From Maricaulis salignorans (GTDB taxonomy: Bacteria; Pseudomonadota; Alphaproteobacteria; Caulobacterales; Aquidulcibacteraceae), in assembly GCA_945891505.1 (NCBI GenBank), contig CAMDDL010000003.1:1-64000 (forward strand): 64,000 nucleotides of DNA, written 5' to 3'. The translations under genes and the position numbers were made by a program. Positions within the stretch are counted from its first letter, which is position 1, and the number at the start of each line of letters is the position of its first letter. Positions 1-64,000 of this stretch are shown in pieces. The notes below the pieces were generated by a model. That model searched no databases. It saw nothing but the letters and a program-made list of their open reading frames with translations, and was not told the origin of the DNA.

Positions 1-421
1 AACGGGTGGGAATGCACTAAAATTCTATGCTTCGGTGCGTCTGGACATTCGCCGCATTGGCCAGATTAAGGACAAAGAAGATGTGGTGGGCAATGTTACC
101 CGCGTCAAAGTCGTCAAGAACAAGGTCGCCCCGCCATTTAAGCAGGTGGAGTTCGACATTCTCTATGGCGAAGGCATCTCCAAGCAGGGCGAATTGATTG
201 ATCTGGGCGTTAAAGCCGGGATCGTTGAGAAATCTGGCTCTTGGTATTCCTATGACAGCACCCGGATTGGCCAAGGCAAGGACAATGCGCGATCCTTCTT
301 GAAGTCAAACCCTGAAATGGCGGCTGAGATTGAACATAAGGTGCGCCAGAACGCTGGCATTCTCGCTGAAGTCTTGGCAGGTGAGCCTGTCTCTGAAGAT
401 GGCGAGATGGACGATATGTAG
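1..421 (+). CDS. recA: RecA recombinase, C-terminal part (partial)
   Basis: The gene is cut by the left window edge; the reading frame is open from base 2 and ends with TAG at 419-421, giving about 139 residues. The visible part holds the end of the RecA core ([19 protein letters not shown]) and the RecA C-terminal domain, including [20 protein letters not shown] and [17 protein letters not shown]. It ends in an acidic tail (EDGEMDDM), as usual for RecA. RecA forms filaments on single-stranded DNA, drives strand exchange and triggers LexA self-cleavage. The ATPase Walker motifs lie outside the window. The identity is secure from this conserved part. The next gene, ubiG, lies convergently on the other strand. 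Confidence 0.97.
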
Positions 422-428
422 GTTGACC

Positions 429-541
429 TGAAGGGCGGTTTCCACCCTTCAACGACGAAACCAAAGACTTTGGCTGTCAGGAATGCCTAAGGGAGCCGCA
501 GAATCTTTATAGCAGGATCAAGCCTAGTCGGTTTGGTCCTG
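429..541. terminator. Hairpins between convergent recA and ubiG
   Basis: The recA-ubiG gap (422-576) contains two inverted repeats. TGAAGGG (429-435) pairs with CCCTTCA (445-451) over a 9-base loop. CAGGATCAA (513-521) pairs with TTGGTCCTG (533-541), with one wobble pair. Neither is followed by a clear U-tract, so they are only probable 3' ends for the two converging transcripts. No gene is seen in this gap. Confidence 0.35.
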
Positions 542-576
542 TTGCGTCTTGGGCAATGCGGCCGAAGTCCAAACCC

Positions 577-1359
577 TCAAGCCGCTTTACGCACCACAAT
601 CATATAATTCATGCTTGTATCCGACCCTAAGGACCAGCGATCCATCAGAGGATTGTAATTGACGCCAATCGGTTCATCGAGGCTCAGCGCCGCTTCCGGC
701 TTTAAGGCTGCTTGAATTTCAGATGGCTTGACCAGCTTGTCGTAATCATGGGTGCCCGGCGGCAACCAACGCAAGATTCGCTCGGCCCCAATTATCGCCA
801 GCGCGAGTGCTTTGGGCGTGCGATTGATCGTCGCGACAAACATCAGGCCACCGGGCGCTACCAATTGCGCAGTATTCTTTAGAAAAGCTGCTGCATCGGC
901 CACATGCTCCACCACTTCCATGTTGAGCACAATATCAAACGGGCCAGCACCAGCGGCCAGCAATCCTTCCGCGGTGCCGTAACGATAGTCGATCGAAAGC
1001 CCTGTTTGGGCCGCATGGGTCATGGCCGTTTTGATATTGGGTTCGGTTGCATCCACCCCGGTTACAGCTGCGCCCAAGCGTGTCATCGGCTCGCTCAAAA
1101 GGCCGCCACCACACCCAATATCAAGTAATTTCAGTCCCTTGAGGGGTGAGTCAGAACTAGGTTTCAAACCAAAATGGGCTTCTGCTGTCTCGCGAATGAA
1201 GCGCAGCCGCGTGGGGTTAAATTTGTGCAAAGGGCGGAACTTGCCATAAGGGTTCCACCAGTCCTCAGCCATGGCCGCAAACTTGGCCACTTCTCCCGGG
1301 TCGATCGAAGGCGAGTGTGGCGGTATCTCCATCGTGGCGTCTTGGGTGGCTCTGGGCAT
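577..1359 (-). CDS. ubiG: 3-demethylubiquinol 3-O-methyltransferase UbiG
   Basis: SAM-dependent O-methyltransferase carrying out the two O-methylations of ubiquinone biosynthesis. About 260 residues. The N-terminal part ([20 protein letters not shown], about residues 32-51) is the UbiG signature, followed by SAM motif [15 protein letters not shown] (78-91), and [13 protein letters not shown]. The frame stays open upstream, but the ATG at 1359 is preceded by AGGTGAG at good spacing and gives the normal family length, so I use it; an inner ATG at 1332 is the alternative. Transcribed divergently from lysC across a 150-bp gap. It belongs functionally with the polyprenyl synthase, ubiA and ubiD elsewhere in the window. 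Confidence 0.95.
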
Positions 1360-1509
1360 CGGGTTCAACTCACCTATGTGACAGTTTGCAACATGCAAAA
1401 GGATTGACCTTAAGACTTCATAAAGCGATGAGCGCGCGCGTCGAGAGCCGTGGTCTGTTTGTAACTGCGGATTTCTGCGTCTAATGGAATATCTAAGGAG
1501 CAAAGAAGC

Positions 1510-2754
1510 ATGTCGCGTCTGGTGATGAAGTTTGGTGGAACCTCTGTGGGAGACGTCGAACGTATCCGCCGCGTTGCGCGCTTGGTGAGTGCTGAGCGTC
1601 AAGCAGGGCGCGGGATTGCTGTGGTCGTATCGGCCATGTCAGGCGAAACCAATCGTCTAGTCGAACTTTCCCGTCAAGCTGGGGAAGGCCTGCCCCCAGA
1701 GTTATTCGATGATGAGTATGATGTTGTAGTCGCCACAGGCGAACAAGTCACAACGGGCCTTCTCGCTTTGGCTTTACGTAGCATGGGGATCCCGGCACGC
1801 TCCTGGCAAGGATGGCAAATCCGCGTTGCTTCCAGCTCTGCACACGGTTCCGCCCGGATATCAGATATTGATGCCGAAGACGTGGCAGCCGCCATTGATT
1901 CTGGCGAAGTGGCGGTGATCCCGGGCTTTCAAGGCGTGACCGAAGAGGATCGCATTACGACTTTGGGTCGCGGTGGGTCTGATACCTCCGCAGTTGCCGT
2001 TGCTGCCGCCCTGAAGGCTGAGCGCTGTGATATCTATACCGATGTGGACGGGGTCTATACGACTGACCCCCGCATGGTACCGAAGGCCCAGCGGCTTGAA
2101 AAAATCTCTTATGAGGAAATGCTCGAAATGGCCTCACTCGGGGCGAAAGTCTTGCAAACGCGTTCGGTAGAATTGGCGATGGCCAAACGTGTGCCCGTCC
2201 GCGTGTTGTCGAGTTTTGTAGAACCCGGTGAGCCAAACCCTGGAACTTTGGTCTGTGATGAGGATGAAATTGTGGAAAAGCAAATCGTGTCGGGCATCGC
2301 CTATTCGCGCGACGAAGCCAAGGTCTCGCTGAAAACCTTGCAGGATCACCCCGGCGTCGCCGCCGATATCTTTGGCCGCTTGGCTGAGGCCAACATCAAT
2401 GTGGACATGATCGTGCAAGCTCCGTCGCGTACTGAAGGGGCAGTCAACATGACTTTTACCGTTCCAGAGCGGGAAGCTGATCGCGCTATGGCGCTGATGA
2501 GTGCCGCGCAAGAGCAAATTGGCTTTGAACAGGTTGAAGTCAAAAAGGACGTCTCAAAAGTGTCCGTCATCGGGGTTGGCATGCGATCACATGTGGGCGT
2601 TGCTCGCATCATGTTTGATGCCCTGTCAAAGAAGGGGATCAATATTGAGAACATCGCAACCTCCGAGATCAAGATCTCAGTTTTGATCGACAGTTCTTAT
2701 ACGGAATTGGCTGTTCGCGCGCTGCATACGGCCTATGGGCTCGACGCTGCCTAA
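1510..2754 (+). CDS. lysC: Aspartate kinase
   Basis: Phosphorylates aspartate, the first step towards lysine, threonine and methionine. 414 residues, the normal size of the monofunctional lysine-sensitive type. The kinase domain opens with [15 protein letters not shown] and carries [19 protein letters not shown] and [13 protein letters not shown]. Two ACT domains follow (about residues 265-414; for example [20 protein letters not shown] and [20 protein letters not shown]), the sites of allosteric feedback. The start is set by AAGGAG nine bases before ATG. It is followed by ptsP on the same strand after a 133-bp gap with two hairpins. Confidence 0.97.
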
Positions 2755-2755
2755 G

Positions 2756-2801
2756 TTTTGTGCAGCTTCCAGCACAAAATGCTGTCGCTTTGAAGGACAG
2801 C
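2756..2801 (+). other. Two tandem hairpins between lysC and ptsP
   Basis: TTTTGTGC (2756-2763) pairs perfectly with GCACAAAA (2772-2779) over 8 bases. Immediately after it, GCTGTC (2781-2786) pairs with GACAGC (2796-2801). Neither has a U-tract, so they may be an attenuator, an RNA-processing or stabilising element, or a weak terminator for lysC. Confidence 0.45.
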
Positions 2802-2887
2802 TTATCCCTTCTCTTGTATGGGGAAGGCGACTTATGGTGTGGTCCTGCGGCAGCGGAGTGTCACACCGCACCATTTTGAGGAAGTGA

Positions 2888-5149
2888 ATGAGCCCTGTTT
2901 CTTCTGGCAATGCGGGAGGGTCACGCGTCTTATTGCGTCGCCTACGCGATGTCATGGTACAGGACGCCGACACCCAAACCCGCTTAGACCGGATCGTCGC
3001 GCAGATCGGCACGACGATGGTAGCGGACGTGTGCTCTATTTATCTGCGGCGCTCAGACGGGTCGCTGGAATTGTTCGCCACAGAGGGCCTCTCACGCGAT
3101 GCAATCCACCGCACAAGGATGAAGGCAGGCGAAGGCCTAGTTGGCCTAGTGGCTGAAGGGGTCGAGCCGATCAGCTTGGCAGACGCGCCAAAGCATCCCC
3201 GGTTTTCCTACCGCCCAGAAACCGGCGAAGACCCGTTCCAATCTTTCATGGGCGTGCCAGTGCTGCGGGGTGGCCGGGTTGTGGGGGTGTTGGTGGTGCA
3301 AAACCGCTATGCGCGAACCTATGAAGATGACGAAATTGAAGCGCTACAACTCATTGCGACGGTGCTAGCTGAAATCGTCTCGGTCGAGGACCTAACAGGG
3401 GCCTTGTCGGAATTCCAAATCAAGCCAACCACGCCGGAAACGCTGAAAGGTAAAGCCTATTCACGTGGACTTGCCTCGGGTCAGGCACTACTTCATGACC
3501 CGGATGTTGAGCCAACGCGCTATTTGTCTGACGATCCAGTCGCAGAGGAAAAAAGGCTCAACGAGGCTTTGATCAAATTGCGTGCAGGCTTAGAAGCGCT
3601 GCTGGCAGGGGATGTGCAGACCTTAGGCGGCACTTCTTTTGAAGTGCTGGAGACATTTAACTTGCTCAGCCAAGACCGATCTTGGGAACGACGGCTGCGC
3701 GATGGGGTGAAAAATGGTCTAACCGCAGAAGCGTCGGTGGAGCAAGTGCGCTCCGAACACCGCGCCCGCATGTCTAGCGCTAAAGACGGGTATATTCGTG
3801 ACCGTCTGCACGACCTTGAAGAGCTGGATAATCGCCTGCTGCGATACCTGTCAGGCGACGCCGGTGACCGCAAGGAAGCACCAGAGGATTCTATTCTGGT
3901 TGCGCGCGATATTGGCCCTGCAGAGCTCCTCGAATATGGCCGTGGGCGTATCAAAGCCATTCTTCTAGAAGAAGGCTCCCCCTCCTCCCATGCTGCGATT
4001 GTTGCCAAGGCAATGGGTGTTCCCATGTTGGGCCAACTGCCTAACCTGCTGTCGCGGGTTGAGGCTGGCGACATGATAATTGTCGACGGCAATGAAGCCC
4101 AAGCCTATTTGCGGCCTGACAAGATGGTCTCAGCGGCGTTGCAAAGCCGGTTTGTAGCCCAAAGTGCCGAGCAGAAGTTATTTGCGGCCAGCAAGGATCT
4201 GCCGAGCCAAACCCTAGATGGCCAGACAATCCAATTGCTTCTAAATGCCGGCCTAGCCATTGACTTGGAGCAATTGGAAACAACGGGGGCCAGTGGCGTA
4301 GGTCTTTATCGGACCGAGTTTCAATTCATGATCGCGGACTCACTGCCCCGGCTCGACGCACAAACCGCGCTTTATACTGAAGCGCTGGATCTCGCCAATG
4401 GCCGCCCCGTCACCTTCAGGACCCTTGATCTTGGTGGCGACAAGGTCGCGGCTTATATGCCAACCGAGCGCGAGGAGAACCCCGCCATGGGCTGGCGGGC
4501 TGTCCGAATGGGCCTCGATCGGCCGGGTTTGTCGCGCTATCAGTTGCGGGCCTTAATACGGGCAGCAGAGGGCCGCCTCTTACGCGTTATGTTCCCGCTC
4601 GTAGCAGTTGTGGATGAGTTTCACCGCGCAAGAGAGCTCCTCGAAAAAGAATTGGCATGGGCCCGCGCCAATGGCCGACTTGGGCCAACGAGAGTGGAAG
4701 CAGGCGCGATGATTGAGGCCCCAGCTTTGGCTTGGGATACAGCCTCGATTGCGGAACATGCTGACTTCTTGTCCATCGGTACTAACGATCTGATGCAGTT
4801 CTTTTTCGCGGCAGACCGTGGCACCGCCAAGGTCGCTGATCGCTACGACATTTTATCGCGACCTGCGCTTACTTTCCTAAAGCATGTTCGCGATAGCGCT
4901 GGTCATACGCCGATCTCGATTTGCGGCGAACACGCAGGGCGCCCGCTTGAAGCCATGGCCATGATCGGCTTAGGGTTTACAAAACTCTCTATGCCTGCTG
5001 GGGGAATCGGACCGGTCAAACGGATGCTGATGTCCTTACATGGGGAAAATTTCTCCAAAACGTTGACGGTTTTGTTGCGTAATGGTGACGGTAATATTCG
5101 CGATGCACTGAAAGACTATGCAAAAACTCACCTAGTTGTTGTAAATTGA
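2888..5149 (+). CDS. ptsP: PTS enzyme I-Ntr (PtsP), phosphoenolpyruvate-protein phosphotransferase
   Basis: First enzyme of the nitrogen-type PTS: it takes phosphate from PEP and passes it to NPr (PtsO), which feeds PtsN. 753 residues. An N-terminal GAF domain (about 15-160) senses small molecules. The EI N-terminal and swivelling phosphohistidine domains follow, with GSPSSHAAIVAKAMGVPML (phosphorylated His about 368). The PEP-binding TIM barrel carries LYRTEFQFM, LSIGTNDLMQFFFAADR and ISICGEHAG (active-site Cys about 679). All catalytic residues appear present, so it should be active. ATG at 2888 is preceded by GAGGAAG. npr, ptsN and hprK are not in this window. Confidence 0.96.
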   Translation: MSPVSSGNAGGSRVLLRRLRDVMVQDADTQTRLDRIVAQIGTTMVADVCSIYLRRSDGSLELFATEGLSRDAIHRTRMKAGEGLVGLVAEGVEPISLADAPKHPRFSYRPETGEDPFQSFMGVPVLRGGRVVGVLVVQNRYARTYEDDEIEALQLIATVLAEIVSVEDLTGALSEFQIKPTTPETLKGKAYSRGLASGQALLHDPDVEPTRYLSDDPVAEEKRLNEALIKLRAGLEALLAGDVQTLGGTSFEVLETFNLLSQDRSWERRLRDGVKNGLTAEASVEQVRSEHRARMSSAKDGYIRDRLHDLEELDNRLLRYLSGDAGDRKEAPEDSILVARDIGPAELLEYGRGRIKAILLEEGSPSSHAAIVAKAMGVPMLGQLPNLLSRVEAGDMIIVDGNEAQAYLRPDKMVSAALQSRFVAQSAEQKLFAASKDLPSQTLDGQTIQLLLNAGLAIDLEQLETTGASGVGLYRTEFQFMIADSLPRLDAQTALYTEALDLANGRPVTFRTLDLGGDKVAAYMPTEREENPAMGWRAVRMGLDRPGLSRYQLRALIRAAEGRLLRVMFPLVAVVDEFHRARELLEKELAWARANGRLGPTRVEAGAMIEAPALAWDTASIAEHADFLSIGTNDLMQFFFAADRGTAKVADRYDILSRPALTFLKHVRDSAGHTPISICGEHAGRPLEAMAMIGLGFTKLSMPAGGIGPVKRMLMSLHGENFSKTLTVLLRNGDGNIRDALKDYAKTHLVVVN

Positions 5150-5234
5150 GTGTTAAACTGACACAAACCCGCGCTAATAAATCCTAGATGAAATGCCCGC
5201 AGAGTGGCGAGATCACGGTTAAAGGATTGACACA

Positions 5235-6269
5235 ATGAGTCCGGCAGAGGCCGCACGCACATTAGATGCCGCCAAAGCGCTCCATTCGGGGCGTGCACAT
5301 CTGCGTCTGGTGGGCTCAGTCGATAATCCGGATGCGGACGGTCCAGGGGCACGGCTGCAAGCAGCTCGCCGCGATCAAGAGCTGTCTATCCATCAGGTAG
5401 CCGCAGCTCTAAAACTAAAACCAGAGCAGGTCGCCGCAATCGAATCGATGCAGTTTCAAAAGCTGCCTGGCCTTGGTTATGCGCTGGGCTATGTGCGCGC
5501 TTATGGTGAGTTGTTGGGCCTTGTCGATTGCGATGGTCTTGTCAGCGAATTTCGCGACGCTTGGGAGCCTGTGCAGCGCCGCCGCGAATCTGAAATCGCT
5601 ACTAAGCCTTCAAAATTTGTCGCCCCTGCTGGTGCGGTTATGGCCCTTGCCTTGTTAGGTTGGTTGATCGTTTGGGCAAGCTTGCACGCAATTAAGCCCC
5701 AGCCTGTGGACATGGTCGCGCCACCAGATGAGAAGATCAAAGCGTGGGCCGAGGCCCAACCAATAGGGCCAGCGCAAGCAACTGCCGATGTGCAACCCTT
5801 ATCGACACTAAAGGCACTGCAAGACGTGCGGGTGACCCTACGCGGCGAAGATGGTGCACTGGTGACAGACCGCGTTCTGCGCAAAGATGAGAGCATTTCG
5901 ACCGACGGCTTGGGCCGTTGGTTCGTATCCTCGCCCTTTGGCGGTGTGCTGGAGGCCAATGGCTATGGCCAGACTGCCTTGGTCGGGGAAGCTGGAAAAA
6001 AGGTCGTCAATTGGCGTGTGCCAGATTTTGAGGCGATTGCGACAGCCAAGTCAAAGGCTGAGGCTGGGGCAGCCGAAGCCCTAGCTGCAGCAGAAGCTGC
6101 CAAACTTACTGCACAACAGGCAAAAGATCAGCCCGCAGCCACCCCAACGACGGCACCCAACGGTGCTAGCCTAAGCAACCCAACGCCTACGCCAGCGGAT
6201 ACGGCAACTGCCGTTCCTTTAACCGCGACTTCTGCGCCAGCCAAAGTCGTAGGCCCCGTCACTCAATAA
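5235..6269 (+). CDS. RodZ-like protein: cytoplasmic HTH, one membrane segment, periplasmic DUF4115 domain
   Basis: 344 residues. A RodZ-type HTH_25 domain spans about 36-100 (ARLQAARRDQELSIHQVAAA, then YALGYVRAYGELLGL). A linker leads to a single membrane segment at about 128-151. The C-terminal side has a DUF4115-like region (ALQDVRVTLRGEDGALVTDR, about 195-270) and an Ala/Thr/Pro-rich tail. RodZ links MreB to the cell wall machinery in other bacteria; whether this protein does the same is inference. AAAGGA precedes ATG by eight bases. Its place between ptsP and ispG matches the alphaproteobacterial arrangement of RodZ-like genes next to ispG. Confidence 0.82.
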   Translation: MSPAEAARTLDAAKALHSGRAHLRLVGSVDNPDADGPGARLQAARRDQELSIHQVAAALKLKPEQVAAIESMQFQKLPGLGYALGYVRAYGELLGLVDCDGLVSEFRDAWEPVQRRRESEIATKPSKFVAPAGAVMALALLGWLIVWASLHAIKPQPVDMVAPPDEKIKAWAEAQPIGPAQATADVQPLSTLKALQDVRVTLRGEDGALVTDRVLRKDESISTDGLGRWFVSSPFGGVLEANGYGQTALVGEAGKKVVNWRVPDFEAIATAKSKAEAGAAEALAAAEAAKLTAQQAKDQPAATPTTAPNGASLSNPTPTPADTATAVPLTATSAPAKVVGPVTQ

Positions 6270-6443
6270 AGTGCCAAACAGGCACGTGACTGGAACTTCT
6301 GTCGAAGCCGTCCTATAGTTTTTTCTGCGTTTTGTTGTTTAGTTGACGGACGGGCCTGTCTGATGGTTCAATTCCCAGAGGAAGGCGTGTTTTCGTCATG
6401 CTGAACAAGCTCTGATAGACTGCGAGAAACAAGAGGTTACCAC

Positions 6444-7586
6444 GTGGCGACTGGCCTAGAACATATCCGCCCTTGGCGCACCATTGTGCGGCGCCAGTCC
6501 CGTCAGATCATGGTGGGTAAAGTAGCCGTTGGGGGCGATGCGCCGATCAGCGTGCAGACCATGACCAATACGCCCACCCCTGATACCGGGGCGACAATCG
6601 ACCAAATCCGCCGCTGCGAAGAGGTCGGGGTCGACGTCATTCGGGTGTCTTGCCCAGATGTGGAATCAACTGCCGCTCTCAAAACCATCGTACGCGCGGC
6701 GCAAGTGCCGATCGTGGCCGATATCCACTTTCACTATAAACGAGCCATTGAAGCGGCGGAGGCGGGCGCGGCCTGCTTGCGCATCAATCCGGGTAATATT
6801 GGCTCCGCGGAACGCGTCCGCGAAGTGGTCAGCGCCGCTCGCAACAACGGCTGCTCCATCCGCATCGGTGTGAACGCAGGCTCACTTGAGTCTGATTTGC
6901 TTGAGAAATATGGCGAGCCCTGCCCCGAAGCTATGGTGGAAAGCGCGCTCGACCATGCGCGCATCTTGCAGGAACTTGATTTTCACGAGTTCAAAATTTC
7001 GGTCAAGGCGTCCGACACCTTTTTGACGGTTGCCGCCTATCAGGCGCTTTCTGAAGCAATTGATTGCCCACTGCATCTAGGCGTCACAGAGGCTGGCGCA
7101 GCGCGCTCTGGCACGGTGAAGTCCTCTATTGGCATTGGCTCGCTTCTTTGGGCTGGCATTGGCGATACGATCCGCGTGTCCTTGTCGGCAGAGCCTGAAG
7201 AAGAGGTGCGCGTCGGTTACGATATTCTCAAAAGCCTAGGCTTGCGCACACGTGGCGTGAATATCATTGCCTGCCCGTCTTGTGCGCGCCAAGGCTTTGA
7301 TGTCATCCGCACCGTGGAGGCCTTGGAAAGCCGTCTGTTGCATGTGTCAGAGCCGATTTCGCTCTCGATCATTGGCTGTGTGGTCAATGGTCCCGGTGAA
7401 GCGCTCTACACCGATCTGGGCTTTACGGGCGGCGGCAAGGGAGCAGGCATGATCTACATGGCCGGCAAAGCCCATCACAAGCTCTCCAACGAAGGCATGA
7501 TAGAGCATATCGTTGAGCTAGTGGAAGCCAAAGCAGAAGAAATGCGCGCGGCTAAGGTGGAAGAGGAACTCGCCACGACGTCTTAA
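6444..7586 (+). CDS. ispG: 4-hydroxy-3-methylbut-2-enyl-diphosphate synthase IspG (GcpE)
   Basis: [4Fe-4S] enzyme of the non-mevalonate (MEP) isoprenoid pathway, converting MEcPP to HMBPP. 380 residues. The TIM-barrel half begins with [16 protein letters not shown] and includes RINPGNIG. The C-terminal iron-sulfur half has [15 protein letters not shown] and [11 protein letters not shown], which hold the cluster cysteines and the catalytic Glu. The start is GTG at 6444 with AGAGG just upstream. The preceding 174-bp gap after the RodZ-like gene probably holds its promoter, though I see no certain motif. It feeds precursor to the polyprenyl synthase at 9746. Confidence 0.97.
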
Positions 7587-7593
7587 GTCGAGA

Positions 7594-7620
7594 AGGGCCT
7601 GAACACATTGATCAGGCCCT
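7594..7620. terminator. Terminator-like hairpin between convergent ispG and OYE gene
   Basis: AGGGCCTGA (7594-7602) pairs perfectly with TCAGGCCCT (7612-7620), and flanking GA/TC bases extend the stem imperfectly. It sits between two convergent stop codons and probably serves both strands. There is no long U-tract. Confidence 0.7.
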
Positions 7621-7635
7621 CTTCAAACGCTTAGA

Positions 7636-8748
7636 CTAGTATAGTGTCGCCAAGGCCTTACCATCATAATCCATCAGATCATCGGTACGGCCTTCTTTGA
7701 CCTTCTTGGCCCATTCGGGATCTTGCAGCAAAGCACGGCCGATGGCGACCATGTCATATTCGCCTTTTTCCAAGCGGCGGACGACATCATCAAGCGGCGC
7801 TTTGGCTGAGCCTTCACCCCGGAACGAGCCCGCAAAATCACTCGACAGGCCAATTGAGCCCACCGTGATAGTCGGCACGCCAGTAACCTTTTTGGTCCAG
7901 CCAGCACAGTTTAAGCCATTCTCGCCATCGACATCGGGGAATTCAGCTTCCCAGACCCGGCGTTGGGAGCAATGCAGCATGTCTACGCCCGCAGCCACGA
8001 TTGGGGCCAAGAAGGCTTCGAGTTCCTGAGGCGTATGGGCAAGCTTAATTGTATAATCCTGCTGCTTCCATTGCGAGAAGCGCAAGATGATGGGCGTATT
8101 TGGACCCACTTGCTTGCGACATTCTGCAACGATTTCAGCGGCGAAGGTCGCACGCTGTGGCAATGAGCCACCATACCGGTCGGTGCGGACGTTCATGACG
8201 TCCCAAAAGAATTCGTCGATCAGATAGCCGTGCGCACCATGGATTTCGATGGCATCAAAGCCCAGTTTGGCAGCATCGCCTGCCGCGCGGGCATAGGCTT
8301 GCACCATGTCCCAAACTTCTTCGGTGGTCGGCACGGGCAGGACCGATTTACCGGTATGGGTAAGGCCAGAAGGGCTATCGGTTGGCGCATCTGGAAAATG
8401 GCCAGTACCGGGCTTGCGCATCATGCCCTGATGCCAAATTTGTGGGGCAATCTTGCCGCCCTGCGCATGGACGTCTTCGACAACTTTGGCCCAACCAGCC
8501 AAAGCATCATCGCCATGGAAACGGGGCACATTGGCGTCGTTCGAAGCCCCCTTCCGGTCAGTGACTGTGCCTTCGGTGATCAGCAAACCAACATCGGCAG
8601 CCGCACGGCGCGCATAATAGTCGGCTACATTCTGTCCAGGTACACCGTTTGGCGAGAAAGACCGCGTCATCGGGGCCATGGCAATGCGGTTAGGGATTGT
8701 CACACCGCGGATGGTGAGGGGCTGAAACAAAGCAGACACGTCGGTCAT
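7636..8748 (-). CDS. Old Yellow Enzyme family NADH:flavin oxidoreductase (alkene reductase)
   Basis: FMN-dependent TIM-barrel oxidoreductase that typically reduces activated C=C bonds. About 370 residues. Family motifs: IPNRIAMAPMTRSFSPNG near the N terminus, GKIAPQIWHQGMMRK, FDAIEIHGAHGYLIDEFFWD (the conserved His pair region), LRFSQWKQQDY and ITVGSIG. The C terminus has the flavin phosphate-binding part DMVAIGRALLQDPEWAKK. ATG at 8748 has AGGAG at good spacing; a GTG six bases upstream overlaps that site and is less likely. The natural substrate cannot be read from sequence. It stands alone, convergent with ispG. Confidence 0.93.
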   Translation of the reverse strand: MTDVSALFQPLTIRGVTIPNRIAMAPMTRSFSPNGVPGQNVADYYARRAAADVGLLITEGTVTDRKGASNDANVPRFHGDDALAGWAKVVEDVHAQGGKIAPQIWHQGMMRKPGTGHFPDAPTDSPSGLTHTGKSVLPVPTTEEVWDMVQAYARAAGDAAKLGFDAIEIHGAHGYLIDEFFWDVMNVRTDRYGGSLPQRATFAAEIVAECRKQVGPNTPIILRFSQWKQQDYTIKLAHTPQELEAFLAPIVAAGVDMLHCSQRRVWEAEFPDVDGENGLNCAGWTKKVTGVPTITVGSIGLSSDFAGSFRGEGSAKAPLDDVVRRLEKGEYDMVAIGRALLQDPEWAKKVKEGRTDDLMDYDGKALATLY

Positions 8749-8833
8749 GGTCACTCCTGAGCACTATTATTGCGCGGCGGCTTTCTTGGCTTGCCGCCGT
8801 TGGGAAGGGGTTACGATGAAGTGGGCGCTAGGT

Positions 8834-9574
8834 CTAGACGGCTAAGACCCCTCCATCACAAATTGCCTGATAAGCTAGGCTAAACCGTCCCTCGGCAACC
8901 GGCGGGTGCATATCGATCCCGGCCAAAAGGCGCAGCGGCGCGCGTGAGCCTTTGCGGGCTGAAACGACAACTCTTTTGGCGGGATCTCCCGCCCGCGGAC
9001 GGACTGGGCAAACCCCAATATCGCCAGCCTTGCCTCGAAGAGCGGCTAGAATATCCGGCAGTCGGTCTGCCCGGTGGATCATCAAGAACCTGCCTTTGGG
9101 CGTTGTCATGGCCAGCATGCCTTTAATCCACGCATCTAAAGGCGCACCCAAAATATAGGCAGCTTGCCGCGACTCGTCTGGATCGCGGATGGCCAGATCA
9201 TCATCGAAATAAGGGGGATTAGAAAACACAAGGTCAAATTGGCCAAGCAGGACCTCATGTGGTGCCAAAACATCGCCCTTCACAAAGCTAACTTCGCACT
9301 GCAGTGGATTTCGGGCGGCATTTGCCTCAGCCAAGGACCAAGCTGCCTCGTCCTTTTCAAGCCCTGTTAGGCGTAGCTTCGAATCGGCGCGTAAAGATCC
9401 GAGACTGAGGAGCGCCGTACCCACACCACAGCCCGCTTCCAAAGCCGTTCGGACTGGAAATGAGGCAGCAGCCGCGGCTAATAAAACAGCGTCCGTACCC
9501 GCACGATAGCCCTTGCTGGGTTGTTCTATGGTCAACGCCCCTTTGAGGAATATATCCTGTGTTGTTTCGATCAT
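8834..9574 (-). CDS. Probable tRNA1(Val) adenine-37 N6-methyltransferase (TrmN6-like)
   Basis: About 246 residues. A Rossmann methyltransferase: TALEAGCGVGTALLSL (about 43-58) is the SAM-binding motif, and VFSNPPYF (NPPY at 119-122) is the catalytic motif of N6-adenine and related methyltransferases. The N terminus, DIFLKGALTIEQPSKGYRAGTDAVLLAAA, is typical of TrmN6/YfiC, which methylates A37 of tRNA1(Val). The frame extends to a TTG at 9631, but the ATG at 9574 gives the usual length. No strong Shine-Dalgarno is visible. Divergent from the polyprenyl synthase gene. The tRNA target is inferred from family only. Confidence 0.8.
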   Translation of the reverse strand: MIETTQDIFLKGALTIEQPSKGYRAGTDAVLLAAAAASFPVRTALEAGCGVGTALLSLGSLRADSKLRLTGLEKDEAAWSLAEANAARNPLQCEVSFVKGDVLAPHEVLLGQFDLVFSNPPYFDDDLAIRDPDESRQAAYILGAPLDAWIKGMLAMTTPKGRFLMIHRADRLPDILAALRGKAGDIGVCPVRPRAGDPAKRVVVSARKGSRAPLRLLAGIDMHPPVAEGRFSLAYQAICDGGVLAV

Positions 9575-9745
9575 GCGGGCGTCTGAGCCTATATCCAAAA
9601 GACTTGCGAAGTTGCTAGGTTGAGACGGCAAAAGTGACCACTGTCAACTAAACTGTTTTGAACGCCAAGGTTGGAAGCAGCGGATGCTTGACCCAAGCCC
9701 CCTCAAGAGGGCATGGAAACAAAAGACTGATAAGGAAAAGCTGCC

Positions 9746-10756
9746 GTGAACGTCACCACCCGCCCAGTTGATGCCGTGTCGGTTAATCCGACCGAAGCGC
9801 TCGCGGCAGTGTTGGCACCAGAATTGGCAGCAACTGAAGCTGAGATCGTCGCACGGATGGACAGCCCTGTTGGCCTCATCCCGGATGTAGCTCACCATTT
9901 GGTGGATGCTGGCGGCAAGCGCTTGCGGCCGCTCCTAACGCTGGCGGCAGCAAGTGCTTGTGGCGGCGGCGGGCTGCCGGCGGTTAAACTCGCTACCGCC
10001 GTTGAGTTCATCCACACCGCCACTTTGCTGCATGACGATGTAGTCGATGGCTCGTCACTACGTCGTGGTAAGCGGGCTGCCAATCTGATTTGGGGCGACA
10101 AGGCGAGCGTGTTGGTTGGCGACTTCTTGTTTGCACGCGCATTCAATCTGATGGTCGAAACAGGTTCTTTAAGGGTGTTGGATATTCTAGCCAAAGCCGC
10201 TAGCACAATCGCCGAAGGCGAAGTCCTACAGCTGGCAACCACCAATCGCGGCGAAGCAAGCCGGGAACGCTATTACCAAGTTATTGAGGCCAAGACCGCC
10301 GCTTTGTTTGCCGCCGCTTGTGAAGCCGGCGCGATTACCGCAGACGCGCCCGATGAGATGGTGGAAGCCTTAGCAACCTTCGGCTTGAAATTGGGCCTCG
10401 CCTTCCAATTGGTCGATGATGCCTTGGACTATGGTGGCCTGACCCAAAGTTTGGGCAAGAATACGGGCGACGATTTTCGTGAAGGCAAAGCCACTCTCCC
10501 GCTGATCATCGCGTTGGAGCGCGCGCAAGGCGAGGAGCGCCTGTTCTGGCAACGCGTTCTGGCCCGCAAGCATCAGGATGAGGATTTGGCTTTTGCGATC
10601 CAAACCATGCGTCTGCGTGGGGCCGTTGAAGCCACTTTGGACGAGGCTCGCGGCCATATCACAGACGCGAAAGCGGCCCTTTCCCGTCTACCTGAAGGCG
10701 TGATCCCCGCGCTTCTGGCCAATCTCGCCGATTATGTTGTCGCACGCCTGAACTAA
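9746..10756 (+). CDS. ispB: Long-chain polyprenyl diphosphate synthase (ubiquinone side chain)
   Basis: Trans-prenyltransferase extending farnesyl diphosphate with IPP to the ubiquinone side chain. 336 residues. Both aspartate-rich motifs are intact: LLHDDVVDGSSLRRG (Asp 97, 98, 101) and QLVDDALDYGG (Asp 224, 225, 228); GGKRLRPLL near 56-64 is the IPP-binding region. The start is GTG at 9746 with AAGGAAAAG upstream. Chain length (octa-, nona- or decaprenyl) cannot be told by eye; alphaproteobacteria often make decaprenyl. Its stop overlaps the start of a small ORF by one base. Confidence 0.93.
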   Translation: MNVTTRPVDAVSVNPTEALAAVLAPELAATEAEIVARMDSPVGLIPDVAHHLVDAGGKRLRPLLTLAAASACGGGGLPAVKLATAVEFIHTATLLHDDVVDGSSLRRGKRAANLIWGDKASVLVGDFLFARAFNLMVETGSLRVLDILAKAASTIAEGEVLQLATTNRGEASRERYYQVIEAKTAALFAAACEAGAITADAPDEMVEALATFGLKLGLAFQLVDDALDYGGLTQSLGKNTGDDFREGKATLPLIIALERAQGEERLFWQRVLARKHQDEDLAFAIQTMRLRGAVEATLDEARGHITDAKAALSRLPEGVIPALLANLADYVVARLN

Positions 10757-10974
10757 TGGTCGAGGACGGCAGCTCTTGGAAAAAGTGGCTAGCCGAAATT
10801 CGAGCCGCGATGCCAATCAGCTTTGAAGCCATAATGGCCATTCTCGTCCTAATTATGGTTCTCATGGTGATGCTGATTGAGCAAATTCGGGAACCAAACA
10901 AAGAGGTCTGTGATCGTCGTCGGGGCTGCGACAGTCCATTGCCGTCAAGGGCCAATCCACCTTCTGACTTCTGA
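10756..10974 (+). CDS. Putative small membrane protein, 72 residues
   Basis: Starts in a TAATG overlap with the polyprenyl synthase stop codon, a typical sign of translational coupling. The predicted peptide has an amphipathic N terminus (SSWKKWLAEIRAAM), one very hydrophobic segment at about 23-42 (AIMAILVLIMVLMVMLIEQI), then a charged C-terminal tail (EPNKEVCDRRRGCD). I recognise no family. The terminator hairpin at 10983-11010 follows right after its stop. It could be chance, since the overlap alone is weak evidence, but a clean single membrane span directly coupled to an isoprenoid gene is plausible. Confidence 0.4.
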   Translation: MVEDGSSWKKWLAEIRAAMPISFEAIMAILVLIMVLMVMLIEQIREPNKEVCDRRRGCDSPLPSRANPPSDF

Positions 10975-10982
10975 CAACAAAA

Positions 10983-11010
10983 AAGGGCGGGACCATTCAG
11001 TCCCGCCCTT
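10983..11010. terminator. Strong bidirectional intrinsic terminator
   Basis: AAGGGCGGGA (10983-10992) pairs perfectly with TCCCGCCCTT (11001-11010) over an 8-base loop. On the minus strand the A-run at 10978-10984 becomes a U-tract, so it ends the terC transcript. On the plus strand a T-rich stretch follows, so it probably also stops the polyprenyl synthase transcript. Confidence 0.9.
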
Positions 11011-11036
11011 ATTCAATTTTCCACAAGCCTGCGAGA

Positions 11037-12086
11037 TTACTCGGCAGGCTTGGGCTCGACTTTGCGGGTCCGCCACAAAGAATAGCCAATAGAGCCACCC
11101 AACAGGAGCAGTGTTGCAATCAGCGACCAATGTGGCTCCATGTACGGGACCATTTTCAGTTCTTTAGACAGACCGAAGTTCCAGATGATCTTACAGCCGA
11201 TCAGAACCAGAACCAGCGACAAGCCATATTTCAGATATTTGAAGCGCTCGACGGCTTCAGCCAGCATGAAGTACATCGAACGCAGACCCAAGATCGCGAA
11301 GATATTGGAGGTGTAGACGATGAACGGGTCGCGGGTGACGGCGAAGATCGCAGGCACACTATCGACAGCAAAGATGATGTCGACAACTTCGACCATGATC
11401 AAAGCGAGGAACAAAGGCGTGGCCCAAAGGACCAACTTGCCCGAGCCGTCTGGATGTGGCTTCTTGACGAAGAAGTTATGGTTATCAATCGTCTCAGTTA
11501 CACGCATGCGCTTTTTGATGAATTTCAAAACCGGATTGTCTTCCAGCTTCATCTCGTGGTCGCCACCATAAAGCATTTTCCAGCCAGTGAAGATCAAAAA
11601 GGCCGCGAAGATATAAAGCACCCACGTGAACTCGTTCACGACGGCAGAGCCCAAGCTGATGAAAATCGCGCGGAACACAATCGCGCCCATAATGCCCCAG
11701 AACAGGACGCGGTGCTGATATTCGCGCGGCACGGCGAAGAAAGTGAAGATCATGCCGATGACGAAGATATTGTCAAAAGCCAGCGCCGTTTCCAATAAAT
11801 AGCCGGTGAAATATTGGATCACCGCTTGCTGGTTTAGATTATCTGGGCTGTTGTAATATTGCGGATCGGGCTCGTAAACAAAATAGACATAAGCGCCGAA
11901 AGCTATGGCAAGGCTAGCAAAGGCCGCCCACATCTTGGCAGACTTCGAAGCTGAAACCACCCCGTCCTTATTGTTGATGACCCCAAGGTCTAGCCACAAC
12001 AAGAAACCAATGAACGACAAGAAAGCGAGCCACAGCCAAATGGGCTGGCCCGCGTAAACGGCGGTTAAAAAAGGCAAGGCATCCAT
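11037..12086 (-). CDS. TerC/Alx family integral membrane protein
   Basis: About 349 residues with multiple hydrophobic segments. Family marks: FLLWLDLGVINNKDGVVS near the N terminus, ALAFDNIFVIGMIFTFFAVP, EYQHRVLFWGIMGAIVFRAIF and VDIIFAVDSVPAIFAVTRDP; the membrane-buried acidic residues in these motifs are characteristic. TerC/Alx proteins are linked to tellurite resistance, Mn homeostasis and metal loading of exported enzymes; the role here is inference. The frame extends to a TTG at 12134, but ATG 12086 is preceded by GAGGGG and fits the family. I looked for a yybP-ykoY Mn riboswitch upstream and did not find the GGGGAGUAG core. Confidence 0.9.
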   Translation of the reverse strand: MDALPFLTAVYAGQPIWLWLAFLSFIGFLLWLDLGVINNKDGVVSASKSAKMWAAFASLAIAFGAYVYFVYEPDPQYYNSPDNLNQQAVIQYFTGYLLETALAFDNIFVIGMIFTFFAVPREYQHRVLFWGIMGAIVFRAIFISLGSAVVNEFTWVLYIFAAFLIFTGWKMLYGGDHEMKLEDNPVLKFIKKRMRVTETIDNHNFFVKKPHPDGSGKLVLWATPLFLALIMVEVVDIIFAVDSVPAIFAVTRDPFIVYTSNIFAILGLRSMYFMLAEAVERFKYLKYGLSLVLVLIGCKIIWNFGLSKELKMVPYMEPHWSLIATLLLLGGSIGYSLWRTRKVEPKPAE

Positions 12087-12310
12087 TGGCCCCGGTCCCC
12101 TCATCTTGGCTGCGTCTTCCGCGAGAACAATCAATCCGACATCACGATCAACGCCTTGATCGCCAGAGGGGCCCGGACTGCGGTAGTGGGCTGCATATGG
12201 GGCGCTGACCTAGATGCGCAAGGCACAGAGCCGTGAAAGACGCTTAACATACCTTCACAAGACCGTGATAGCCCTTGCGGTGAAAGGCGCTTTTCCTATC
12301 GCGGGCAAAC

Positions 12311-13276
12311 CTAGGCGGTAGTGACAGCCTCTTGGCCGTGCTCTGCTAAGAAACGCTCTGCCTCCAAGGCAGCCATGCAACCCAACCCAGCTGCAGTAAC
12401 GGCCTGACGATAGGTTTCGTCGGCCACATCACCTGCCGCAAACACACCAGCTACATTGGTACGCGTAGTGCCAGGCTCAACAATGATGTAGCCATTATCG
12501 CGCATCGCGACTTTGCCGATGAACAAATCCGTTGCAGGCTTGTGACCAATGGCGACAAACACGCCATGTGCTGGCAGGTTTGAAAGTGCGCCAGTCTTGA
12601 GGTTCTTCAAGCGCACGCCCGTTACCGATTTAGGCTCGGGATCCGATAAGATTTCTTCCACCGCACTATCCCAAACCACTTCCACTTTTGGATGGGCGAA
12701 CAAGCGGTCTTGCAAAATGCGCTCTGCCCGCAACTCGTCACGGCGATGTACCAATGTCACTTTGCTGGCAAAATTGGTCAAGAACAGAGCTTCTTCAACT
12801 GCAGTATTGCCGCCGCCGATCACCGCCACTTCTTTCCCACGATAGAAGAAACCGTCGCACGTGGCACAAGCCGACACGCCAAAACCACACAGTCCCTGCT
12901 CTTCGGGCAGGCCCAGCCATTTGGCTTGCGCGCCCGTCGCAATGATCAAGGTATCGCCTGTATAGACTTGGCCACCATCGCCAATCGCTCTGAACGGACG
13001 GCTCGTCAGATCGACTTCCATGATCCAGTCAGAAATGATTTGCGTGCCGACATGTTCAGCTTGGGCGCGCATTTGCTCCATCAGCCAAGGCCCTTGGATA
13101 ACATCGGCAAAACCCGGATAGTTCTCAACTTCCGTGGTGATTGTCAGCTGTCCGCCGGGTTGGGGTCCCTCAACCAGTACGGGCTGGCGCATGGCACGGG
13201 CGGCATAGATAGCGGCCGTATAGCCGGCAGGCCCAGAACCAATAATAAGGACGGGGGCGTGGCGAATTTCTGACAT
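12311..13276 (-). CDS. trxB: Thioredoxin-disulfide reductase
   Basis: NADPH-dependent FAD enzyme that reduces thioredoxin. 321 residues. FAD-binding motif IIGSGPAGYTAAIYAARA (about 11-28), GGQLTITTEVENYPGF (41-56), redox-active CATC at 137-140, NADPH-binding VAVIGGGNTAVEEALFLTNF, and the C-terminal FAD motif GVFAAGDVADETYRQAVTAAGLG. All are intact. AAGGAG lies nine bases before ATG. It precedes the terC gene on the same strand after a 224-bp gap, and tadA lies upstream on the same strand 60 bp away, so these may form a loose transcription unit. Confidence 0.97.
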   Translation of the reverse strand: MSEIRHAPVLIIGSGPAGYTAAIYAARAMRQPVLVEGPQPGGQLTITTEVENYPGFADVIQGPWLMEQMRAQAEHVGTQIISDWIMEVDLTSRPFRAIGDGGQVYTGDTLIIATGAQAKWLGLPEEQGLCGFGVSACATCDGFFYRGKEVAVIGGGNTAVEEALFLTNFASKVTLVHRRDELRAERILQDRLFAHPKVEVVWDSAVEEILSDPEPKSVTGVRLKNLKTGALSNLPAHGVFVAIGHKPATDLFIGKVAMRDNGYIIVEPGTTRTNVAGVFAAGDVADETYRQAVTAAGLGCMAALEAERFLAEHGQEAVTTA

Positions 13277-13336
13277 AAAGAGGGCTCCTTGAGCACACCT
13301 ATCTAGTGATTCCCCCCACGAATAAGAAGGGCAGTA

Positions 13337-13813
13337 TCAGCGCCGCGCACGGAAGAAGGTGCGTAAGATCTCTGCGCAGGGCTCAGCCAAGACACTAGAG
13401 GTGACTTTCGGTCGCCAATGGCAGGTCTTTTGCTCGAAAAAGCGCACACCATGCTCCACTGCTCCGCCTTTGGCGTCGCTAGCGCCATAGACCACGCGGG
13501 CGATACGGGCATGACTGATGGCACCTGCGCACATGGTGCAAGGTTCTAACGTCACGTAGAGCGTCAATTCCGGCGCTAAACGATAGTTGGACAGCGCAAC
13601 CCCTGCCCGCCTTATGGCCAGTATCTCCGCATGACCGGACGGGTCGTGCAAAGTAATTGGTTCATTGTGGGCCTCGGCCACCAAGGTCTGGGTTTTGTTG
13701 TCGACGACAAGGGCACCAATCGGGGCTTCGCCCAATCGGGCCGCCTGCGCAGCAAGCTCCAAAGCACGCGCCATCCAAAAGGCGTCCCGCGCCTGATCTT
13801 GTTCATCCAGCAT
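13337..13813 (-). CDS. tadA: tRNA adenosine(34) deaminase TadA
   Basis: Zn-dependent deaminase making inosine at the wobble base of tRNA-Arg(ACG). 158 residues. Zn ligands and the catalytic Glu are present as GHAEILAIRRA (His 61, Glu 63) and LEPCTMCAGAI (Cys 92, Cys 95). APIGALVVDN and the late ARVVYGASDAKGGAVEHG are typical of TadA rather than of cytosine or guanine deaminases. The C terminus (ILRTFFRARR) matches TadA length. It lies between trxB and a broken small exported-protein gene, all on the minus strand. Confidence 0.93.
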   Translation of the reverse strand: MLDEQDQARDAFWMARALELAAQAARLGEAPIGALVVDNKTQTLVAEAHNEPITLHDPSGHAEILAIRRAGVALSNYRLAPELTLYVTLEPCTMCAGAISHARIARVVYGASDAKGGAVEHGVRFFEQKTCHWRPKVTSSVLAEPCAEILRTFFRARR

Positions 13814-13851
13814 AGGGCGTTGTTAGCGGGTTTGACCGCGTGAAGCCAGTC

Positions 13852-14322
13852 CTAGCGCCGACAACCAGATACCGGGCCTGGAGGGACCATACGGATGTAA
13901 TGACCACTATGCACGCTGTGGGCCGACATCTCTTCACAACGGCCGGGCTTTCGCCGCATCCAGTGAGCGTCAACACACACTTTGCCCGCGCGACTGCCAT
14001 AGCAGCGTGGTTCAATAAGGCTCCAATTGCCATCTGCTCGTATATTAAGCGTATAGCGATAGCCGTAAACTGGACCATCCATCCTATTCCAAGCGAAGTT
14101 GACTTCGGTCTCTGCAGGATAGCCTGTCGGGGTGGTGCTGCCACGGTGGGAATAGCGCCCATTCTGATCTTGATAGCTTGATGCCGCCTCTTGATTTGGG
14201 ATCGGCGCGGCTACCTTGGCCGCATGTAACGGACGCCACTATTCCGCAGCTTCTGCTGACATTCTTGCTAAAATCACCAGTCCACCCAAGGCTAAGGCCA
14301 CATTCCACAGTTTCGTACGCAC
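13852..14322 (-). pseudogene. Small exported-protein gene interrupted by an in-frame amber codon
   Basis: One minus-strand frame runs from a GTG at 14322 to a stop at 13852 (156 positions), broken by a single TAG at 14239-14241. Before the stop it encodes a hydrophobic signal-like N terminus (RTKLWNVALALGGLVILARM, then SAEAAE). After it comes a soluble domain with TPTGYPAETEVNFAWNRMDG, PVYGYRYTLNIRADGNWSLI, four Cys residues and KVCVDAHWMRRKPGRC. No ATG lies between the TAG and residue 81, so a second start would cut the domain. The composition on both sides reads as real protein. It is either a recent pseudogene, a readthrough gene or a sequencing error. I do not recognise the family. Confidence 0.55.
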
Positions 14323-14379
14323 TACTTATTTACCCCAGCCTTGTTACTTCGCTCACGCAACAAAGCTGGAAACAGAGCG

Positions 14380-14484
14380 AAACGTAAGCGGGTTCGTCCC
14401 AACGGGGTAGCAAAACGGACAACTCCCCAATCCTGTCGGGCCGGTAACACTAAAATTTTACTTGACGTGTGCGTAAACGTAAGC
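14380..14484 (+). promoter_or_regulatory. Candidate MerR-family operator repeats upstream of the beta-oxidation regulator
   Basis: AAACGTAAGC occurs twice as an exact direct repeat, at 14380-14389 and 14475-14484. The second lies within TTGACGTGTGCGTAAACGT, 36-60 bases before the regulator start. ACGT-rich sites of this kind are known for MerR-type (LiuR-like) regulators of acyl-CoA degradation, so autoregulation is a reasonable inference. No -10 box is certain. Confidence 0.4.
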
Positions 14485-14520
14485 CAAACGCGTCTCCAAG
14501 GTCACCTCTGGAGGTCTTTT

Positions 14521-15012
14521 ATGTCTGATCAAACCGAGAAAAACAGGGTTTGGACAATTGGCGAGTTATCGCGTGAATTTGGTGCCACAGCCCGCGCCTT
14601 GCGCTTCTATGAAGACAAAGGGCTGCTCAGCCCGGCACGAGATGGTCTTAACAGGCATTATTCGGTACGTGATCGCGCCCGCTTGAAGCTGATTTTGCGC
14701 GGTAAGCGGGTCGGGTTTTCGCTATCGGAAATCCGCGAGATGATAGACCTCTATGATCTGGGAGATAATCAACGCACCCAGATGCAGCGCACGCACGACA
14801 AGTACATCAAGCAAATTGAACTTTTGAAGCGGCAGCGTGAAGACATCGTCGGATCGATCGAGACCCTAGAAAATGGTGTGCAATGGCTGAACGAGCAACT
14901 AGCGAAGGCTCCGGCTGATCTCGCTGTTGCTGGGGCTTCGGCTTATGATGCGGTCGCACGCGCACGCCTCGATGGCGACGATATCTCCTACCTCAACGAA
15001 AAAGCGTCTTAA
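14521..15012 (+). CDS. MerR-family transcriptional regulator of the beta-oxidation operon
   Basis: 163 residues. The MerR-type winged HTH is at about 10-78: WTIGELSREFGATARALRFY, EDKGLLSPARDGLNRHYS, then RARLKLILRGKRVGFSLSEI. A dimerisation coiled coil follows (DKYIKQIELLKRQREDIVGS). There is no Cys pair for metal sensing, which fits the LiuR-like subgroup that responds to acyl-CoA related signals rather than metals. ATG at 14521 has GGAGGT at ideal spacing; the frame is open further upstream but without a good site. Acyl-CoA dehydrogenase, thioesterase, thiolase and FadB genes follow on the same strand, so it probably controls them. Confidence 0.85.
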   Translation: MSDQTEKNRVWTIGELSREFGATARALRFYEDKGLLSPARDGLNRHYSVRDRARLKLILRGKRVGFSLSEIREMIDLYDLGDNQRTQMQRTHDKYIKQIELLKRQREDIVGSIETLENGVQWLNEQLAKAPADLAVAGASAYDAVARARLDGDDISYLNEKAS

Positions 15013-15144
15013 AAAAAGCTAAGGCAAGGCCTGCTCAGGGCCATACAAAACAAAGCACTTCGACAAAACAAGGTTTGGCCAGCGGCTGGATGGGTTTGCA
15101 TTAAAACACCCCCAGCCGCCAACGGCTACTAAGGGAGACAAATT

Positions 15145-16923
15145 ATGGGTTATCAAGCACCAATTCGCGACATGAAGTTTCTGTTTGATGATGTCTTAGA
15201 GATCGACCGTTTCTCAAACCTCGAAGGCTTTGCAGACGCGCCGAAGGATGTACGCGACCAAATCCTCGAAGAGGGCGCGAAATTCTGCGAAAATGTTCTG
15301 GCCCCCCTAAACTCGGTCGGCGACAAGCAAGGCTGCAAATTGAACCCAGACAATACCGTCACCGTCCCTGAGGGCTTCACTGAGGCCTATCATGCGCTGG
15401 TGGAAGCTGGTTGGCCGCTATTGAGCGCCGACCCCAATTATGGTGGCCAAGGCCTGCCGCATGTGGTCAATCTGGCTTACAGTGAGATGACCTCCTCCTC
15501 CAACATGGCGTTCGGCATGTATCCAGGCCTGACCCATGGTTGCTATTCAGCCATCCACGAGGGCGGCACGGACGAGCAAAAAGACCTCTATCTGCCCAAG
15601 CTCGCCAGCGGCGAATGGGCAGGCACAATGAATCTGACCGAGCCTCATTGCGGCACAGACTTGGGCCTCTTGCGAACCAAGGCTGTCCCCCAAGCCGATG
15701 GTACCTATAAGATTTCAGGCCAGAAAATCTGGATCTCGGGTGGCGAGCACTCGATGACCGCCAACCATATTCACTTGGTCCTTGCCCGCCTTGAAGGCGC
15801 GCCAGCTGGCGTTAAAGGCATCTCGCTCTTCATCGTGCCGAAGTTCATCGTTCACGCCGATGGCAGCTTGGGTGAGCGTAACACTGTAGCTTGCGTCGGC
15901 CTAGAAGAAAAAATGGGCATTCACGGCAATGCCACCTGCGTCATGCAATATGAAGAAGCCACTGGCTATCTGATTGGTGAGCCTAACAAAGGCCTGTCCA
16001 TCATGTTCGTGATGATGAATGAGGCCCGCATCGGCGTCGGCCTGCAAGGCATGGCCATTGGTGAATCTGCTTATCAAGCGGCGCTGGCCTTTGCCAAGGA
16101 TCGTCGTCAGGGCCGCAGCCTGACCGGCCCGAAAGAGCCTGATCAGCCCGCCGACAACATTCTGGTCCACCCCGATGTGCGTCGCATGTTGATGGACATT
16201 AAGGCCCACACCGAAGGTGGTCGCGCCTTCTTGTACTGGACCGCCCTTTACGGCGACCTCTTGCACAAGAGCCCCGATGAAGTTGTCCGCCAAAAAGCTG
16301 GTGACTACATGAGCCTTTTGACCCCCGTCCTCAAAGCCTATTTGACCGACAAAGGCCACAAGAATGCATCCGACGCTTTGCAAGTGCATGGCGGTTCGGG
16401 CTTTACCGAGCATTATCAGGCCAGCCAATTCCTGCGCGATAGCAAAATCGCCATGATTTACGAAGGCACCAATGGCGTCCAAGCCCTCGACCTCGTCGGT
16501 CGTAAGCTGGCTGCTAATGGTGGTCGGGCCATCCAAACCTTCTTTGCTGAGATCGACGCCTTTGTGGCCGAACATGAAGGCGACGCAGATCTCGCACCTT
16601 TCATCGCTGGCCTCGCCTCTGCCCGCGCGCAATTGCAAGACGCCACCATGTGGCTAATGGCCAATGGCATGAGCAATTTTGATAATGCCGGGGCGTCTAG
16701 CCACGACTATCTGCATGTGTTTGGCCTAACCGGCCTTGCCTATATGTGGGCGCTCATGGCGAAAGCCGCCTATGCCAAGGCTGGCACCGAAGCCTTCTAT
16801 GACACCAAAATCAAGACAGGGCGGTATTTCGTCGACCGCATCTTGCCAGAGATTGCGGGGCACTTGGCCAAGGTTAAAACGGGTGCAGGGCCAGTGATGG
16901 CTTTGAGCGCCGAGGAGTTTTAA
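15145..16923 (+). CDS. Acyl-CoA dehydrogenase, large (about 590-residue) type
   Basis: FAD enzyme for the first oxidation of acyl-CoA. 592 residues, about 200 longer than ordinary acyl-CoA dehydrogenases, with the extra N-terminal cap (MGYQAPIRDMKFLFDDVLEI) and C-terminal extension of the FadE/DmdC-like group. Motifs: GTMNLTEPHCGTDLGLLRTK, ISGQKIWISGGEH, LQVHGGSGFTEHYQASQFLR and IAMIYEGTNGVQALDLVGRK (the Glu of YEGTNG is the expected catalytic base). AAGGGAGA precedes ATG. It heads the operon, 132 bp after the regulator. It could be named a 3-(methylthio)propanoyl-CoA dehydrogenase by similarity, but the substrate is unproven. Confidence 0.93.
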   Translation: MGYQAPIRDMKFLFDDVLEIDRFSNLEGFADAPKDVRDQILEEGAKFCENVLAPLNSVGDKQGCKLNPDNTVTVPEGFTEAYHALVEAGWPLLSADPNYGGQGLPHVVNLAYSEMTSSSNMAFGMYPGLTHGCYSAIHEGGTDEQKDLYLPKLASGEWAGTMNLTEPHCGTDLGLLRTKAVPQADGTYKISGQKIWISGGEHSMTANHIHLVLARLEGAPAGVKGISLFIVPKFIVHADGSLGERNTVACVGLEEKMGIHGNATCVMQYEEATGYLIGEPNKGLSIMFVMMNEARIGVGLQGMAIGESAYQAALAFAKDRRQGRSLTGPKEPDQPADNILVHPDVRRMLMDIKAHTEGGRAFLYWTALYGDLLHKSPDEVVRQKAGDYMSLLTPVLKAYLTDKGHKNASDALQVHGGSGFTEHYQASQFLRDSKIAMIYEGTNGVQALDLVGRKLAANGGRAIQTFFAEIDAFVAEHEGDADLAPFIAGLASARAQLQDATMWLMANGMSNFDNAGASSHDYLHVFGLTGLAYMWALMAKAAYAKAGTEAFYDTKIKTGRYFVDRILPEIAGHLAKVKTGAGPVMALSAEEF

Positions 16924-16997
16924 GCCTTGTCTGCCCTCTCTTTTGGGGCGGCGGAAAAACCTCAAGACCTAAGCAAAACAAAATGTAAGGAAACACC

Positions 16998-18161
16998 ATG
17001 ACAGCCATCACCATGCCGAAAGCCGTTTGGCGCGATAGTGAAGAACTCACGATGTTCGAAGATTCCGTGCGTGGGTTCTTTGCCAAAGAAGCACCTCCAG
17101 AGGTTTGCGCAAAATGGCGTGAGAATGGCATTGTCGACCGCGAGATGTGGACCAAAGCGGGTCAAGCAGGCCTGCTCTGTGTCTCGATGCCGGAAGAATT
17201 TGGCGGCGGCGGTGGCGATTTTCGCCATGAAGCGGTGATCATGGACGTGATGGGCACGATGGGGATTGATGGCTTTGGCCTGCCTTTGCACAACGCCATT
17301 ATCGCGCCTTATCTCAAGCATTATGGCAGCCAAGAGCAAAAGCAAAAATGGTTGCCGAAAATGGCCTCGGGCGAGTTGGTTGGCGCGATTGCCATGACCG
17401 AACCCGGTGCTGGCTCTGACTTGCAAGGCATCAAGACCACTGCCGTGAAAAGCGGCAATCATTATGTGATTAATGGCTCCAAGACCTTCATCACCAATGG
17501 AGCGACGGCTGACTTGATCATCGTGGTGGCCAAGACCGACCCGACCCAAGGGGCAAAGGGTACGAGCCTGATCGTGGTTGAAACCAAAGAAGTCGAGGGC
17601 TTCCGCCGGGGTCGCAACTTGGACAAAGTTGGCCAAGACGCACAAGATACATCTGAGCTTTTCTTTGACGACGTCCGTGTGCCAACTTCCAATCTGTTGG
17701 GCCCGGTTGAAGGCATGGGCTTTATCCAATTGATGGAACAATTAGCCAGCGAACGCCTACAAATCGGCATTCAGGGTGTTGCCAGCATGGAGCGCGCTCT
17801 GACTGAGACCATCGCTTACGTCAAAGAACGCAAAGCCTTTGGCAAGTCGATCATGGACTTCCAAAACACTCAGTTCAAACTGGCCGAATGCAAAACCAAA
17901 GCCACCGTAGCGCGCGCCTTCTGTGACCGCTGCGTTGAATTACTGATGGAAGGCAAGCTCGACCCAGCCACCGCCAGCATGGCGAAATATTGGGTCTCGG
18001 ACGTTGAGAACGAAGTGATGGACGAGTGCCTGCAATTGCACGGTGGCTGGGGTTATATGAATGAAATGCCCATCGCTCGCATGTGGCGCGACAGCCGCGT
18101 TCAACGCATCTATGGCGGGGCCAATGAGGTCATGAAAGTTTTGATTGCGAGGACCTTGTGA
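16998..18161 (+). CDS. Acyl-CoA dehydrogenase, standard type
   Basis: 387 residues. N-terminal helical part (EELTMFEDSVRGFFAKEAPP), then AIAMTEPGAGSDLQGIKTTA (FAD and substrate binding), YVINGSKTFITNGATADLII, QLHGGWGYMNEMPIARMWRD and RIYGGANEVMKVLIARTL. In the last motif Gly replaces the Glu found at the catalytic position in many medium-chain enzymes (YEGTNE); some long-chain and isovaleryl types place the base elsewhere. AAGGAAAC precedes ATG. Its stop overlaps the next start as GTGA. Second dehydrogenase of the operon, probably with a different chain-length preference. Confidence 0.94.
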   Translation: MTAITMPKAVWRDSEELTMFEDSVRGFFAKEAPPEVCAKWRENGIVDREMWTKAGQAGLLCVSMPEEFGGGGGDFRHEAVIMDVMGTMGIDGFGLPLHNAIIAPYLKHYGSQEQKQKWLPKMASGELVGAIAMTEPGAGSDLQGIKTTAVKSGNHYVINGSKTFITNGATADLIIVVAKTDPTQGAKGTSLIVVETKEVEGFRRGRNLDKVGQDAQDTSELFFDDVRVPTSNLLGPVEGMGFIQLMEQLASERLQIGIQGVASMERALTETIAYVKERKAFGKSIMDFQNTQFKLAECKTKATVARAFCDRCVELLMEGKLDPATASMAKYWVSDVENEVMDECLQLHGGWGYMNEMPIARMWRDSRVQRIYGGANEVMKVLIARTL

Positions 18162-18442
18162 ACGACCCACTCAATTCTGCCATTGCCGATGCACTCGCGC
18201 TGATCGAGGCCAACCCAGAGCCGAGCGATGACAATCTGCGCGCGCTCTCGGTTCGCTTGGCCTTGGCCCATGCCGCCACCGAAGACGAAATCAATCAATT
18301 GGCTGTTGAGAGCTTTCAAGAAACGATTGAGGACATGCAGGCCGATAGCGTCCCTGAACACCGCGCCTATTTGTTTGAGCAATTGACGACTGGCCTGATG
18401 GCCTATGAAGTACAGTTGTTGCTGGACGGGGCCAAGGCGTGA
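18158..18442 (+). CDS. Conserved-looking small acidic protein of unknown function in the beta-oxidation operon
   Basis: 94 residues, starting with GTG in a 4-base overlap (GTGA) with the upstream dehydrogenase and ending in a similar overlap with the OsmC gene, so it is almost certainly translated. It is acidic, predicted all-helical and lacks Cys, membrane or signal segments: LNSAIADALALIEANPEPSD, ALAHAATEDEINQLAVESFQ, YEVQLLLDGAKA. I recognise no domain. The context suggests an accessory role in acyl-CoA metabolism, such as binding a dehydrogenase, but nothing in the sequence shows this. Confidence 0.75.
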   Translation: MNDPLNSAIADALALIEANPEPSDDNLRALSVRLALAHAATEDEINQLAVESFQETIEDMQADSVPEHRAYLFEQLTTGLMAYEVQLLLDGAKA

Positions 18443-18888
18443 GTAACCACACCGCCAGTATCCTTTGGGAACGCGGCGACGCTGCCTTTACCGACGGCAA
18501 GTACGCGCGCAAGCATCAAGCAAGCTTCGATGGCGGTGTCGGTTTGGCTGTAACCACCGCATTGCCCCTGCCCTCCAACACAGTGCCTGCCGCCGATCCT
18601 GAAGAAATGGTGGTCGCGGCCACTGCGAGCTGCCACATGATGTTCTTTTTGGCTTTTGCTAAACAAGCGGGCTTCATCGTCGACAGCTATCAGGATGCCC
18701 CCGTCGGCACTCTGGGCAAGGATGAGGCGGGCGTGGAGCGCTTTGTAGAAGTGGTACTCACCCCCAAAGTCAGCTGGGGCGGCGATAATGTCCCTGGCGC
18801 AGCGGACGTCGATCTCTTGCACTACAAAGCCCACAAGGCTTGCTATATTGGCAATTCTTTGGCCTGCCCAGTAAGGGTTGAAGCATGA
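18439..18888 (+). CDS. OsmC family protein (thiol peroxidase type)
   Basis: 149 residues. The OsmC fold reduces organic or fatty-acid hydroperoxides with two cysteines. Visible: VAATASCHMMFFLAFAKQAG (peroxidatic Cys at 65) and HYKAHKACYIGNSLACPVRV (resolving Cys at about 135, with a third Cys at 143). The start is GTG overlapping the upstream gene, and the stop overlaps the thioesterase start as ATGA. Being inside a beta-oxidation operon, it may clear lipid hydroperoxides or peroxide made near the flavoenzymes; that is inference. Confidence 0.88.
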   Translation: MSNHTASILWERGDAAFTDGKYARKHQASFDGGVGLAVTTALPLPSNTVPAADPEEMVVAATASCHMMFFLAFAKQAGFIVDSYQDAPVGTLGKDEAGVERFVEVVLTPKVSWGGDNVPGAADVDLLHYKAHKACYIGNSLACPVRVEA

Positions 18889-19322
18889 GCGATCACGCCC
18901 AAACCTTCCTTGATATCGGCATGAAGCAGCCCTCTCAGAGTTCACAGACTTTGGGATTTCAACTGATAGAGATGGATGTGAAGGCGGGCACGGCGCGGGT
19001 GGAATTTGCTGGCAAGCCAGAGTTTGCCAATCCAACAGGCTATATTCAGGGCGGATTTCTGTCGGCCATGCTGGATGATGTGATGGGCATGATGGCGATG
19101 TTGAAAGTCGCGCCTAAAAGCTTTGCCAGCACGATTGATTTGCATGTCCACTATCTCCGCCCCGTCCGGGTCGGCAAGATCGAGGTCGCCGCACGCATCA
19201 CCAACAAAGGTCCCAGCGTGATGTTCGCTGAAGCCGACCTCTATGATTGTCGGGGAAAAATCTCCGCCAAAGCCACTTCTGCCTTGGCGATCACGCCCTT
19301 GCAGATTAAAGCAGACGTATAA
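18885..19322 (+). CDS. PaaI-type hotdog-fold acyl-CoA thioesterase
   Basis: 145 residues. Hotdog thioesterase: [20 protein letters not shown] holds the GG-x8-D pattern of the PaaI group, followed by [20 protein letters not shown] and a final beta-strand region ending [12 protein letters not shown]. It hydrolyses acyl- or aryl-CoA to free acid and CoA, which would release CoA during fatty-acid breakdown. The start overlaps the OsmC stop (ATGA). The exact substrate is unknown. Confidence 0.88.
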
Positions 19323-19338
19323 CAAAGGGAGCGCCAAA

Positions 19339-20550
19339 ATGGCCGAAGCATTTATCTATGACGCAGTCCGTACCCCCCGGGGTAAAGGTCGCAATACCGG
19401 GTCGTTGCATGAAGTGACGGCTTTGAGCCTTGCCACCCAAGCCTTGCAGGCCATTCGGGACCGCAACAATCTCGACACCTCCAAAGTCGATGACGTCGTT
19501 CTGGGCTGCGTGAGCCCTGTAGGCGAACAAGGCAGTGACATCGCGCGCATCGCCGTGCTGAACGCTGACTATGCCGAAACCACCGCTGGTGTGCAGATCA
19601 ACCGCTTCTGTGCTTCGGGCCTAGAAGCCTGCAATATGGCAGCCGCAAAAGTCATCTCCGGTGAAGCCGATATGGCCATTGGTGGTGGTGTTGAAAGCAT
19701 GAGCCGCGTGCCCATGGGCTCTGACGGTGGCGCTTGGGCCTCTGACCCCTCCATCGCGATCAAGTCCTATTTCGCGCCACAAGGCATTGGTGCAGATACC
19801 ATTGCCACCAAATATGGCTTCTCGCGCGATGACGTTGATGCCTATGCAGTTGAAAGCCAAAAGCGCGCTGCGACCGCTTGGAAAGAAGGCCGCTTTGCGA
19901 ACTCCATCGTGCCAGTCAAAGATCAAATGGGTGCGATCATCTTGGCCCATGACGAGCACATGCGCCCAGACACCACCATGCAAAGCCTCGCGTCGCTAGA
20001 CGCCAGCTTCATCGCCCAAGGCACCATGATGCCGGGCTTTGATGCCATCATCCAACAACGCTATCCAGAATTGGAAGCCATCAATCACGTGCACCATGCT
20101 GGCAACAGCTCTGGCATCGTTGACGGCGCTTCGGCAGTTCTGATCGGCAATAAGAAAATGGCCAAGGCCACGGGGATCAAGCCGCGCGCCAAGATCGTCG
20201 CGATGGCCTCCATCGGGTCAGAGCCTTCAATCATGTTGACTGGCCCAGAGTTTGTAGCCCGCAAAGCATTGGCCAAGGCTGGCATGAAACCAGAAGACAT
20301 TGACCTTTATGAACTCAATGAAGCCTTCGCTTCGGTCGTCCTGCGCTTCATGCAGGCCCTCAATATCCCGCACGACAAAATCAACGTGTGCGGCGGGGCC
20401 ATTGCCATGGGTCACCCATTGGGTGCGACCGGCGGCATGATCCTCGGCACCGTTCTCGACGAGTTGGAGCGGACTGGCAAGGAAACGGCCCTCATCACCC
20501 TGTGCGTCGGCGCAGGTATGGGCACCGCCACCATTATCCAGCGGGCTTAA
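19339..20550 (+). CDS. Acetyl-CoA C-acyltransferase (thiolase, FadA-like)
   Basis: Cleaves 3-ketoacyl-CoA to acetyl-CoA and a shortened acyl-CoA. 403 residues. Nucleophilic Cys 91 in [24 protein letters not shown]; the C-terminal motifs [18 protein letters not shown] (catalytic His) and [10 protein letters not shown] (Cys about 389). ATG at 19339 has AAAGGGAG just upstream; the open frame before it overlaps the thioesterase gene and is not used. Gene order thiolase then FadB-like protein is standard for a degradative thiolase, arguing against a biosynthetic PhaA role. Confidence 0.94.
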
Positions 20551-20649
20551 GGCCACCTGACTTGAGACGCGTGCAGCCCAGCTGCCCGCTTGCTGGGCTA
20601 CCGCCTGCCCAATGGCGAGGCCAAGACCCTGAATTTTGGAGATAGTCTT

Positions 20650-22851
20650 ATGGAAAATTTCAAAACCAACCTCGATGCAGATGGCGTGTTGCACATCGCA
20701 TTTGATGTTCCCGGCAAGACCATGAACACCATCACCGGTGGCGTGATGAAGGAAATGGGCGATTTGGTCGCTGAGATCAAAGGCAATGCCGCGATCAAAG
20801 GTGCTGTCCTATACTCTGGCAAAGATAATGGCTTCTGCGCTGGCGCTGACCTTGGCGAAATCGGTGGCGGCAGCATGGATGCCGACAAGAAGCTGTCCGA
20901 AGATGAGAAGCTGAAGAAGTCGTTTGAACAGGGCTTCAGTCTGAACCGGTCGCTGCGCGCGCTGGAAACCTGCGGCAAGCCTGTTGCCTGTGCGCTGGAA
21001 GGTTTAGCTCTCGGCGGCGGTCTCGAAATCGCGCTGGCTTGCCATTACCGCGTCTCGGCAGACAATCCAAAGATCCAATTCGGCTTGCCAGAAGCTAAGG
21101 TTGGCCTTCTGCCTGGTGCTGGTGGGACTCAGCGTCTGCCCCGCCTGATCGGTGTGATGAATGCCATGCCGCATCTGTTGCAAGGTGCCAGCATGAACCC
21201 ACAAGAAGCTTTGAAAAAGGGTGTTGTTGGTGCGGTCGTGCCAGCGGGTGAAACCGTCGCAGCAGCCAAGGCTTGGGTACTGGCAAATCCAACGGCCGTC
21301 GCGCCTTGGGACGTTAAAGGCTATCGCGTAAAGGACGGCCCATACTCGCCCGGCGGCGGCATGGCGTTTGTCGGCGGCAATGCGATGTTGTCGAAGACCA
21401 CCTACAGCAATTACCCCGCCCAAAAAGCAATCATGAGCGCCGTGTTTGAGGGCATTCAAGTGCCAATGGATGCTGCCTTGCGCATTGAGACCCGTTACTT
21501 CTTGAAAAATATGGCCAGCCCGTCGGCCAAGGCCATGGTGCGCTCGCTCTTCTTGTCGACCCAGGCCCTTGCAAAGGGTGCGAACCGTCCTCAGGGCTTT
21601 GAGAAATATGAGATCAAAAAGGTCTCGGTTCTGGGTGCCGGCATGATGGGTGCAGGCGTGGCCTATGTGCAGGCCATGGCTGGCATCGAGACCGTGCTGA
21701 TCGACCAAAGCCAAGAAGCAGCTGAAAAGGGCAAGGATTACTCCAAAAAATTGCTCGACAAGGCGGTTTCTCGCGGCAAAATGACCCAAGAAAAGGCTGA
21801 TGCCGTTTTGGCTCTCATCACCCCGACTACCGACTACGCCCACGTCAAGAAGTCGGATTTGGTCATTGAAGCCGTGTTTGAAAATCGCGAAATCAAAGCC
21901 GACGTGACCCAGAAGGCTGAAGCCATGATGGGCCCCAATGCGGTCTTTGGTTCCAACACTTCGACCCTGCCGATCACAGGTTTGGCTACCGCGTCCAAGC
22001 GGCCCAAGAATTTCATTGGTGTCCACTTCTTCAGCCCTGTCGATAAAATGGGTCTGGTTGAAATCATCATGGGCAAAAAGACCACTCAGGAAACCTTGGC
22101 CAAGGCGGTCGATTACGTCTTGAAGATCAAGAAGACCCCGATCGTCGTCAACGACAGCCGCGGCTTCTACACCAGCCGTTGCTTTGGCACTTATGTGCAA
22201 GAAGGCCAAGAAATGCTGGCCGAAGGCATTAAGCCAGCCATCATTGAAAACGTCGGCCGTATGACTGGCATGCCGGTGCCGCCTTTGTCGATGGCCGATG
22301 AAGTCGCACTCGACCTTGCCTACAAGGTTGGCCAGCAAACCAAAAAGGACCTTGGCAACAAATGGGTGGCCACGCCCAGCCAATTGATCATCGAAGAAAT
22401 GGTGGAAGGCCTTGGCCGCTTTGGTCGCAAGAACAAAAAGGGCTTCTACGACTATAAGGAAGACGGCACCAAAGCGATTTGGCCGGGCCTGACCTCGGTC
22501 GTGGCAACCAAAGTGCATGAAGCTGATCCTGCCATGGTGAAGGAGTATAAGAACCGCCTTCTCTATCGTCAGGCCCTAGAAACTGCGCGTTGCTTTGAAG
22601 AAGGTGTCATCACCGACCCACGCGACGCCGACATCGGCTCCATCCTCGGCTGGGGCTTTGCGCCTTACACGGGCGGCACAGTCAGCTTCATGGACGGCAT
22701 CGGCATCGCCAATTTCGTTGCCGAAGCCGAGCGTCTGGCCAAGAAATACGGCCCCCGCTTTAAGCCAAACAAGCTCTTGAAAGACATGGCGAAAAGCGGC
22801 GAAACCTTTTATGGCCGCTTTAGTGGCGAGGCTGAGAAGAAGGCAGCTTAA
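20650..22851 (+). CDS. FadB/FadJ-like multifunctional enoyl-CoA hydratase / 3-hydroxyacyl-CoA dehydrogenase
   Basis: 733 residues, alpha subunit of the fatty-acid oxidation complex. The N-terminal crotonase domain (about 1-200) has GKDNGFCAGADLGEIGGG, ALGGGLEIALACHYRVS and GLPEAKVGLLPGAGGTQRLP with the two catalytic Glu positions. The NAD-binding 3-hydroxyacyl-CoA dehydrogenase begins at about 325 with VSVLGAGMMGAGVAYVQA, then FGSNTSTLPITGLA, IGVHFFSPVDKMGLVEII (catalytic His) and VVNDSRGFYTSR. C-terminal dehydrogenase repeats follow. ATG at 20650 has GGAGAT upstream. It is the last gene of the operon, before a strong terminator, and works with the thiolase upstream. Confidence 0.95.
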   Translation: MENFKTNLDADGVLHIAFDVPGKTMNTITGGVMKEMGDLVAEIKGNAAIKGAVLYSGKDNGFCAGADLGEIGGGSMDADKKLSEDEKLKKSFEQGFSLNRSLRALETCGKPVACALEGLALGGGLEIALACHYRVSADNPKIQFGLPEAKVGLLPGAGGTQRLPRLIGVMNAMPHLLQGASMNPQEALKKGVVGAVVPAGETVAAAKAWVLANPTAVAPWDVKGYRVKDGPYSPGGGMAFVGGNAMLSKTTYSNYPAQKAIMSAVFEGIQVPMDAALRIETRYFLKNMASPSAKAMVRSLFLSTQALAKGANRPQGFEKYEIKKVSVLGAGMMGAGVAYVQAMAGIETVLIDQSQEAAEKGKDYSKKLLDKAVSRGKMTQEKADAVLALITPTTDYAHVKKSDLVIEAVFENREIKADVTQKAEAMMGPNAVFGSNTSTLPITGLATASKRPKNFIGVHFFSPVDKMGLVEIIMGKKTTQETLAKAVDYVLKIKKTPIVVNDSRGFYTSRCFGTYVQEGQEMLAEGIKPAIIENVGRMTGMPVPPLSMADEVALDLAYKVGQQTKKDLGNKWVATPSQLIIEEMVEGLGRFGRKNKKGFYDYKEDGTKAIWPGLTSVVATKVHEADPAMVKEYKNRLLYRQALETARCFEEGVITDPRDADIGSILGWGFAPYTGGTVSFMDGIGIANFVAEAERLAKKYGPRFKPNKLLKDMAKSGETFYGRFSGEAEKKAA

Positions 22852-22878
22852 GCGGCTTTCACTTTTGTTTCCTGCAGG

Positions 22879-22908
22879 AAGGGCCACCGCACAGGTGGCC
22901 CTTTTTTT
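22879..22908 (+). terminator. Intrinsic terminator of the beta-oxidation operon
   Basis: AAGGGCCACC (22879-22888) pairs perfectly with GGTGGCCCTT (22894-22903) over a 5-base loop, followed by a run of seven T. A textbook rho-independent terminator 28 bases after the FadB-like stop. Confidence 0.95.
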
Positions 22909-23021
22909 GTTTTGCGAAGAACACAGTTTGTGACCCAGGTCAGCTATGGTCGCTCAATTACTGAAATCAACGCACACAGAGACGTGACAGGCACACGGCT
23001 CCGGCTTATGTCAGTCTTACG

Positions 23022-24947
23022 ATGGCGATCAAAGAAACCCCTCAAGACGTTTTCAAACGTGTGATCACCCATACGGCGCGAGCCCTGTCGCGGACCGAGG
23101 AGGTGGAGGTGAGCTTCTCTGCCGATGGGCCGAGCGTATCAGGCAATCGTATTGGCTTGCCCCATCCGGCGCGCGCCTTGGGCGAGCAAGAAGTATCACG
23201 CCTGCGTGGTCACGCTGATGCCGCCGCGCTGCGCCTCGCCCACCATGATTTAGCCGCCCACACTGCTGCGATGCCTGAAGGCCCTCGCGCCCGTGCTCTT
23301 TATGATGTGGCGGAGAAAGCCCGTATCGAGGCAATTGGCGCTTTGGCCATGCCTGGTGTGGCGCAAAACCTAACTGCGGCTCTGGTCGAGACGTGTGAGA
23401 AGAAGGGCTATGCCCGCATGATGGACCGGCAGACGGCCCCCTTGGCCGATGCATTGGGCCTGTTGTTGCGCGAACGCTTAACCGGCCTTGCCCCACCTGA
23501 ACCTGGGCGCGGCATTGCCGATCTGTGGCGCGATGAAGTGCAAGCCAAGGCGGGTGAGACAATTGACCGCTTGATTGAGCGCCTGACGGACCAAAAGGCC
23601 TTTGCCGAAGTCACCCGCGATCTTATCCGCGACCTTGATCTCGGCGATGAATTGGGGGCAGAGCCTGATCCATCCGATGAGGATGGCGAAGAGCCCGATG
23701 GTGCCGATCAGCCACCGCCGGATCCCAATCAGAATGAGGATCAGCAGGAAGAAGGCGGCGAGCAACAGGAGGATACCCAGCGCGGTGAGTCTCAAGGCAG
23801 CGAGCAGGAAGATGTGCAAGTGCGCGTCGAGGCTGATGATAGCGACTCGCCCGATGATGATGACAGCGAAGTCGATGAAGGCACCACCCCCGTTCGACCA
23901 AACTTTAAGCCCGGCGACGGCGATGGTTTTGTCTATAAAGTTTATACCAAAAGCTTTGATGAGACGGTGGGGGCCGAGGAATTGTGTGACGGGGAAGAAT
24001 TGGCCCGTCTACGAAGCTATCTCGACGCCCAGCTGACCCAATTGCAAGGCGTCGTAGGCCGCCTCGCCAATCGTCTACAGCGCCGCCTGATGGCGCAGCA
24101 GAACCGCAGCTGGCAGTTTGATCTCGAAGAAGGCGTGCTAGATGTGGCCCGCCTATCACGGGTGGTGACAGAGCCTTTGGCCCCACTCACCTTCAAGATG
24201 GAAGATGACACCAATTTCCGCGACACGGTGGTGACGCTTCTGTTGGATAATTCAGGCTCCATGCGCGGCAGACCGATCATGATTGCCGCCATCTGCGCCG
24301 ATATTCTGGCTCGCACACTAGAGCGCTGTGGCGTGAAAACCGAGATTTTGGGCTTTACCACCAAGGCTTGGAAAGGCGGGCAATCGCGCGATAGCTGGAT
24401 GAAGGCGGGCAAGCCCGCCAATCCCGGTCGCCTGAATGATCTGCGCCACATCATCTATAAAAGTGCGGACGCGCCCTGGCGTCGGGCACGGCGCAATCTG
24501 GGCCTGATGATGCGCGAAGGCCTGCTGAAAGAAAATATCGACGGCGAAGCCTTGGACTGGGCGCATGATCGCTTGCTCGCCAGGCCCGAACAGCGCCGGA
24601 TCCTGATGGTGATTTCAGACGGTGCGCCAGTCGACGACAGCACATTGTCTGTCAATTCCGGAGCCTATCTCGAGCGGCATTTGCGCGACACCATTGCCAA
24701 AATCCAAGACTATAGCCCGGTTGAACTGATTGCCATCGGCATTGGTCATGATGTGACCCGCTATTATCGTCGCGCCGTAACGATTGTGGATGCCGAACAA
24801 TTGGGTGGGGCGATCGTCGATAAGCTCGCAGAATTGTTCGAAGAAGAGCCAAAGGCCGCAAAAATGGCACGCGGCAAAACCGGGCCAGCAAAAGCTAGCC
24901 CAGCGCCAGCGGCTAGTAGCCGCATGGGCTCGCGACCCGTGCGGTGA
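23022..24947 (+). CDS. cobT: Cobaltochelatase CobT subunit (VWA domain protein)
   Basis: 641 residues. In the aerobic cobalamin pathway CobT works with the AAA+ subunit CobS and with CobN to insert cobalt. The N-terminal CobT region ([20 protein letters not shown]) is followed by a long acidic linker (about 212-300) and a C-terminal VWA domain with the metal-binding MIDAS motif [14 protein letters not shown] at about 408 and [13 protein letters not shown]. The length fits CobT. No cobS, cobN or other cobalamin gene is in the window, and there is a terminator upstream. No good Shine-Dalgarno is visible before ATG 23022. Partners are inferred from the family. Confidence 0.9.
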
Positions 24948-24968
24948 CACGGGCCGGTTGAATTAACC

Positions 24969-26318
24969 TTAATTCCGATAAGCAGGCCGAGCGATGCCGT
25001 CTGTGCTGGGCTTATAGCGGGCAGCGAGTTCGGTGGAGCGGCTGGTCATGGGTTGAGTTTGCCCCGCGATATAGACTGCTGTGGGATAGCTTTGGCCTTC
25101 CAACGGATCGCCCGACCAGATGACCACGTCTGCAGCCTTGCCCACTTCAATCGAGCCAATCTCTTTTTCCGCACCCCAAATCTTGGCTGGATTCAAAGTG
25201 ATGGCGGCTAGTGCTGCTTGATAGGGCAGACCATGCGCGACGGCGGTACCAGCATTCATCCGGCTCTGCCGCAGATTATTGTAATCTCGGCTGCCCATGA
25301 TGGAGACTTGAACGCCTGCTTGATAAAGAACTTGGGCGTTGCGCAAATGGGTGCCCAATGTTTCAAAGCTTGCTGGCAGAGCGGCTTGGGCGTCGATGAT
25401 GACGGGCACTTTTGCCGCTGCCAATTCAGACGCTACGCGCCAACCTTCTTCAGCCCCTTCGAGAACGATGGACAGGTTTTCCTCCTTGGCGAGTTTCAAG
25501 ACTTGACGAATATCATTCGCGCTCGAAACCCGGATCAGCAAGGGCGACTTGCCCTGTACCACTGGCACCAAGGCTTCCAGATCAAGGCGGCTGACCATCA
25601 ATTCGCGTCCCTCTCCTTTGTCATAGAGGGCGCGATTAGCGGCAAAATGGCGCACGTCTGCCAAGACGCGCTTTAAAATGATCAAAGAGGCGCCGCGAGA
25701 GCCACCTACCGCTGCAGCCGCAGATTCCCCAAATTCCAACACCATGCCAGCATTGGTTTTGAAGATCAGGTCGGGTGTATTTGCAGAAAGACGTATGCCA
25801 ATGCTTTGACCTGCAAACAAGGTTGGATCGTCTTGCTCGTGCCCGCCAGCGGTTTGGAAGGCGCTATCGTCATGGGCGTGGGCCCCATTGCCTGAGCGGC
25901 CGGCGACCGGGGTTAGGAATGCCCGCGTCACACCATTAAGGCGGGCAAGCGCAATTGTCGTCGCATCGGGATTGACGCCTGCGGCGGGGTTAAATGCAGC
26001 CCCAATCTGGCCCCCTGCCCCATCATCACGTGTAGACGGCACTTGTTCAATCTCGGAAATGCCTAAGCTTGTGGTGGCAGCCACCAAACCAGGAGTCACC
26101 ACGGCACCTTTTGCATCGATGATTTGCGCGCCTATGGGGATCGCAACCGATGGGCCAACGGCGACAATCTTGCCGTTGTCCATGACCAAAGTAGCAGATG
26201 CCAGCGTGCCGGTGGAGCTCACAGTTTCGATCTTTGCATTGATGATCGCGATGGGGTCAGCGCTTGCAAGTGTGGGGGCGGAAACGGCCAAAGCGAGAGC
26301 TAGAGCAACAGGTTTCAT
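24969..26318 (-). CDS. Exported amidohydrolase-family protein lacking the HxH metal motif
   Basis: 449 residues with a clear signal peptide (MKPVALALALAVSAPTLASA). The composite-domain start (PIAIINAKIETV, DNGKIVAVGPSVAIP, DAKGAVVTPGLVAA) and end (NPAKIWGAEKEIGSIEVGKA, DVVIWSGDP) are those of imidazolonepropionase-like amidohydrolases. But at the first strand, where HxH should follow TPGLVA, the sequence reads ATTSLGISEIEQ, so the usual metal ligands are missing. Catalysis may be lost or altered. It starts in a TAATG overlap with the intact amidohydrolase upstream, so the two are co-translated and may form a pair. The substrate is unknown; related enzymes are dipeptidases or prolidases. Confidence 0.85.
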   Translation of the reverse strand: MKPVALALALAVSAPTLASADPIAIINAKIETVSSTGTLASATLVMDNGKIVAVGPSVAIPIGAQIIDAKGAVVTPGLVAATTSLGISEIEQVPSTRDDGAGGQIGAAFNPAAGVNPDATTIALARLNGVTRAFLTPVAGRSGNGAHAHDDSAFQTAGGHEQDDPTLFAGQSIGIRLSANTPDLIFKTNAGMVLEFGESAAAAVGGSRGASLIILKRVLADVRHFAANRALYDKGEGRELMVSRLDLEALVPVVQGKSPLLIRVSSANDIRQVLKLAKEENLSIVLEGAEEGWRVASELAAAKVPVIIDAQAALPASFETLGTHLRNAQVLYQAGVQVSIMGSRDYNNLRQSRMNAGTAVAHGLPYQAALAAITLNPAKIWGAEKEIGSIEVGKAADVVIWSGDPLEGQSYPTAVYIAGQTQPMTSRSTELAARYKPSTDGIARPAYRN

Positions 26319-27808
26319 TATTTTTGCTCCAAGCTGGGGCGACCAAGGTCAAAATCTGACCGGGCATGTGTGGCCAGGTCGTTACGGTCGTAAGCGATGC
26401 CGCCGTCGACATAAACGGTTTGGGCAAGGGCGAAGGTCGAAAAGGGATCACGATCCCATAGGACTATATCGGCCATTTTGCCAATTTCCAAAGTCCCAGT
26501 CTTTGCCCCAATGCCCATAGCGCGAGCTGGGTTTGCGGTGATCCATTTGATGGCATCCAAGCGGGACACAGGAATACCTGCGCGGGCTGCTGCCCCCATG
26601 GCTAAGGCTGCTTCTTGATTGAGATGTTGAGTCATGGTGGCATCGTCTGAGTGGATGATGGTGCAGGCACCATGGGCCTGCAGGATACCGGCGTTTTCGG
26701 CGATCCCGTCGAGGGATTCCATTTTAAAGCCCTGCCAATCGGCCCAAGTCGCCGCGCAGATGTCAGCTTCTTTTAAGACTGGTGCGAGTTTATAAGCTTC
26801 TGACGAATGGTGGAATGTCGTGATTTTATAGCCAAACTCCTTCGCCATATCCATCATGAGAGCCATTTCATCGGCGCGATAACAATGGTTTTGAACAAGG
26901 ATATCGCCGTTGAGCACGCCCGACAGCGTTTCCAGCTTTAAGTCGCGCTTAGGCGGGTCACCTGCTGTTTCTCCTGCAGCGACTTTGGCCCGATAGTCGT
27001 TCCACTTGCGATTATAGTCGGCCGCATCAATCCACGCGCGCCGCGCAACCGCAATATTGCCCATGCGGGTCGAAGGGGAACGTGAGCGTGAACCGTAAAC
27101 GCGCTTCGGGTTCTCACCACATGCCATTTTAAGGCCGTATGGCGCGCCCGGAAACTTCATGCCTTGCTGGGTGATAGCTGGCACATTCTTGACCGTCACC
27201 GAGCGGCCGCCAAACAAATTGGCTGAGCCTGGCAGGATCATCAAACTGGTGATGCCGCCTTCTCGCGCCCGATTAAAGCCGGGGTCCTGTGGCCAGATCG
27301 AATGTTCAGCCCAGACTTCAGCCGTGTTCGGATCGGTGGCTTCATTCCCATCGGAATTGGCTTGCACGCCGGGACTTGGGTAGACGCCCAAGTGCGAGTG
27401 AATATCGATAATGCCAGGAGTAACAAACTTGCCCCGGCCGTCGACGCGCTTTGCCCCGTCTGGGATCGCGACATCTTTGCCAACCGCGACAATCTTGCCT
27501 TCGGAGAACAAGATGATGCCATTTTCAATTTCCTGGCCGGCAGCTGTCAGGATTGTGGCCCCAACGATCGCGGTCGCAACACTGGGTAACGGCTTATAGG
27601 TGGAGGGGAATGGATCGAGTGCACCATTGCTGTCCATGCCCTTCGCTAAGGGTTTAGGCGTGGCCTTGGGCTTGGCGACAGGCTCAGAGCTTACCGTCTC
27701 GGTCGTTTGAGCGGTGGAGGTTGTCGCGCACCCCGCTACCAATGTGACGGATAAAGCCAGCGCGATCGCTGAAGCATATAGAATTGAGTGGCGCAGAAAC
27801 ACGAGCAT
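26318..27808 (-). CDS. Amidohydrolase-family lipoprotein with intact metal site
   Basis: About 496 residues. The N terminus is a lipoprotein signal with lipobox LVAGC (Cys 27), so it is probably tethered in the periplasm. Metal ligands look intact: GIIDIHSHLGVYPSP (HxH), NHCYRADE, TFHHSSEAYK and IHSDDATMTQHLNQEA. The end has NPARAMGIGAKTGTLEIGKM, ADIVLWDRDP. I use the ATG at 27808 because it puts the signal peptide at the N terminus; a GTG at 27865 is in frame further up. A 16-bp palindrome lies 35 bases upstream. First of a two-gene unit with the HxH-less paralogue. Peptide or cyclic-amide hydrolysis is a guess. Confidence 0.85.
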   Translation of the reverse strand: MLVFLRHSILYASAIALALSVTLVAGCATTSTAQTTETVSSEPVAKPKATPKPLAKGMDSNGALDPFPSTYKPLPSVATAIVGATILTAAGQEIENGIILFSEGKIVAVGKDVAIPDGAKRVDGRGKFVTPGIIDIHSHLGVYPSPGVQANSDGNEATDPNTAEVWAEHSIWPQDPGFNRAREGGITSLMILPGSANLFGGRSVTVKNVPAITQQGMKFPGAPYGLKMACGENPKRVYGSRSRSPSTRMGNIAVARRAWIDAADYNRKWNDYRAKVAAGETAGDPPKRDLKLETLSGVLNGDILVQNHCYRADEMALMMDMAKEFGYKITTFHHSSEAYKLAPVLKEADICAATWADWQGFKMESLDGIAENAGILQAHGACTIIHSDDATMTQHLNQEAALAMGAAARAGIPVSRLDAIKWITANPARAMGIGAKTGTLEIGKMADIVLWDRDPFSTFALAQTVYVDGGIAYDRNDLATHARSDFDLGRPSLEQK

Positions 27809-27842
27809 TGCCTTCGGACTGACGATTGAAGTTCGACTAGGC

Positions 27843-27858
27843 AACACGATATCGTGTT
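27843..27858. promoter_or_regulatory. Perfect 16-bp palindrome, candidate operator
   Basis: AACACGATATCGTGTT is a perfect two-fold palindrome, 35 bases before the amidohydrolase start at 27808 and 98 bases before the divergent uup start. Position and symmetry fit a dimeric repressor site. No regulator gene is adjacent, so the binding protein is unknown. Confidence 0.45.
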
Positions 27859-27955
27859 TTTGCACAAGAGCGAGCCAAGCACTTTCGCAGTGTGATCATG
27901 CTCCTATCTGCGTGGCGACCTTGACCTTCGCCCGAACCGCAGACACTTGCCACGG

Positions 27956-29785
27956 ATGAGCCGAGATATTGTCATCCAACTCAAAGATATTGCGTTGAAG
28001 CGCGGGGGTGCGCCTGTGTTTTCTGGGGTGGATCTTACGCTGCGCCGTGGTGAGCGGGCTGCCCTGGTCGGAGCCAATGGAGCAGGCAAATCGACGCTTA
28101 TGTCAGTTTTAGCGGGCCAGCTTGAGTATGATTCTGGAGAGCGGGTGATTTCAAACGGCACCCATGCAGCGACTCAGACCCAAGAACCTGACTTCAGCGG
28201 TGCGACAAGTTTGCTTAAGTGGGCGGCACAAGACGTACCCCATGATCGGGATGAGGCCGCACGCTTGGCCGCAGCGGCCGCTGAACTTCACAGTTTTGGT
28301 CTGTCCCCAGACCGCCTCGTTACAGGGATGTCGGGCGGGGAAGCACGCCGCGCATCCCTTGCACGCGCTTTAGCTGCAGACCCCGACTTGCTGATGTTGG
28401 ATGAGCCTACCAACCACCTCGACATTGCCGCTATTGAAGAACTTGAACGCCGATTGAAACAATTTTCAGGCGCAGTGCTGGTGGTCAGCCACGACCGTGC
28501 TTTTCTGTCTGGCATTTCTACGTCGTGCTTGTGGCTGCGCAATGGTGTGGTTCGACGCCTAGATGCACCCTTTTCGAAATTTGAGCCTTGGGCGGCGAGC
28601 ATCGAAGAACAAGACCGCAAAGCATTGGAAAAGCTGGATAAAACGCTCGAGGATGAGGCCCGTTGGCTGGCACGCGGCGTGACAGCAAGGCGCACGCGCA
28701 ATGAAGGTCGCTTGCGCCGTTTGATGGACATGCGCGAAGCCCGTAAAGGGCAAGCGGCCTTAGTGCGCAAAGACACGGCTGCCCTACAGGCCGACACAGG
28801 AGGCACTTCAGGTAAATTGGTTTTTGAAGCTAAGGGCGTCTCAAAAGGCTTCGACGGACGCGGCGAAATCATCAAGAACCTAGATCTACGTGTCGTCCGG
28901 GGCGACCGCTTGGGCATTGTCGGGCCCAATGGCGTGGGTAAGTCTACTCTGATCAAAATGCTGGTAGGAAGCTTAGGGCCTGATACCGGGACAACCCGTA
29001 TGGGCAAGAATCTGACGATCGCTTATGTCGACCAATCGCGCGCCGCCCTCGACCCCAAGGCCACTTTGTGGGACACCTTTGCCCCGGCTGGCGGCGATCA
29101 AATCATGGTGCGCGAACGGCCCAAACATGTCGCGGCCTATGCCAAAGACTTTTTATTCGACAGCCGTCACTTGCGCCAACCAGTTGGTTCTTTCAGCGGT
29201 GGAGAGCGCAACCGGGTGCTCTTAGCCCTAGCACTGGCAAAGCCGTCAAACGTCCTTGTCTTGGACGAACCTACCAACGACCTCGACATGGAAACTTTGG
29301 ACGTTCTTGAAGATATGCTGGCCGAGTATGACGGCACGGTTCTCTTGGTGAGCCATGATCGCGCCTTTCTCGACGGCGTTGTGACAGCAACCTTGGCACC
29401 GCGCGGTGACGGCACCTGGCTAGAAACGCCAGGCGGCTGGACCGATCTTATGCGTCAGGGCATTCCCATTCTTGGCCATCAACAGACGTCGAAGACGAGA
29501 ACAAGCGCTGTACCAAGCGCTCAGCCTATTGCAAAGGCAGCAAAGAAACTCTCGTACAAAGATGAGCGCCGATTGGGCGAATTAGAAGCGCTGATCCCAA
29601 ATCTGGAGAACCAAATCGCGCAGTTGGAGGATATCTTAAATGACCCCAGTCTTTACAGTAGCGATCCAGCCCGCTTTGAAAAGACATCGTCACAAGCTGT
29701 GCAAGCCCGCGCGCAGCTACAAACCAGTGAAGACGAATGGCTAACCCTGCTCGAACTCAAAGAATCCCTGTCAGGAAACGCATAA
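27956..29785 (+). CDS. uup: ABC-F family ATPase, Uup-like
   Basis: 609 residues, with two ABC ATPase domains in one chain and no membrane part. First domain: Walker A LVGANGAGKSTLMSVLAG, signature MSGGEARRASLARALA, Walker B LLMLDEPTNHLDI. Second domain: GIVGPNGVGKSTLIKMLVG, FSGGERNRVLLALALA, VLVLDEPTNDLDM. A linker with many charges lies between, and a C-terminal coiled coil (about 520-609, KLSYKDERRLGELEALIPNL) is the Uup-type DNA-binding tail. ABC-F proteins act on ribosomes; Uup is also tied to transposon excision and branched DNA. ATG at 27956 follows a TTG that could also serve. It is divergent from the amidohydrolases. Confidence 0.9.
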   Translation: MSRDIVIQLKDIALKRGGAPVFSGVDLTLRRGERAALVGANGAGKSTLMSVLAGQLEYDSGERVISNGTHAATQTQEPDFSGATSLLKWAAQDVPHDRDEAARLAAAAAELHSFGLSPDRLVTGMSGGEARRASLARALAADPDLLMLDEPTNHLDIAAIEELERRLKQFSGAVLVVSHDRAFLSGISTSCLWLRNGVVRRLDAPFSKFEPWAASIEEQDRKALEKLDKTLEDEARWLARGVTARRTRNEGRLRRLMDMREARKGQAALVRKDTAALQADTGGTSGKLVFEAKGVSKGFDGRGEIIKNLDLRVVRGDRLGIVGPNGVGKSTLIKMLVGSLGPDTGTTRMGKNLTIAYVDQSRAALDPKATLWDTFAPAGGDQIMVRERPKHVAAYAKDFLFDSRHLRQPVGSFSGGERNRVLLALALAKPSNVLVLDEPTNDLDMETLDVLEDMLAEYDGTVLLVSHDRAFLDGVVTATLAPRGDGTWLETPGGWTDLMRQGIPILGHQQTSKTRTSAVPSAQPIAKAAKKLSYKDERRLGELEALIPNLENQIAQLEDILNDPSLYSSDPARFEKTSSQAVQARAQLQTSEDEWLTLLELKESLSGNA

Positions 29786-29806
29786 ATCGGCGAATTGGAT
29801 TCAAAC

Positions 29807-29821
29807 TTAATTCTACCTTAA
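29807..29821 (+). promoter_or_regulatory. CtrA-type box TTAA-N7-TTAA
   Basis: TTAA (29807-29810), seven bases, TTAA (29818-29821), an exact match to the alphaproteobacterial cell-cycle regulator CtrA consensus, 43 bases before the start of the exported PAN-like protein gene. The spacing would suit binding near -35. Chance occurrence is possible for an 8-base motif, but position between genes favours function. Confidence 0.5.
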
Positions 29822-29863
29822 CCGACACACGGCACCGCTACTTCCTATATTAGGAGAGAGTAT

Positions 29864-31042
29864 ATGCGTGCGCATGTTTTCGCTTTCTGGCTGGCTTTTG
29901 CGACAGCCAGCAGCAGTTTTGCCCAGAATGCTGCTTACTCGCAATTTCCAGCAGTGTCGGCAGATACATGCGCGACTGCTTGTACGACCGACAGAATATG
30001 TGCGTCTTGGTCTTTTGGCGGCATCGTTCCAATGGTTGAAACAACCAGTCGTCGCAGCCGGAATATGGGGCCACAACCACGCATGTGCGTGCTCTCAAAA
30101 TCCACAACCCCGACACGACAATCAGGCTTAAAAGCAGGTCTTCCCCGTCGATCAGGTGTTTTGACGCCAAGTGGGCGATATGCAGATGGTCCCGCCAATT
30201 ATGAGGTCCGACCAGCCCCTTGGTTAGAGGCCGAGGCACGCTTGTCACAGTTAGGATCTGCCAGCAATCAAGGTGCGCCTATTGCACCACGCACCGCGAT
30301 GTCGCCAGCACCACCTCCATCGGCGGGAAGGGTAGACTTTACGCCAGCGGTACAAAGCACTGGTCCGGTTGTCCCGGCAAGCTTGAACGTGCCCCGTACA
30401 GGAGCACGGGGTATGCCGCGCTTACGAGCCTCAGAGACAGCACGCGCACCGCATTCCAGTTCTACGGTATCCGATCCTGTAGGGTTTGCACCGCCAAGCC
30501 CGCCACGGATGGCTTACAGCGAACCACCATCGGCCCCACCGATGGCCAAACCGCTGCAGGTACAAAGCCAAGCCACGCCGCAACAAGCGACCGATTTATC
30601 AAGTTTTCGAGGCGCTGACGGCATGGTTGATGCCGCGGCTATGCGACGTTCTCAAATCAATTCCGCCCGCGCGGCGGGCCAACCTGCCTATGCTGTGCAG
30701 CGTGAATGGGAAGCGGTAGAGGCAGAACGTCAACGGGCAGCAGCCAATGGCGAAGTACGCGTAGACCCCCTAGCGGGGACCATTCCGGTTCCTGTATCGC
30801 CGCAGCCAAAATCGGCGCGACCTAGCCCAAGCTATGAGGCCGACCAGCCATCCGATGATAGACAAACTGATTCAGAAGCACAGAAACCAGCAAGTAAGGC
30901 TAAGGGCGCGCGGGGAACGCCGCGAGCGGAGCAATCCAATCAAGCCCGAAAAAGTGCGATGGTTGACCCCGCCCGAGAGCGCGCGCGCAATCCATCCTAT
31001 ATCAACCGAGAGCCTCGTTTAAGCGGTGGGCCTGAGGGGTAA
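29864..31042 (+). CDS. Exported protein with N-terminal PAN/Apple-like Cys domain, unknown function
   Basis: 392 residues. Signal peptide at 1-20 (ending SSFAQ). Mature residues 21-80 hold a short PAN-like module: VSADTCATACTTDRICASWS with Cys 36, 40 and 46, and RMCVLSKS (Cys 75). The rest is low complexity and Pro/Ala/Ser/Arg rich, predicted disordered, with motifs such as ESEPPSAPPMAKPLQVQ-like repeats of proline and a basic C terminus. PAN modules bind proteins or carbohydrates at the cell surface. AGGAGAG precedes ATG. A CtrA-type box upstream suggests cell-cycle control. Function otherwise unknown; the domain call is moderate. Confidence 0.7.
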   Translation: MRAHVFAFWLAFATASSSFAQNAAYSQFPAVSADTCATACTTDRICASWSFGGIVPMVETTSRRSRNMGPQPRMCVLSKSTTPTRQSGLKAGLPRRSGVLTPSGRYADGPANYEVRPAPWLEAEARLSQLGSASNQGAPIAPRTAMSPAPPPSAGRVDFTPAVQSTGPVVPASLNVPRTGARGMPRLRASETARAPHSSSTVSDPVGFAPPSPPRMAYSEPPSAPPMAKPLQVQSQATPQQATDLSSFRGADGMVDAAAMRRSQINSARAAGQPAYAVQREWEAVEAERQRAAANGEVRVDPLAGTIPVPVSPQPKSARPSPSYEADQPSDDRQTDSEAQKPASKAKGARGTPRAEQSNQARKSAMVDPARERARNPSYINREPRLSGGPEG

Positions 31043-31121
31043 CCTCAGACATTTTGATGAATTCCGACCATCAAATATTTACGCTTTTGCTGTAAGACAG
31101 ATACAGAAATGGGAAACTGAG

Positions 31122-32210
31122 ATGCAAGTTGGCGAAAGATACGCTAAGCTACTGGAAGTTGCGAGCGAGAGCTCCAGCGAAAAACGTCGCGTGCTACTCA
31201 ATGAAGTCACAGATCTATTCTTTGACTCTCATGAAAGCCATAGTCCCCTAGAAACAAAGCTTTTTGGAGACCTGATCTCTAAGGTCGCCTACGAACTCGA
31301 TTCTGAAGTTCGCAAAGAGCTAGCCCAACGCTTCTCTGGCGGTGAAGCGCCACGCACACTCGCTGTCATGATGGCAAACGATGAGGAGATCGGCGTAGCC
31401 GGTCCAATTCTGCGTCGTTCAACATCGCTGACCCAAGATGATCTGATCCGAGTTGTAGAAACCCGTGGCCACGCGCATCAAATGGTCGTCACCCAACGTC
31501 CTGACGTCGGTGAGCAATTGTCGGATGCGCTGGTTTTTCATGGGAACGACGTGGTTGTTGCCTCTCTGGTCAGCAACCAAACCGCCAAGGTATCTGACGA
31601 AACCTTCGATAGGATTGTTGATCGCGCGGCCAATAATCCTGAACTACATCATCCAATTGCGCAGCGCAAAGTCATCTCACCAGAGCATTTGAATCGCCTT
31701 TACACGATTGTGGAAGGCCCAATGCGGCGCGAAATTCTCGAACGCAATTCAGAGTTCACTGAAGAAGAAGTTGAGCGCGCAATGCGTCGGGCCCAAACGC
31801 GGGTCGCGATTGCCAACGGCACCCTACCTGCTGACTTTGAAGCGGTTCAAAAGGAATTCTCAAAGGAAAAAGCGACAAACGCGGTCAACCGAGCCATGTT
31901 GCCTACCATGTGGCGCAATCAGGAATCCACTAAGTTCATGATTGCCTTTGGCGATTTCACGGGCCTCGATTATTTCCAAACCGCGCTCTTATTCGAGAAA
32001 AAAGATATCGACGCCATGGCAATGGTTTGCCGGGCTGCGAACTTTGAACGCGCCTTGTTTGTGACAATCGCAGTTCTAGTGCTGGGCCATGACGGCATGG
32101 GGCAGGCTCAAGTCCTTGGCAATATGTATAATGATGTACCGCCCGAAGCTGCCCAACGTGCCCTGCGCTTCTTGCGTTTACGGGCTAATGTGTCGGCACA
32201 AGCTGCTTAG
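31122..32210 (+). CDS. DUF2336 domain protein
   Basis: About 362 residues, cytoplasmic and mostly helical. DUF2336 features: LIRVVETRGHAHQMVVTQRP, ANDEEIGVAGPILRRSTSLT, VVASLVSNQTAKVSDETFDR and PIAQRKVISPEHLNRLYTIV, arranged as HEAT-like helical repeats. This family is confined mainly to alphaproteobacteria, and its molecular role is not established. ATG at 31122 fits the start of the fold; the frame is open to 31026 but would overlap the upstream gene. It ends in a 4-base tail-to-tail overlap with prfC. It may share a transcript with the PAN-like gene 79 bp upstream. Confidence 0.85.
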   Translation: MQVGERYAKLLEVASESSSEKRRVLLNEVTDLFFDSHESHSPLETKLFGDLISKVAYELDSEVRKELAQRFSGGEAPRTLAVMMANDEEIGVAGPILRRSTSLTQDDLIRVVETRGHAHQMVVTQRPDVGEQLSDALVFHGNDVVVASLVSNQTAKVSDETFDRIVDRAANNPELHHPIAQRKVISPEHLNRLYTIVEGPMRREILERNSEFTEEEVERAMRRAQTRVAIANGTLPADFEAVQKEFSKEKATNAVNRAMLPTMWRNQESTKFMIAFGDFTGLDYFQTALLFEKKDIDAMAMVCRAANFERALFVTIAVLVLGHDGMGQAQVLGNMYNDVPPEAAQRALRFLRLRANVSAQAA

Positions 32211-33811
32211 ATCATCCGCTCGCGTACGTTTGTAAATCGGATTTTCGGAAATTTATCAGCGACATAGCCGATCTCCCAAGCATTCTTGGCGAGGAAGACC
32301 TCCGCGCCGTCTAAGTCTGTGCCTATGCCAGCCCGATTGCGATCGGCAAATTGCTCTAAATCTGAGGCACTCTCGGCTGCGATCCAACGCACGCCATTAA
32401 ATGCGCAGGTCTCAAACACAACTTGCAACCCATACTCCGCTGCCAGACGCTCGACCAACACATCAAACTGCAAGGGCCCAACGGCGCCAACAATTAAATC
32501 TGAGCCAAAATGAGGGCGGAACAATTGAGTGACGCCTTCCTCAGCCAAGGATTCCAGCGCCTTTTTTAAATGCTTGGCCTTTAAGGGGTCTTTGACCGAG
32601 GCACGACGCAAGATTTCCGGAGCAAAGTTCGGAATGCCGGCAAACTTTACTTGCCCGGTTTCTGACAAACTGTCCCCAACGCGTAGCACGCCATGGTTTG
32701 GCACACCGATTACATCCCCAGCCCAAGCTTCGTCGGTGATCTCGCGATCTTGGCCGACAAACATGAGAGGCGCATGCACGCCAATTTGTTTTCCCGATCC
32801 TGTCTTTAAGCGCATGCCGCGCTGAAATTTGCCCGAGGCTAGCCTAACCATCGCAACTCGGTCTCGGTGCGCTGGATCCATGTTGGCTTGGATCTTAAAG
32901 ACAAAGCCGGTCACTTCTTCCCGATCCGCTTGGACTTGGGTTTCAACCCCTTTGTCCAAGGCTTTTTGGTTGCGTGGCGAAGGGGCATAATCTCGCAGAC
33001 CGTCAAGCAATTCACGCACGCCAAATTGACGCAGAGCGGAACCAAAGAAGACCGGTGTCATGTGTCCTTCGCGATAGGATTCAAGGTCAAATGCTGGATA
33101 GCCACCTCGGACAAGCTCCGCTGACCCACGCAGCTCATCCATCTCGGCTTGGCTCAACACCTCAGCAATTGCATTCGATGCCAAGTCGATCTCATCGTGC
33201 ACCAAAGGCCCTGTGTCGCCAACTTGTGGACGACGGAACACAGTAAAGCGATCATTGCGAAGATCGACCATACCGCGGAACCGATTGCCCGAACCTTGCG
33301 GCCAAAAGATGGGGGCTGGGTCAAGAGCCAACTTTGACGCCACTTCATCCAATAACTCCATCGGATCTTGGGCTTCGCGGTCCATCTTATTGATGAACGT
33401 AAGGATTGGAATATCGCGCAGACGACAAACTTCAAACAGCTTCAAAGTCTGCGGCTCAATGCCTTTTGCGGCGTCGAGTACCATTACTGCAGAATCCGCT
33501 GCCGTCAGCGTTCGATAGGTATCTTCTGAGAAATCCTCATGGCCTGGAGTATCTAAGAGGTTGATGATGCAACCATCATGCTCAAACGTCATCACCGAGG
33601 CCGAAACAGAGATCCCGCGTTCGCGCTCAATCTTCATCCAGTCTGAACGCGTCCGACGTTGCTCGCCGCGCGCGCGCACGGCACCGGCGGCACGGATCGC
33701 ACCGCCCATCAGCAACAGATTTTCAGTAAGCGTGGTCTTGCCGGCGTCAGGGTGGGAAATGATGGCAAAGGTGCGACGGCGCTTAACTTCGCGCGCGAGT
33801 TCGGCTGACAT
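32207..33811 (-). CDS. prfC: Peptide chain release factor 3
   Basis: GTPase that removes RF1/RF2 from the ribosome after termination. 534 residues. G1 SHPDAGKTTLTENLLLMGG, the RF3-typical SDWMKIERERGISVSASVM, G3 DTPGHEDFSEDTYRTL, G4 INKMDREAQDP. Domain 2 and 3 follow, with GAVGPLQFDVLVERLAAEYG and a C terminus matching RF3 (FLAKNAWEIGYVADKFPKIR). The length is normal. ATG at 33811 is used; a TTG at 33841 is in frame. Not essential in E. coli and patchy in bacteria. Confidence 0.96.
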   Translation of the reverse strand: MSAELAREVKRRRTFAIISHPDAGKTTLTENLLLMGGAIRAAGAVRARGEQRRTRSDWMKIERERGISVSASVMTFEHDGCIINLLDTPGHEDFSEDTYRTLTAADSAVMVLDAAKGIEPQTLKLFEVCRLRDIPILTFINKMDREAQDPMELLDEVASKLALDPAPIFWPQGSGNRFRGMVDLRNDRFTVFRRPQVGDTGPLVHDEIDLASNAIAEVLSQAEMDELRGSAELVRGGYPAFDLESYREGHMTPVFFGSALRQFGVRELLDGLRDYAPSPRNQKALDKGVETQVQADREEVTGFVFKIQANMDPAHRDRVAMVRLASGKFQRGMRLKTGSGKQIGVHAPLMFVGQDREITDEAWAGDVIGVPNHGVLRVGDSLSETGQVKFAGIPNFAPEILRRASVKDPLKAKHLKKALESLAEEGVTQLFRPHFGSDLIVGAVGPLQFDVLVERLAAEYGLQVVFETCAFNGVRWIAAESASDLEQFADRNRAGIGTDLDGAEVFLAKNAWEIGYVADKFPKIRFTNVRERMI

Positions 33812-33941
33812 GAGCGAGGCCTGACTAAGACAGATGGTCAAATTGGGAAACGGCCTAAAAGTTCAAGCCATTGAATCCCTCATTTAGCTGAGGCATCACC
33901 ACAATTAAAGACTTTAGAGCAATGCCACCGCGATCTTCGGC

Positions 33942-34328
33942 TTAAACCGCGACGGATTGCCAAACAGAGGTATTGATGATGCCCGAGGTCAATCGTCCAG
34001 CATCTTGTTGGCTCTTAAGACTGCCCAAAGTACTCAACGAAACAGTCGCCAAACGGAAACCAACTTCTTGTGGGCGCTTACATTTGGGGGCGGCGATGAA
34101 CAAGATCGCGTTTGCTTTGCTGCGGCTGGCAATCAACCAAGCCAAAGCAGCAGCTTTTTGCGGAGATTCTGCCGCTAAGTTGGGAAATTCCATAATAGCT
34201 GTCTGAATAGCCAAAATAGAATCGCTCAAAGTGTAGCGCGCGACAGCAGAAGTTGGGATGCCAGCGTTGATTGCAAGGTCAGCATTGCCTGTTATCGTCA
34301 GAACACGGTCATTGAACAGAAAAAGCAT
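33942..34328 (-). CDS. Hypothetical protein, 128 residues
   Basis: Not recognised. ATG at 34328 is preceded by GGAGAGG at good spacing, which supports it as real. The protein starts LFLFNDRVLTITGNADLAIN, has no signal peptide or obvious membrane span, is rich in Ala and Ser, and has a single Cys in IAAPKCKRPQ; it ends STLGSLKSQQDAGRLTSGII, NTSVWQSVAV. It lies between prfC and the DUF1491 gene on the same strand. A function cannot be assigned from sequence or context. Confidence 0.65.
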   Translation of the reverse strand: MLFLFNDRVLTITGNADLAINAGIPTSAVARYTLSDSILAIQTAIMEFPNLAAESPQKAAALAWLIASRSKANAILFIAAPKCKRPQEVGFRLATVSLSTLGSLKSQQDAGRLTSGIINTSVWQSVAV

Positions 34329-34377
34329 ACAAACCTCTCCAATCGAGGAAGTAACTATAACGTGTTTGTGTTAATAA

Positions 34378-34719
34378 TCACTCCACACGCTCGACGAGAA
34401 AGCTTCTACCTAACTTGTCTTCAATCTCAACAATCCAGACGTCCTGATCTTGGGATGCACGTTTCGACAGATACGTGTCGATAGATGGCTCATCTGGCCC
34501 GGCCGTTTTGCCGGTCAAATCAAGATACACACGCTCGCCTGTTCCATCGCGAGCTGGAACCAATAAACGTGCGGTGCCATTGAGCTGCGCCACCTTAACT
34601 AAGACAGCACCAGCGGTATCATCGCCTCGTCGCACAACAAAGCCCGCCGCGCCTTGGGTTTGCGCTGTGCGCAACAAGGCTTGAACCCAGATATCACTGC
34701 GAAGTTCGCTGTTGCTCAT
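34378..34719 (-). CDS. DUF1491 family protein
   Basis: 113 residues from ATG 34719, which fits the family start (ELRSDIWVQALLRTAQTQGA). Further matches: FVVRRGDDTAGAVLVKVAQL, TARLLVPARDGTGERVY and a C-terminal SQDQDVWIVEIEDKLGRSFL. DUF1491 is a small cytoplasmic family widespread in alphaproteobacteria with no known function. The frame runs up to 34779, but that would overlap the divergent gene start; AGGGTG lies 13 bases before the chosen ATG. Possibly co-transcribed with the 128-residue gene downstream. Confidence 0.85.
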   Translation of the reverse strand: MSNSELRSDIWVQALLRTAQTQGAAGFVVRRGDDTAGAVLVKVAQLNGTARLLVPARDGTGERVYLDLTGKTAGPDEPSIDTYLSKRASQDQDVWIVEIEDKLGRSFLVERVE

Positions 34720-34777
34720 AGCTTTTAATGCACCCTGCTTAATCGAAGTGAAAGAGAGGCTGCTGTAGTTTAGGGGC

Positions 34778-35602
34778 ATGATTTTGTTTCATCGAGCCTT
34801 TTTTTATCTAGCGGTGCTCATGCCTGTCGCTAGTCACGCTCAAGTGAATGGACTGGAACGCAGCTATGCCGAACGGATGGCAATGCGCGCCATTGATGAG
34901 CGCTGCCAGCTTTTAGAAAGCGGGCCGCGTCGTGCGTTAGCAGGCTTTACGGCGCAAGCACGCGGGGCAGCTTTACGGTCCGGATCCAGCACCCAGCGTC
35001 TCGATATGATCGCCGGTCAGGCCAAAGCGGCCGCCGTGTCAAAGCCCTGTCGTGATCCTGCTGTTCAGAGCGAAGCCCAGCGCGTCATCGCGGCGCATAA
35101 GGGCTGGCGCGCGCAATTGACGGGGAGCTATCCGGGTCTCGCGCGAAGCTGGAAGGTTGATCGAGGGGGCAAGGATATCTGGAGAGCTGTGCAAGACACC
35201 GGAGCAGCAACTAGGGCTGGCCTGATTTCCAGCGGCAATGGCTTGAGTTTTGCTGTCGAAACACCCGATGTTGCTGCATCTGGTGCCCAGCTATTCTTAA
35301 GGGATCTATCTAAGCTTGGTCCGCCCCAGCCGGGCCGAGCCTTAACTCCCCCATTGCGCAATGGAACGTCGATTCATGTCGCCGCCTCGCGACAGCCAGC
35401 AGCGACGCGTGCGCGTGTTGAGACTAAGCCAAGAGCTGGGACCTTGTTTGTCTTTTCAGACGCTACAACGCGGGCAGTGTTGAATGCCGATCCACGCGAC
35501 ACGTTTGAGATTGAGATCACCAGCCGATCTGGCACCGTGACCCGCCTCTTGGTCGAAGTTGGTGACATCGTCGCGGCCTTTACTTTCGCCGCTGAGTTCT
35601 AG
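34778..35602 (+). CDS. Exported hypothetical protein, 274 residues
   Basis: Signal peptide at about 1-21 (FHRAFFYLAVLMPVASHAQ). The mature protein begins with a helical region (ERMAMRAIDERCQLLESGPR, two Cys: about 43 and 87) and ends in a beta-rich part (TLFVFSDATTRAVLNADPRD, then FEIEITSRSGTVTRLLVEVG). I recognise no family. Divergent from DUF1491 with a gap of 58 bp, and 3'-overlapping the histidine kinase gene by 4 bases. Likely periplasmic. Confidence 0.7.
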   Translation: MILFHRAFFYLAVLMPVASHAQVNGLERSYAERMAMRAIDERCQLLESGPRRALAGFTAQARGAALRSGSSTQRLDMIAGQAKAAAVSKPCRDPAVQSEAQRVIAAHKGWRAQLTGSYPGLARSWKVDRGGKDIWRAVQDTGAATRAGLISSGNGLSFAVETPDVAASGAQLFLRDLSKLGPPQPGRALTPPLRNGTSIHVAASRQPAATRARVETKPRAGTLFVFSDATTRAVLNADPRDTFEIEITSRSGTVTRLLVEVGDIVAAFTFAAEF

Positions 35603-36957
35603 GCTTCTGGTTGCGCAACATTTGCCAAGGGCAATCCAACCTTTGCGATAGTACCAGCTCCAAGCGTGCTTTCCAGCCAGAAGCGTCCACCTTGCAGTTC
35701 GGTCAATCGCTTCACGACCGCCAAGCCAAGACCAGAGCTGCGCACCACCCGACTGTTGGCCTGGCTTTGATTATCACCCTGCGCCCAAGGCTGTCCAATC
35801 CGCGCAAGGTCCACCGGACTGATGCCAGCCCCGTCGTCCGCGATTTCCAAAATGGCTTGGCTAGTTGTTTGATCAAGACGAATGCGAAGCGTTACCGTGC
35901 CGTCCTTTGGCGTGAACTTAACCGCATTAGACAGCAAATTAAATGCAATTTGACGCATCGCGCGCGCATCGCCACGGACCGTCACAGGTAACCCAACTTC
36001 ATGGCGGATCTGCACACCAGCCGAGCGGGCCGCCCCACTCGACAAAGCAGTCGCCTCAAACAAAAACTGGTCAAGGCGGATATCTTCCAAATGAACTTCA
36101 TACCTGCCGGCCTCGATTTTTGAGATGTCGAGCAAGTCTGAGACTAAGTCGAGCAAATGGCTGCCGCTGGTATGGATCAGCCCCGGATAATCCTCATAAC
36201 CTTTTGGAAGAGGACCAAAAATGCCCTCACGCATCGTGTCAGCAAATCCTAGGATGGCATTGAGCGGCGTGCGAATTTCATGGCTCATCTCGGCCATAAA
36301 CCTCGCCCGGTCTTGTGTTTCAGCTTGCGCGACACGGGTTTCGGCTTGAGCAGCATCACGGCTGTCTAACGCTTGTTTGGCCATATCACGTGAGGTCTGA
36401 CGTACCTTTTGGATAACCCCCCCGACCCGTGCACAAATGGCCAAGGCCAAAGCAGATGTCGTCCATATCACCAAGAACTTTGGGATCAGTGGCACCCAAG
36501 AACTTGAGGGAAAGTTGGGGCCTGCGGGCAAGAGCGGCGTTAGAACCAACAATGTCGCCATCACGCACAGGCTGGCTGAAATGCCAGTTACAAGCGTGAC
36601 GCCGGCAGCCCCGGCTGCGAGCAGCGGCCAAATAACCGCGGCAAAAGCAAAGTCCGTTGTACCGCTCTCGAGGCTACCCAAGCCCAAGGCAGCTCCAGCC
36701 CATAGGATGGGAATGATCACCGCTTGGCGTGCTTGATTTGTGTAGGAAGTGATCAGAAATGCGACAAAGGTGCAAAAAAACGTGCAAGCTAGGCCAAAGA
36801 TAAGGCGCGGCTCCGCTAGCGAAATGGCATAAGCCAGAGCAAGCGCTGCAACGGTCGCGCTGCTGGCACTGGCCCATTGCATAGGGGTTAGCGGTTGGTC
36901 CGATACGAACCAAACCTTCTCACGGCTCCGAGAATCAGCCAAATTTTGATGTTGCAT
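35599..36957 (-). CDS. Membrane sensor histidine kinase, PleC/DivJ-like
   Basis: About 452 residues. N-terminal block of six to seven hydrophobic segments (about 28-178, for example ALALAYAISLAEPRLIFGLA), a short coiled coil (RDAAQAETRVAQAETQDRAR), then HisKA with the phospho-acceptor His 226 in MAEMSHEIRTPLNAILGFAD and HLLDLVSDLLDISKIEAGRY. The HATPase_c domain has N-box LLSNAVKFTPKDG, ILEIADDGAGISPVD and the SGLGLAVVKRLTELQGG lid. This HisKA sequence resembles the PleC/DivJ/PdhS group that controls DivK in Caulobacter; membership is inference. No response regulator is adjacent. ATG 36957 chosen because translation further up would add an unlikely leader. Confidence 0.85.
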   Translation of the reverse strand: MQHQNLADSRSREKVWFVSDQPLTPMQWASASSATVAALALAYAISLAEPRLIFGLACTFFCTFVAFLITSYTNQARQAVIIPILWAGAALGLGSLESGTTDFAFAAVIWPLLAAGAAGVTLVTGISASLCVMATLLVLTPLLPAGPNFPSSSWVPLIPKFLVIWTTSALALAICARVGGVIQKVRQTSRDMAKQALDSRDAAQAETRVAQAETQDRARFMAEMSHEIRTPLNAILGFADTMREGIFGPLPKGYEDYPGLIHTSGSHLLDLVSDLLDISKIEAGRYEVHLEDIRLDQFLFEATALSSGAARSAGVQIRHEVGLPVTVRGDARAMRQIAFNLLSNAVKFTPKDGTVTLRIRLDQTTSQAILEIADDGAGISPVDLARIGQPWAQGDNQSQANSRVVRSSGLGLAVVKRLTELQGGRFWLESTLGAGTIAKVGLPLANVAQPEA

Positions 36958-37118
36958 TGTGTCCACATGGACTTGTAACCGACGGACTAACGAAAGTCGC
37001 GTCAGTTCGCGTGAGAGGTGAAGTTTAGGTATTTTGGCTGGTCTTGGTTGTGTTTTATTCAGACACCCACTGCCATAAGGTGTAAGTGCAGGCAGTGGGG
37101 TGCCTAAAGGAGATTGAT

Positions 37119-38219
37119 ATGAGCAAAAAGTGGCTCGCATGTGCGGTTGCGACACTGTTTGTCAGTGCAGGTCTAGCCATCAGCGTGGATGCCTCTGCCC
37201 AACAACGTTCCAAGGCCAGTGCGAAAAAAGTCAGTGCCACCAAGAGCACGGTCCGCAAAGCACCTGCTAAGAAAGCATCAATAGCGAAGGTAGCGCCTGT
37301 CCCCACCGCAAAGGGGCCCCCGGCAGGTCTTGCTATTCCCGCAGGTGCCAACACGCTAGGCGCTCATGCGGCCCTCTACGCGGCCTATGCAGCCGATGTG
37401 GAAGCGCTGACAATTGGATCCATTACCACAGGCCGCGCCCTCACGGTGTCTACAGAACGTATCGCGCGCCACTTAAACTCAGATCGGCTAGCTCTTGGCG
37501 TTGTTGCCTATGGGGCTGCTTGGGCTGCAACCCAGGACGAGTTTGTGACTGAAGTTCGCAAGTTGGAAGCGCAAATGGGCAGAGATGCCTTGGTAACCAA
37601 ATTGCGCACCGAAATCGCATTTGCACGCAGCTTGCGTGGCGGGGAGCAAGCCGCCCAATTGGCAGCACGCGCCATTTTGGCCGATGCCGCCAAGATTCAG
37701 GAAGAAGGCGATGCCTTTAAACAGGCGGCTTACGATTGGCAGAAATATGCGTGGGCCAAAGTCAGCACGTCTGACGCAAAGGCCCGTAATGCTGCGCTGC
37801 GCACCTTGGTCGCCCCGGTTCCAACTAAAGAGACGGCTATCACCTTGTCTTCTTTGCCCGAAGCCAGTGTCACGCCCCAAAATACTCTAGCCCGCACCAC
37901 TTCGATCCAACGCAGCGTGCGCCTGTCTAATCAAACAACACGCGATGGCGTGACCTTGTCAGAGCCCATTCGCCCTAGGTCGCCGATTGATCGCATGGTG
38001 TCGCTTGCAGCTTTATCCGCTATTGGCGGCCCTGTGGACCGTAAAGAAGACACCGAGGCCCTGATGCGCGATCCCCGCCTTGTAAGCTGTGTGAACTCCT
38101 CGCGCTTGAACATGCAAATGTGCAATGCAGCCACAAAACAGCCCTATGAGCGTTCCTTCTGCTTGGCTGAACATCCTTTAGGGGAAATTGCCAAATGTAT
38201 GGCCAAAACCGTTCGCTAG
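37119..38219 (+). CDS. Exported protein with Lys-rich N-terminal linker, unknown function
   Basis: 366 residues. AAGGAG lies seven bases before ATG. Signal peptide at about 1-27 (cleavage after DASA). Next is a low-complexity basic stretch of about 45 residues rich in Lys/Ala/Ser ([20 protein letters not shown]), like histone H1 tails, which could bind DNA, lipopolysaccharide or peptidoglycan. Then a helical domain (EVRKLEAQMGRDALVTKLRT, AAQLAARAILADAAKIQEEG) and a C-terminal part with four Cys (VSCVNSSRLNMQMCNAATKQ, FCLAEHPLGEIAKCM). No family recognised. The divergent neighbour is the histidine kinase; sufE follows 7 bp downstream. Confidence 0.75.
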   Translation: MSKKWLACAVATLFVSAGLAISVDASAQQRSKASAKKVSATKSTVRKAPAKKASIAKVAPVPTAKGPPAGLAIPAGANTLGAHAALYAAYAADVEALTIGSITTGRALTVSTERIARHLNSDRLALGVVAYGAAWAATQDEFVTEVRKLEAQMGRDALVTKLRTEIAFARSLRGGEQAAQLAARAILADAAKIQEEGDAFKQAAYDWQKYAWAKVSTSDAKARNAALRTLVAPVPTKETAITLSSLPEASVTPQNTLARTTSIQRSVRLSNQTTRDGVTLSEPIRPRSPIDRMVSLAALSAIGGPVDRKEDTEALMRDPRLVSCVNSSRLNMQMCNAATKQPYERSFCLAEHPLGEIAKCMAKTVR

Positions 38220-38226
38220 TTTGACC

Positions 38227-38658
38227 ATGAATGATCTAAGACTCGAAGAGCTCATCGAAGAATTCTCCTTTCTAGACGATTGGGAGGAGCGTTATCGCTA
38301 TGTGATCGACCTTGGCCGTGCCTTGCCACCTTTGGCGGAGACGGAGCGGGTCGAGATTGCAAAAGTGCGGGGCTGTGCCAGCCAAGTTTGGCTTGTTTCC
38401 GCCACAGCGCCAGAGACCGGCGTGATTGAGTTTAGAGGCCAGTCAGATGCAGCCATCGTCCAGGGCTTATTGGCGATTTTGGTGCGGATGTATTCAGGAC
38501 GGCCTCCAACTGAAATTCTGGCACTCGACGCGCAAGCAGCCTTTCAAGCTTTGGGCTTAGGCGACGCGCTAACGCCACAGCGCTCCAATGGCCTCAAAGC
38601 CATGGCCCAGCGCATGCACGACGTGGCCCGCGATGCCGTGGCAGGGTCGCAGGCTTAG
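38227..38658 (+). CDS. sufE: SufE-like cysteine desulfurase activator
   Basis: 143 residues. SufE accepts sulfur from the desulfurase SufS for Fe-S cluster assembly. Motifs: FSFLDDWEERYRYVIDLGRA, then the sulfur-accepting Cys 50 in KVRGCASQVWLV, and AIVQGLLAILVRMYSGRPP. The ATG at 38227 follows the preceding stop by a few bases, suggesting co-transcription. It overlaps the DnaA-domain gene tail to tail by 4 bases. The rest of the suf cluster is not here, which is common for the free-standing alphaproteobacterial SufE. Confidence 0.92.
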   Translation: MNDLRLEELIEEFSFLDDWEERYRYVIDLGRALPPLAETERVEIAKVRGCASQVWLVSATAPETGVIEFRGQSDAAIVQGLLAILVRMYSGRPPTEILALDAQAAFQALGLGDALTPQRSNGLKAMAQRMHDVARDAVAGSQA

Positions 38659-39005
38659 GCGGCCTCACGATCCAGAAACAGGCGTGGGGCTGGTGCCGCC
38701 CGCAAGGCCGCCTCAAGCTGGTCCAGCATGTCATCGACTTTTGGATCATCGCGTCGATCCTCGATCAAATGGCACGCATAGGCCACCGTGGAACGGTCGC
38801 GCCCAAAGGCCACTGCAACCCGGTGCAGGCTCATGCCAAAGGCAATATGGGTCAAATACATGGCGACTTGGCGCGCAAAGGCATGCTGGGCTGTCCCGCG
38901 AACGGGTACCAACAAATCGGCCTTTATCCCCAACGCAAAGGCAGCCGCATCACAGGCAAAGCGAGCCCGTGCACAATCCAACTGGTATTTCTCGTCTGGC
39001 TTCAA
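38655..39005 (-). CDS. DnaA domain IV-like DNA-binding protein without ATPase
   Basis: 116 residues. Residues about 35-95 match the C-terminal DNA-binding domain of DnaA: ARQVAMYLTHIAFGMSLHRV, AVAFGRDRSTVAYACHLIED, with the DRSTV(x)YAC signature that contacts DnaA boxes. No AAA+ domain or domain I is present. Proteins of this layout occur in alphaproteobacteria next to sufE, but their role is not established; binding to DnaA-box-like sites is inferred from the fold. The first 30 residues are Cys/Ala-rich (LDCARARFACDAAAFALGIK). Confidence 0.82.
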   Translation of the reverse strand: MKPDEKYQLDCARARFACDAAAFALGIKADLLVPVRGTAQHAFARQVAMYLTHIAFGMSLHRVAVAFGRDRSTVAYACHLIEDRRDDPKVDDMLDQLEAALRAAPAPRLFLDREAA

Positions 39006-39116
39006 ATCTGTCCCACCTCGGTCAATGTGCCAAGAATGGCATGAGCCGAGACAGGTGAGGATGAACGAGAAACTATCCCCCAGTCAGCCTGTCCAAGCCG
39101 ACAGGGTGGCTCAGTC

Positions 39117-39506
39117 TCAAGCCGACTTGCTAGCGGGTTGGAATGCGCGATAGCCGACGAACAATATCGTCAACATAATCACTTCAATCACCATAGGGGC
39201 TGGGGCAGTCGGTGCCATGCCATCGAGTGCCAAGCTGACAAATCGCCCGGTCAAAGCAAGTCCGATCATAACCATGGGCACCAACAATGCATCCGCCCGC
39301 ATTTTCCAAGCGCCATAAAGTGCAAACAAGGATGCGCCGATGAAGAAGCCCGTAAAATCTGCACGGATTGTGGCGAGGCCTTGGCTGCCGACCGGCGACA
39401 AGTAGAAGGCCGCAGCCAATTTGGCAGGCTGCAGCAAAAAGCCAAGACCGATGACGAGATTAAAGAGGCTCAAGATAAAGACTAAGCCGCGCGCGATTGT
39501 TTTCAT
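39117..39506 (-). CDS. DUF4345-like integral membrane protein
   Basis: 129 residues with four hydrophobic segments (LVFILSLFNLVIGLGFLLQP; DFTGFFIGASLFALYGAWKM; LLVPMVMIGLALTGRFVSLA; PMVIEVIMLTILFVGYRAFQ). The IRADFTGFFIG segment and overall layout match the DUF4345 family. AGGGAGAG precedes ATG 39506. Function unknown. Confidence 0.75.
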   Translation of the reverse strand: MKTIARGLVFILSLFNLVIGLGFLLQPAKLAAAFYLSPVGSQGLATIRADFTGFFIGASLFALYGAWKMRADALLVPMVMIGLALTGRFVSLALDGMAPTAPAPMVIEVIMLTILFVGYRAFQPASKSA

Positions 39507-39620
39507 ATGTTTCTCTCCCTGAACGTAGGCAGACCTAACCGGATTGAAGACGTTTGCAAAGGGATTGGATCTAGGTGGCGCGCAAATGGCCCTATAACTC
39601 TTTGGGGAAATGCTTGCCTT

Positions 39621-40094
39621 TTAAGGCTTAAACACCATCAAATAGAGAATGATCAATAAGGGTATTGTCGCGATCAGGCCGATGGTTATCCACCACCTCG
39701 CATCGCGCCAATAACTATCGGGAATATCACCCGTTTCCGCAAAGAGCTTTGCCGCCCGGCACTGGCGGATTTGGAGCGGGATCAAGAAAATCATCCAAAG
39801 TAGCCCTGCTACAACAAACCAGAAAACACTCCAACTGAGCCAAGACACCTCAAAGAGTGGCCACTGCCCCATTAAGGATATCCCAATGCCCCCAACCAAT
39901 GTCAGCACAATCCCGGGCAGGGTAAACAACCAGTCGGCTATGATCACGGCGCGATTAGCAAACGCAATCTGTTTGGCATCCTTGGTCATGTCAGCCAAGA
40001 CTTTCCAAAACGCAGTGATCGTGATGTTGCCGGCCAAAAGGATCACGCCCAAAATATGCGCGTAAAGGAGGGTTTGGTAGAGGGTAAAATTCAA
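39621..40094 (-). CDS. DUF2269 family integral membrane protein
   Basis: 157 residues, four membrane segments. Opens TLYQTLLYAHILGVILLAGN and includes FTLPGIVLTLVGGIGISLMG and FWFVVAGLLWMIFLIPLQIR, typical of DUF2269 (predicted integral membrane proteins). The start appears to be TTG at 40094 with GAAGGCG eight bases upstream; no ATG is available nearby. Upstream lies a possible promoter (TTGAAA, 19 bases, TATTGA) after the groEL terminator. Function unknown. Confidence 0.78.
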   Translation of the reverse strand: MNFTLYQTLLYAHILGVILLAGNITITAFWKVLADMTKDAKQIAFANRAVIIADWLFTLPGIVLTLVGGIGISLMGQWPLFEVSWLSWSVFWFVVAGLLWMIFLIPLQIRQCRAAKLFAETGDIPDSYWRDARWWITIGLIATIPLLIILYLMVFKP

Positions 40095-40214
40095 AATGTC
40101 GCCTTCAGAACGGATGTGATTTGGCAGATGCGTAATTTGTAATCAGACACACGGCAAGCACAAGCCCTAGCATCAATATCAATACTTTGACCTTTTGGCT
40201 GCCTTTCAAAGACA

Positions 40215-40247
40215 AACAAAAAGCGCGGCCCGTTGCCGGACCGCGCT
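40215..40247 (-). terminator. Intrinsic terminator of groESL
   Basis: On the minus strand CGGTCC/GGGCCG-type hairpin: AGCGCGGCCCG (40222-40232) pairs with CGGACCGCGCT (40237-40247) with one mismatch over a TTGC loop. The A-run at 40215-40222 gives a U-tract on the minus strand. It is about 110 bases after the groEL stop. Confidence 0.88.
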
Positions 40248-40272
40248 CGTAAGACTTTGTTGGTGGAAGATC

Positions 40273-42013
<1,741 letters not shown>

Positions 42014-42038
42014 TCAGAGATTTAAAGAGGAGGAAGAT

Positions 42039-42329
42039 TTAGGATTCGAGGACGCCCATGACGTCGCTTTCCTTCATGATCAGAAGGTCGTCGCCATCGA
42101 TCTTCACTTCCGTGCCAGACCATTTGCCAAACAAGATGCGGTCGCCGACCTTAAGGTCCATATCGATACGCTCGCCATCTTCGTCGCGGGCACCAGGGCC
42201 AACCGCAACGACTTCGCCTTCTTGTGGCTTTTCTTTAGCGGTATCTGGGATGATGATCCCACCTTTGGTTTTGGTTTCTTCTTCAACGCGCTTTACCAGC
42301 ACGCGATCGCCAAGCGGACGAAATGCCAT
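42039..42329 (-). CDS. groES: Co-chaperonin GroES (Hsp10)
   Basis: 96 residues. [40 protein letters not shown] (mobile loop that docks on GroEL), [20 protein letters not shown] and [15 protein letters not shown]. Forms the seven-fold lid of the GroEL cage. First gene of the groESL operon, with promoter and CIRCE element 72-140 bases upstream. Confidence 0.98.
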
Positions 42330-42400
42330 TTGACTTGCTCCCTTTGAGGATTGTCAGGTTTCAGAAAATGAGTGTCGGCCAATCGAGCAGGCAACGTGCT

Positions 42401-42427
42401 TTAGCACTCACTTTGCCCGACTGCTAA
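42401..42427 (-). promoter_or_regulatory. CIRCE element (HrcA operator) of groESL
   Basis: TTAGCACTC (42401-42409), nine bases, GACTGCTAA (42419-42427): the consensus TTAGCACTC-N9-GAGTGCTAA with a single mismatch. It lies 72 bases before groES and just downstream of the candidate promoter, where bound HrcA would block transcription. hrcA itself is not in the window. Confidence 0.93.
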
Positions 42428-42436
42428 CACAGGGTG

Positions 42437-42465
42437 CAGGTAGGGACGACCCTTTGACCTGTCAA
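42437..42465 (-). promoter_or_regulatory. Candidate groESL promoter
   Basis: On the minus strand TTGACA (42465-42460) and, 17 bases on, TACCTG (42442-42437). The -35 box is perfect and the -10 is weak. The CIRCE element starts ten bases downstream, as expected at the transcription start. The -35 lies in a small palindrome, ACCTGTTGACAGGT. A sigma-32 type promoter is not obvious. Confidence 0.5.
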
Positions 42466-42631
42466 CAGGTGACAGGGTGAAAAAAGTGCAGTCGGTCTTG
42501 CGTGAGCCGAAGCGAGGGGATTGGCGCCCAGCCTCTTAGCTGGAAGCGGAGGAACCTTGCGTCAAGTTTTTGCTGTTGCCAAAGATGGCTCCGCCGATGA
42601 CATTGCACGGCCAAACCCCTATTTGCAGGCC

Positions 42632-43492
42632 ATGACCGATACACCTCTTACCCTCGTCAAAGCTTGGACCGCTGCCCGCAAGCGCCTAGAAGCGGCCAAC
42701 ATCGACACCCCCGTGATTGACGCCCGTATTTTGTTGCTCGCCGCGACAGAGACTGACCGCGCCACCTTGATAGGCGATCCACAGCGCCCGCTGACGTCTG
42801 AAGCCGCTTTAAAATTTGAAACTTTTGTGCAACGACGCGAACAACGCGAGCCTGCAGCCCATATTGTCGGCAAAAAGGGCTTTTGGACGCTTGACCTGAT
42901 CAGCGACCGCCGCGGCCTCGTGCCACGCCCTGAGACCGAAGTTATTGTCGATCTGATCTTAAAGGCCCACGCAGTCGATGTGCCCAATCGGGTGCTGGAC
43001 CTGGGCGTAGGTTCAGGAACGATCCTGTTGGCACTTCTGGCTGAGCGCAAAAGTTGGACTGGGGTCGGTATTGACAACTCAGCAGACGCTCTGGCGCTTG
43101 CCGCCGAAAATGCAATTCATATTGGGCTGACAGATCGCGTAGATTTACGCTTAGGCGATTGGCATCAAGACTTAGACGAGCGCTTTGATATTGTTGTCTC
43201 CAATCCCCCCTATATCCCCTCGGCCGTGATCGACACGTTGCAAGACGAAGTGCGCTTGCATGATCCCCGCCTGGCCCTTGATGGCGGGGAGGATGGTCTC
43301 GATCCCTATCGAATTCTGTTTTCTGCCTTGCCGGAGGTTTTAAAGCCTTCAGGTGTATTTGCTTTTGAGTTCGGGATAGGCCAAGCAGACGCCGCGATGG
43401 CGCTTGCCCAATCCGTCCCCGGACTGATTAACTTGCGCGTGATCAAGGACTTATCTGACATCGACCGTGTCATTTTTGGGACCTTCGCCTAA
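42632..43492 (+). CDS. prmC: Release factor glutamine methyltransferase PrmC (HemK)
   Basis: Methylates the Gln of the GGQ motif in RF1 and RF2. 286 residues. The N-terminal helical domain (AWTAARKRLEAANIDTPVID) binds the release factor; GFWTLDLISDRRGLVPRPET and the SAM motif RVLDLGVGSGTILLALLAER follow; catalytic NPPY is at 191-194 in VVSNPPYIPS. ATG at 42632 fits the family start, although the frame is open further up and its Shine-Dalgarno is weak. In related genomes prfA is next to it; prfA is not here. A TonB-dependent receptor follows. Confidence 0.94.
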   Translation: MTDTPLTLVKAWTAARKRLEAANIDTPVIDARILLLAATETDRATLIGDPQRPLTSEAALKFETFVQRREQREPAAHIVGKKGFWTLDLISDRRGLVPRPETEVIVDLILKAHAVDVPNRVLDLGVGSGTILLALLAERKSWTGVGIDNSADALALAAENAIHIGLTDRVDLRLGDWHQDLDERFDIVVSNPPYIPSAVIDTLQDEVRLHDPRLALDGGEDGLDPYRILFSALPEVLKPSGVFAFEFGIGQADAAMALAQSVPGLINLRVIKDLSDIDRVIFGTFA

Positions 43493-43638
43493 GCGTCATG
43501 GTTTCCCTAACGGCTTTGTGAACAAACACGTAAAATCAAATCAAAAAAAGCCTTTACAGATATTCATTCCAGTCGCACACTTTCCGTGTCTGAAGCGGAT
43601 CCACCCAAAAAAGGACCGCACGGACAAGGGAGGACAAT

Positions 43639-46617
43639 ATGGCTAGAAAAGCATTGCTCAACGGGGCCAGCGCCCTATTGGCTGTTATCATGACGACAGG
43701 CGCGGCTCCGGCATTCGCGCAAAACACCACGACGGACGAAGCTCCAAAGAAAGAAGTAGAAGTTATTGTGGTAACCGGTTCCTTCATTCGAGGAACTTCA
43801 GAAAGCGCGTCATTACCTGTGAATGTAATCAGCTCCGCTGATCTAGAAAAAGCGGGCACCCCCAGCACGGTTGAGTTGATTAAGCTCCTCAACGTCTCGA
43901 GCGGGGTACAAGGCGACACCAACCAATTTGATGCCCGCGCTCAGGGCAATGAAGGGGCAGGCTCGGTCAATTTGCGCGGCATTGGTCCAGAGCGGACACT
44001 TGTGCTGTTGAACGGTCGCCGCTTGGCCTATAATCCATTCGGTTTGGTCGGTACGGTGGTTGACACCAATCTGATCCCGTCGGCTGCCATTGGCCGGGTT
44101 GAAGTTCTCAAAGACGGTGCGGCTGCGACTTACGGCTCGGACGCTGTGGCCGGCGTGGTCAATTTCATCACCCGCACCAATATGGAAGGTTTTGAGGTCG
44201 GTGGCGACTATAAAGCCATTGACGGGTCGGACGGCAATTATACGCTGGCAGCTTCATGGGGCCATCAGACCGATCGGGCCAAGCTATTTGTCTCGCTCGG
44301 CGTGCAGATGAAGAGCGAATTGCCGATTACAGCGCGCGACTGGGCCAATCTAGATTACCTCTCAAACCCGGAAGGCGGGTGGTCTGCCGCAGGCAACCCC
44401 GGCACCTATATCGCCATTGGGCCCACGGGAGGCCCCGTTTCAGCGCCCACACGTGAACCAAATTGCGGCCCCCTCGGCGGTTTTGCAGGCTTCAGTGCCA
44501 CAACGCCTGTGTGCTTCTTCCACTTCACCCCCTATGACAACATCGTCGAGAAGGAAGAGCGGTCGCAATTGTTTGCAAGCGCAGATGTGGACCTCAATGA
44601 AGACCACACGCTGCATGCAGAGCTTTTGATCTCCAACACCAATACGCCGGAGTGGAAAACGTCGCCCAGCTACGCCTTTTTGCAAGCGCCCTCAGCGCAG
44701 GCCCTGCCTGCCCTTTCCGGCCTGCCAGGACGCTTCTTTGTGCCTGTGACCAACCCCGGTTATATTGACCTCTTGGCCAAGAACCCCGGATTGTTCCCAG
44801 CCAGCACGATTGGCGTGAACATGTTGGCTTATCGGCCCTTCAGCTATGGTGGTAATCCTAAATTCACACCCGATGACCCGCGCGGTGGTTCGCGGGGTGA
44901 ACGTAGCTTTGAAGCGGTGCGCGTCGCTGTCGGGATGAAGGGTAAGCTCACCAGCACAATTGATTATGACGTCAATCTGGCCGCAATGGATGATACCGGG
45001 ATCCGCACCGGCTATGACACTCTTGTAAACCGCTTCCAGCTCGCACTGCGCGGCCTAGGTGGCCCCAATTGTAACGTGGCAGCCAATACGCCGGGGACCA
45101 ATGGCTGTCAGTGGTTCAGCCCATTTGGCACCGCCATTCCTGGCAACTCCATTACTGGCGTCGCCAATCCGCAGTATAATCCAGCCTTGGGTGCCGCAAA
45201 CACAGCTTTGGTAGACTGGTTCTTTCCAGAAGTGCGCACCAAACAGACGTCCAGTCTGGTGGTGTTTGATGCGGTCATCAATGGTGAGACCAGCTTCAAG
45301 CTGGGGGACGGTCCAATCGGTTGGGCCTTGGGATATCAGTATCGGAAGAATTCCTTCCGCTCTGACTTCAGCAAATTTTCTGACCTGACCCAACAGCCTT
45401 GCGTGTCGTCGCCAGACTTCAACAACAACATCTGTCCAGCCGTAACCGGACCGACCGTGTTCTTGTCTGGTTCATTCCCAGCCAATGTTAGTGCAGACGT
45501 CAATGCGGCTTTCTTTGAAATCCGCTTGCCCTTCACCAGCAATTTAGAAGCCCAAATTGCCGGTAGGTACGAGGATTTTGGTGGGGCAGTTGGCTCTACC
45601 TTCAACCCGAAATTCTCGGCCAAATGGCAAGTCACCGACGCGTTTGCCGTACGTGGGTCAACCAGCACCACCTTCAGGGCGCCTTCGGTGTCCAACATCC
45701 AGCCAACCTCTGTGACAACTTTGCAGAGCATATTGGGCGTCTTCCGGGCGGTGGATATCTTCGGCAACCCGAATTTGGAACCCGAGACCGCAACCACCTA
45801 TAATGCGGGTGCACTGTTGAATACTGGCAATTTCAAAGCCTCAATCGACTATTGGCGCTTTGACTTTGACAACCCAATCGTGGCCGAGCCGATTGCAGGC
45901 CTTGTGGCGACATTGTTCCCGACAGCAGGTCTCGGTAATTGCGGCAATCCAACGTTTGCAGCGATCCAAGCGAAGTTCACCTTCAGTGGCGGCGTTTGTA
46001 ACTCAGCAAACATCTCTCGCCTCAACACCACGGTGATCAACGGCTCCGCCGTTCTGACCGACGGGGTGGACATCAGCGTCGATTATACCTTCCAAGATCT
46101 CATGGGCGGTGATTTGAAGCTGGGCTTGGATGCCACCTACACCATGAGCTATGACGTTGATGCTCTAGCTATTGGTGGTGTCCCGGTTGCGCCCGCATTG
46201 GATGCTTTGGGTAAGTTGAACTTCCAAACAACAGCTTACCCACTGCCGCAATATAAGGGCACGCTCTATGGCCTTTATGAAACCGGTGGCCATTCGCTGC
46301 GTCTCGCGATGAACTTCATCGACGAGTATGAAGACCAACGTACCGCTCCGTTCTCGCCCAGCTTGAACTATAGCACAGTTGCTGGTGTTACGGGTTCGGT
46401 CACCACGGGCAAAACGATTGAGGCTTGGCAGTCCTTCGACCTGACCTATCGTTGGGCGATGGAAAATGACCTGACCTTTACGTTTGGGATTGAGAACATC
46501 ATGGACAAGGACCCAAGCTTTGCTCGTTTGGAGCTCAATTACGACCCATTCACCGGCAGCCCATTGGGCCGGACGTATAAGATCGGTCTGAAGAAAGCCT
46601 TCGGCGGTCCGAAGTAA
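43639..46617 (+). CDS. TonB-dependent outer membrane receptor
   Basis: 992 residues. Signal peptide 1-27 (ending APAFA), then a short spacer with many acidic residues and the TonB box region (VEVIVVTGSFIRGTSE). Plug domain: LPVNVISSADLEKAGTPSTV, VNLRGIGPERTLVLLNGRRL, IGRVEVLKDGAAATYGSDAV. The rest is a long beta-barrel, finishing with a C-terminal aromatic-rich strand (LGRTYKIGLKKAFGGPK). It takes up large or scarce nutrients using energy from TonB; the ligand is not readable from sequence. GGGAGG precedes ATG. No inner-membrane transporter or TonB-system gene is adjacent, unusual for a substrate-specific locus. Insertion between prmC and DUF4167 is noted separately. Confidence 0.93.
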   Translation: MARKALLNGASALLAVIMTTGAAPAFAQNTTTDEAPKKEVEVIVVTGSFIRGTSESASLPVNVISSADLEKAGTPSTVELIKLLNVSSGVQGDTNQFDARAQGNEGAGSVNLRGIGPERTLVLLNGRRLAYNPFGLVGTVVDTNLIPSAAIGRVEVLKDGAAATYGSDAVAGVVNFITRTNMEGFEVGGDYKAIDGSDGNYTLAASWGHQTDRAKLFVSLGVQMKSELPITARDWANLDYLSNPEGGWSAAGNPGTYIAIGPTGGPVSAPTREPNCGPLGGFAGFSATTPVCFFHFTPYDNIVEKEERSQLFASADVDLNEDHTLHAELLISNTNTPEWKTSPSYAFLQAPSAQALPALSGLPGRFFVPVTNPGYIDLLAKNPGLFPASTIGVNMLAYRPFSYGGNPKFTPDDPRGGSRGERSFEAVRVAVGMKGKLTSTIDYDVNLAAMDDTGIRTGYDTLVNRFQLALRGLGGPNCNVAANTPGTNGCQWFSPFGTAIPGNSITGVANPQYNPALGAANTALVDWFFPEVRTKQTSSLVVFDAVINGETSFKLGDGPIGWALGYQYRKNSFRSDFSKFSDLTQQPCVSSPDFNNNICPAVTGPTVFLSGSFPANVSADVNAAFFEIRLPFTSNLEAQIAGRYEDFGGAVGSTFNPKFSAKWQVTDAFAVRGSTSTTFRAPSVSNIQPTSVTTLQSILGVFRAVDIFGNPNLEPETATTYNAGALLNTGNFKASIDYWRFDFDNPIVAEPIAGLVATLFPTAGLGNCGNPTFAAIQAKFTFSGGVCNSANISRLNTTVINGSAVLTDGVDISVDYTFQDLMGGDLKLGLDATYTMSYDVDALAIGGVPVAPALDALGKLNFQTTAYPLPQYKGTLYGLYETGGHSLRLAMNFIDEYEDQRTAPFSPSLNYSTVAGVTGSVTTGKTIEAWQSFDLTYRWAMENDLTFTFGIENIMDKDPSFARLELNYDPFTGSPLGRTYKIGLKKAFGGPK

Positions 46618-46641
46618 GCTCAAGCTCAAATTAAGTAGCGG

Positions 46642-46678
46642 CGGCCCGATCTTTCTAAGGTCGGGCCGTTTCTTTTTC
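46642..46678 (+). terminator. Intrinsic terminator of the TonB receptor gene
   Basis: CGGCCCGA (46642-46649) pairs perfectly with TCGGGCCG (46661-46668), then TTTCTTTTTC. A clear rho-independent terminator 25 bases after the stop. Confidence 0.92.
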
Positions 46679-47184
46679 GCTCAAGCGCGTTTTGATCCCT
46701 TCTGATCAAAGTTGCGCCGCCATTCCAAACCAGGTCAACAGAATTAGGCCTTTTCAAGTGAAGCTAATCAAGCTAAGAGGTTATTCGTCCATGGTGCGGC
46801 CCAAAGGGGGGCTTGCGTATGGAAACGACACACCATCAACTCTAGCCCAAACCTTTAATCCGCGTTCGCTTTGATCTTGGCCACTGGTCTCGATTTTAGT
46901 GATATGCAAATTAAGGCTTGTGGAATCAGGGAAATGATCGTGTGAATACAGTCTGTCCGTGAGTCGTTGAAATCCATTTCGGGATTAGGTGTTCGCGATA
47001 GCTGTTTTTGGAGCGGGTTGTGCAAGGTCACGGATCAATTGCACGAAAACCACGCTCTCTTTTTTAAATCTTTGCGTGTCAGACCTCTTTTAGAAGCAGT
47101 CACGCAAAATCCATGAAGCTAGCTTGCAGGCTTGCTCATGGCATTAATTGGCCAAACCACAGCCAGGAAACAAACAGGGCTTGC
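46679..47184. other. Non-coding stretch upstream of the DUF4167 gene
   Basis: About 500 bases with no convincing gene; short open frames here lack ribosome sites and protein-like composition. One inverted repeat, TTTGCGTG (47071-47078) with CACGCAAA (47101-47108), spans a T-rich loop and lies about 77 bases before the DUF4167 start. The promoter of that gene should be here, but I cannot place a -35/-10 pair. Confidence 0.5.
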
Positions 47185-48045
47185 ATGATGAAGCGGCAAC
47201 GCGGTCGGGGACGTAATCCAGGCCAAAAACCACAGAATAACAATCCAAATCGCGCTTATGAGTCGAACGGACCCGATATCAAGGTCCGTGGGTCAGCTCA
47301 GACTGTGTTTGAGAAATACCAGCAGCTCGCCCGCGACGCCAATTCTTCTGGCGACCGGGTTTTGGGCGAGAACTATTTGCAGCATGCGGAACATTATTTC
47401 CGCGTTTTGCGCGCCATGCAGCCAACCTTTGTGCCTCGCACCGAAATGATGATCGCGGGCTATGAAGATGAATCCGATGATGGCGACGAGACAAACGAAG
47501 CTATGGAAGGCGCAGAGGGCGAAGGCAATGAAGGCGGCGAAGGCGCGCCTCAACCTGAATTCAACCCTAACCGCCCACCCCGTGAAAACCGCTTCGACCA
47601 AAATCGTGGCGAAGGACGTAACGAACCTCGTGGCGAGGGTGATGAAGACCGCTTTGGTCGTCGTCGTCGCCGTCGCAGAGACCGCTTTGGCAATGAGTTG
47701 CCCTATCAGGCCAATAGTGGTGGCGAAGAGGGTCAAGCTGAGGGTGGTCGTCCACCGCGCCAAGATAATCGTGGCGAAGCCGGTGCAGAACCTGCTTTCA
47801 ACGGCGCAGGCGAAACCTATAGCCGCCCCTTAAGCGCGCCACCGAGTGAATTCGCTGAGCCTACGAGCTTTAGCGAGCCGCAGGAAATCGTTGCGGCATC
47901 TGAAACCGCACCAGCGCGTGAGCGTCGCCCACGCCCACCTCGCGCACCACGCCCACCGCGTGAAGCCAAGGGTGAGGATTCAGGCTTTGGCGGGGAATTG
48001 CCAGCCTTCCTAACGGCTCCTGTTCCGACCCCCGCGGCGGACTAA
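47185..48045 (+). CDS. DUF4167 domain protein, Arg/Gly/acidic-rich
   Basis: 286 residues. The DUF4167 part is N-terminal: MKRQRGRGRNPGQKPQNNNP, then SNGPDIKVRGSAQTVFEKYQ, DRVLGENYLQHAEHYFRVLR. It is followed by a low-complexity tail with an acidic block, DRFGRRRRRRRDRFGNELP and repeated PRPPRAPRPPR, giving an RNA-binding look. The family is alphaproteobacterial, and its role is not established; RNA or ribosome association is inferred from composition and usual linkage to prmC. ATG ATG at 47185 gives two near-identical start choices. The TonB receptor gene separates it from prmC. Confidence 0.87.
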   Translation: MMKRQRGRGRNPGQKPQNNNPNRAYESNGPDIKVRGSAQTVFEKYQQLARDANSSGDRVLGENYLQHAEHYFRVLRAMQPTFVPRTEMMIAGYEDESDDGDETNEAMEGAEGEGNEGGEGAPQPEFNPNRPPRENRFDQNRGEGRNEPRGEGDEDRFGRRRRRRRDRFGNELPYQANSGGEEGQAEGGRPPRQDNRGEAGAEPAFNGAGETYSRPLSAPPSEFAEPTSFSEPQEIVAASETAPARERRPRPPRAPRPPREAKGEDSGFGGELPAFLTAPVPTPAAD

Positions 48046-48074
48046 GCCGAGCGGCTTTCTCCGGAAATTTAAAG

Positions 48075-48106
48075 GGCGGCGAGGCTTTGGCTTTGCCGCC
48101 TTTTTT
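48075..48106 (+). terminator. Intrinsic terminator of the DUF4167 gene
   Basis: GGCGGC (48075-48080) pairs with GCCGCC (48095-48100), extended by flanking A/T bases, and is followed by six T. It sits about 30 bases after the stop. Confidence 0.85.
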
Positions 48107-48259
48107 CTTGTTTGCAAGACTCGAGATTTTGTGGCGCGCGATCCATCCTGCCGAACTGCTAGGCGTGCCATTCGTGCTGGAAGTTCAACGTCTCACGGCC
48201 TATGTTTTCACCAACTTGGCTTGGCAGGCTCTTACAAAAAGTTTGATTGGAGTGAGACG

Positions 48260-48826
48260 ATGAGATTGACGATGCAGCCTTTGCGTGCGGCCTTGGCCCT
48301 AGGATTTGTAGTAACAACCGGTCTGGTTTCAGGCTGCGACGTTAATGCAAAAGTCGATTTTTCTGATGAGAAGGGTGGGACCTTCGCCTTTATGAACCCC
48401 GTCATTCGCACTCCGATGGCAGGGCGTCCAACGGCGGGATATTTTGACTTTAACTATAATTACAAGGTCCCAGATCGGATCATTGCGGTTGCGTCACCGG
48501 CATTCAAACGTGTTGAGATGCACGACAGTGTTTCTGATGGCGGGATGAAGAAGATGGTCAAGCTCGATACGCTTGAACTACCAGCCAAAAGCTCGATCAA
48601 GTTTGCTCCGGGCGGCAAGCATCTAATGCTGTTTGACCCCACCAAGGCGCTGAAAGCAGGGGAGCTGATCAAAGTTACCTTCCTCTTCGCCGAACGAGCC
48701 CCCATTGAAGTCTCATTTGAAGTGAAAGACGTTATATCAGTTGCGGGTTCAAGCGGGTCACCTGAAACTATGGACCATAGCAAGATGGATCATGGCACCA
48801 TGAACCATGGTGACAAAAAGCCGTGA
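48260..48826 (+). CDS. PCu(A)C copper chaperone lipoprotein with His/Met-rich tail
   Basis: 188 residues. GGAGTGAG precedes ATG. Lipobox LVSGC (Cys 26) suggests an anchored periplasmic protein. PCu(A)C core: AFMNPVIRTPMAGRPTAGYF, KRVEMHDSVSDGGMKKMVKL and APGGKHLMLFDPTKALKAGE, with the conserved His and Met copper ligands (VEMH, GGMKKM, KHLML). The C terminus adds TMDHSKMDHGTMNHGDKKP, an HxM-type metal-binding tail like those in copper-handling proteins. PCu(A)C delivers Cu(I) to cytochrome oxidase. No oxidase or Sco gene is in the window. Confidence 0.9.
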   Translation: MRLTMQPLRAALALGFVVTTGLVSGCDVNAKVDFSDEKGGTFAFMNPVIRTPMAGRPTAGYFDFNYNYKVPDRIIAVASPAFKRVEMHDSVSDGGMKKMVKLDTLELPAKSSIKFAPGGKHLMLFDPTKALKAGELIKVTFLFAERAPIEVSFEVKDVISVAGSSGSPETMDHSKMDHGTMNHGDKKP

Positions 48827-48898
48827 TCATATGCGCCCTGCGTGAGGCGGGGGCCTAGGGTCTAGTCGGGACGGCGACACCTCGTTAAACCTGTTCAA

Positions 48899-49855
48899 GT
48901 GACCATTCCACGTGATGCCCAACCCCGCACTTTTGTTGAACGCGCCCCAACGGCGTGGCAGCCTTATTTGCGTCTATCCCGCTTTGACCGCCCAATTGGG
49001 TTTTGGCTTTTGGCCCTCCCGTGCTTCATGGGCCAATTCTTGGGCCGCGCGGGGATTGGTTTCTCGAGTTTGGACTTGGGTTTGGTCGCCTTGTGGGTTA
49101 TCGGCTCTATCGCCATGCGTGGGGCAGGATGTAGTTTTAATGACCTTGTGGACCGTGACATTGACGCCAAAGTCGAACGCACAGCCGGCAGGCCCCTGCC
49201 CGCCGGTTTAATTAGCGCCAAACAAGCCCTCATCTGGACATTGGCGCAATGTTTCGCGGGCTTTTTGGTTTTACTGGCTTTGCCCACACCCGCTCAAATA
49301 ACGGCGCTTTGCGCTATTCCGATGGTGGCAGCCTATCCCTTTATGAAGCGCATCACTTGGTGGCCACAAGTTTGGCTTGGCCTCACCTTCAATTGGGGGG
49401 TTCTGGTGGGCTATGTAGCAGTAATGGGCAGCCTCGATGCGTCTGCGCTTGCCCTATATGCGGCGTGTGTGGCGTGGACGATTGGCTATGATACCATTTA
49501 TGCTCAGCAAGATGTTGAAGATGACGCGCTGGTGGGCGTAAAATCCACGGCGCGCCTATTTGGCGATCACGCCAAGCGCTGGGTCGGCGGCTTTTATCTT
49601 GCCACGGCGCTCCTAGCCGCTGCGGCATGCCTGTTGCGCGATCAACCCGTCGCGAGCCTGATTGTCGGTCTATGCGGCGTGCTGGCCTTTGGTTTGCATC
49701 TGGCGGGCCAAGTCCGGCAAATTCCTGTCACTGGGCTAGCCAAAGAGCCTCTGGCCCTGTTTAAATCTAACAAGACAGCGGGGCTGATCTTGGTGGCCGG
49801 CTTAATGGTGCAAGCCTTAGTCGGATGGTCGCTGTCCTTGGGGGGATTGGGATGA
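48899..49855 (+). CDS. ubiA: 4-hydroxybenzoate polyprenyltransferase UbiA
   Basis: Attaches the polyprenyl chain to 4-hydroxybenzoate, an early step of ubiquinone synthesis. 318 residues, about eight or nine membrane helices. First Asp-rich motif NDLVDRDIDAKVERTAGRPL (Asn 81 to Asp 89 bind Mg-diphosphate), YLRLSRFDRPIGFWLL before it, and the second motif DTIYAQQDVEDDALVGVKST. The start is GTG at 48899 with no clear Shine-Dalgarno. First gene of a run of nine overlapping or closely spaced genes. Confidence 0.95.
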   Translation: MTIPRDAQPRTFVERAPTAWQPYLRLSRFDRPIGFWLLALPCFMGQFLGRAGIGFSSLDLGLVALWVIGSIAMRGAGCSFNDLVDRDIDAKVERTAGRPLPAGLISAKQALIWTLAQCFAGFLVLLALPTPAQITALCAIPMVAAYPFMKRITWWPQVWLGLTFNWGVLVGYVAVMGSLDASALALYAACVAWTIGYDTIYAQQDVEDDALVGVKSTARLFGDHAKRWVGGFYLATALLAAAACLLRDQPVASLIVGLCGVLAFGLHLAGQVRQIPVTGLAKEPLALFKSNKTAGLILVAGLMVQALVGWSLSLGGLG

Positions 49856-50466
49856 GTGAAGCGTTGGCAGCTTTAGACCCAGTAATGGCGCGCTTAGTCG
49901 CCACCCATGGCCCCTGCCCGATCCCAACGCGTGAAAGCCAAAGCGCTTACCAAAGCCTTTTTCGTGCCATCGTCTATCAGCAATTGTCTGGCAAGGCGGC
50001 AGGTACGATTTTAGGCCGAGTCCTAACCCTGTGTGGCGCCCCAGAGGCTGCACCTGACCCCGCCCATTTCCTCAGTCATTCCGACGAAGCTTTGAGGGCC
50101 TGCGGCCTATCGCGGCAAAAATTGGCGGCCTTGCGGGATCTTTCCGCCAAACGGCTAGAAGGCATTGTGCCAGATAGTGAGGAGATAGACCATCTGCCCG
50201 ACGAGGAGATCATCTCGCGCCTCAAAGCTGTACGCGGTGTCGGCCAGTGGACGGTGGAGATGTATCTGATGTTCACCTTGGGCCGGCCAGACGTGTGGCC
50301 GGTAGATGATCTTGGTGTTCGCAAGGGCTGGATGATCGCCCATGGCTTGCCGGAAATGCCAAAGCCAAAGCCTTTTAAGACCATGGCAGACCATTTGCGC
50401 CCCTATCGAACGCAAGTGGCTTGGTACTGCTGGCGCGCTGTGGATACGGTGACGCCGGATGCATAA
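49852..50466 (+). CDS. DNA-3-methyladenine glycosylase II (AlkA-like, HhH-GPD)
   Basis: 204 residues. HhH-GPD glycosylase: helix-hairpin-helix plus Gly/Pro-rich loop LKAVRGVGQWTVEMYLMFTL (about 124-143), then the catalytic Asp near 153 in DVWPVDDLGVRKG. SAYQSLFRAIVYQQLSGKAA is typical of the family. It removes alkylated bases from DNA. It lacks the N-terminal domain of E. coli AlkA, as do many bacterial members. ATGA overlap with ubiA; GGGGGG upstream serves as a ribosome site. Confidence 0.92.
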   Translation: MSEALAALDPVMARLVATHGPCPIPTRESQSAYQSLFRAIVYQQLSGKAAGTILGRVLTLCGAPEAAPDPAHFLSHSDEALRACGLSRQKLAALRDLSAKRLEGIVPDSEEIDHLPDEEIISRLKAVRGVGQWTVEMYLMFTLGRPDVWPVDDLGVRKGWMIAHGLPEMPKPKPFKTMADHLRPYRTQVAWYCWRAVDTVTPDA

Positions 50467-51139
50467 GGGCTGGTTCATAGCACTACTCGCTTTAGGCCTA
50501 ACGGCCTGCGCGGGCCTGCCAGCCCCACAAGTCTTGCCGCCCGGACAGGCGCTGGTCGGAAGTTGGGATAATCAAGCCCAGATCAAGGCAGCCCCAGCCG
50601 AACTGTTGCGCGCCCCTGCCGCGGGAAACGCCTATCCTTGGGTGGACGCTCAAAGTGCACAGTTTTTCGAGGTCAACGTCCCAAAGGTCGCGGGGCCAAA
50701 GCATCAAGCGATTTACCTGATCTGGCGCAGCGGCAGCGAATTGGGCCCAATCAGCCGCCAACGTCTGTGGGTGTTTCGCCCACAAGCTTACGGCCATACT
50801 TTGATGGACTTTTACGCCTTCAAAAACCCCGAAGCTTTCGCGGCCGAAGGGCAAGGCTCGGCAACCTTTCAAACTTTGACGCTTGAGGACCTAACCGCCT
50901 ATGGCCCCGCCTGCAGCTTGCCGGTGGTTAAGACGACAACGGGGTGGACGGCATCAATCCCCACGACGTGTTCGATCACTGCCCGGTCAGGGCGCAAAAT
51001 GAAGTTGTCAGCTACCCTCACCTTGGACGGGGACCGCTTTAGCTATCAAGAACACGGCTTGCTGGAGACCGGGGCTTATGCCTTTAAGGTACCCGGTGGC
51101 CCCGCTTATCAATTCAACAAAGAAGGACCCGCCTCATGA
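50459..51139 (+). CDS. CpcT/CpeT-like lipoprotein
   Basis: 226 residues. Signal peptide with a lipobox-like TACAG (LLALGLTACAGLPAPQ). The rest resembles the CpcT/CpeT chromophore lyase fold: LVGSWDNQAQIKAAPAELLR, ISRQRLWVFRPQAYGHTLMD, FYAFKNPEAF, EDLTAYGPACSLPVV, TTCSITARSGRKMKLSATLT, AYAFKVPGGPAYQFNK. Cyanobacterial members attach bilins; heterotrophs have homologues of unknown function. It overlaps the glycosylase gene by 8 bases. The family call rests on pattern, not a search. Confidence 0.65.
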   Translation: MHKGWFIALLALGLTACAGLPAPQVLPPGQALVGSWDNQAQIKAAPAELLRAPAAGNAYPWVDAQSAQFFEVNVPKVAGPKHQAIYLIWRSGSELGPISRQRLWVFRPQAYGHTLMDFYAFKNPEAFAAEGQGSATFQTLTLEDLTAYGPACSLPVVKTTTGWTASIPTTCSITARSGRKMKLSATLTLDGDRFSYQEHGLLETGAYAFKVPGGPAYQFNKEGPAS

Positions 51140-51696
51140 CCCTACTCATTCTCGGACTGATCATTTTCCTAGGCTCGCATGCCTTTGTGCGTTTTCGTGG
51201 GCCTCGGGATCAGATGGCAACCAAATTGGGTGCCCAACCCTATCGCGGGGTATTCTCTCTGATCAGCTTGGCAGGCTTTGTGCTGTTGATTTACGGCTAT
51301 GGCCAGTATCGCGCAGCGGGCATGATCCCCGTGTGGACCCCGCCGACGTTCTTAAGCCACATCTCGCTCCTGCTGATGTTACCGGTCATGATCTTCTTGA
51401 TCGCTGCTTATTCGCCGGGCAAGATTAAAGCAGCCGTCGTCCACCCCATGTTGGCGGCCGTCAAAATCTGGGCCTTGGCACACCTTTTGGCCAATGGGGA
51501 TTTGGGCTCCATCTTGTTGTTCGGTAGCTTCTTTGCTTGGGCCTTGTTTGCGCGCATTCGCTTAGGGAAAGCCGAGCGAGTCTCTATGCCGATGGGGACA
51601 GGAGACTGGATTGCCATTGGTGGCGGCGTCGCTGTTTGGGTGGCGTTTATTGCTGGTCTGCACAAAATGCTGATCGGCGTTGGCGTTTTTGGCTAA
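51136..51696 (+). CDS. NnrU family membrane protein
   Basis: 186 residues, about five membrane segments. LLILGLIIFLGSHAFVRFRG, LGAQPYRGVFSLISLAGFVL, HPMLAAVKIWALAHLLANGD and LLFGSFFAWALFARIR match NnrU, a family linked to nitrite/nitric oxide respiration in denitrifiers and to isoprenoid/carotenoid isomerases of the Z-ISO type. No denitrification gene is present here, so the role is open. ATGA overlap with the CpeT-like gene. Confidence 0.87.
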   Translation: MTLLILGLIIFLGSHAFVRFRGPRDQMATKLGAQPYRGVFSLISLAGFVLLIYGYGQYRAAGMIPVWTPPTFLSHISLLLMLPVMIFLIAAYSPGKIKAAVVHPMLAAVKIWALAHLLANGDLGSILLFGSFFAWALFARIRLGKAERVSMPMGTGDWIAIGGGVAVWVAFIAGLHKMLIGVGVFG

Positions 51697-51699
51697 CCC

Positions 51700-52626
51700 A
51701 TGCCCGCACCCACAATTGATCCCAAAACAATCTTCACGCCCGACGAATGGGCAGGCTTGCGCCAACGCAATGACTGGATCGGATTAGGCCTCGTAGCACA
51801 TGCGTGGGTACTAATTGGCTTGGCCGTGGCGCTATTTGCCTGGGCACCCAACCCTTTGACGTGGCTTCTTGCCGTAATGGTCGTGGGCGCACGCCAATTG
51901 GGTTTGGCGATCCTGATGCACGAGGCCGCCCATGGCGGTCTTAGCACCAACCAGAAGCTCAATGACTTTGTAGGTCATTGGCTTTGTGGCGCACCGGTCG
52001 GGGCATCCCTTTACCGCTACCGACCCTATCATCTCTCGCACCACCGCAACACTCAACAAAGCGATGATCCAGACTTGGGCCTTGCTGCTCATTTCCCGAT
52101 CAGCAAGAGAAGCTATCAACGCAAATTGATCCGGGATTTGACTGGGCAGACGTTTTTCAAACAAACCCTTCGGCCCCTATTGGGCTTTCTGCGCGCACCC
52201 GGTCAGGCTAGTCCCGAGGCCCGCGCTGCTGCTCTCACGTTTTTGGGCTCGCAAGCAGTAATTTTTGTCTTGTTTGCTGCAGCAGGCCAAGCGCTTGCCT
52301 TTGTAACCATCTGGCTCGTTGCTCAAGCTAGTTGGTATCCAGCCGTCACGCGTCTGCGCAACATTGGCGAACATGCCTTTGCCACCCCGGACCCGAATGA
52401 CCCATGGCGCCTTGCCCGGACCACGCATGCCAACCCAATTGAGCGTTTACTCATCGCGCCCTATTGGGTCCATTTCCATGCCGAACATCATTTGTGGATG
52501 TACATCCCCTGCTATCGGCTAGAGGCGACGCACGCGCTCTTGAAGCAAAAAGGTCTGACCGAGAAGATGGAGATCAAGCGGGGTTATCGGCAGATTTTGG
52601 AGCTTGCGACGGCAAAGTCTGGCTAG
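51700..52626 (+). CDS. Fatty acid desaturase family protein
   Basis: 308 residues, membrane di-iron enzyme. The three His boxes are intact: HEAAHG (box 1), HLSHHRNTQQ (box 2) and HAEHHLW (box 3). Membrane segments lie before box 1 and between boxes 2 and 3. The sequence HLSHHRNTQQSDDPDLGLAA is typical of the FA_desaturase superfamily found in alphaproteobacteria near lipid and carotenoid genes. The substrate could be an acyl lipid, a sphingolipid or a carotenoid. Starts 4 bases after the nnrU-like stop. Confidence 0.9.
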   Translation: MPAPTIDPKTIFTPDEWAGLRQRNDWIGLGLVAHAWVLIGLAVALFAWAPNPLTWLLAVMVVGARQLGLAILMHEAAHGGLSTNQKLNDFVGHWLCGAPVGASLYRYRPYHLSHHRNTQQSDDPDLGLAAHFPISKRSYQRKLIRDLTGQTFFKQTLRPLLGFLRAPGQASPEARAAALTFLGSQAVIFVLFAAAGQALAFVTIWLVAQASWYPAVTRLRNIGEHAFATPDPNDPWRLARTTHANPIERLLIAPYWVHFHAEHHLWMYIPCYRLEATHALLKQKGLTEKMEIKRGYRQILELATAKSG

Positions 52627-52629
52627 TCT

Positions 52630-53277
52630 ATGACGTCTGAAGAAATCGCTCCATTTATCCTTGCTAACACATGGCTGCTTAAGCCGCCTCATTGTCCTGA
52701 GATCACTCTATATCTCGCAGATAAGGCCGTAGCCCTATGGCAATTGAGTGCCGAGGAATTGGATCAACAGGGCCTGCCACTGCCGTTTTGGGCATTTGCT
52801 TGGGCAGGTGGCCAAGCCCTCGCGCGCTATTTACTCGACAATCCTCACATCGTCAGCGGCAAGCAGGTCTACGACTTGGCTTCAGGCTCTGGCCTTGTGG
52901 CGATCGCTGCTAAGCTATCTGGCGCAGGGGTCGTGACCGCGGTCGATATTGATCCCTATGCCATCGCTGCCATCGACCTCAACGCGAGGGCCAACGGGGT
53001 CAGCCTTTTAACACTTCATGGCGATATCATCGGTCAGCCGCTTCAGGCAGACGTTCTCTTGGTCGGCGATTTGTTTTACGAGCGCGAGATCGCGGAGGCC
53101 CTATCTACTTGGCTGAAACAGTGCCAGCAGGCTGGCATTTTGGTCTTAATCGGGGACCCCGGCCGGACCTATTTGCCCAAAGAAGGCCTGATAGAACTCG
53201 CGTGTTACCAAATCGCAGTCTCACGAGAACTGGAAGATCAAGATATCAAGGTGACTCGCGTTTGGGGTCTCGCTTGA
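52630..53277 (+). CDS. EtfB-type protein lysine methyltransferase (METTL20-like)
   Basis: 215 residues. Seven-beta-strand methyltransferase: KQVYDLASGSGLVAIAAKLS is SAM motif I, AVDIDPYAIAAIDLNARANG follows, then GDLFYEREIAE with the D-x-FYE catalytic motif and IGDPGRTYLPKEGLI, both features of METTL20/ETFBKMT and its bacterial homologues. These methylate Lys of the electron transfer flavoprotein beta subunit near its dehydrogenase-recognition loop. That would touch the acyl-CoA dehydrogenases in this window, but etfAB is not present here. It starts four bases after the desaturase stop. Confidence 0.82.
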   Translation: MTSEEIAPFILANTWLLKPPHCPEITLYLADKAVALWQLSAEELDQQGLPLPFWAFAWAGGQALARYLLDNPHIVSGKQVYDLASGSGLVAIAAKLSGAGVVTAVDIDPYAIAAIDLNARANGVSLLTLHGDIIGQPLQADVLLVGDLFYEREIAEALSTWLKQCQQAGILVLIGDPGRTYLPKEGLIELACYQIAVSRELEDQDIKVTRVWGLA

Positions 53278-53368
53278 CCGCCGGCCTATAGTTCGATTGA
53301 AGAGCGGTAAGATCACCCTATGTGACCACCATCACGAACCCCGCGCAAATCCTTGAGAAGGAAACAAA

Positions 53369-54235
53369 ATGAAACATTGGATTGTTGCCCTGATGGCGCT
53401 TTGGGGTGTTAGCGCCTGCTCTGGCCCGCAAGTTTTAAACCTCGTGGCACAAACACCGGGCCCTGTTGAGCACAATATTAGCTATGGCCCACTGCCGCGC
53501 AACACACTGGACATCTATTCGCCGAAAGTAATGACCGCGGATACGCCAGTTTTGGTGTTTTATCATGGTGGGTCTTGGCAATATGGCTCAAAGGATGACT
53601 ACAAATTCTTGGGCTCTGCCTTTGCCGCGCGTGGCATTCAGACCGTGGTCGTCAATTACCGATTGCATCCAGACGTAATTTTTCCAGCCTTTGTGGAGGA
53701 CGGGGCCAAGGCCCTTGCCTATACTCAAAAATCCATCGCAAAGGGCCGCCCTGTGTTCATTTCTGGCCACTCCGCTGGGGCCCATATTGCTGCCATGATC
53801 GCGCTAGACCCTGAATTCCTTGCAGCCGAAAGCACCAGCATTTGCGACACGACAAAAGGTGTTATTGGCATCGCGGGACCTTATGATTTTACCCCGGTTG
53901 AGCCTGTGTTCAAGCGCATCTTCCCAACTGAAATTCTCCCCAGCACCAAACCTATCAATTACGTTGGCAACAAAGCGCCGCCGATGCTGTTACTTCATGG
54001 CACCAAAGATACAACCGTCGACCCCAAGCGAAGCGAGCAATTGGCCGCGGCCTTGGCTGAGCACCAGAATTTAGCCGAAGTGAAACTTTATTCTGGGGTT
54101 GAGCACCTCTACATCATTGGCGCAATCTCACCGGTCGTTCGTCGAAGCGCACCGACTTTGGTCGATACCGTCAACTTCATCCAAGAGCAGAAATCAGCCG
54201 GCTATCCCGGTTGCCGGGACCAGGTCAAAAGCTAA
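53369..54235 (+). CDS. Alpha/beta-hydrolase (carboxylesterase-like) lipoprotein
   Basis: 288 residues. Lipobox VSAC (Cys 17). Hormone-sensitive-lipase/carboxylesterase-type motifs: oxyanion HGGSW (66-70), nucleophile Ser 135 in ISGHSAGAHIA, acid LLHGTKDTTVD (Asp 214 or 218) and catalytic His 246 in SGVEHLY. Family members act on short-chain esters, or as kynurenine formamidase-like enzymes. AAGGAAAC lies upstream of ATG. Its stop overlaps the DUF2237 start (TAATG). Confidence 0.88.
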   Translation: MKHWIVALMALWGVSACSGPQVLNLVAQTPGPVEHNISYGPLPRNTLDIYSPKVMTADTPVLVFYHGGSWQYGSKDDYKFLGSAFAARGIQTVVVNYRLHPDVIFPAFVEDGAKALAYTQKSIAKGRPVFISGHSAGAHIAAMIALDPEFLAAESTSICDTTKGVIGIAGPYDFTPVEPVFKRIFPTEILPSTKPINYVGNKAPPMLLLHGTKDTTVDPKRSEQLAAALAEHQNLAEVKLYSGVEHLYIIGAISPVVRRSAPTLVDTVNFIQEQKSAGYPGCRDQVKS

Positions 54236-54615
54236 TGCGGCGCTTTGATCCTGCCGCGCGTAATGTTTTGGGTGGCCCGCTGGAGGTTTGCTCGCTGAAT
54301 CCACTGACGGGCTGGTTCCGCAATGGATGTTGCGAGACAGAAGGGCTGGATCATGGCACCCATGTCGTCTGCGCCCTCGTGACGGAGGCCTTTTTGGCGC
54401 ATCAGCGCCGCGAAGGAAATGACCTTGTAACCCCACGCCCTGAATATGGCTTCGCAGGCCTTAAACCCGGTGATCAGTGGTGTGTGTGCTTAACGCGCTG
54501 GAAGAATGCGCTGGATGCTGGGTGTGCACCGCCCATCCGACTGGAAGCCACGCATGAGGAGGCCTTGGTCGTGGTACCTTTGGAAACGCTGAAATCCTAT
54601 GGGGTGGAGGCCTAG
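54235..54615 (+). CDS. DUF2237 family protein
   Basis: 126 residues. NVLGGPLEVCSLNPLTGWFR, NGCCETEGLDHGTHVVCALV, TEAFLAHQRREGNDLVTPRP, EYGFAGLKPGDQWCVCLTRW match DUF2237, a small bacterial family rich in Cys and His whose function is unknown. Several Cys (CCETE, CVC) hint at a metal site. TAATG overlap with the hydrolase; a GNAT gene follows 5 bases downstream. Confidence 0.9.
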   Translation: MRRFDPAARNVLGGPLEVCSLNPLTGWFRNGCCETEGLDHGTHVVCALVTEAFLAHQRREGNDLVTPRPEYGFAGLKPGDQWCVCLTRWKNALDAGCAPPIRLEATHEEALVVVPLETLKSYGVEA

Positions 54616-54620
54616 GGCCG

Positions 54621-54929
54621 ATGACACATCAAGCCGAACCAACTTTTGAAGATTTGGGTGCAGGCCGCGCGCGCCTCACCCTTATCCAGGATACTGCCTC
54701 CGGCCCCAAGCTCTGTGAGATCACGTGGTATCATCGCGCAGATGGGACGCGCGTTTTGGATCACACCTTCGTCCCGCCAGTCCTAAATGGCCAAGGCTTA
54801 GCAGCGATCCTGACTGAAGCAGCTCTCGCCTTGGCGCAAAAAGATCAGGTGCGCATCGTGCCGCAATGCTCCTATGTCGCCCGCTGGATAGATCGCCATC
54901 CCGCTTGGCAGGATTTGGTGGCGTCCTAG
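54621..54929 (+). CDS. GNAT family N-acetyltransferase, small NATD1/YjdJ-like
   Basis: 102 residues. A short GNAT domain of the YjdJ/NATD1 type: LIQDTASGPKLCEITWYHRA, LDHTFVPPVLNGQGLAAILT (acetyl-CoA binding loop) and the conserved C-terminal IVPQCSYVARWIDRHPAWQD. Substrate unknown. Last gene of the ubiA run; the next stop codon, at 54930 on the opposite strand, abuts it. Confidence 0.87.
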   Translation: MTHQAEPTFEDLGAGRARLTLIQDTASGPKLCEITWYHRADGTRVLDHTFVPPVLNGQGLAAILTEAALALAQKDQVRIVPQCSYVARWIDRHPAWQDLVAS

Positions 54930-55037
54930 CTAGAGGCCGACCAAGCGGCTGTTCAGCGCTGCCATCTCTGCCGGGTCGGGCAGTTCCCACATCGTCTCTA
55001 CAAAGTCGAACATGTCGCGCGGTCGACTTAACCGCAC
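54930..55037 (-). CDS. Candidate 35-residue protein downstream of and in frame with DUF2239
   Basis: Begins at GTG 55037, with GGGAGG six bases upstream, and ends TAG at 54930. Sequence VRLSRPRDMFDFVETMWELP followed by DPAEMAALNSRLVGL. It is in the same frame as the DUF2239 gene, separated only by that gene's TGA (55053-55055) and five codons. It may be an independent small protein, an extension made by stop readthrough, or a remnant. The Shine-Dalgarno favours independent translation. I know no family. Confidence 0.5.
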   Translation of the reverse strand: MRLSRPRDMFDFVETMWELPDPAEMAALNSRLVGL

Positions 55038-55052
55038 CCGTTGCCTCCCAGA

Positions 55053-55661
55053 TCAAATGAAATCCGGCTTCTGGCATTGGCTCTGCCCTTCGCACGGAAA
55101 CGCCCGATTACTGAGGTGCTGAAGATGGGCCTGTACATCACGTGGCCACGTCGCAATCAAGGACAAAAAGCGTGCCTTCTGGCCTGCAAACAACGCGCGG
55201 GACACCTCATCATAATCAGGCGCGTTTCCCGCCACAGCGGCCATAAATCGATAGAGTGCATCGCGACCCTGATTACGCGCATCTGCACCCTCATTCTCGC
55301 GGCGAGCAGCTTCAACTAACTTGCGCAAGGTGACACTGGCTCCTCCAGGCTGGCTGGCTAGCCAGTCCCAATGGCGCGGCAGAAGCGTGACTTCACGGGC
55401 CGCCACGCCCAGCTTCGGTCGGCCCACCTTGCGCGCGGATGGAATTTCAGCCGGCTGAAGGCGCGCAATTACCTCAGCACTACTACCGCGCAGATCAAGC
55501 TCAATCGGTTGGCTGGTTTCGGCATGAAGGACCACAATTGAAAGGTTTGGATCCGTGTCCAGCTTTTGTTTCACGGTGCCCGCCACCTCACGCAAAGCCC
55601 CAAAGGCCAACATGTTAGTTCCAGCAAAGGCTACGGCGGGTAAATCATCTTGATACGTCAT
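55053..55661 (-). CDS. DUF2239 family protein
   Basis: 202 residues, cytoplasmic. DUF2239 marks: [80 protein letters not shown]. Family function is unknown. The last 15 residues ([13 protein letters not shown] end) look less family-like than the rest. AGGAG precedes ATG 55661. Two copies of CCGGATAAAAT lie just upstream, in the divergent region with ubiD. Confidence 0.88.
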
Positions 55662-55687
55662 TTTCGGCTCCTGCAGCCTGTTATTAC

Positions 55688-55727
55688 CCGGATAAAATAG
55701 GACCCGTCAATATCATCCGGATAAAAT
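55688..55727. promoter_or_regulatory. Direct repeat CCGGATAAAAT x2 in the DUF2239/ubiD divergent region
   Basis: Exact 11-base direct repeats at 55688-55698 and 55717-55727, 29 bases apart start to start, inside the 161-bp space between divergent genes. Spacing close to three helical turns suggests a regulator bound on one face. The regulator is unknown. Confidence 0.5.
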
Positions 55728-55822
55728 TGAGCAGAAGGCGGAGCGCAGCGCACTGTCACGTGACTGAAAACAGGGATGACCTGACCCCTGCCTCGGACTA
55801 CATGAGGTCCTACGGAGGACAC

Positions 55823-57364
55823 ATGGCCTATAAAAGCATGCGCGAGTTCATGGCGCGGTTGGAGAGCGAGCAAAAACTGGTGCGCGTGCGCGAACCGGTC
55901 TCGACTGTCTTGGAGATGACGGAAATACAAACCCGTCTCTTGGCCACTGGGGGGCCGGCGACGCTCTACGAACATGTGTTAATGGCGGATGGGTCAAAGT
56001 CCAACATGCCCGTCCTCACTAATTTGTTTGGTACGGTTGAGCGCGTGGCCATGGGCGTGACCATGGACGGCAAAGACCGCCGGACCGCGCAAGACTTGCG
56101 CGAAGTGGGAGAGCTATTGGCCTTTTTGCGCCAGCCAGAGCCACCACGTGGCCTAAAAGAAGCGTTTGACCTTTTGCCCTTGGCCAAAACCGTCATGCAA
56201 ATGCGACCAAATACGATTTCCGGTGGCGTGTTCGCTAAAGCATCCTGTCAAGAAGTGGTTTGGGAAGGGGCAGATATCGACCTGTCGCGCCTCCCCATCC
56301 AAAGCTGTTGGCCAGGGGAGCCTGCGCCATTAATCACCTGGCCCTTGATTGTCACCAAAGGACCAAGCGACAAGCGGCAAGACAATTATAATCTCGGCAT
56401 CTATCGCATGCAGCAATTGGGTAAGGATCGCGCCATCATGCGCTGGCTCGCACATCGTGGCGGTGCGCAACATTATAAGCGCTGGAAAGACACCAAGCCT
56501 GAGCCCCTGCCCGCTGCTGTCGTCATTGGGGCTGACCCCGGCACCATTCTGGCAGCGGTGACTCCGGTCCCTGACACCTTGAGCGAATATCAGTTCGCAG
56601 GCCTGATGCGCGGCCGTAAGCTCGACCTTGTGCCGTGCAAAACCATCCCAATTGAAGTGCCAGCGGAGGCTGAAATCATCATCGAAGGCCATGTGCTTTT
56701 GGATGAGTTCGCCGATGAGGGCCCTTATGGCGACCACACCGGCTATTATAATTCGGTTGAGAAATTCCCGATATTCCGAGTTTCCTGCATCACGATGCGT
56801 AAGGACCCAATCTATCTGTCTACCTTCACCGGGCGCCCCCCGGATGAGCCTTCGGTCTTGGGAGAGGCGTTGAACGAGGTCTTCATTCCTCTTCTTCAAC
56901 AACAATTCCCTGAAATCACAGACTTTTGGTTACCACCAGAAGGTTGCTCGTATCGGATCGCGGTTATCTCGATGAAGAAGGCCTATCCCGGCCATGCCAA
57001 GCGGGTCATGATGGGCGCGTGGTCCTTCCTGCGCCAGTTCATGTACACCAAATGGATCATTGTGGTGGATGACGACATCAATGCGCGCGACTGGAAAGAT
57101 GTGATGTGGGCCGTTTCAACCCGAATGGACCCCGCACGCGACATTACGCTGGTTGACCGCACCCCCATCGACTATCTCGACTTTGCCAGCCCCGAAAGCG
57201 GTCTGGGCTCAAAGATTGGGCTCGATGCGACCAATAAGATTCATCCTGAAACGCATCGCGAGTGGGGCGAAGAAATCCGGATGGACAAGAAAGTCATCGA
57301 TGCAGTGACAGAGAAATGGGGCCGATTAGGCCTACCTGGCGAAGGCAAGCCTATCTGGAAATAA
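55823..57364 (+). CDS. ubiD: UbiD family decarboxylase (3-polyprenyl-4-hydroxybenzoate decarboxylase)
   Basis: 513 residues. A prenylated-FMN-dependent decarboxylase. Motifs: [60 protein letters not shown], and [16 protein letters not shown] with the catalytic Glu region. The C terminus is typical of UbiD. ATG at 55823 has GGAGG just upstream; an earlier open frame is not used. The flavin prenyltransferase UbiX is not in the window. It completes, with ubiG, polyprenyl synthase and ubiA, four ubiquinone genes here. Confidence 0.94.
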
Positions 57365-57379
57365 CGCTTAGCTTGGCTA

Positions 57380-57613
57380 TCAAGCAAGCATGTTAAGACG
57401 CGGGCGATTTGGTTGGGCGTCTGCTTTGGCGCTATCCACACGGAGAGCATTCAACTCTGCGAACGCCCCGCCCCACTGCACAGATGCAGGGTTTGTTTTT
57501 GAGGGTTGTTCGCTTGTCTGTGGGCCATCTTTGGGATGGGCGGGGTTGATGTTCTTCTTCGCATAAGAAACATCGGTGCAGTCGCGGCACATATAGCCAT
57601 TCACGATTTCCAT
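57380..57613 (-). CDS. Small CxxC protein, unknown function, 77 residues
   Basis: ATG at 57613 has GAGGAGG at ideal spacing, so translation is likely. The N-terminal half, GYMCRDCTDVSYAKKNINPA followed by HPKDGP, has a CxxC pair and looks conserved; the C-terminal half is disordered and polar. No signal or membrane segment. CxxC with no second pair could bind metal as a dimer or be redox active. It lies 15 bases from the convergent ubiD stop. I do not recognise the family. Confidence 0.7.
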   Translation of the reverse strand: MEIVNGYMCRDCTDVSYAKKNINPAHPKDGPQTSEQPSKTNPASVQWGGAFAELNALRVDSAKADAQPNRPRLNMLA

Positions 57614-57713
57614 AGTGAACCTCCTCTTCAGAAGAGGTTACGTGACAGCCAAGCTATTGGTTACAATAAAAACTCGTCTCTGATCGATAACAGAATTTAT
57701 GGTTTCTACTTCC

Positions 57714-58190
57714 TTAACGTCGCCTAGCCGCCTCATACGCTAAGGCCCGCTTCGCCCGATGAACGGCGGCGTCCAACTCTTGCAGAAACCGCGAGCGGTC
57801 TGAAGCGGCAAAGGCCCGTGGGCCGGAAGTTGCAACCCCCATAGCCCGGAGGTGTTCGCCAATTTCGCGACCGGCCAAAGCTGAGCCAATAGAGTCACGT
57901 GTGAAAGGTTTCCCCTGATTGCCAACTGCTTGCGCACCGGCTTTCAGGGCGCGATCGGCCAAAGGAATGTCTTGGGTGATGACAATATCGCCGATGCGGC
58001 AACGCTCTGCGATCCAATCATCGGCCGCGTCTGGGCCTGAATCCACTATAAAGCGCTCTAAAAGAGGGTGATCGGGAATCTGGATAAAACTATTGGCGAC
58101 GACAAACGTCTGCAAGCCGTATCTCAATGCGACTTTATAAATCTCATCTTTGACGGGGCAGGCATCAGCATCGACAAATAGACGTGTCAT
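57714..58190 (-). CDS. YaiI/YqxD family protein (DUF188, PIN-like)
   Basis: 158 residues. TRLFVDADACPVKDEIYKVA at the N terminus has the acidic residues of the PIN-like fold; VDSGPDAADDWIAERCRIGD and DIVITQDIPLADRALKAGAQ follow. A C-terminal basic tail (HRAKRALAYEAARRR). Suggested to be a nuclease-like family; activity unproven. It stands alone. Confidence 0.92.
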   Translation of the reverse strand: MTRLFVDADACPVKDEIYKVALRYGLQTFVVANSFIQIPDHPLLERFIVDSGPDAADDWIAERCRIGDIVITQDIPLADRALKAGAQAVGNQGKPFTRDSIGSALAGREIGEHLRAMGVATSGPRAFAASDRSRFLQELDAAVHRAKRALAYEAARRR

Positions 58191-58243
58191 ACCGCTTTAT
58201 GGCCGAAAGCTTGGGTCCGCGCCAGCCTGACTCAGGCGAAGGA

Positions 58244-58408
58244 TCAGTCACGCCCGCGCGGCAGGTTTACAAAGCCGGAATAATCCACCATGCGCTGGGG
58301 CATTAATTCCTCAAACTGCTCCCGCATGGCACGAGCCAACTTCAAACCGAGATAGAGGGCTAAACAGCCCAATGATACAACAATAAGACTGGTCATGATT
58401 ACTGGCAT
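58244..58408 (-). CDS. Small single-pass membrane protein, 54 residues
   Basis: Begins ATG 58408 with GGGGAGG upstream and ends TGA at 58244. Sequence MPVIMTSLIVVSLGCLALYL, then GLKLARAMREQFEELMPQRM and VDYSGFVNLPRGRD. One membrane helix at about 4-23, then an amphipathic, charged helix and a conserved-looking tail with Tyr and Pro. The quality of the Shine-Dalgarno and the protein-like sequence support it. It is 53 bases from the YaiI gene on the same strand. Function unknown. Confidence 0.7.
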   Translation of the reverse strand: MPVIMTSLIVVSLGCLALYLGLKLARAMREQFEELMPQRMVDYSGFVNLPRGRD

Positions 58409-58583
58409 CAAATTGCCTCCCCACCATTTTTTCTCAGGCTAACACCCGAGTGCTGAAATCAAATAAACTTACACTTCACGATTATGATGCGCCTTTTCAT
58501 TCATTGTTAAAGGCTGATTCGACGATGATTTAATGTTATCTGCCAGATGAACAGCCGATCTCGGCTGAAATGAGAGGCCCGTT

Positions 58584-58973
58584 ATGACAGAATCTGCCGC
58601 CATCGCATTATATACTGGATTGAATGTAATGATCATTTTGGCACTAATATGGCAAGTTATCGCCCATCGCCGCCGCGAAAAGATCACCTTGGGAGACGGC
58701 GGATTTCCACCGTTGATTCGTGCTATCCGCGCCCACGCTAACGCAACTGAAGTAGCCCCAATTGCCTTGATCGGCTTGATTGCGATGGCCATGGCCAACG
58801 CACCGCTTTGGGCCATTCACGTTGGTGGATTGAGTCTCACTCTTGGGCGTGCGCTGCATGCCTATGGTCTTAGTCGCGATGAAGGGGCTTCCTTTGGCCG
58901 CATGGTTGGCATGATATTGTCTTTGACAGCTTTGTTGTGGATCGGCGTAACCTGCGTCTGGGTTGCCCTCTAG
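58584..58973 (+). CDS. MAPEG family membrane protein
   Basis: 129 residues with four membrane segments. The MAPEG signature is seen in RAIRAHANATEVAPIALIGL and in HVGGLSLTLGRALHAYGLSR. Members are membrane enzymes of eicosanoid/glutathione metabolism; bacterial homologues are mostly uncharacterised. A 7-bp palindrome (CAGCCGA-TC-TCGGCTG, 58552-58567) lies just before its ribosome site (GAGAGG). Confidence 0.9.
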   Translation: MTESAAIALYTGLNVMIILALIWQVIAHRRREKITLGDGGFPPLIRAIRAHANATEVAPIALIGLIAMAMANAPLWAIHVGGLSLTLGRALHAYGLSRDEGASFGRMVGMILSLTALLWIGVTCVWVAL

Positions 58974-58999
58974 TCCCAATCCATTTAGCCGAAATGACA

Positions 59000-59029
59000 A
59001 AGGGTCGCTGCCCTAAAGCAGCGACCCTT
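59000..59029. terminator. 12-bp hairpin terminator between convergent MAPEG and Gly-rich gene
   Basis: AAGGGTCGCTGC (59000-59011) pairs perfectly with GCAGCGACCCTT (59018-59029) over a 6-base loop. No strong U-tract, but stem strength and the convergent setting favour a shared terminator. Confidence 0.82.
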
Positions 59030-59063
59030 CAGCCCCCAAAAGCGCTATAAAGGCGCTCTTAGC

Positions 59064-59978
59064 TTAGAATACGCCCTGACCAACGCCACCATCGACAAAC
59101 ATTGAAGCGCGATAAGTCGCGGTTTGTTGGGTAGCCGACTGACGGGTATTGGTGAAGGTCTCAGTCCGGGTGATCGTGGCATATTTGATGCCAGGACCAA
59201 AGCGGCGCAATAATGAACGTTCGTTACAATCAGCTTCAGCCTTTTGCGCAACGCACTGGACTGTGGCCGCGCCAATAGAACCCTTGTCACCGCTATAAAC
59301 AAAAGCCTGACCTTTTTGGCACGAAATAGTGCGGCCACCATCGAAGTTAGCTTCGCCATTGACGGTTTTGCCAATGGTCACTTCCATGCGGGTTCCTGCC
59401 ATGCAGCGGAAGACTTCGCCATCAAACTCAGCGCCAACTTTGGCATCGCCATTGGTGCGCGAAGCAGGGTGTGGCATGCCACGGTCGTCCATACAGACCG
59501 CGCGGATCGCAATGGTTTCTGTGATGGTGCGGCTATCTTGGAATTGTTCCATTACGGTAGCTGTTTGGCCACCCGAGACTTGCAAGCCGTCGATCAAGCC
59601 AGTGCTCACAGGCATCGGAGCAGAGAAGCCGCCGCCACCGCCTCCAATATAGACGCTGCCGCCGCCGCCGCCGCCGCCGACAAATGTGGTGCTACCGCCC
59701 ACATAAGTATTGCCACCTACATGCACATTGGTGCCACCGAAATAGCTGCCGCCGACGCTGACATTCACATTTGGCCCAGGGACATAGACATTCGGCACGC
59801 CGACAATGTGGCCAGTGGCAGAGCCACAGCAACCGCCCGATGGACCTTGCACGACGGGGATATTTGTTGTGCCGTTACCGCCGGTGCCACAGCCATTGCA
59901 GCCACCCGCCTGAGCGGACGATGCCATAAAGGCCGCGAGTAGTGTGGCTGCGGCGATGTATCGAACTGAAACACTCAT
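59064..59978 (-). CDS. Secreted Gly-rich repeat protein, unknown function
   Basis: 304 residues. GGGAG precedes ATG 59978. Signal peptide about 1-24 (cleavage after AQA). The mature part starts Cys/Gly-rich (GGCNGCGTGGNG, GGCCGS), then short repeats rich in Gly/Val/Asn (PNVNVSVGGSYFGGTNVHVG, GGNTYVGGSTTFVGGG, then runs of Gly) and a C-terminal domain with Cys (RAVCMDDRGMPHPASRTN, FRCMAGTRMEVTIGKT, NGEANFDGGRTISCQKG). The Gly/Val repeats suggest an extracellular beta-structure or surface/adhesive protein, possibly holdfast- or envelope-related; this is inference. No export genes are next to it. Confidence 0.8.
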   Translation of the reverse strand: MSVSVRYIAAATLLAAFMASSAQAGGCNGCGTGGNGTTNIPVVQGPSGGCCGSATGHIVGVPNVYVPGPNVNVSVGGSYFGGTNVHVGGNTYVGGSTTFVGGGGGGGSVYIGGGGGGFSAPMPVSTGLIDGLQVSGGQTATVMEQFQDSRTITETIAIRAVCMDDRGMPHPASRTNGDAKVGAEFDGEVFRCMAGTRMEVTIGKTVNGEANFDGGRTISCQKGQAFVYSGDKGSIGAATVQCVAQKAEADCNERSLLRRFGPGIKYATITRTETFTNTRQSATQQTATYRASMFVDGGVGQGVF

Positions 59979-60139
59979 GGTGGAACTCCCGGAAATTTAC
60001 ATAACCATCCAGCAAGTCCGGCGCCAATTTCGCGTGTGTGGAGAGTATCGGCAGTCGAGGTCACCGAACTGGTTTGGCATGAGTCCTGCGCCACTCAACG
60101 GAAAGCGGCCAGAAGGCGGCTTCAGTTGAGGAAACACAC

Positions 60140-60685
60140 ATGCATTACGGCGCACTTCACCCAGAAAGCCGGGCCTTCTTGAGCTCCTGGCAAGCCCTTA
60201 ACGGGCTAGGAGCTCAATCTGAGGCAGGTTCTGCCATGTCAAAGGACGCGTCATCCATGATTGGACGTATCTTTTTGGCGCAGCGGGCAAGTGAAGGCGT
60301 CTTCACCTTTAAGACCGTCGGCGGTGACTTGAGACTGTGGACGGGCAGAGACTTGCGGGACCATGATGTCGCAAGCCTATTCCATGGTGCTGACCGGAAC
60401 TTGATCCGCGCCCTTTTGGAGTCCGCGATTACGGGACCCGGTCCTGCGTTGGCCCGCGCTGCCGCCTTTGGTGCCGGATTTGGGCAAAGAACGGAAGTTG
60501 AGTGGGTGTTCCTACCCTTGACGGATAAATCGGGTGCAGATCGGGTTTTGGGCTTGTTCCAGCCGATCAATCAAGCGCAGTCGATTTCCAAGCCTGTCCT
60601 GCGCTTTTCATTAACTGCCTTGTTGCCGCCAACCCCTGAAATGCCTGTCCGCCAAGGCCTGCGCCTCGTGGTCAGCCGCGACTAA
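60140..60685 (+). CDS. PAS_5 domain protein
   Basis: 181 residues, cytoplasmic. PAS_5 family (alphaproteobacterial single-domain PAS proteins): SSMIGRIFLAQRASEGVFTF, KTVGGDLRLWTGRDLRDHDV, ASLFHGADRNLIRALLES, and RTEVEWVFLPLTDKSGADRV, LGLFQP. These have no output domain; their roles are not known. GAGGAAAC precedes ATG 60140. Tail-to-tail with the ABC exporter gene. Confidence 0.83.
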   Translation: MHYGALHPESRAFLSSWQALNGLGAQSEAGSAMSKDASSMIGRIFLAQRASEGVFTFKTVGGDLRLWTGRDLRDHDVASLFHGADRNLIRALLESAITGPGPALARAAAFGAGFGQRTEVEWVFLPLTDKSGADRVLGLFQPINQAQSISKPVLRFSLTALLPPTPEMPVRQGLRLVVSRD

Positions 60686-60689
60686 TCAA

Positions 60690-62519
60690 TTAGTCGTTTG
60701 GTTGTGATCCAGTTTGAAACTGCAGCGCAGCCAACTCTGCATAAAGGCCACCTTTTGCAATCAACTGGTCGTGCGTGCCCGTTTCCACAATATGGCCTTG
60801 GTTGAGCACCAAAATGAGATTGGCCCTACGGACCGTTGACAAGCGGTGGGCGACTACAATCGCGGTACGATTGGCGGCAAACCGATCAAGGGCTTCTTGA
60901 ACCCGCGCCTCGGAATCTGAATCTAATGCACTGGTAGGTTCATCCAGCAATAGGATCGGGCTGTCGCGCACGATAGCGCGCGCCAAAGACAGTCGTTGGC
61001 GCTCCCCACCTGACAGGCGCGTCCCCCTGGGACCAACTTGGGCTGATAGCCCGTCTGATAGGCGATCTACAAAGTCGCACGCTGCTGCAGACAAGGCTGC
61101 CCGAATGGCGGCTTCATCCGCGCCGGGCATGCCCATCGCGACATTATCGGCAATGGAGGCGTCAAATAATGTCGCGTCTTGGCTGACCAAAGCAATGTGC
61201 TGGCGCAAACTGGCCAAGGTCGCCTGACCAATGTCTTGCCCATCAATAAGGACCCGCCCGACACTTGGATCGAACAATCGTGGGATCAGATTGAGAATGG
61301 TGGACTTGCCAGAACCAGAGGGCCCAACCAAAGCCAAGGTTTGGCCTGGCTCTGCCGTAAAGCTGATCTTGTCCAAGCCCACAGTGCCATTAGGCCAGTT
61401 GAAGCCGACGTTTTGAAATTCAATCCGACCTGGGCCGCGGGCAAGGGTTACCGCTTGCGGCCGGTCTGCAATACTGGGGGTTTCATCCAAAACAGAAAAG
61501 AAGCGCTCTAAAGCCGAAAGCCCTTCGTGGAGGACACTGTTTAAGCCGCCAAGACTGCGGATCGATTGAGCGGCCAACAAGAGTGAGGCGATAAAGGCCG
61601 TCAGCGTGCCAACGCTGGCCGCGCCTTGGCTGATGCGAAAGCCAGCAAACGCAAATACACCTGCTATGGCGAGCCCGCCCAGAACTTCGAGGATGGGATC
61701 TACCCGGCCCTTTTGTTCGGCCATTTTCAGCAAGAGCGACATTCGGGTCGAAAGCGCTGCCCCAACGCGATTGCTTTCGGCCTTTTCCAAGCCGTAGGTT
61801 TTCACCAAGCGGATGCCGCCTAAGCTTTCTTCAACCACACCTGCCAAGTCTGCCGCTTGGTGTTGAGCGCGCGCAGCGGTCTTACGTAGCCGCGCCCCGA
61901 TCATCGACACAGGGCCAATCGCCAAGGGCAGGATGACGAGGCAGACCAAAGCCAATTGCCAGTCGCCCATCAGCATAACCGCGACGACCCCGACCAAAGT
62001 AAGAATGTCCCGGACGAGACTGTTTGCAGCGCGCAGCACAGCTTCTCGAACGGCATTGATGTCGTTTAAAAAGCGGGCGGAGAAGGCCCCTGAAGGCTCA
62101 GCGCTGAGGCGGGCGAAATCCAAGGTCAATAACTTGGCAAACAAGTCCTGTTGCAGCTTGGTGGTCGCAGCCAGCGCTACTCGATTGGTTAAGACCGTCG
62201 AACCATACAGCGCGATCCCTTTGATCAGAGTTGCGGCAATAATCGCCAAAGGCCCAATCGTGGCCATGGCGGCGGGGGTTAGCCAATTGGATGAACTATG
62301 AGGAGCCGGACCAGAACTTGCGCTCAACGCAGCCAAAGCATCGATGACTTGACCAAATAGCCACGGATAGGAAGCAGAAGCGGCGGCGACCACCGCCATT
62401 AATAGGGTGGCGAGGCACAATATATTGGTATGCGGTGTCAGCCAGCCCGACCAAAACCGCTTGATCAGATCGGTACTTTGTACCGACTGGGTGTCAACGC
62501 CTTTAGTGATCGTCTTCAT
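60690..62519 (-). CDS. ABC exporter, fused permease and ATPase (MsbA-like)
   Basis: 609 residues. Transmembrane domain of six helices (about 30-340), then ATPase with Walker A VGPSGSGKSTILNLIPRLFD, signature RLSGGERQRLSLARAIVRDS, and Walker B ILLLDEPTSALDS. The family includes MsbA, which flips lipid A/phospholipid, but also drug and peptide exporters. In related genomes this neighbourhood (IMPase, DUF4170, ABC transporter) precedes lipid A genes, supporting MsbA; no lipid A gene is visible. It overlaps the DUF4170 gene by 17 bases. Confidence 0.9.
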   Translation of the reverse strand: MKTITKGVDTQSVQSTDLIKRFWSGWLTPHTNILCLATLLMAVVAAASASYPWLFGQVIDALAALSASSGPAPHSSSNWLTPAAMATIGPLAIIAATLIKGIALYGSTVLTNRVALAATTKLQQDLFAKLLTLDFARLSAEPSGAFSARFLNDINAVREAVLRAANSLVRDILTLVGVVAVMLMGDWQLALVCLVILPLAIGPVSMIGARLRKTAARAQHQAADLAGVVEESLGGIRLVKTYGLEKAESNRVGAALSTRMSLLLKMAEQKGRVDPILEVLGGLAIAGVFAFAGFRISQGAASVGTLTAFIASLLLAAQSIRSLGGLNSVLHEGLSALERFFSVLDETPSIADRPQAVTLARGPGRIEFQNVGFNWPNGTVGLDKISFTAEPGQTLALVGPSGSGKSTILNLIPRLFDPSVGRVLIDGQDIGQATLASLRQHIALVSQDATLFDASIADNVAMGMPGADEAAIRAALSAAACDFVDRLSDGLSAQVGPRGTRLSGGERQRLSLARAIVRDSPILLLDEPTSALDSDSEARVQEALDRFAANRTAIVVAHRLSTVRRANLILVLNQGHIVETGTHDQLIAKGGLYAELAALQFQTGSQPND

Positions 62520-62763
62520 CCGGGGTTGGGCCGTTGGGATCGATCAAACGGTGGGCGTGGATCACGAAGTAACGCATATGAGCGTTATCGACCGTGCGCT
62601 GGGACGCGCTTTTCCAAGCGTCCCGGGCTTCGGCATAATTGGGATAGGCCCCAACAAAGTCCATCGCCTTCAGATCGCGAAACTCCACATCCTCTAGGTC
62701 TTGAACTTCCCCACCAACCACGATGTGGAGCAATTGTTTCTTTGGGGCGGCTTTACGTTCCAT
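62503..62763 (-). CDS. DUF4170 family protein
   Basis: 86 residues. KKQLLHIVVGGEVQDLEDVE, FRDLKAMDFVGAYPNYAEAR, KSASQRTVDNAHMRYFVIHA, HRLIDP match DUF4170, a small alphaproteobacterial family in lipid A/IMPase operons. Function not known. GAGGAAG precedes ATG 62763. It sits between the CysQ/IMPase gene and the ABC exporter, and all appear co-transcribed. Confidence 0.9.
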   Translation of the reverse strand: MERKAAPKKQLLHIVVGGEVQDLEDVEFRDLKAMDFVGAYPNYAEARDAWKSASQRTVDNAHMRYFVIHAHRLIDPNGPTPDEDDH

Positions 62764-62770
62764 TTCTTCC

Positions 62771-63559
62771 TCACGACAGTTTTACATGGTGGACGCGATC
62801 AATGAGTAAGGGATGTAAGGGCTTTCCCGCGACCACCAGACTTTGTTGAAGTGGTACTAGCTGATTGTAAACAAAAGCTGCACCTTCATGCGTGGTTGCC
62901 AGCGCGCCTGCCTCGTTCACGATCACATGTGCGGCAGCTAAGTCCCAGTCGCTTTTGGCCGAGAGAGCAATTGCACCATCATAATGACCTGCCGCCACGA
63001 GGCACATGCGATAGGCAATCGAATTGCGCGACACCACATCCATTTCGGGCCAAGGCGTCGGCCAAGCTGGGTGTAGGAACATGGCCGGGTCACCCAGCAT
63101 AGCACAGCCTTCCAACTGATCTACGATGCTGGGTTCGATCGCGACACCATTGAGGCGCGCCCCGCCGCCTTGAAATGCATCAAACATCTCACCAGTCGCA
63201 GGATTGAACACCACCCCTAAAACGGGCTGACTGTCGGCTAAAAGGCCAATACAAATTGTGAAATGCGGCTTAGCCTTAATAAAGGCACGTGTGCCATCAA
63301 TTGGGTCGACAACCCAACAGAAGCGGGCGGATTGTCGCGATTGATCATCAACGGTCTCTTCCGACAGCCAACCATAATCGGGCCGCTTAGCCAACAAGCG
63401 CTCTTTCAACAAGGCATCTATCGCCAAATCGGCATCACTGACCGGATTATTGGGTGACTTATCGCGCACATCCATTTGCGTACCAAAATAGCGCATCGCA
63501 ACGGCGCCCGCCTCTGTGGCGGCGTCCAATGCAAGTGCCAGATCAGCCGCCAAATTCAT
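62771..63559 (-). CDS. Inositol monophosphatase family protein (CysQ-like)
   Basis: 262 residues. Li-sensitive, Mg-dependent sugar/nucleotide phosphatase. Metal motifs: WLSEET (Glu), CWVVDPIDGTRAFIKAKPHF (D-x-I-D-G-T), and SAKSDWDLAAAHVIVNEAGA (WD). 3'(2'),5'-bisphosphate nucleotidase (CysQ) and inositol monophosphatase share these; KPHFTICIGLL favours the CysQ/HisN group. It begins four bases after the pmbA-like stop, in the same operon as DUF4170 and the ABC exporter. Confidence 0.9.
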   Translation of the reverse strand: MNLAADLALALDAATEAGAVAMRYFGTQMDVRDKSPNNPVSDADLAIDALLKERLLAKRPDYGWLSEETVDDQSRQSARFCWVVDPIDGTRAFIKAKPHFTICIGLLADSQPVLGVVFNPATGEMFDAFQGGGARLNGVAIEPSIVDQLEGCAMLGDPAMFLHPAWPTPWPEMDVVSRNSIAYRMCLVAAGHYDGAIALSAKSDWDLAAAHVIVNEAGALATTHEGAAFVYNQLVPLQQSLVVAGKPLHPLLIDRVHHVKLS

Positions 63560-63562
63560 ACC

Positions 63563-64000
63563 CTATGCCCCCGCAATCGTCATGGCTGGGATCAAAAGAC
63601 TGGGGCATTGCAGCGATGCGCGACCATCATAGTCGTTGCCTGGGATCAGCTTAGAGTACATGTCCAGCATATTACCAGCGACTGTGATTTCATTGACGGG
63701 GCGCACAATTTTGCCGTTCTCAAACCAAAGACCCGAAACACCTACGGAGTAGTCACCGGTGTTTTGGTTGAAACTGGGAGACAAGGTTTCGATAACCACC
63801 AAGCCATTGCCTGCTTGCGCCTGTAATCCCGCGAGGTCATGTCGGCCCAGCATTACGGTTACGTTGCTTGAGCCAATTCCCGGTGCCCCGCCCGGGTTCA
63901 TGCTGGCATGGCCGGTTGACTTCAGACCTAATTGTCTTGCGCTGGCTGTATTGAGCAACCAAGTTTGCAGCACACCGTCAATTACCAGATCGCGGGCTGC
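63563..64000 (-). CDS. pmbA: TldD/PmbA family protein, C-terminal part (partial)
   Basis: Cut by the right window edge; the frame is open from 64000 and ends at 63563, giving about 145 residues. It holds the C-terminal PmbA/TldD domain: GVLQTWLLNTASARQLGLKS, TGHASMNPGGAPGIGSSNVT, VVIETLSPSFNQNTGDYSVG, VSGLWFENGKIVRPVNEITV, AGNMLDMYSKLIPGNDYDGR. PmbA/TldE pairs with TldD as a metalloprotease that processes modified peptides and CcdA. The Gly-rich NPG and VSG-WFENG motifs suggest the PmbA rather than the TldD subunit. Confidence 0.9.
   Translation of the reverse strand, partial: AARDLVIDGVLQTWLLNTASARQLGLKSTGHASMNPGGAPGIGSSNVTVMLGRHDLAGLQAQAGNGLVVIETLSPSFNQNTGDYSVGVSGLWFENGKIVRPVNEITVAGNMLDMYSKLIPGNDYDGRASLQCPSLLIPAMTIAGA

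Follow-up and report, generated by a model that had tools for sequence, protein, structure and literature searches.

The window analysed here is a stretch of 64,000 nucleotides of Maricaulis salignorans DNA (contig CAMDDL010000003.1, positions 1 to 64,000). Its minus strand carries two open reading frames, found where an earlier note on this DNA had placed them, with gene A first and gene B downstream. The locus comprises the following features.

26318..27808, minus strand: gene A (P0002), a lipoprotein amidohydrolase, exported and probably lipid-anchored, with a complete metal-ligand set (open reading frame, lipobox pattern, 3ooq match, HHHHD signature).
24969..26318, minus strand: gene B (P0001), an exported amidohydrolase homologue with no canonical metal ligand (open reading frame, 3ooq match, fold model, TSRGS signature).
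26318..26330, minus strand: putative coupling junction, with GGAG (26327-26330) in the end of A followed by the TAATG overlap (sequence and junctions of relatives).

The closest named database records to B were from Aquidulcibacter and Hyphomonadaceae (93-95% identity), and the genome belongs to Caulobacterales. Gene A encodes 496 amino acids from an ATG at 27808 and carries a lipobox-like VAGC (Cys27), the term lipobox denoting a pattern match throughout. Its best solved relative was the Thermotoga maritima amidohydrolase 3ooq (E 1.3e-64). The upstream lipoprotein had been said to retain HSH and the later His and Asp motifs, and in the alignment H137, H139, H308, H334 and D388 were all present, as follows.

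27392..27400, minus strand: HSH of A (H137-S138-H139), the strand-1 metal motif (alignments).
26885..26887, minus strand: H308 of A, the strand-5 ligand (alignments; invariant across live rows).
26807..26809, minus strand: H334 of A, the strand-6 ligand (alignments; Gly in 90% of 41 B rows).
26645..26647, minus strand: D388 of A, the strand-8 catalytic aspartate position (alignments).

HxH on strand 1, histidines on strands 5 and 6 and aspartate on strand 8 are the ligands of the amidohydrolase superfamily (3ooq-like branch), and A, judged by this set, is probably a working metal enzyme.

Gene B encodes 449 amino acids from an ATG at 26318, with an Ala-rich N-terminus that appears signal-like from its sequence. 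A and B are homologues, sharing 26% identity over 427 columns. The family ends ascribed to B were confirmed, as Pfam Amidohydro_1 and Amidohydro_3 (PF01979/PF07969) matched its C-terminal part above cut-off and its predicted fold matched 3ooq. By sequence, 3ooq was also the closest solved relative of B (E 3e-32). An AF2 model of B (pLDDT 86.1, pTM 0.86) had 3ooq as its best Foldseek match, with TMq 0.75 and TMt 0.87-0.88 over 407-412 alignment columns including gaps; apart from 3ooq, no entry among the 50 matches listed exceeded a TMt of 0.59. B is thus predicted from its model to adopt the beta-sandwich and TIM barrel fold of the superfamily, in the 3ooq-like branch. The ligand positions of B are occupied as follows.

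26067..26075, minus strand: T82-T83-S84 of B, where HxH is expected (alignments).
25530..25532, minus strand: R263 of B, replacing the strand-5 His (alignment).
25455..25457, minus strand: G288 of B, replacing the strand-6 His (alignments; Gly in 65 of 68 B sequences).
25290..25292, minus strand: S343 of B, replacing the strand-8 Asp (alignment).

The earlier note had reported that B lacks HxH. This was correct and too weak a claim, as all five canonical ligands are gone: ATTSLG of B aligned to IHSHLG of A, and H137/H139/H308/H334/D388 of A corresponded to T82/S84/R263/G288/S343 of B (HHHHD to TSRGS).

The same division was seen across the family. In a signature alignment whose rows were hand-picked for diversity, HHHHD was present in 43 of 43 live rows (4 of 4 solo relatives, 25 of 25 A proteins and 14 of 14 A domains of fused proteins) and in none of 55 dead rows, which comprised 31 B proteins, 10 B proteins beside fusions (BX) and 14 X domains of fusions, one B row and one BX row being the same protein. 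No B, BX or X row retained more than two of the five ligands. In a larger, unselected set, 83 A sequences kept all five ligands wherever the position was covered (10 to 14 of them were gapped at HxH, mostly at cut-off loci), and among 68 B sequences the second His of HxH was found in none and the first in one; these 83 and 68 are non-identical strings, and some genes are represented more than once among them, by truncated or otherwise trimmed copies. The strand-6 position was a near-constant Gly in B, and residues at the other lost positions varied freely. Ligand loss in B was the same across two proteobacterial classes. On these alignments, B is an amidohydrolase homologue and not a catalytic member of the superfamily.

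An alternative metal site in B would have spoken against a degenerate partner, and none was seen among His and Cys columns: no such column was conserved above 54% in 41 B rows, and four were at 100% in the 43 live rows. Conserved acids remain in B. A His/Asp-rich loop of B (residues 147-164) was considered as a metal site and rejected. It is largely common to near relatives of the window B, is absent from several B proteins and falls in a low-confidence stretch of the model (143-161), and is therefore not a family-wide site.

B is under purifying selection. Median dN/dS among nine close genomes (Nei-Gojobori) was 0.041 for B and 0.054 for A, taken over comparisons with dS of 0.05-1.5 only (usable in 21 of 36 cases for B and 23 of 36 for A). 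Conserved residues of its own include E89, D98, N116, R126, E291, P315, R350, D404, R427 and Y435. The first four are polar and lie soon after the first barrel strand, with conservation of 0.88 for E89 (0.95 as D/E), 1.00 as D/E for D98, 0.90 for N116 and 0.93 for R126; the acids E291 and E319 are kept in common with A. The conserved polar residues peculiar to B mean that its role may go beyond scaffolding. Across families B was less conserved than A (mean identity 39% versus 56% over 19 loci), and the same held when the more distant two of the close relatives were compared; between the window and locus L023, for example, dN was 0.166 for B and 0.092 for A. Because B diverges more than A, the sequences give no clear sign of a shared interface. 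A and B distances correlated with r 0.79 over the 19 loci; a mirror-tree argument for contact was set aside, as species history and linkage explain the correlation.

The two frames overlap in TAATG as described before, the stop codon of A and the start codon of B sharing one base, and the GGAG within the 3' end of A lies 8 nt upstream of the B ATG. Overlap was found at 106 of 121 distinct A-B junctions, by 4 nt at 67 and by 1 nt at 39; the start of B was taken as the in-frame ATG, GTG or TTG nearest the A stop between -40 and +90, a rule that favours overlaps, and one further junction besides the 121 had no such start. Five B-like open reading frames were unpaired in this analysis and were rejected as lone B genes: L055 and L056 were frame-extension artefacts with A present, L020 lay at a contig edge, L102 was a broken Hymenobacter piece, and L109 belonged to another family.

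Co-occurrence across genomes had been proposed as a check, with a B protein often found alone counting against a functional pair. An A profile and a B profile were run against one set of 200 genomes of the order; 170 genomes matched A, 170 matched B, and the two groups were identical. At the thresholds used, 30 of the 200 genomes had neither gene, so the system is dispensable. P0001 as a single sequence (E 1e-6) gave matches in 172 of the 200, the two extra genomes being below the profile thresholds. Among 299 genomes of the phylum (Pseudomonadota), 36 had A, and the same 36 matched the B profile (equality of the lists was judged by eye); such a match may come through A alone, and the presence of B in these genomes rests on the loci, in all 36 of which B lay beside A, directly downstream of it. 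Both searches scored the best first-look candidates only (8 per genome in the order and 5 in the phylum), and absence is meant at those settings. Together, the system was found in 196 distinct genomes (170 and 36, with ten in both samples). Neither A nor B was found alone in either sample; the two were always together.

Gene order was equally constant. At every one of the 141 places with both rows compared, A immediately preceded B on one strand; the comparison took in 141 of the 150 A rows and 142 of the 150 B rows listed, leaving out 9 and 8. The rows left out belonged to 16 genomes and G177, which were retrieved, and to G172, which was seen in the phylum loci; all 18 had A directly upstream of B, with one gene incomplete at two of them: L115 holds a fragment of A at the start of its contig, some 250 bases ahead of B, and in L121 the contig ends within B. 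In the remaining 11 of the 170 genomes A was also directly upstream of B, and the 170 adjacencies are therefore the sum of 141 places, 17 retrieved genomes, G172 and these 11. In the ten genomes (G110 included) with one A and two B-profile matches, the second match was A each time. This follow-up covered 20 genomes, namely the remaining 11 (including G110) and nine of those ten, its pairs being judged by eye. Paralogues were present in 12 genomes, and by eye 28 of 28 B copies had an A of their own.

In some Gammaproteobacteria, A forms the C-terminal half of a protein of about 1000-1050 amino acids and is still followed by B. The N-terminal half, X, is an amidohydrolase domain without the ligands. 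One gammaproteobacterial order had this X-A fusion in 20 of 197 genomes (19 whole and one cut at the locus end), and B followed it in 20 of 20. A model of the fusion (pLDDT 73.1, pTM 0.69) placed a beta-rich segment between the barrels and had 3ooq as its best PDB match; on a rough reading, its pTM is higher than expected if the barrels were not mutually placed. As a separate observation, two His columns particular to X are strongly conserved (in 0.93 and 1.00 of its 14 rows).

Nine plasmid records were matched. Two held pairs (L103, L104), one held X, A and B pieces in the same order with broken frames (L102, a Hymenobacter plasmid, Bacteroidota), and two (L109, L184) were weak partial matches that were not classed with the 3ooq-like pair family. 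The other four (L105-L108) were solo homologues with all five ligands, from Acetoanaerobium, Cytobacillus, Nonomuraea and Monoglobus (Bacillota and Actinomycetota; large replicons). No second member was found within about 5 kb on either side of these four, a small sample drawn from a plasmid collection. Their B-profile scores were close to their A-profile scores (for example, 297 versus 328 bits), as expected for relatives of the common ancestor. In a tree made by a quick method from 98 rows, with 14 of 21 fusions, a split with SH-aLRT 85 parted the live rows from the X and BX rows and from 30 of the 31 B rows. The exception, B_L095, was a long branch beside the live side. The tree is compatible with a dead lineage that arose once, and with this placement and an open fork we make no firm claim to that effect.

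A fixed pair, overlapping frames, a dead member under selection, joint duplication and a form fused in cis together point to one protein assembly. We therefore favour, as the probable explanation, a single exported hydrolase built from A and B as its subunits, with A live and B its conserved dead partner. The earlier note had proposed an active/degenerate pair made from one transcript. There is strong support for a pair kept as a unit, from co-occurrence, fixed order, overlap, co-duplication and purifying selection; the live state of A is an interpretation of its ligands. Contact between the proteins, their stoichiometry and the part played by B in an A:B complex are given below as the most likely arrangement. 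The lipid-anchored A would hold the sole metal centre and do the chemistry. B would be a pseudoenzyme of the 3ooq-like subfamily that no longer binds metal and that, most likely, stands in for one of the halves of the ancestral homo-oligomer. It might keep A in an active assembly, shape the substrate entrance, or both. Overlapping translation would supply matched amounts of A and B before export, and in X-A:B a single live domain would be teamed with two dead ones.

The 3ooq crystal contains one live protein type, with 10 chains of one sequence, whereas B has none of its metal ligands. The M16 fold is unrelated to the amidohydrolase fold. In PMC11266112, M16B peptidases (MPP beta/alpha and prokaryotic homologues) are described as homologous live and dead subunits of which the dead one is needed, the zinc-less alpha subunit of MPP being essential, and M16A/C as carrying live and dead halves in one chain of about 1000 residues, which, so described, resembles the X-A fusion. 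As in M16B, live and dead homologues stand side by side in A/B; the M16B motif given there is HXXEH, unlike A/B, and for B it is the pairing that is known and the need for it that we infer. From the amidohydrolase superfamily itself, PMC7053772 describes the dead dihydroorotase homologue required by Pseudomonas aeruginosa ATCase; its partner, as presented there, is an unrelated transcarbamoylase, whereas the live partner of B is its own homologue A, and is exported. By analogy, the best reading is that A/B would work like M16B or like pseudo-dihydroorotase/ATCase while being a member of neither family. We found no description of the A/B pair, and no paper naming 3ooq, in a full-text literature search of a limited collection.

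The competing account that fares best makes B a decoy for A, its regulator or its binding protein, with no stable oligomer formed. B would have retained or rebuilt its barrel mouth so as to bind substrate or product, either handing it over to A or inhibiting A. The polar residues conserved in B after the first barrel strand agree with this, and the lipobox pattern, present in 17 of 25 A proteins versus 3 of 31 B proteins, would suit a mobile partner. However, 1:1 gene copies and overlapping frames fit a fixed stoichiometry better, and the X-A fusions place a dead barrel in cis with A, and we regard this account as unlikely.

We attach a still smaller chance to B being itself catalytic, using a different, metal-free or displaced site to perform a second step on what A produces. 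Selection on B is strong, and its near-constant strand-6 Gly and shared acids E291 and E319 indicate something other than plain decay of the pocket. Against this, B has no conserved His/Cys set, and residues at the old HxH, strand-5 and strand-8 positions are free to vary. We are aware of no amidohydrolase that is active with all of these ligands missing.

That A and B are two independent secreted proteins of one pathway, linked by an operon, with B having lost catalysis separately, seems improbable. Linkage and coupling would also fit this, and the neighbouring genes differ between lineages; yet neither protein was found alone in the 196 genomes, every paralogous copy was paired, and X and A are fused. 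Finally, although all catalytic ligands are lost, an artefact or a decaying pseudogene in the source genome is ruled out by the open frame, the dN/dS of B and the breadth of its conservation, with the same loss in two proteobacterial classes.

Returning to the two-subunit hydrolase, we tentatively suggest a broader possibility, in which A/B would represent an ancient exported class of heteromeric amidohydrolases, arising when a homo-oligomer was converted once to an obligate live:dead assembly. Its architectures would be A:B and X-A:B, and the dead subunits might line a substrate chamber, as in the M16 clamshell. A real assembly would amount to a natural experiment in turning a homo-oligomeric metalloenzyme into an obligate live/dead heteromer, one whose solo, paired and fused forms can all be compared, and A expressed alone in function screens may read as a false negative. 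In one annotated plasmid both members are named 'amidohydrolase'; with this shared label, two enzymes may be counted for genomes that probably have one.

The earlier note had also suggested alignment to imidazolonepropionase-like families, and neither protein reached the imidazolonepropionase cut-off. Imidazolonepropionase HutI and other NCBIfam amidohydrolase equivalogs belong to the same superfamily and have the same end motifs as A and B. Among the best 25 curated NCBIfam families for each protein, scores were far below cut-offs: TIGR01224 gave 45.9 bits for B and 49.6 for A against a cut-off of 298, and the Xaa-Pro dipeptidase family of Caulobacter type (NF051886) gave 39 and 58.5 bits against 500. 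Imidazolonepropionase structures matched the B model with a TM of only 0.43-0.50.

Gene clusters around 65 loci were either neighbours shared by close relatives or clusters of 3 to 6 loci only. The recurrent neighbours, identified by eye, were a DEAD-box helicase at 6 loci, a topoisomerase subunit at 5 and DNA polymerase III alpha at 4, with a few further clusters of 3 loci. They are too few for a substrate claim, and since neighbours differ between lineages, the operon adds little information. A POT peptide transporter lay upstream of the pair at 3 of the 65 loci (L097 and L103 by Pfam, L094 by similarity only), a weak hint at peptide substrates, and the substrate is perhaps a peptide-like amide.

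In some Gammaproteobacteria, a second ligand-less amidohydrolase domain (X) is fused ahead of A, the member of the pair with a full metal-ligand set. The example locus below was aligned with 20 further fusions (alignment A5).

L135:1501-4500, X-A fusion

His-Trp was invariant in X across this alignment, and two His columns were strongly conserved (0.93 and 1.00; 14 rows). The dead X domain may possess its own site. The predicted fusion model places a beta-rich segment between X and A. On a Hymenobacter volaticus plasmid (L102:4290-8490), the order X, A, B (B being the ligand-less partner of A) was kept and the reading was broken across several frames, through decay of the genes or through errors in sequencing.

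In three loci, the gene immediately preceding the pair encodes a POT/PTR2 peptide transporter, identified by Pfam in the first two and by similarity alone in L094.

L097:2289-4067, transporter
L103:4183-5781, transporter (Sphingomonadales)
L094, transporter

This placement may be a weak hint that the pair acts on a peptide. Some paralogous pairs were followed by a third, longer amidohydrolase-like ORF of 594 aa.

L040:701-2485, amidohydrolase-like ORF
L042:3600-5384, amidohydrolase-like ORF

Two genes flank the pair in the window.

23022-24947, + strand, CobT-type VWA protein (PF11775/PF06213), convergent with the pair
27947-29785, + strand, protein that matches ABC_tran twice and carries an ABC_tran_CTD domain, divergent from the pair

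From its domains, we read the latter, 138 bp from the start of A, as a putative ABC-F-like ATPase. By gene clustering over 65 loci, the CobT-type protein clustered in the window's near relatives only.
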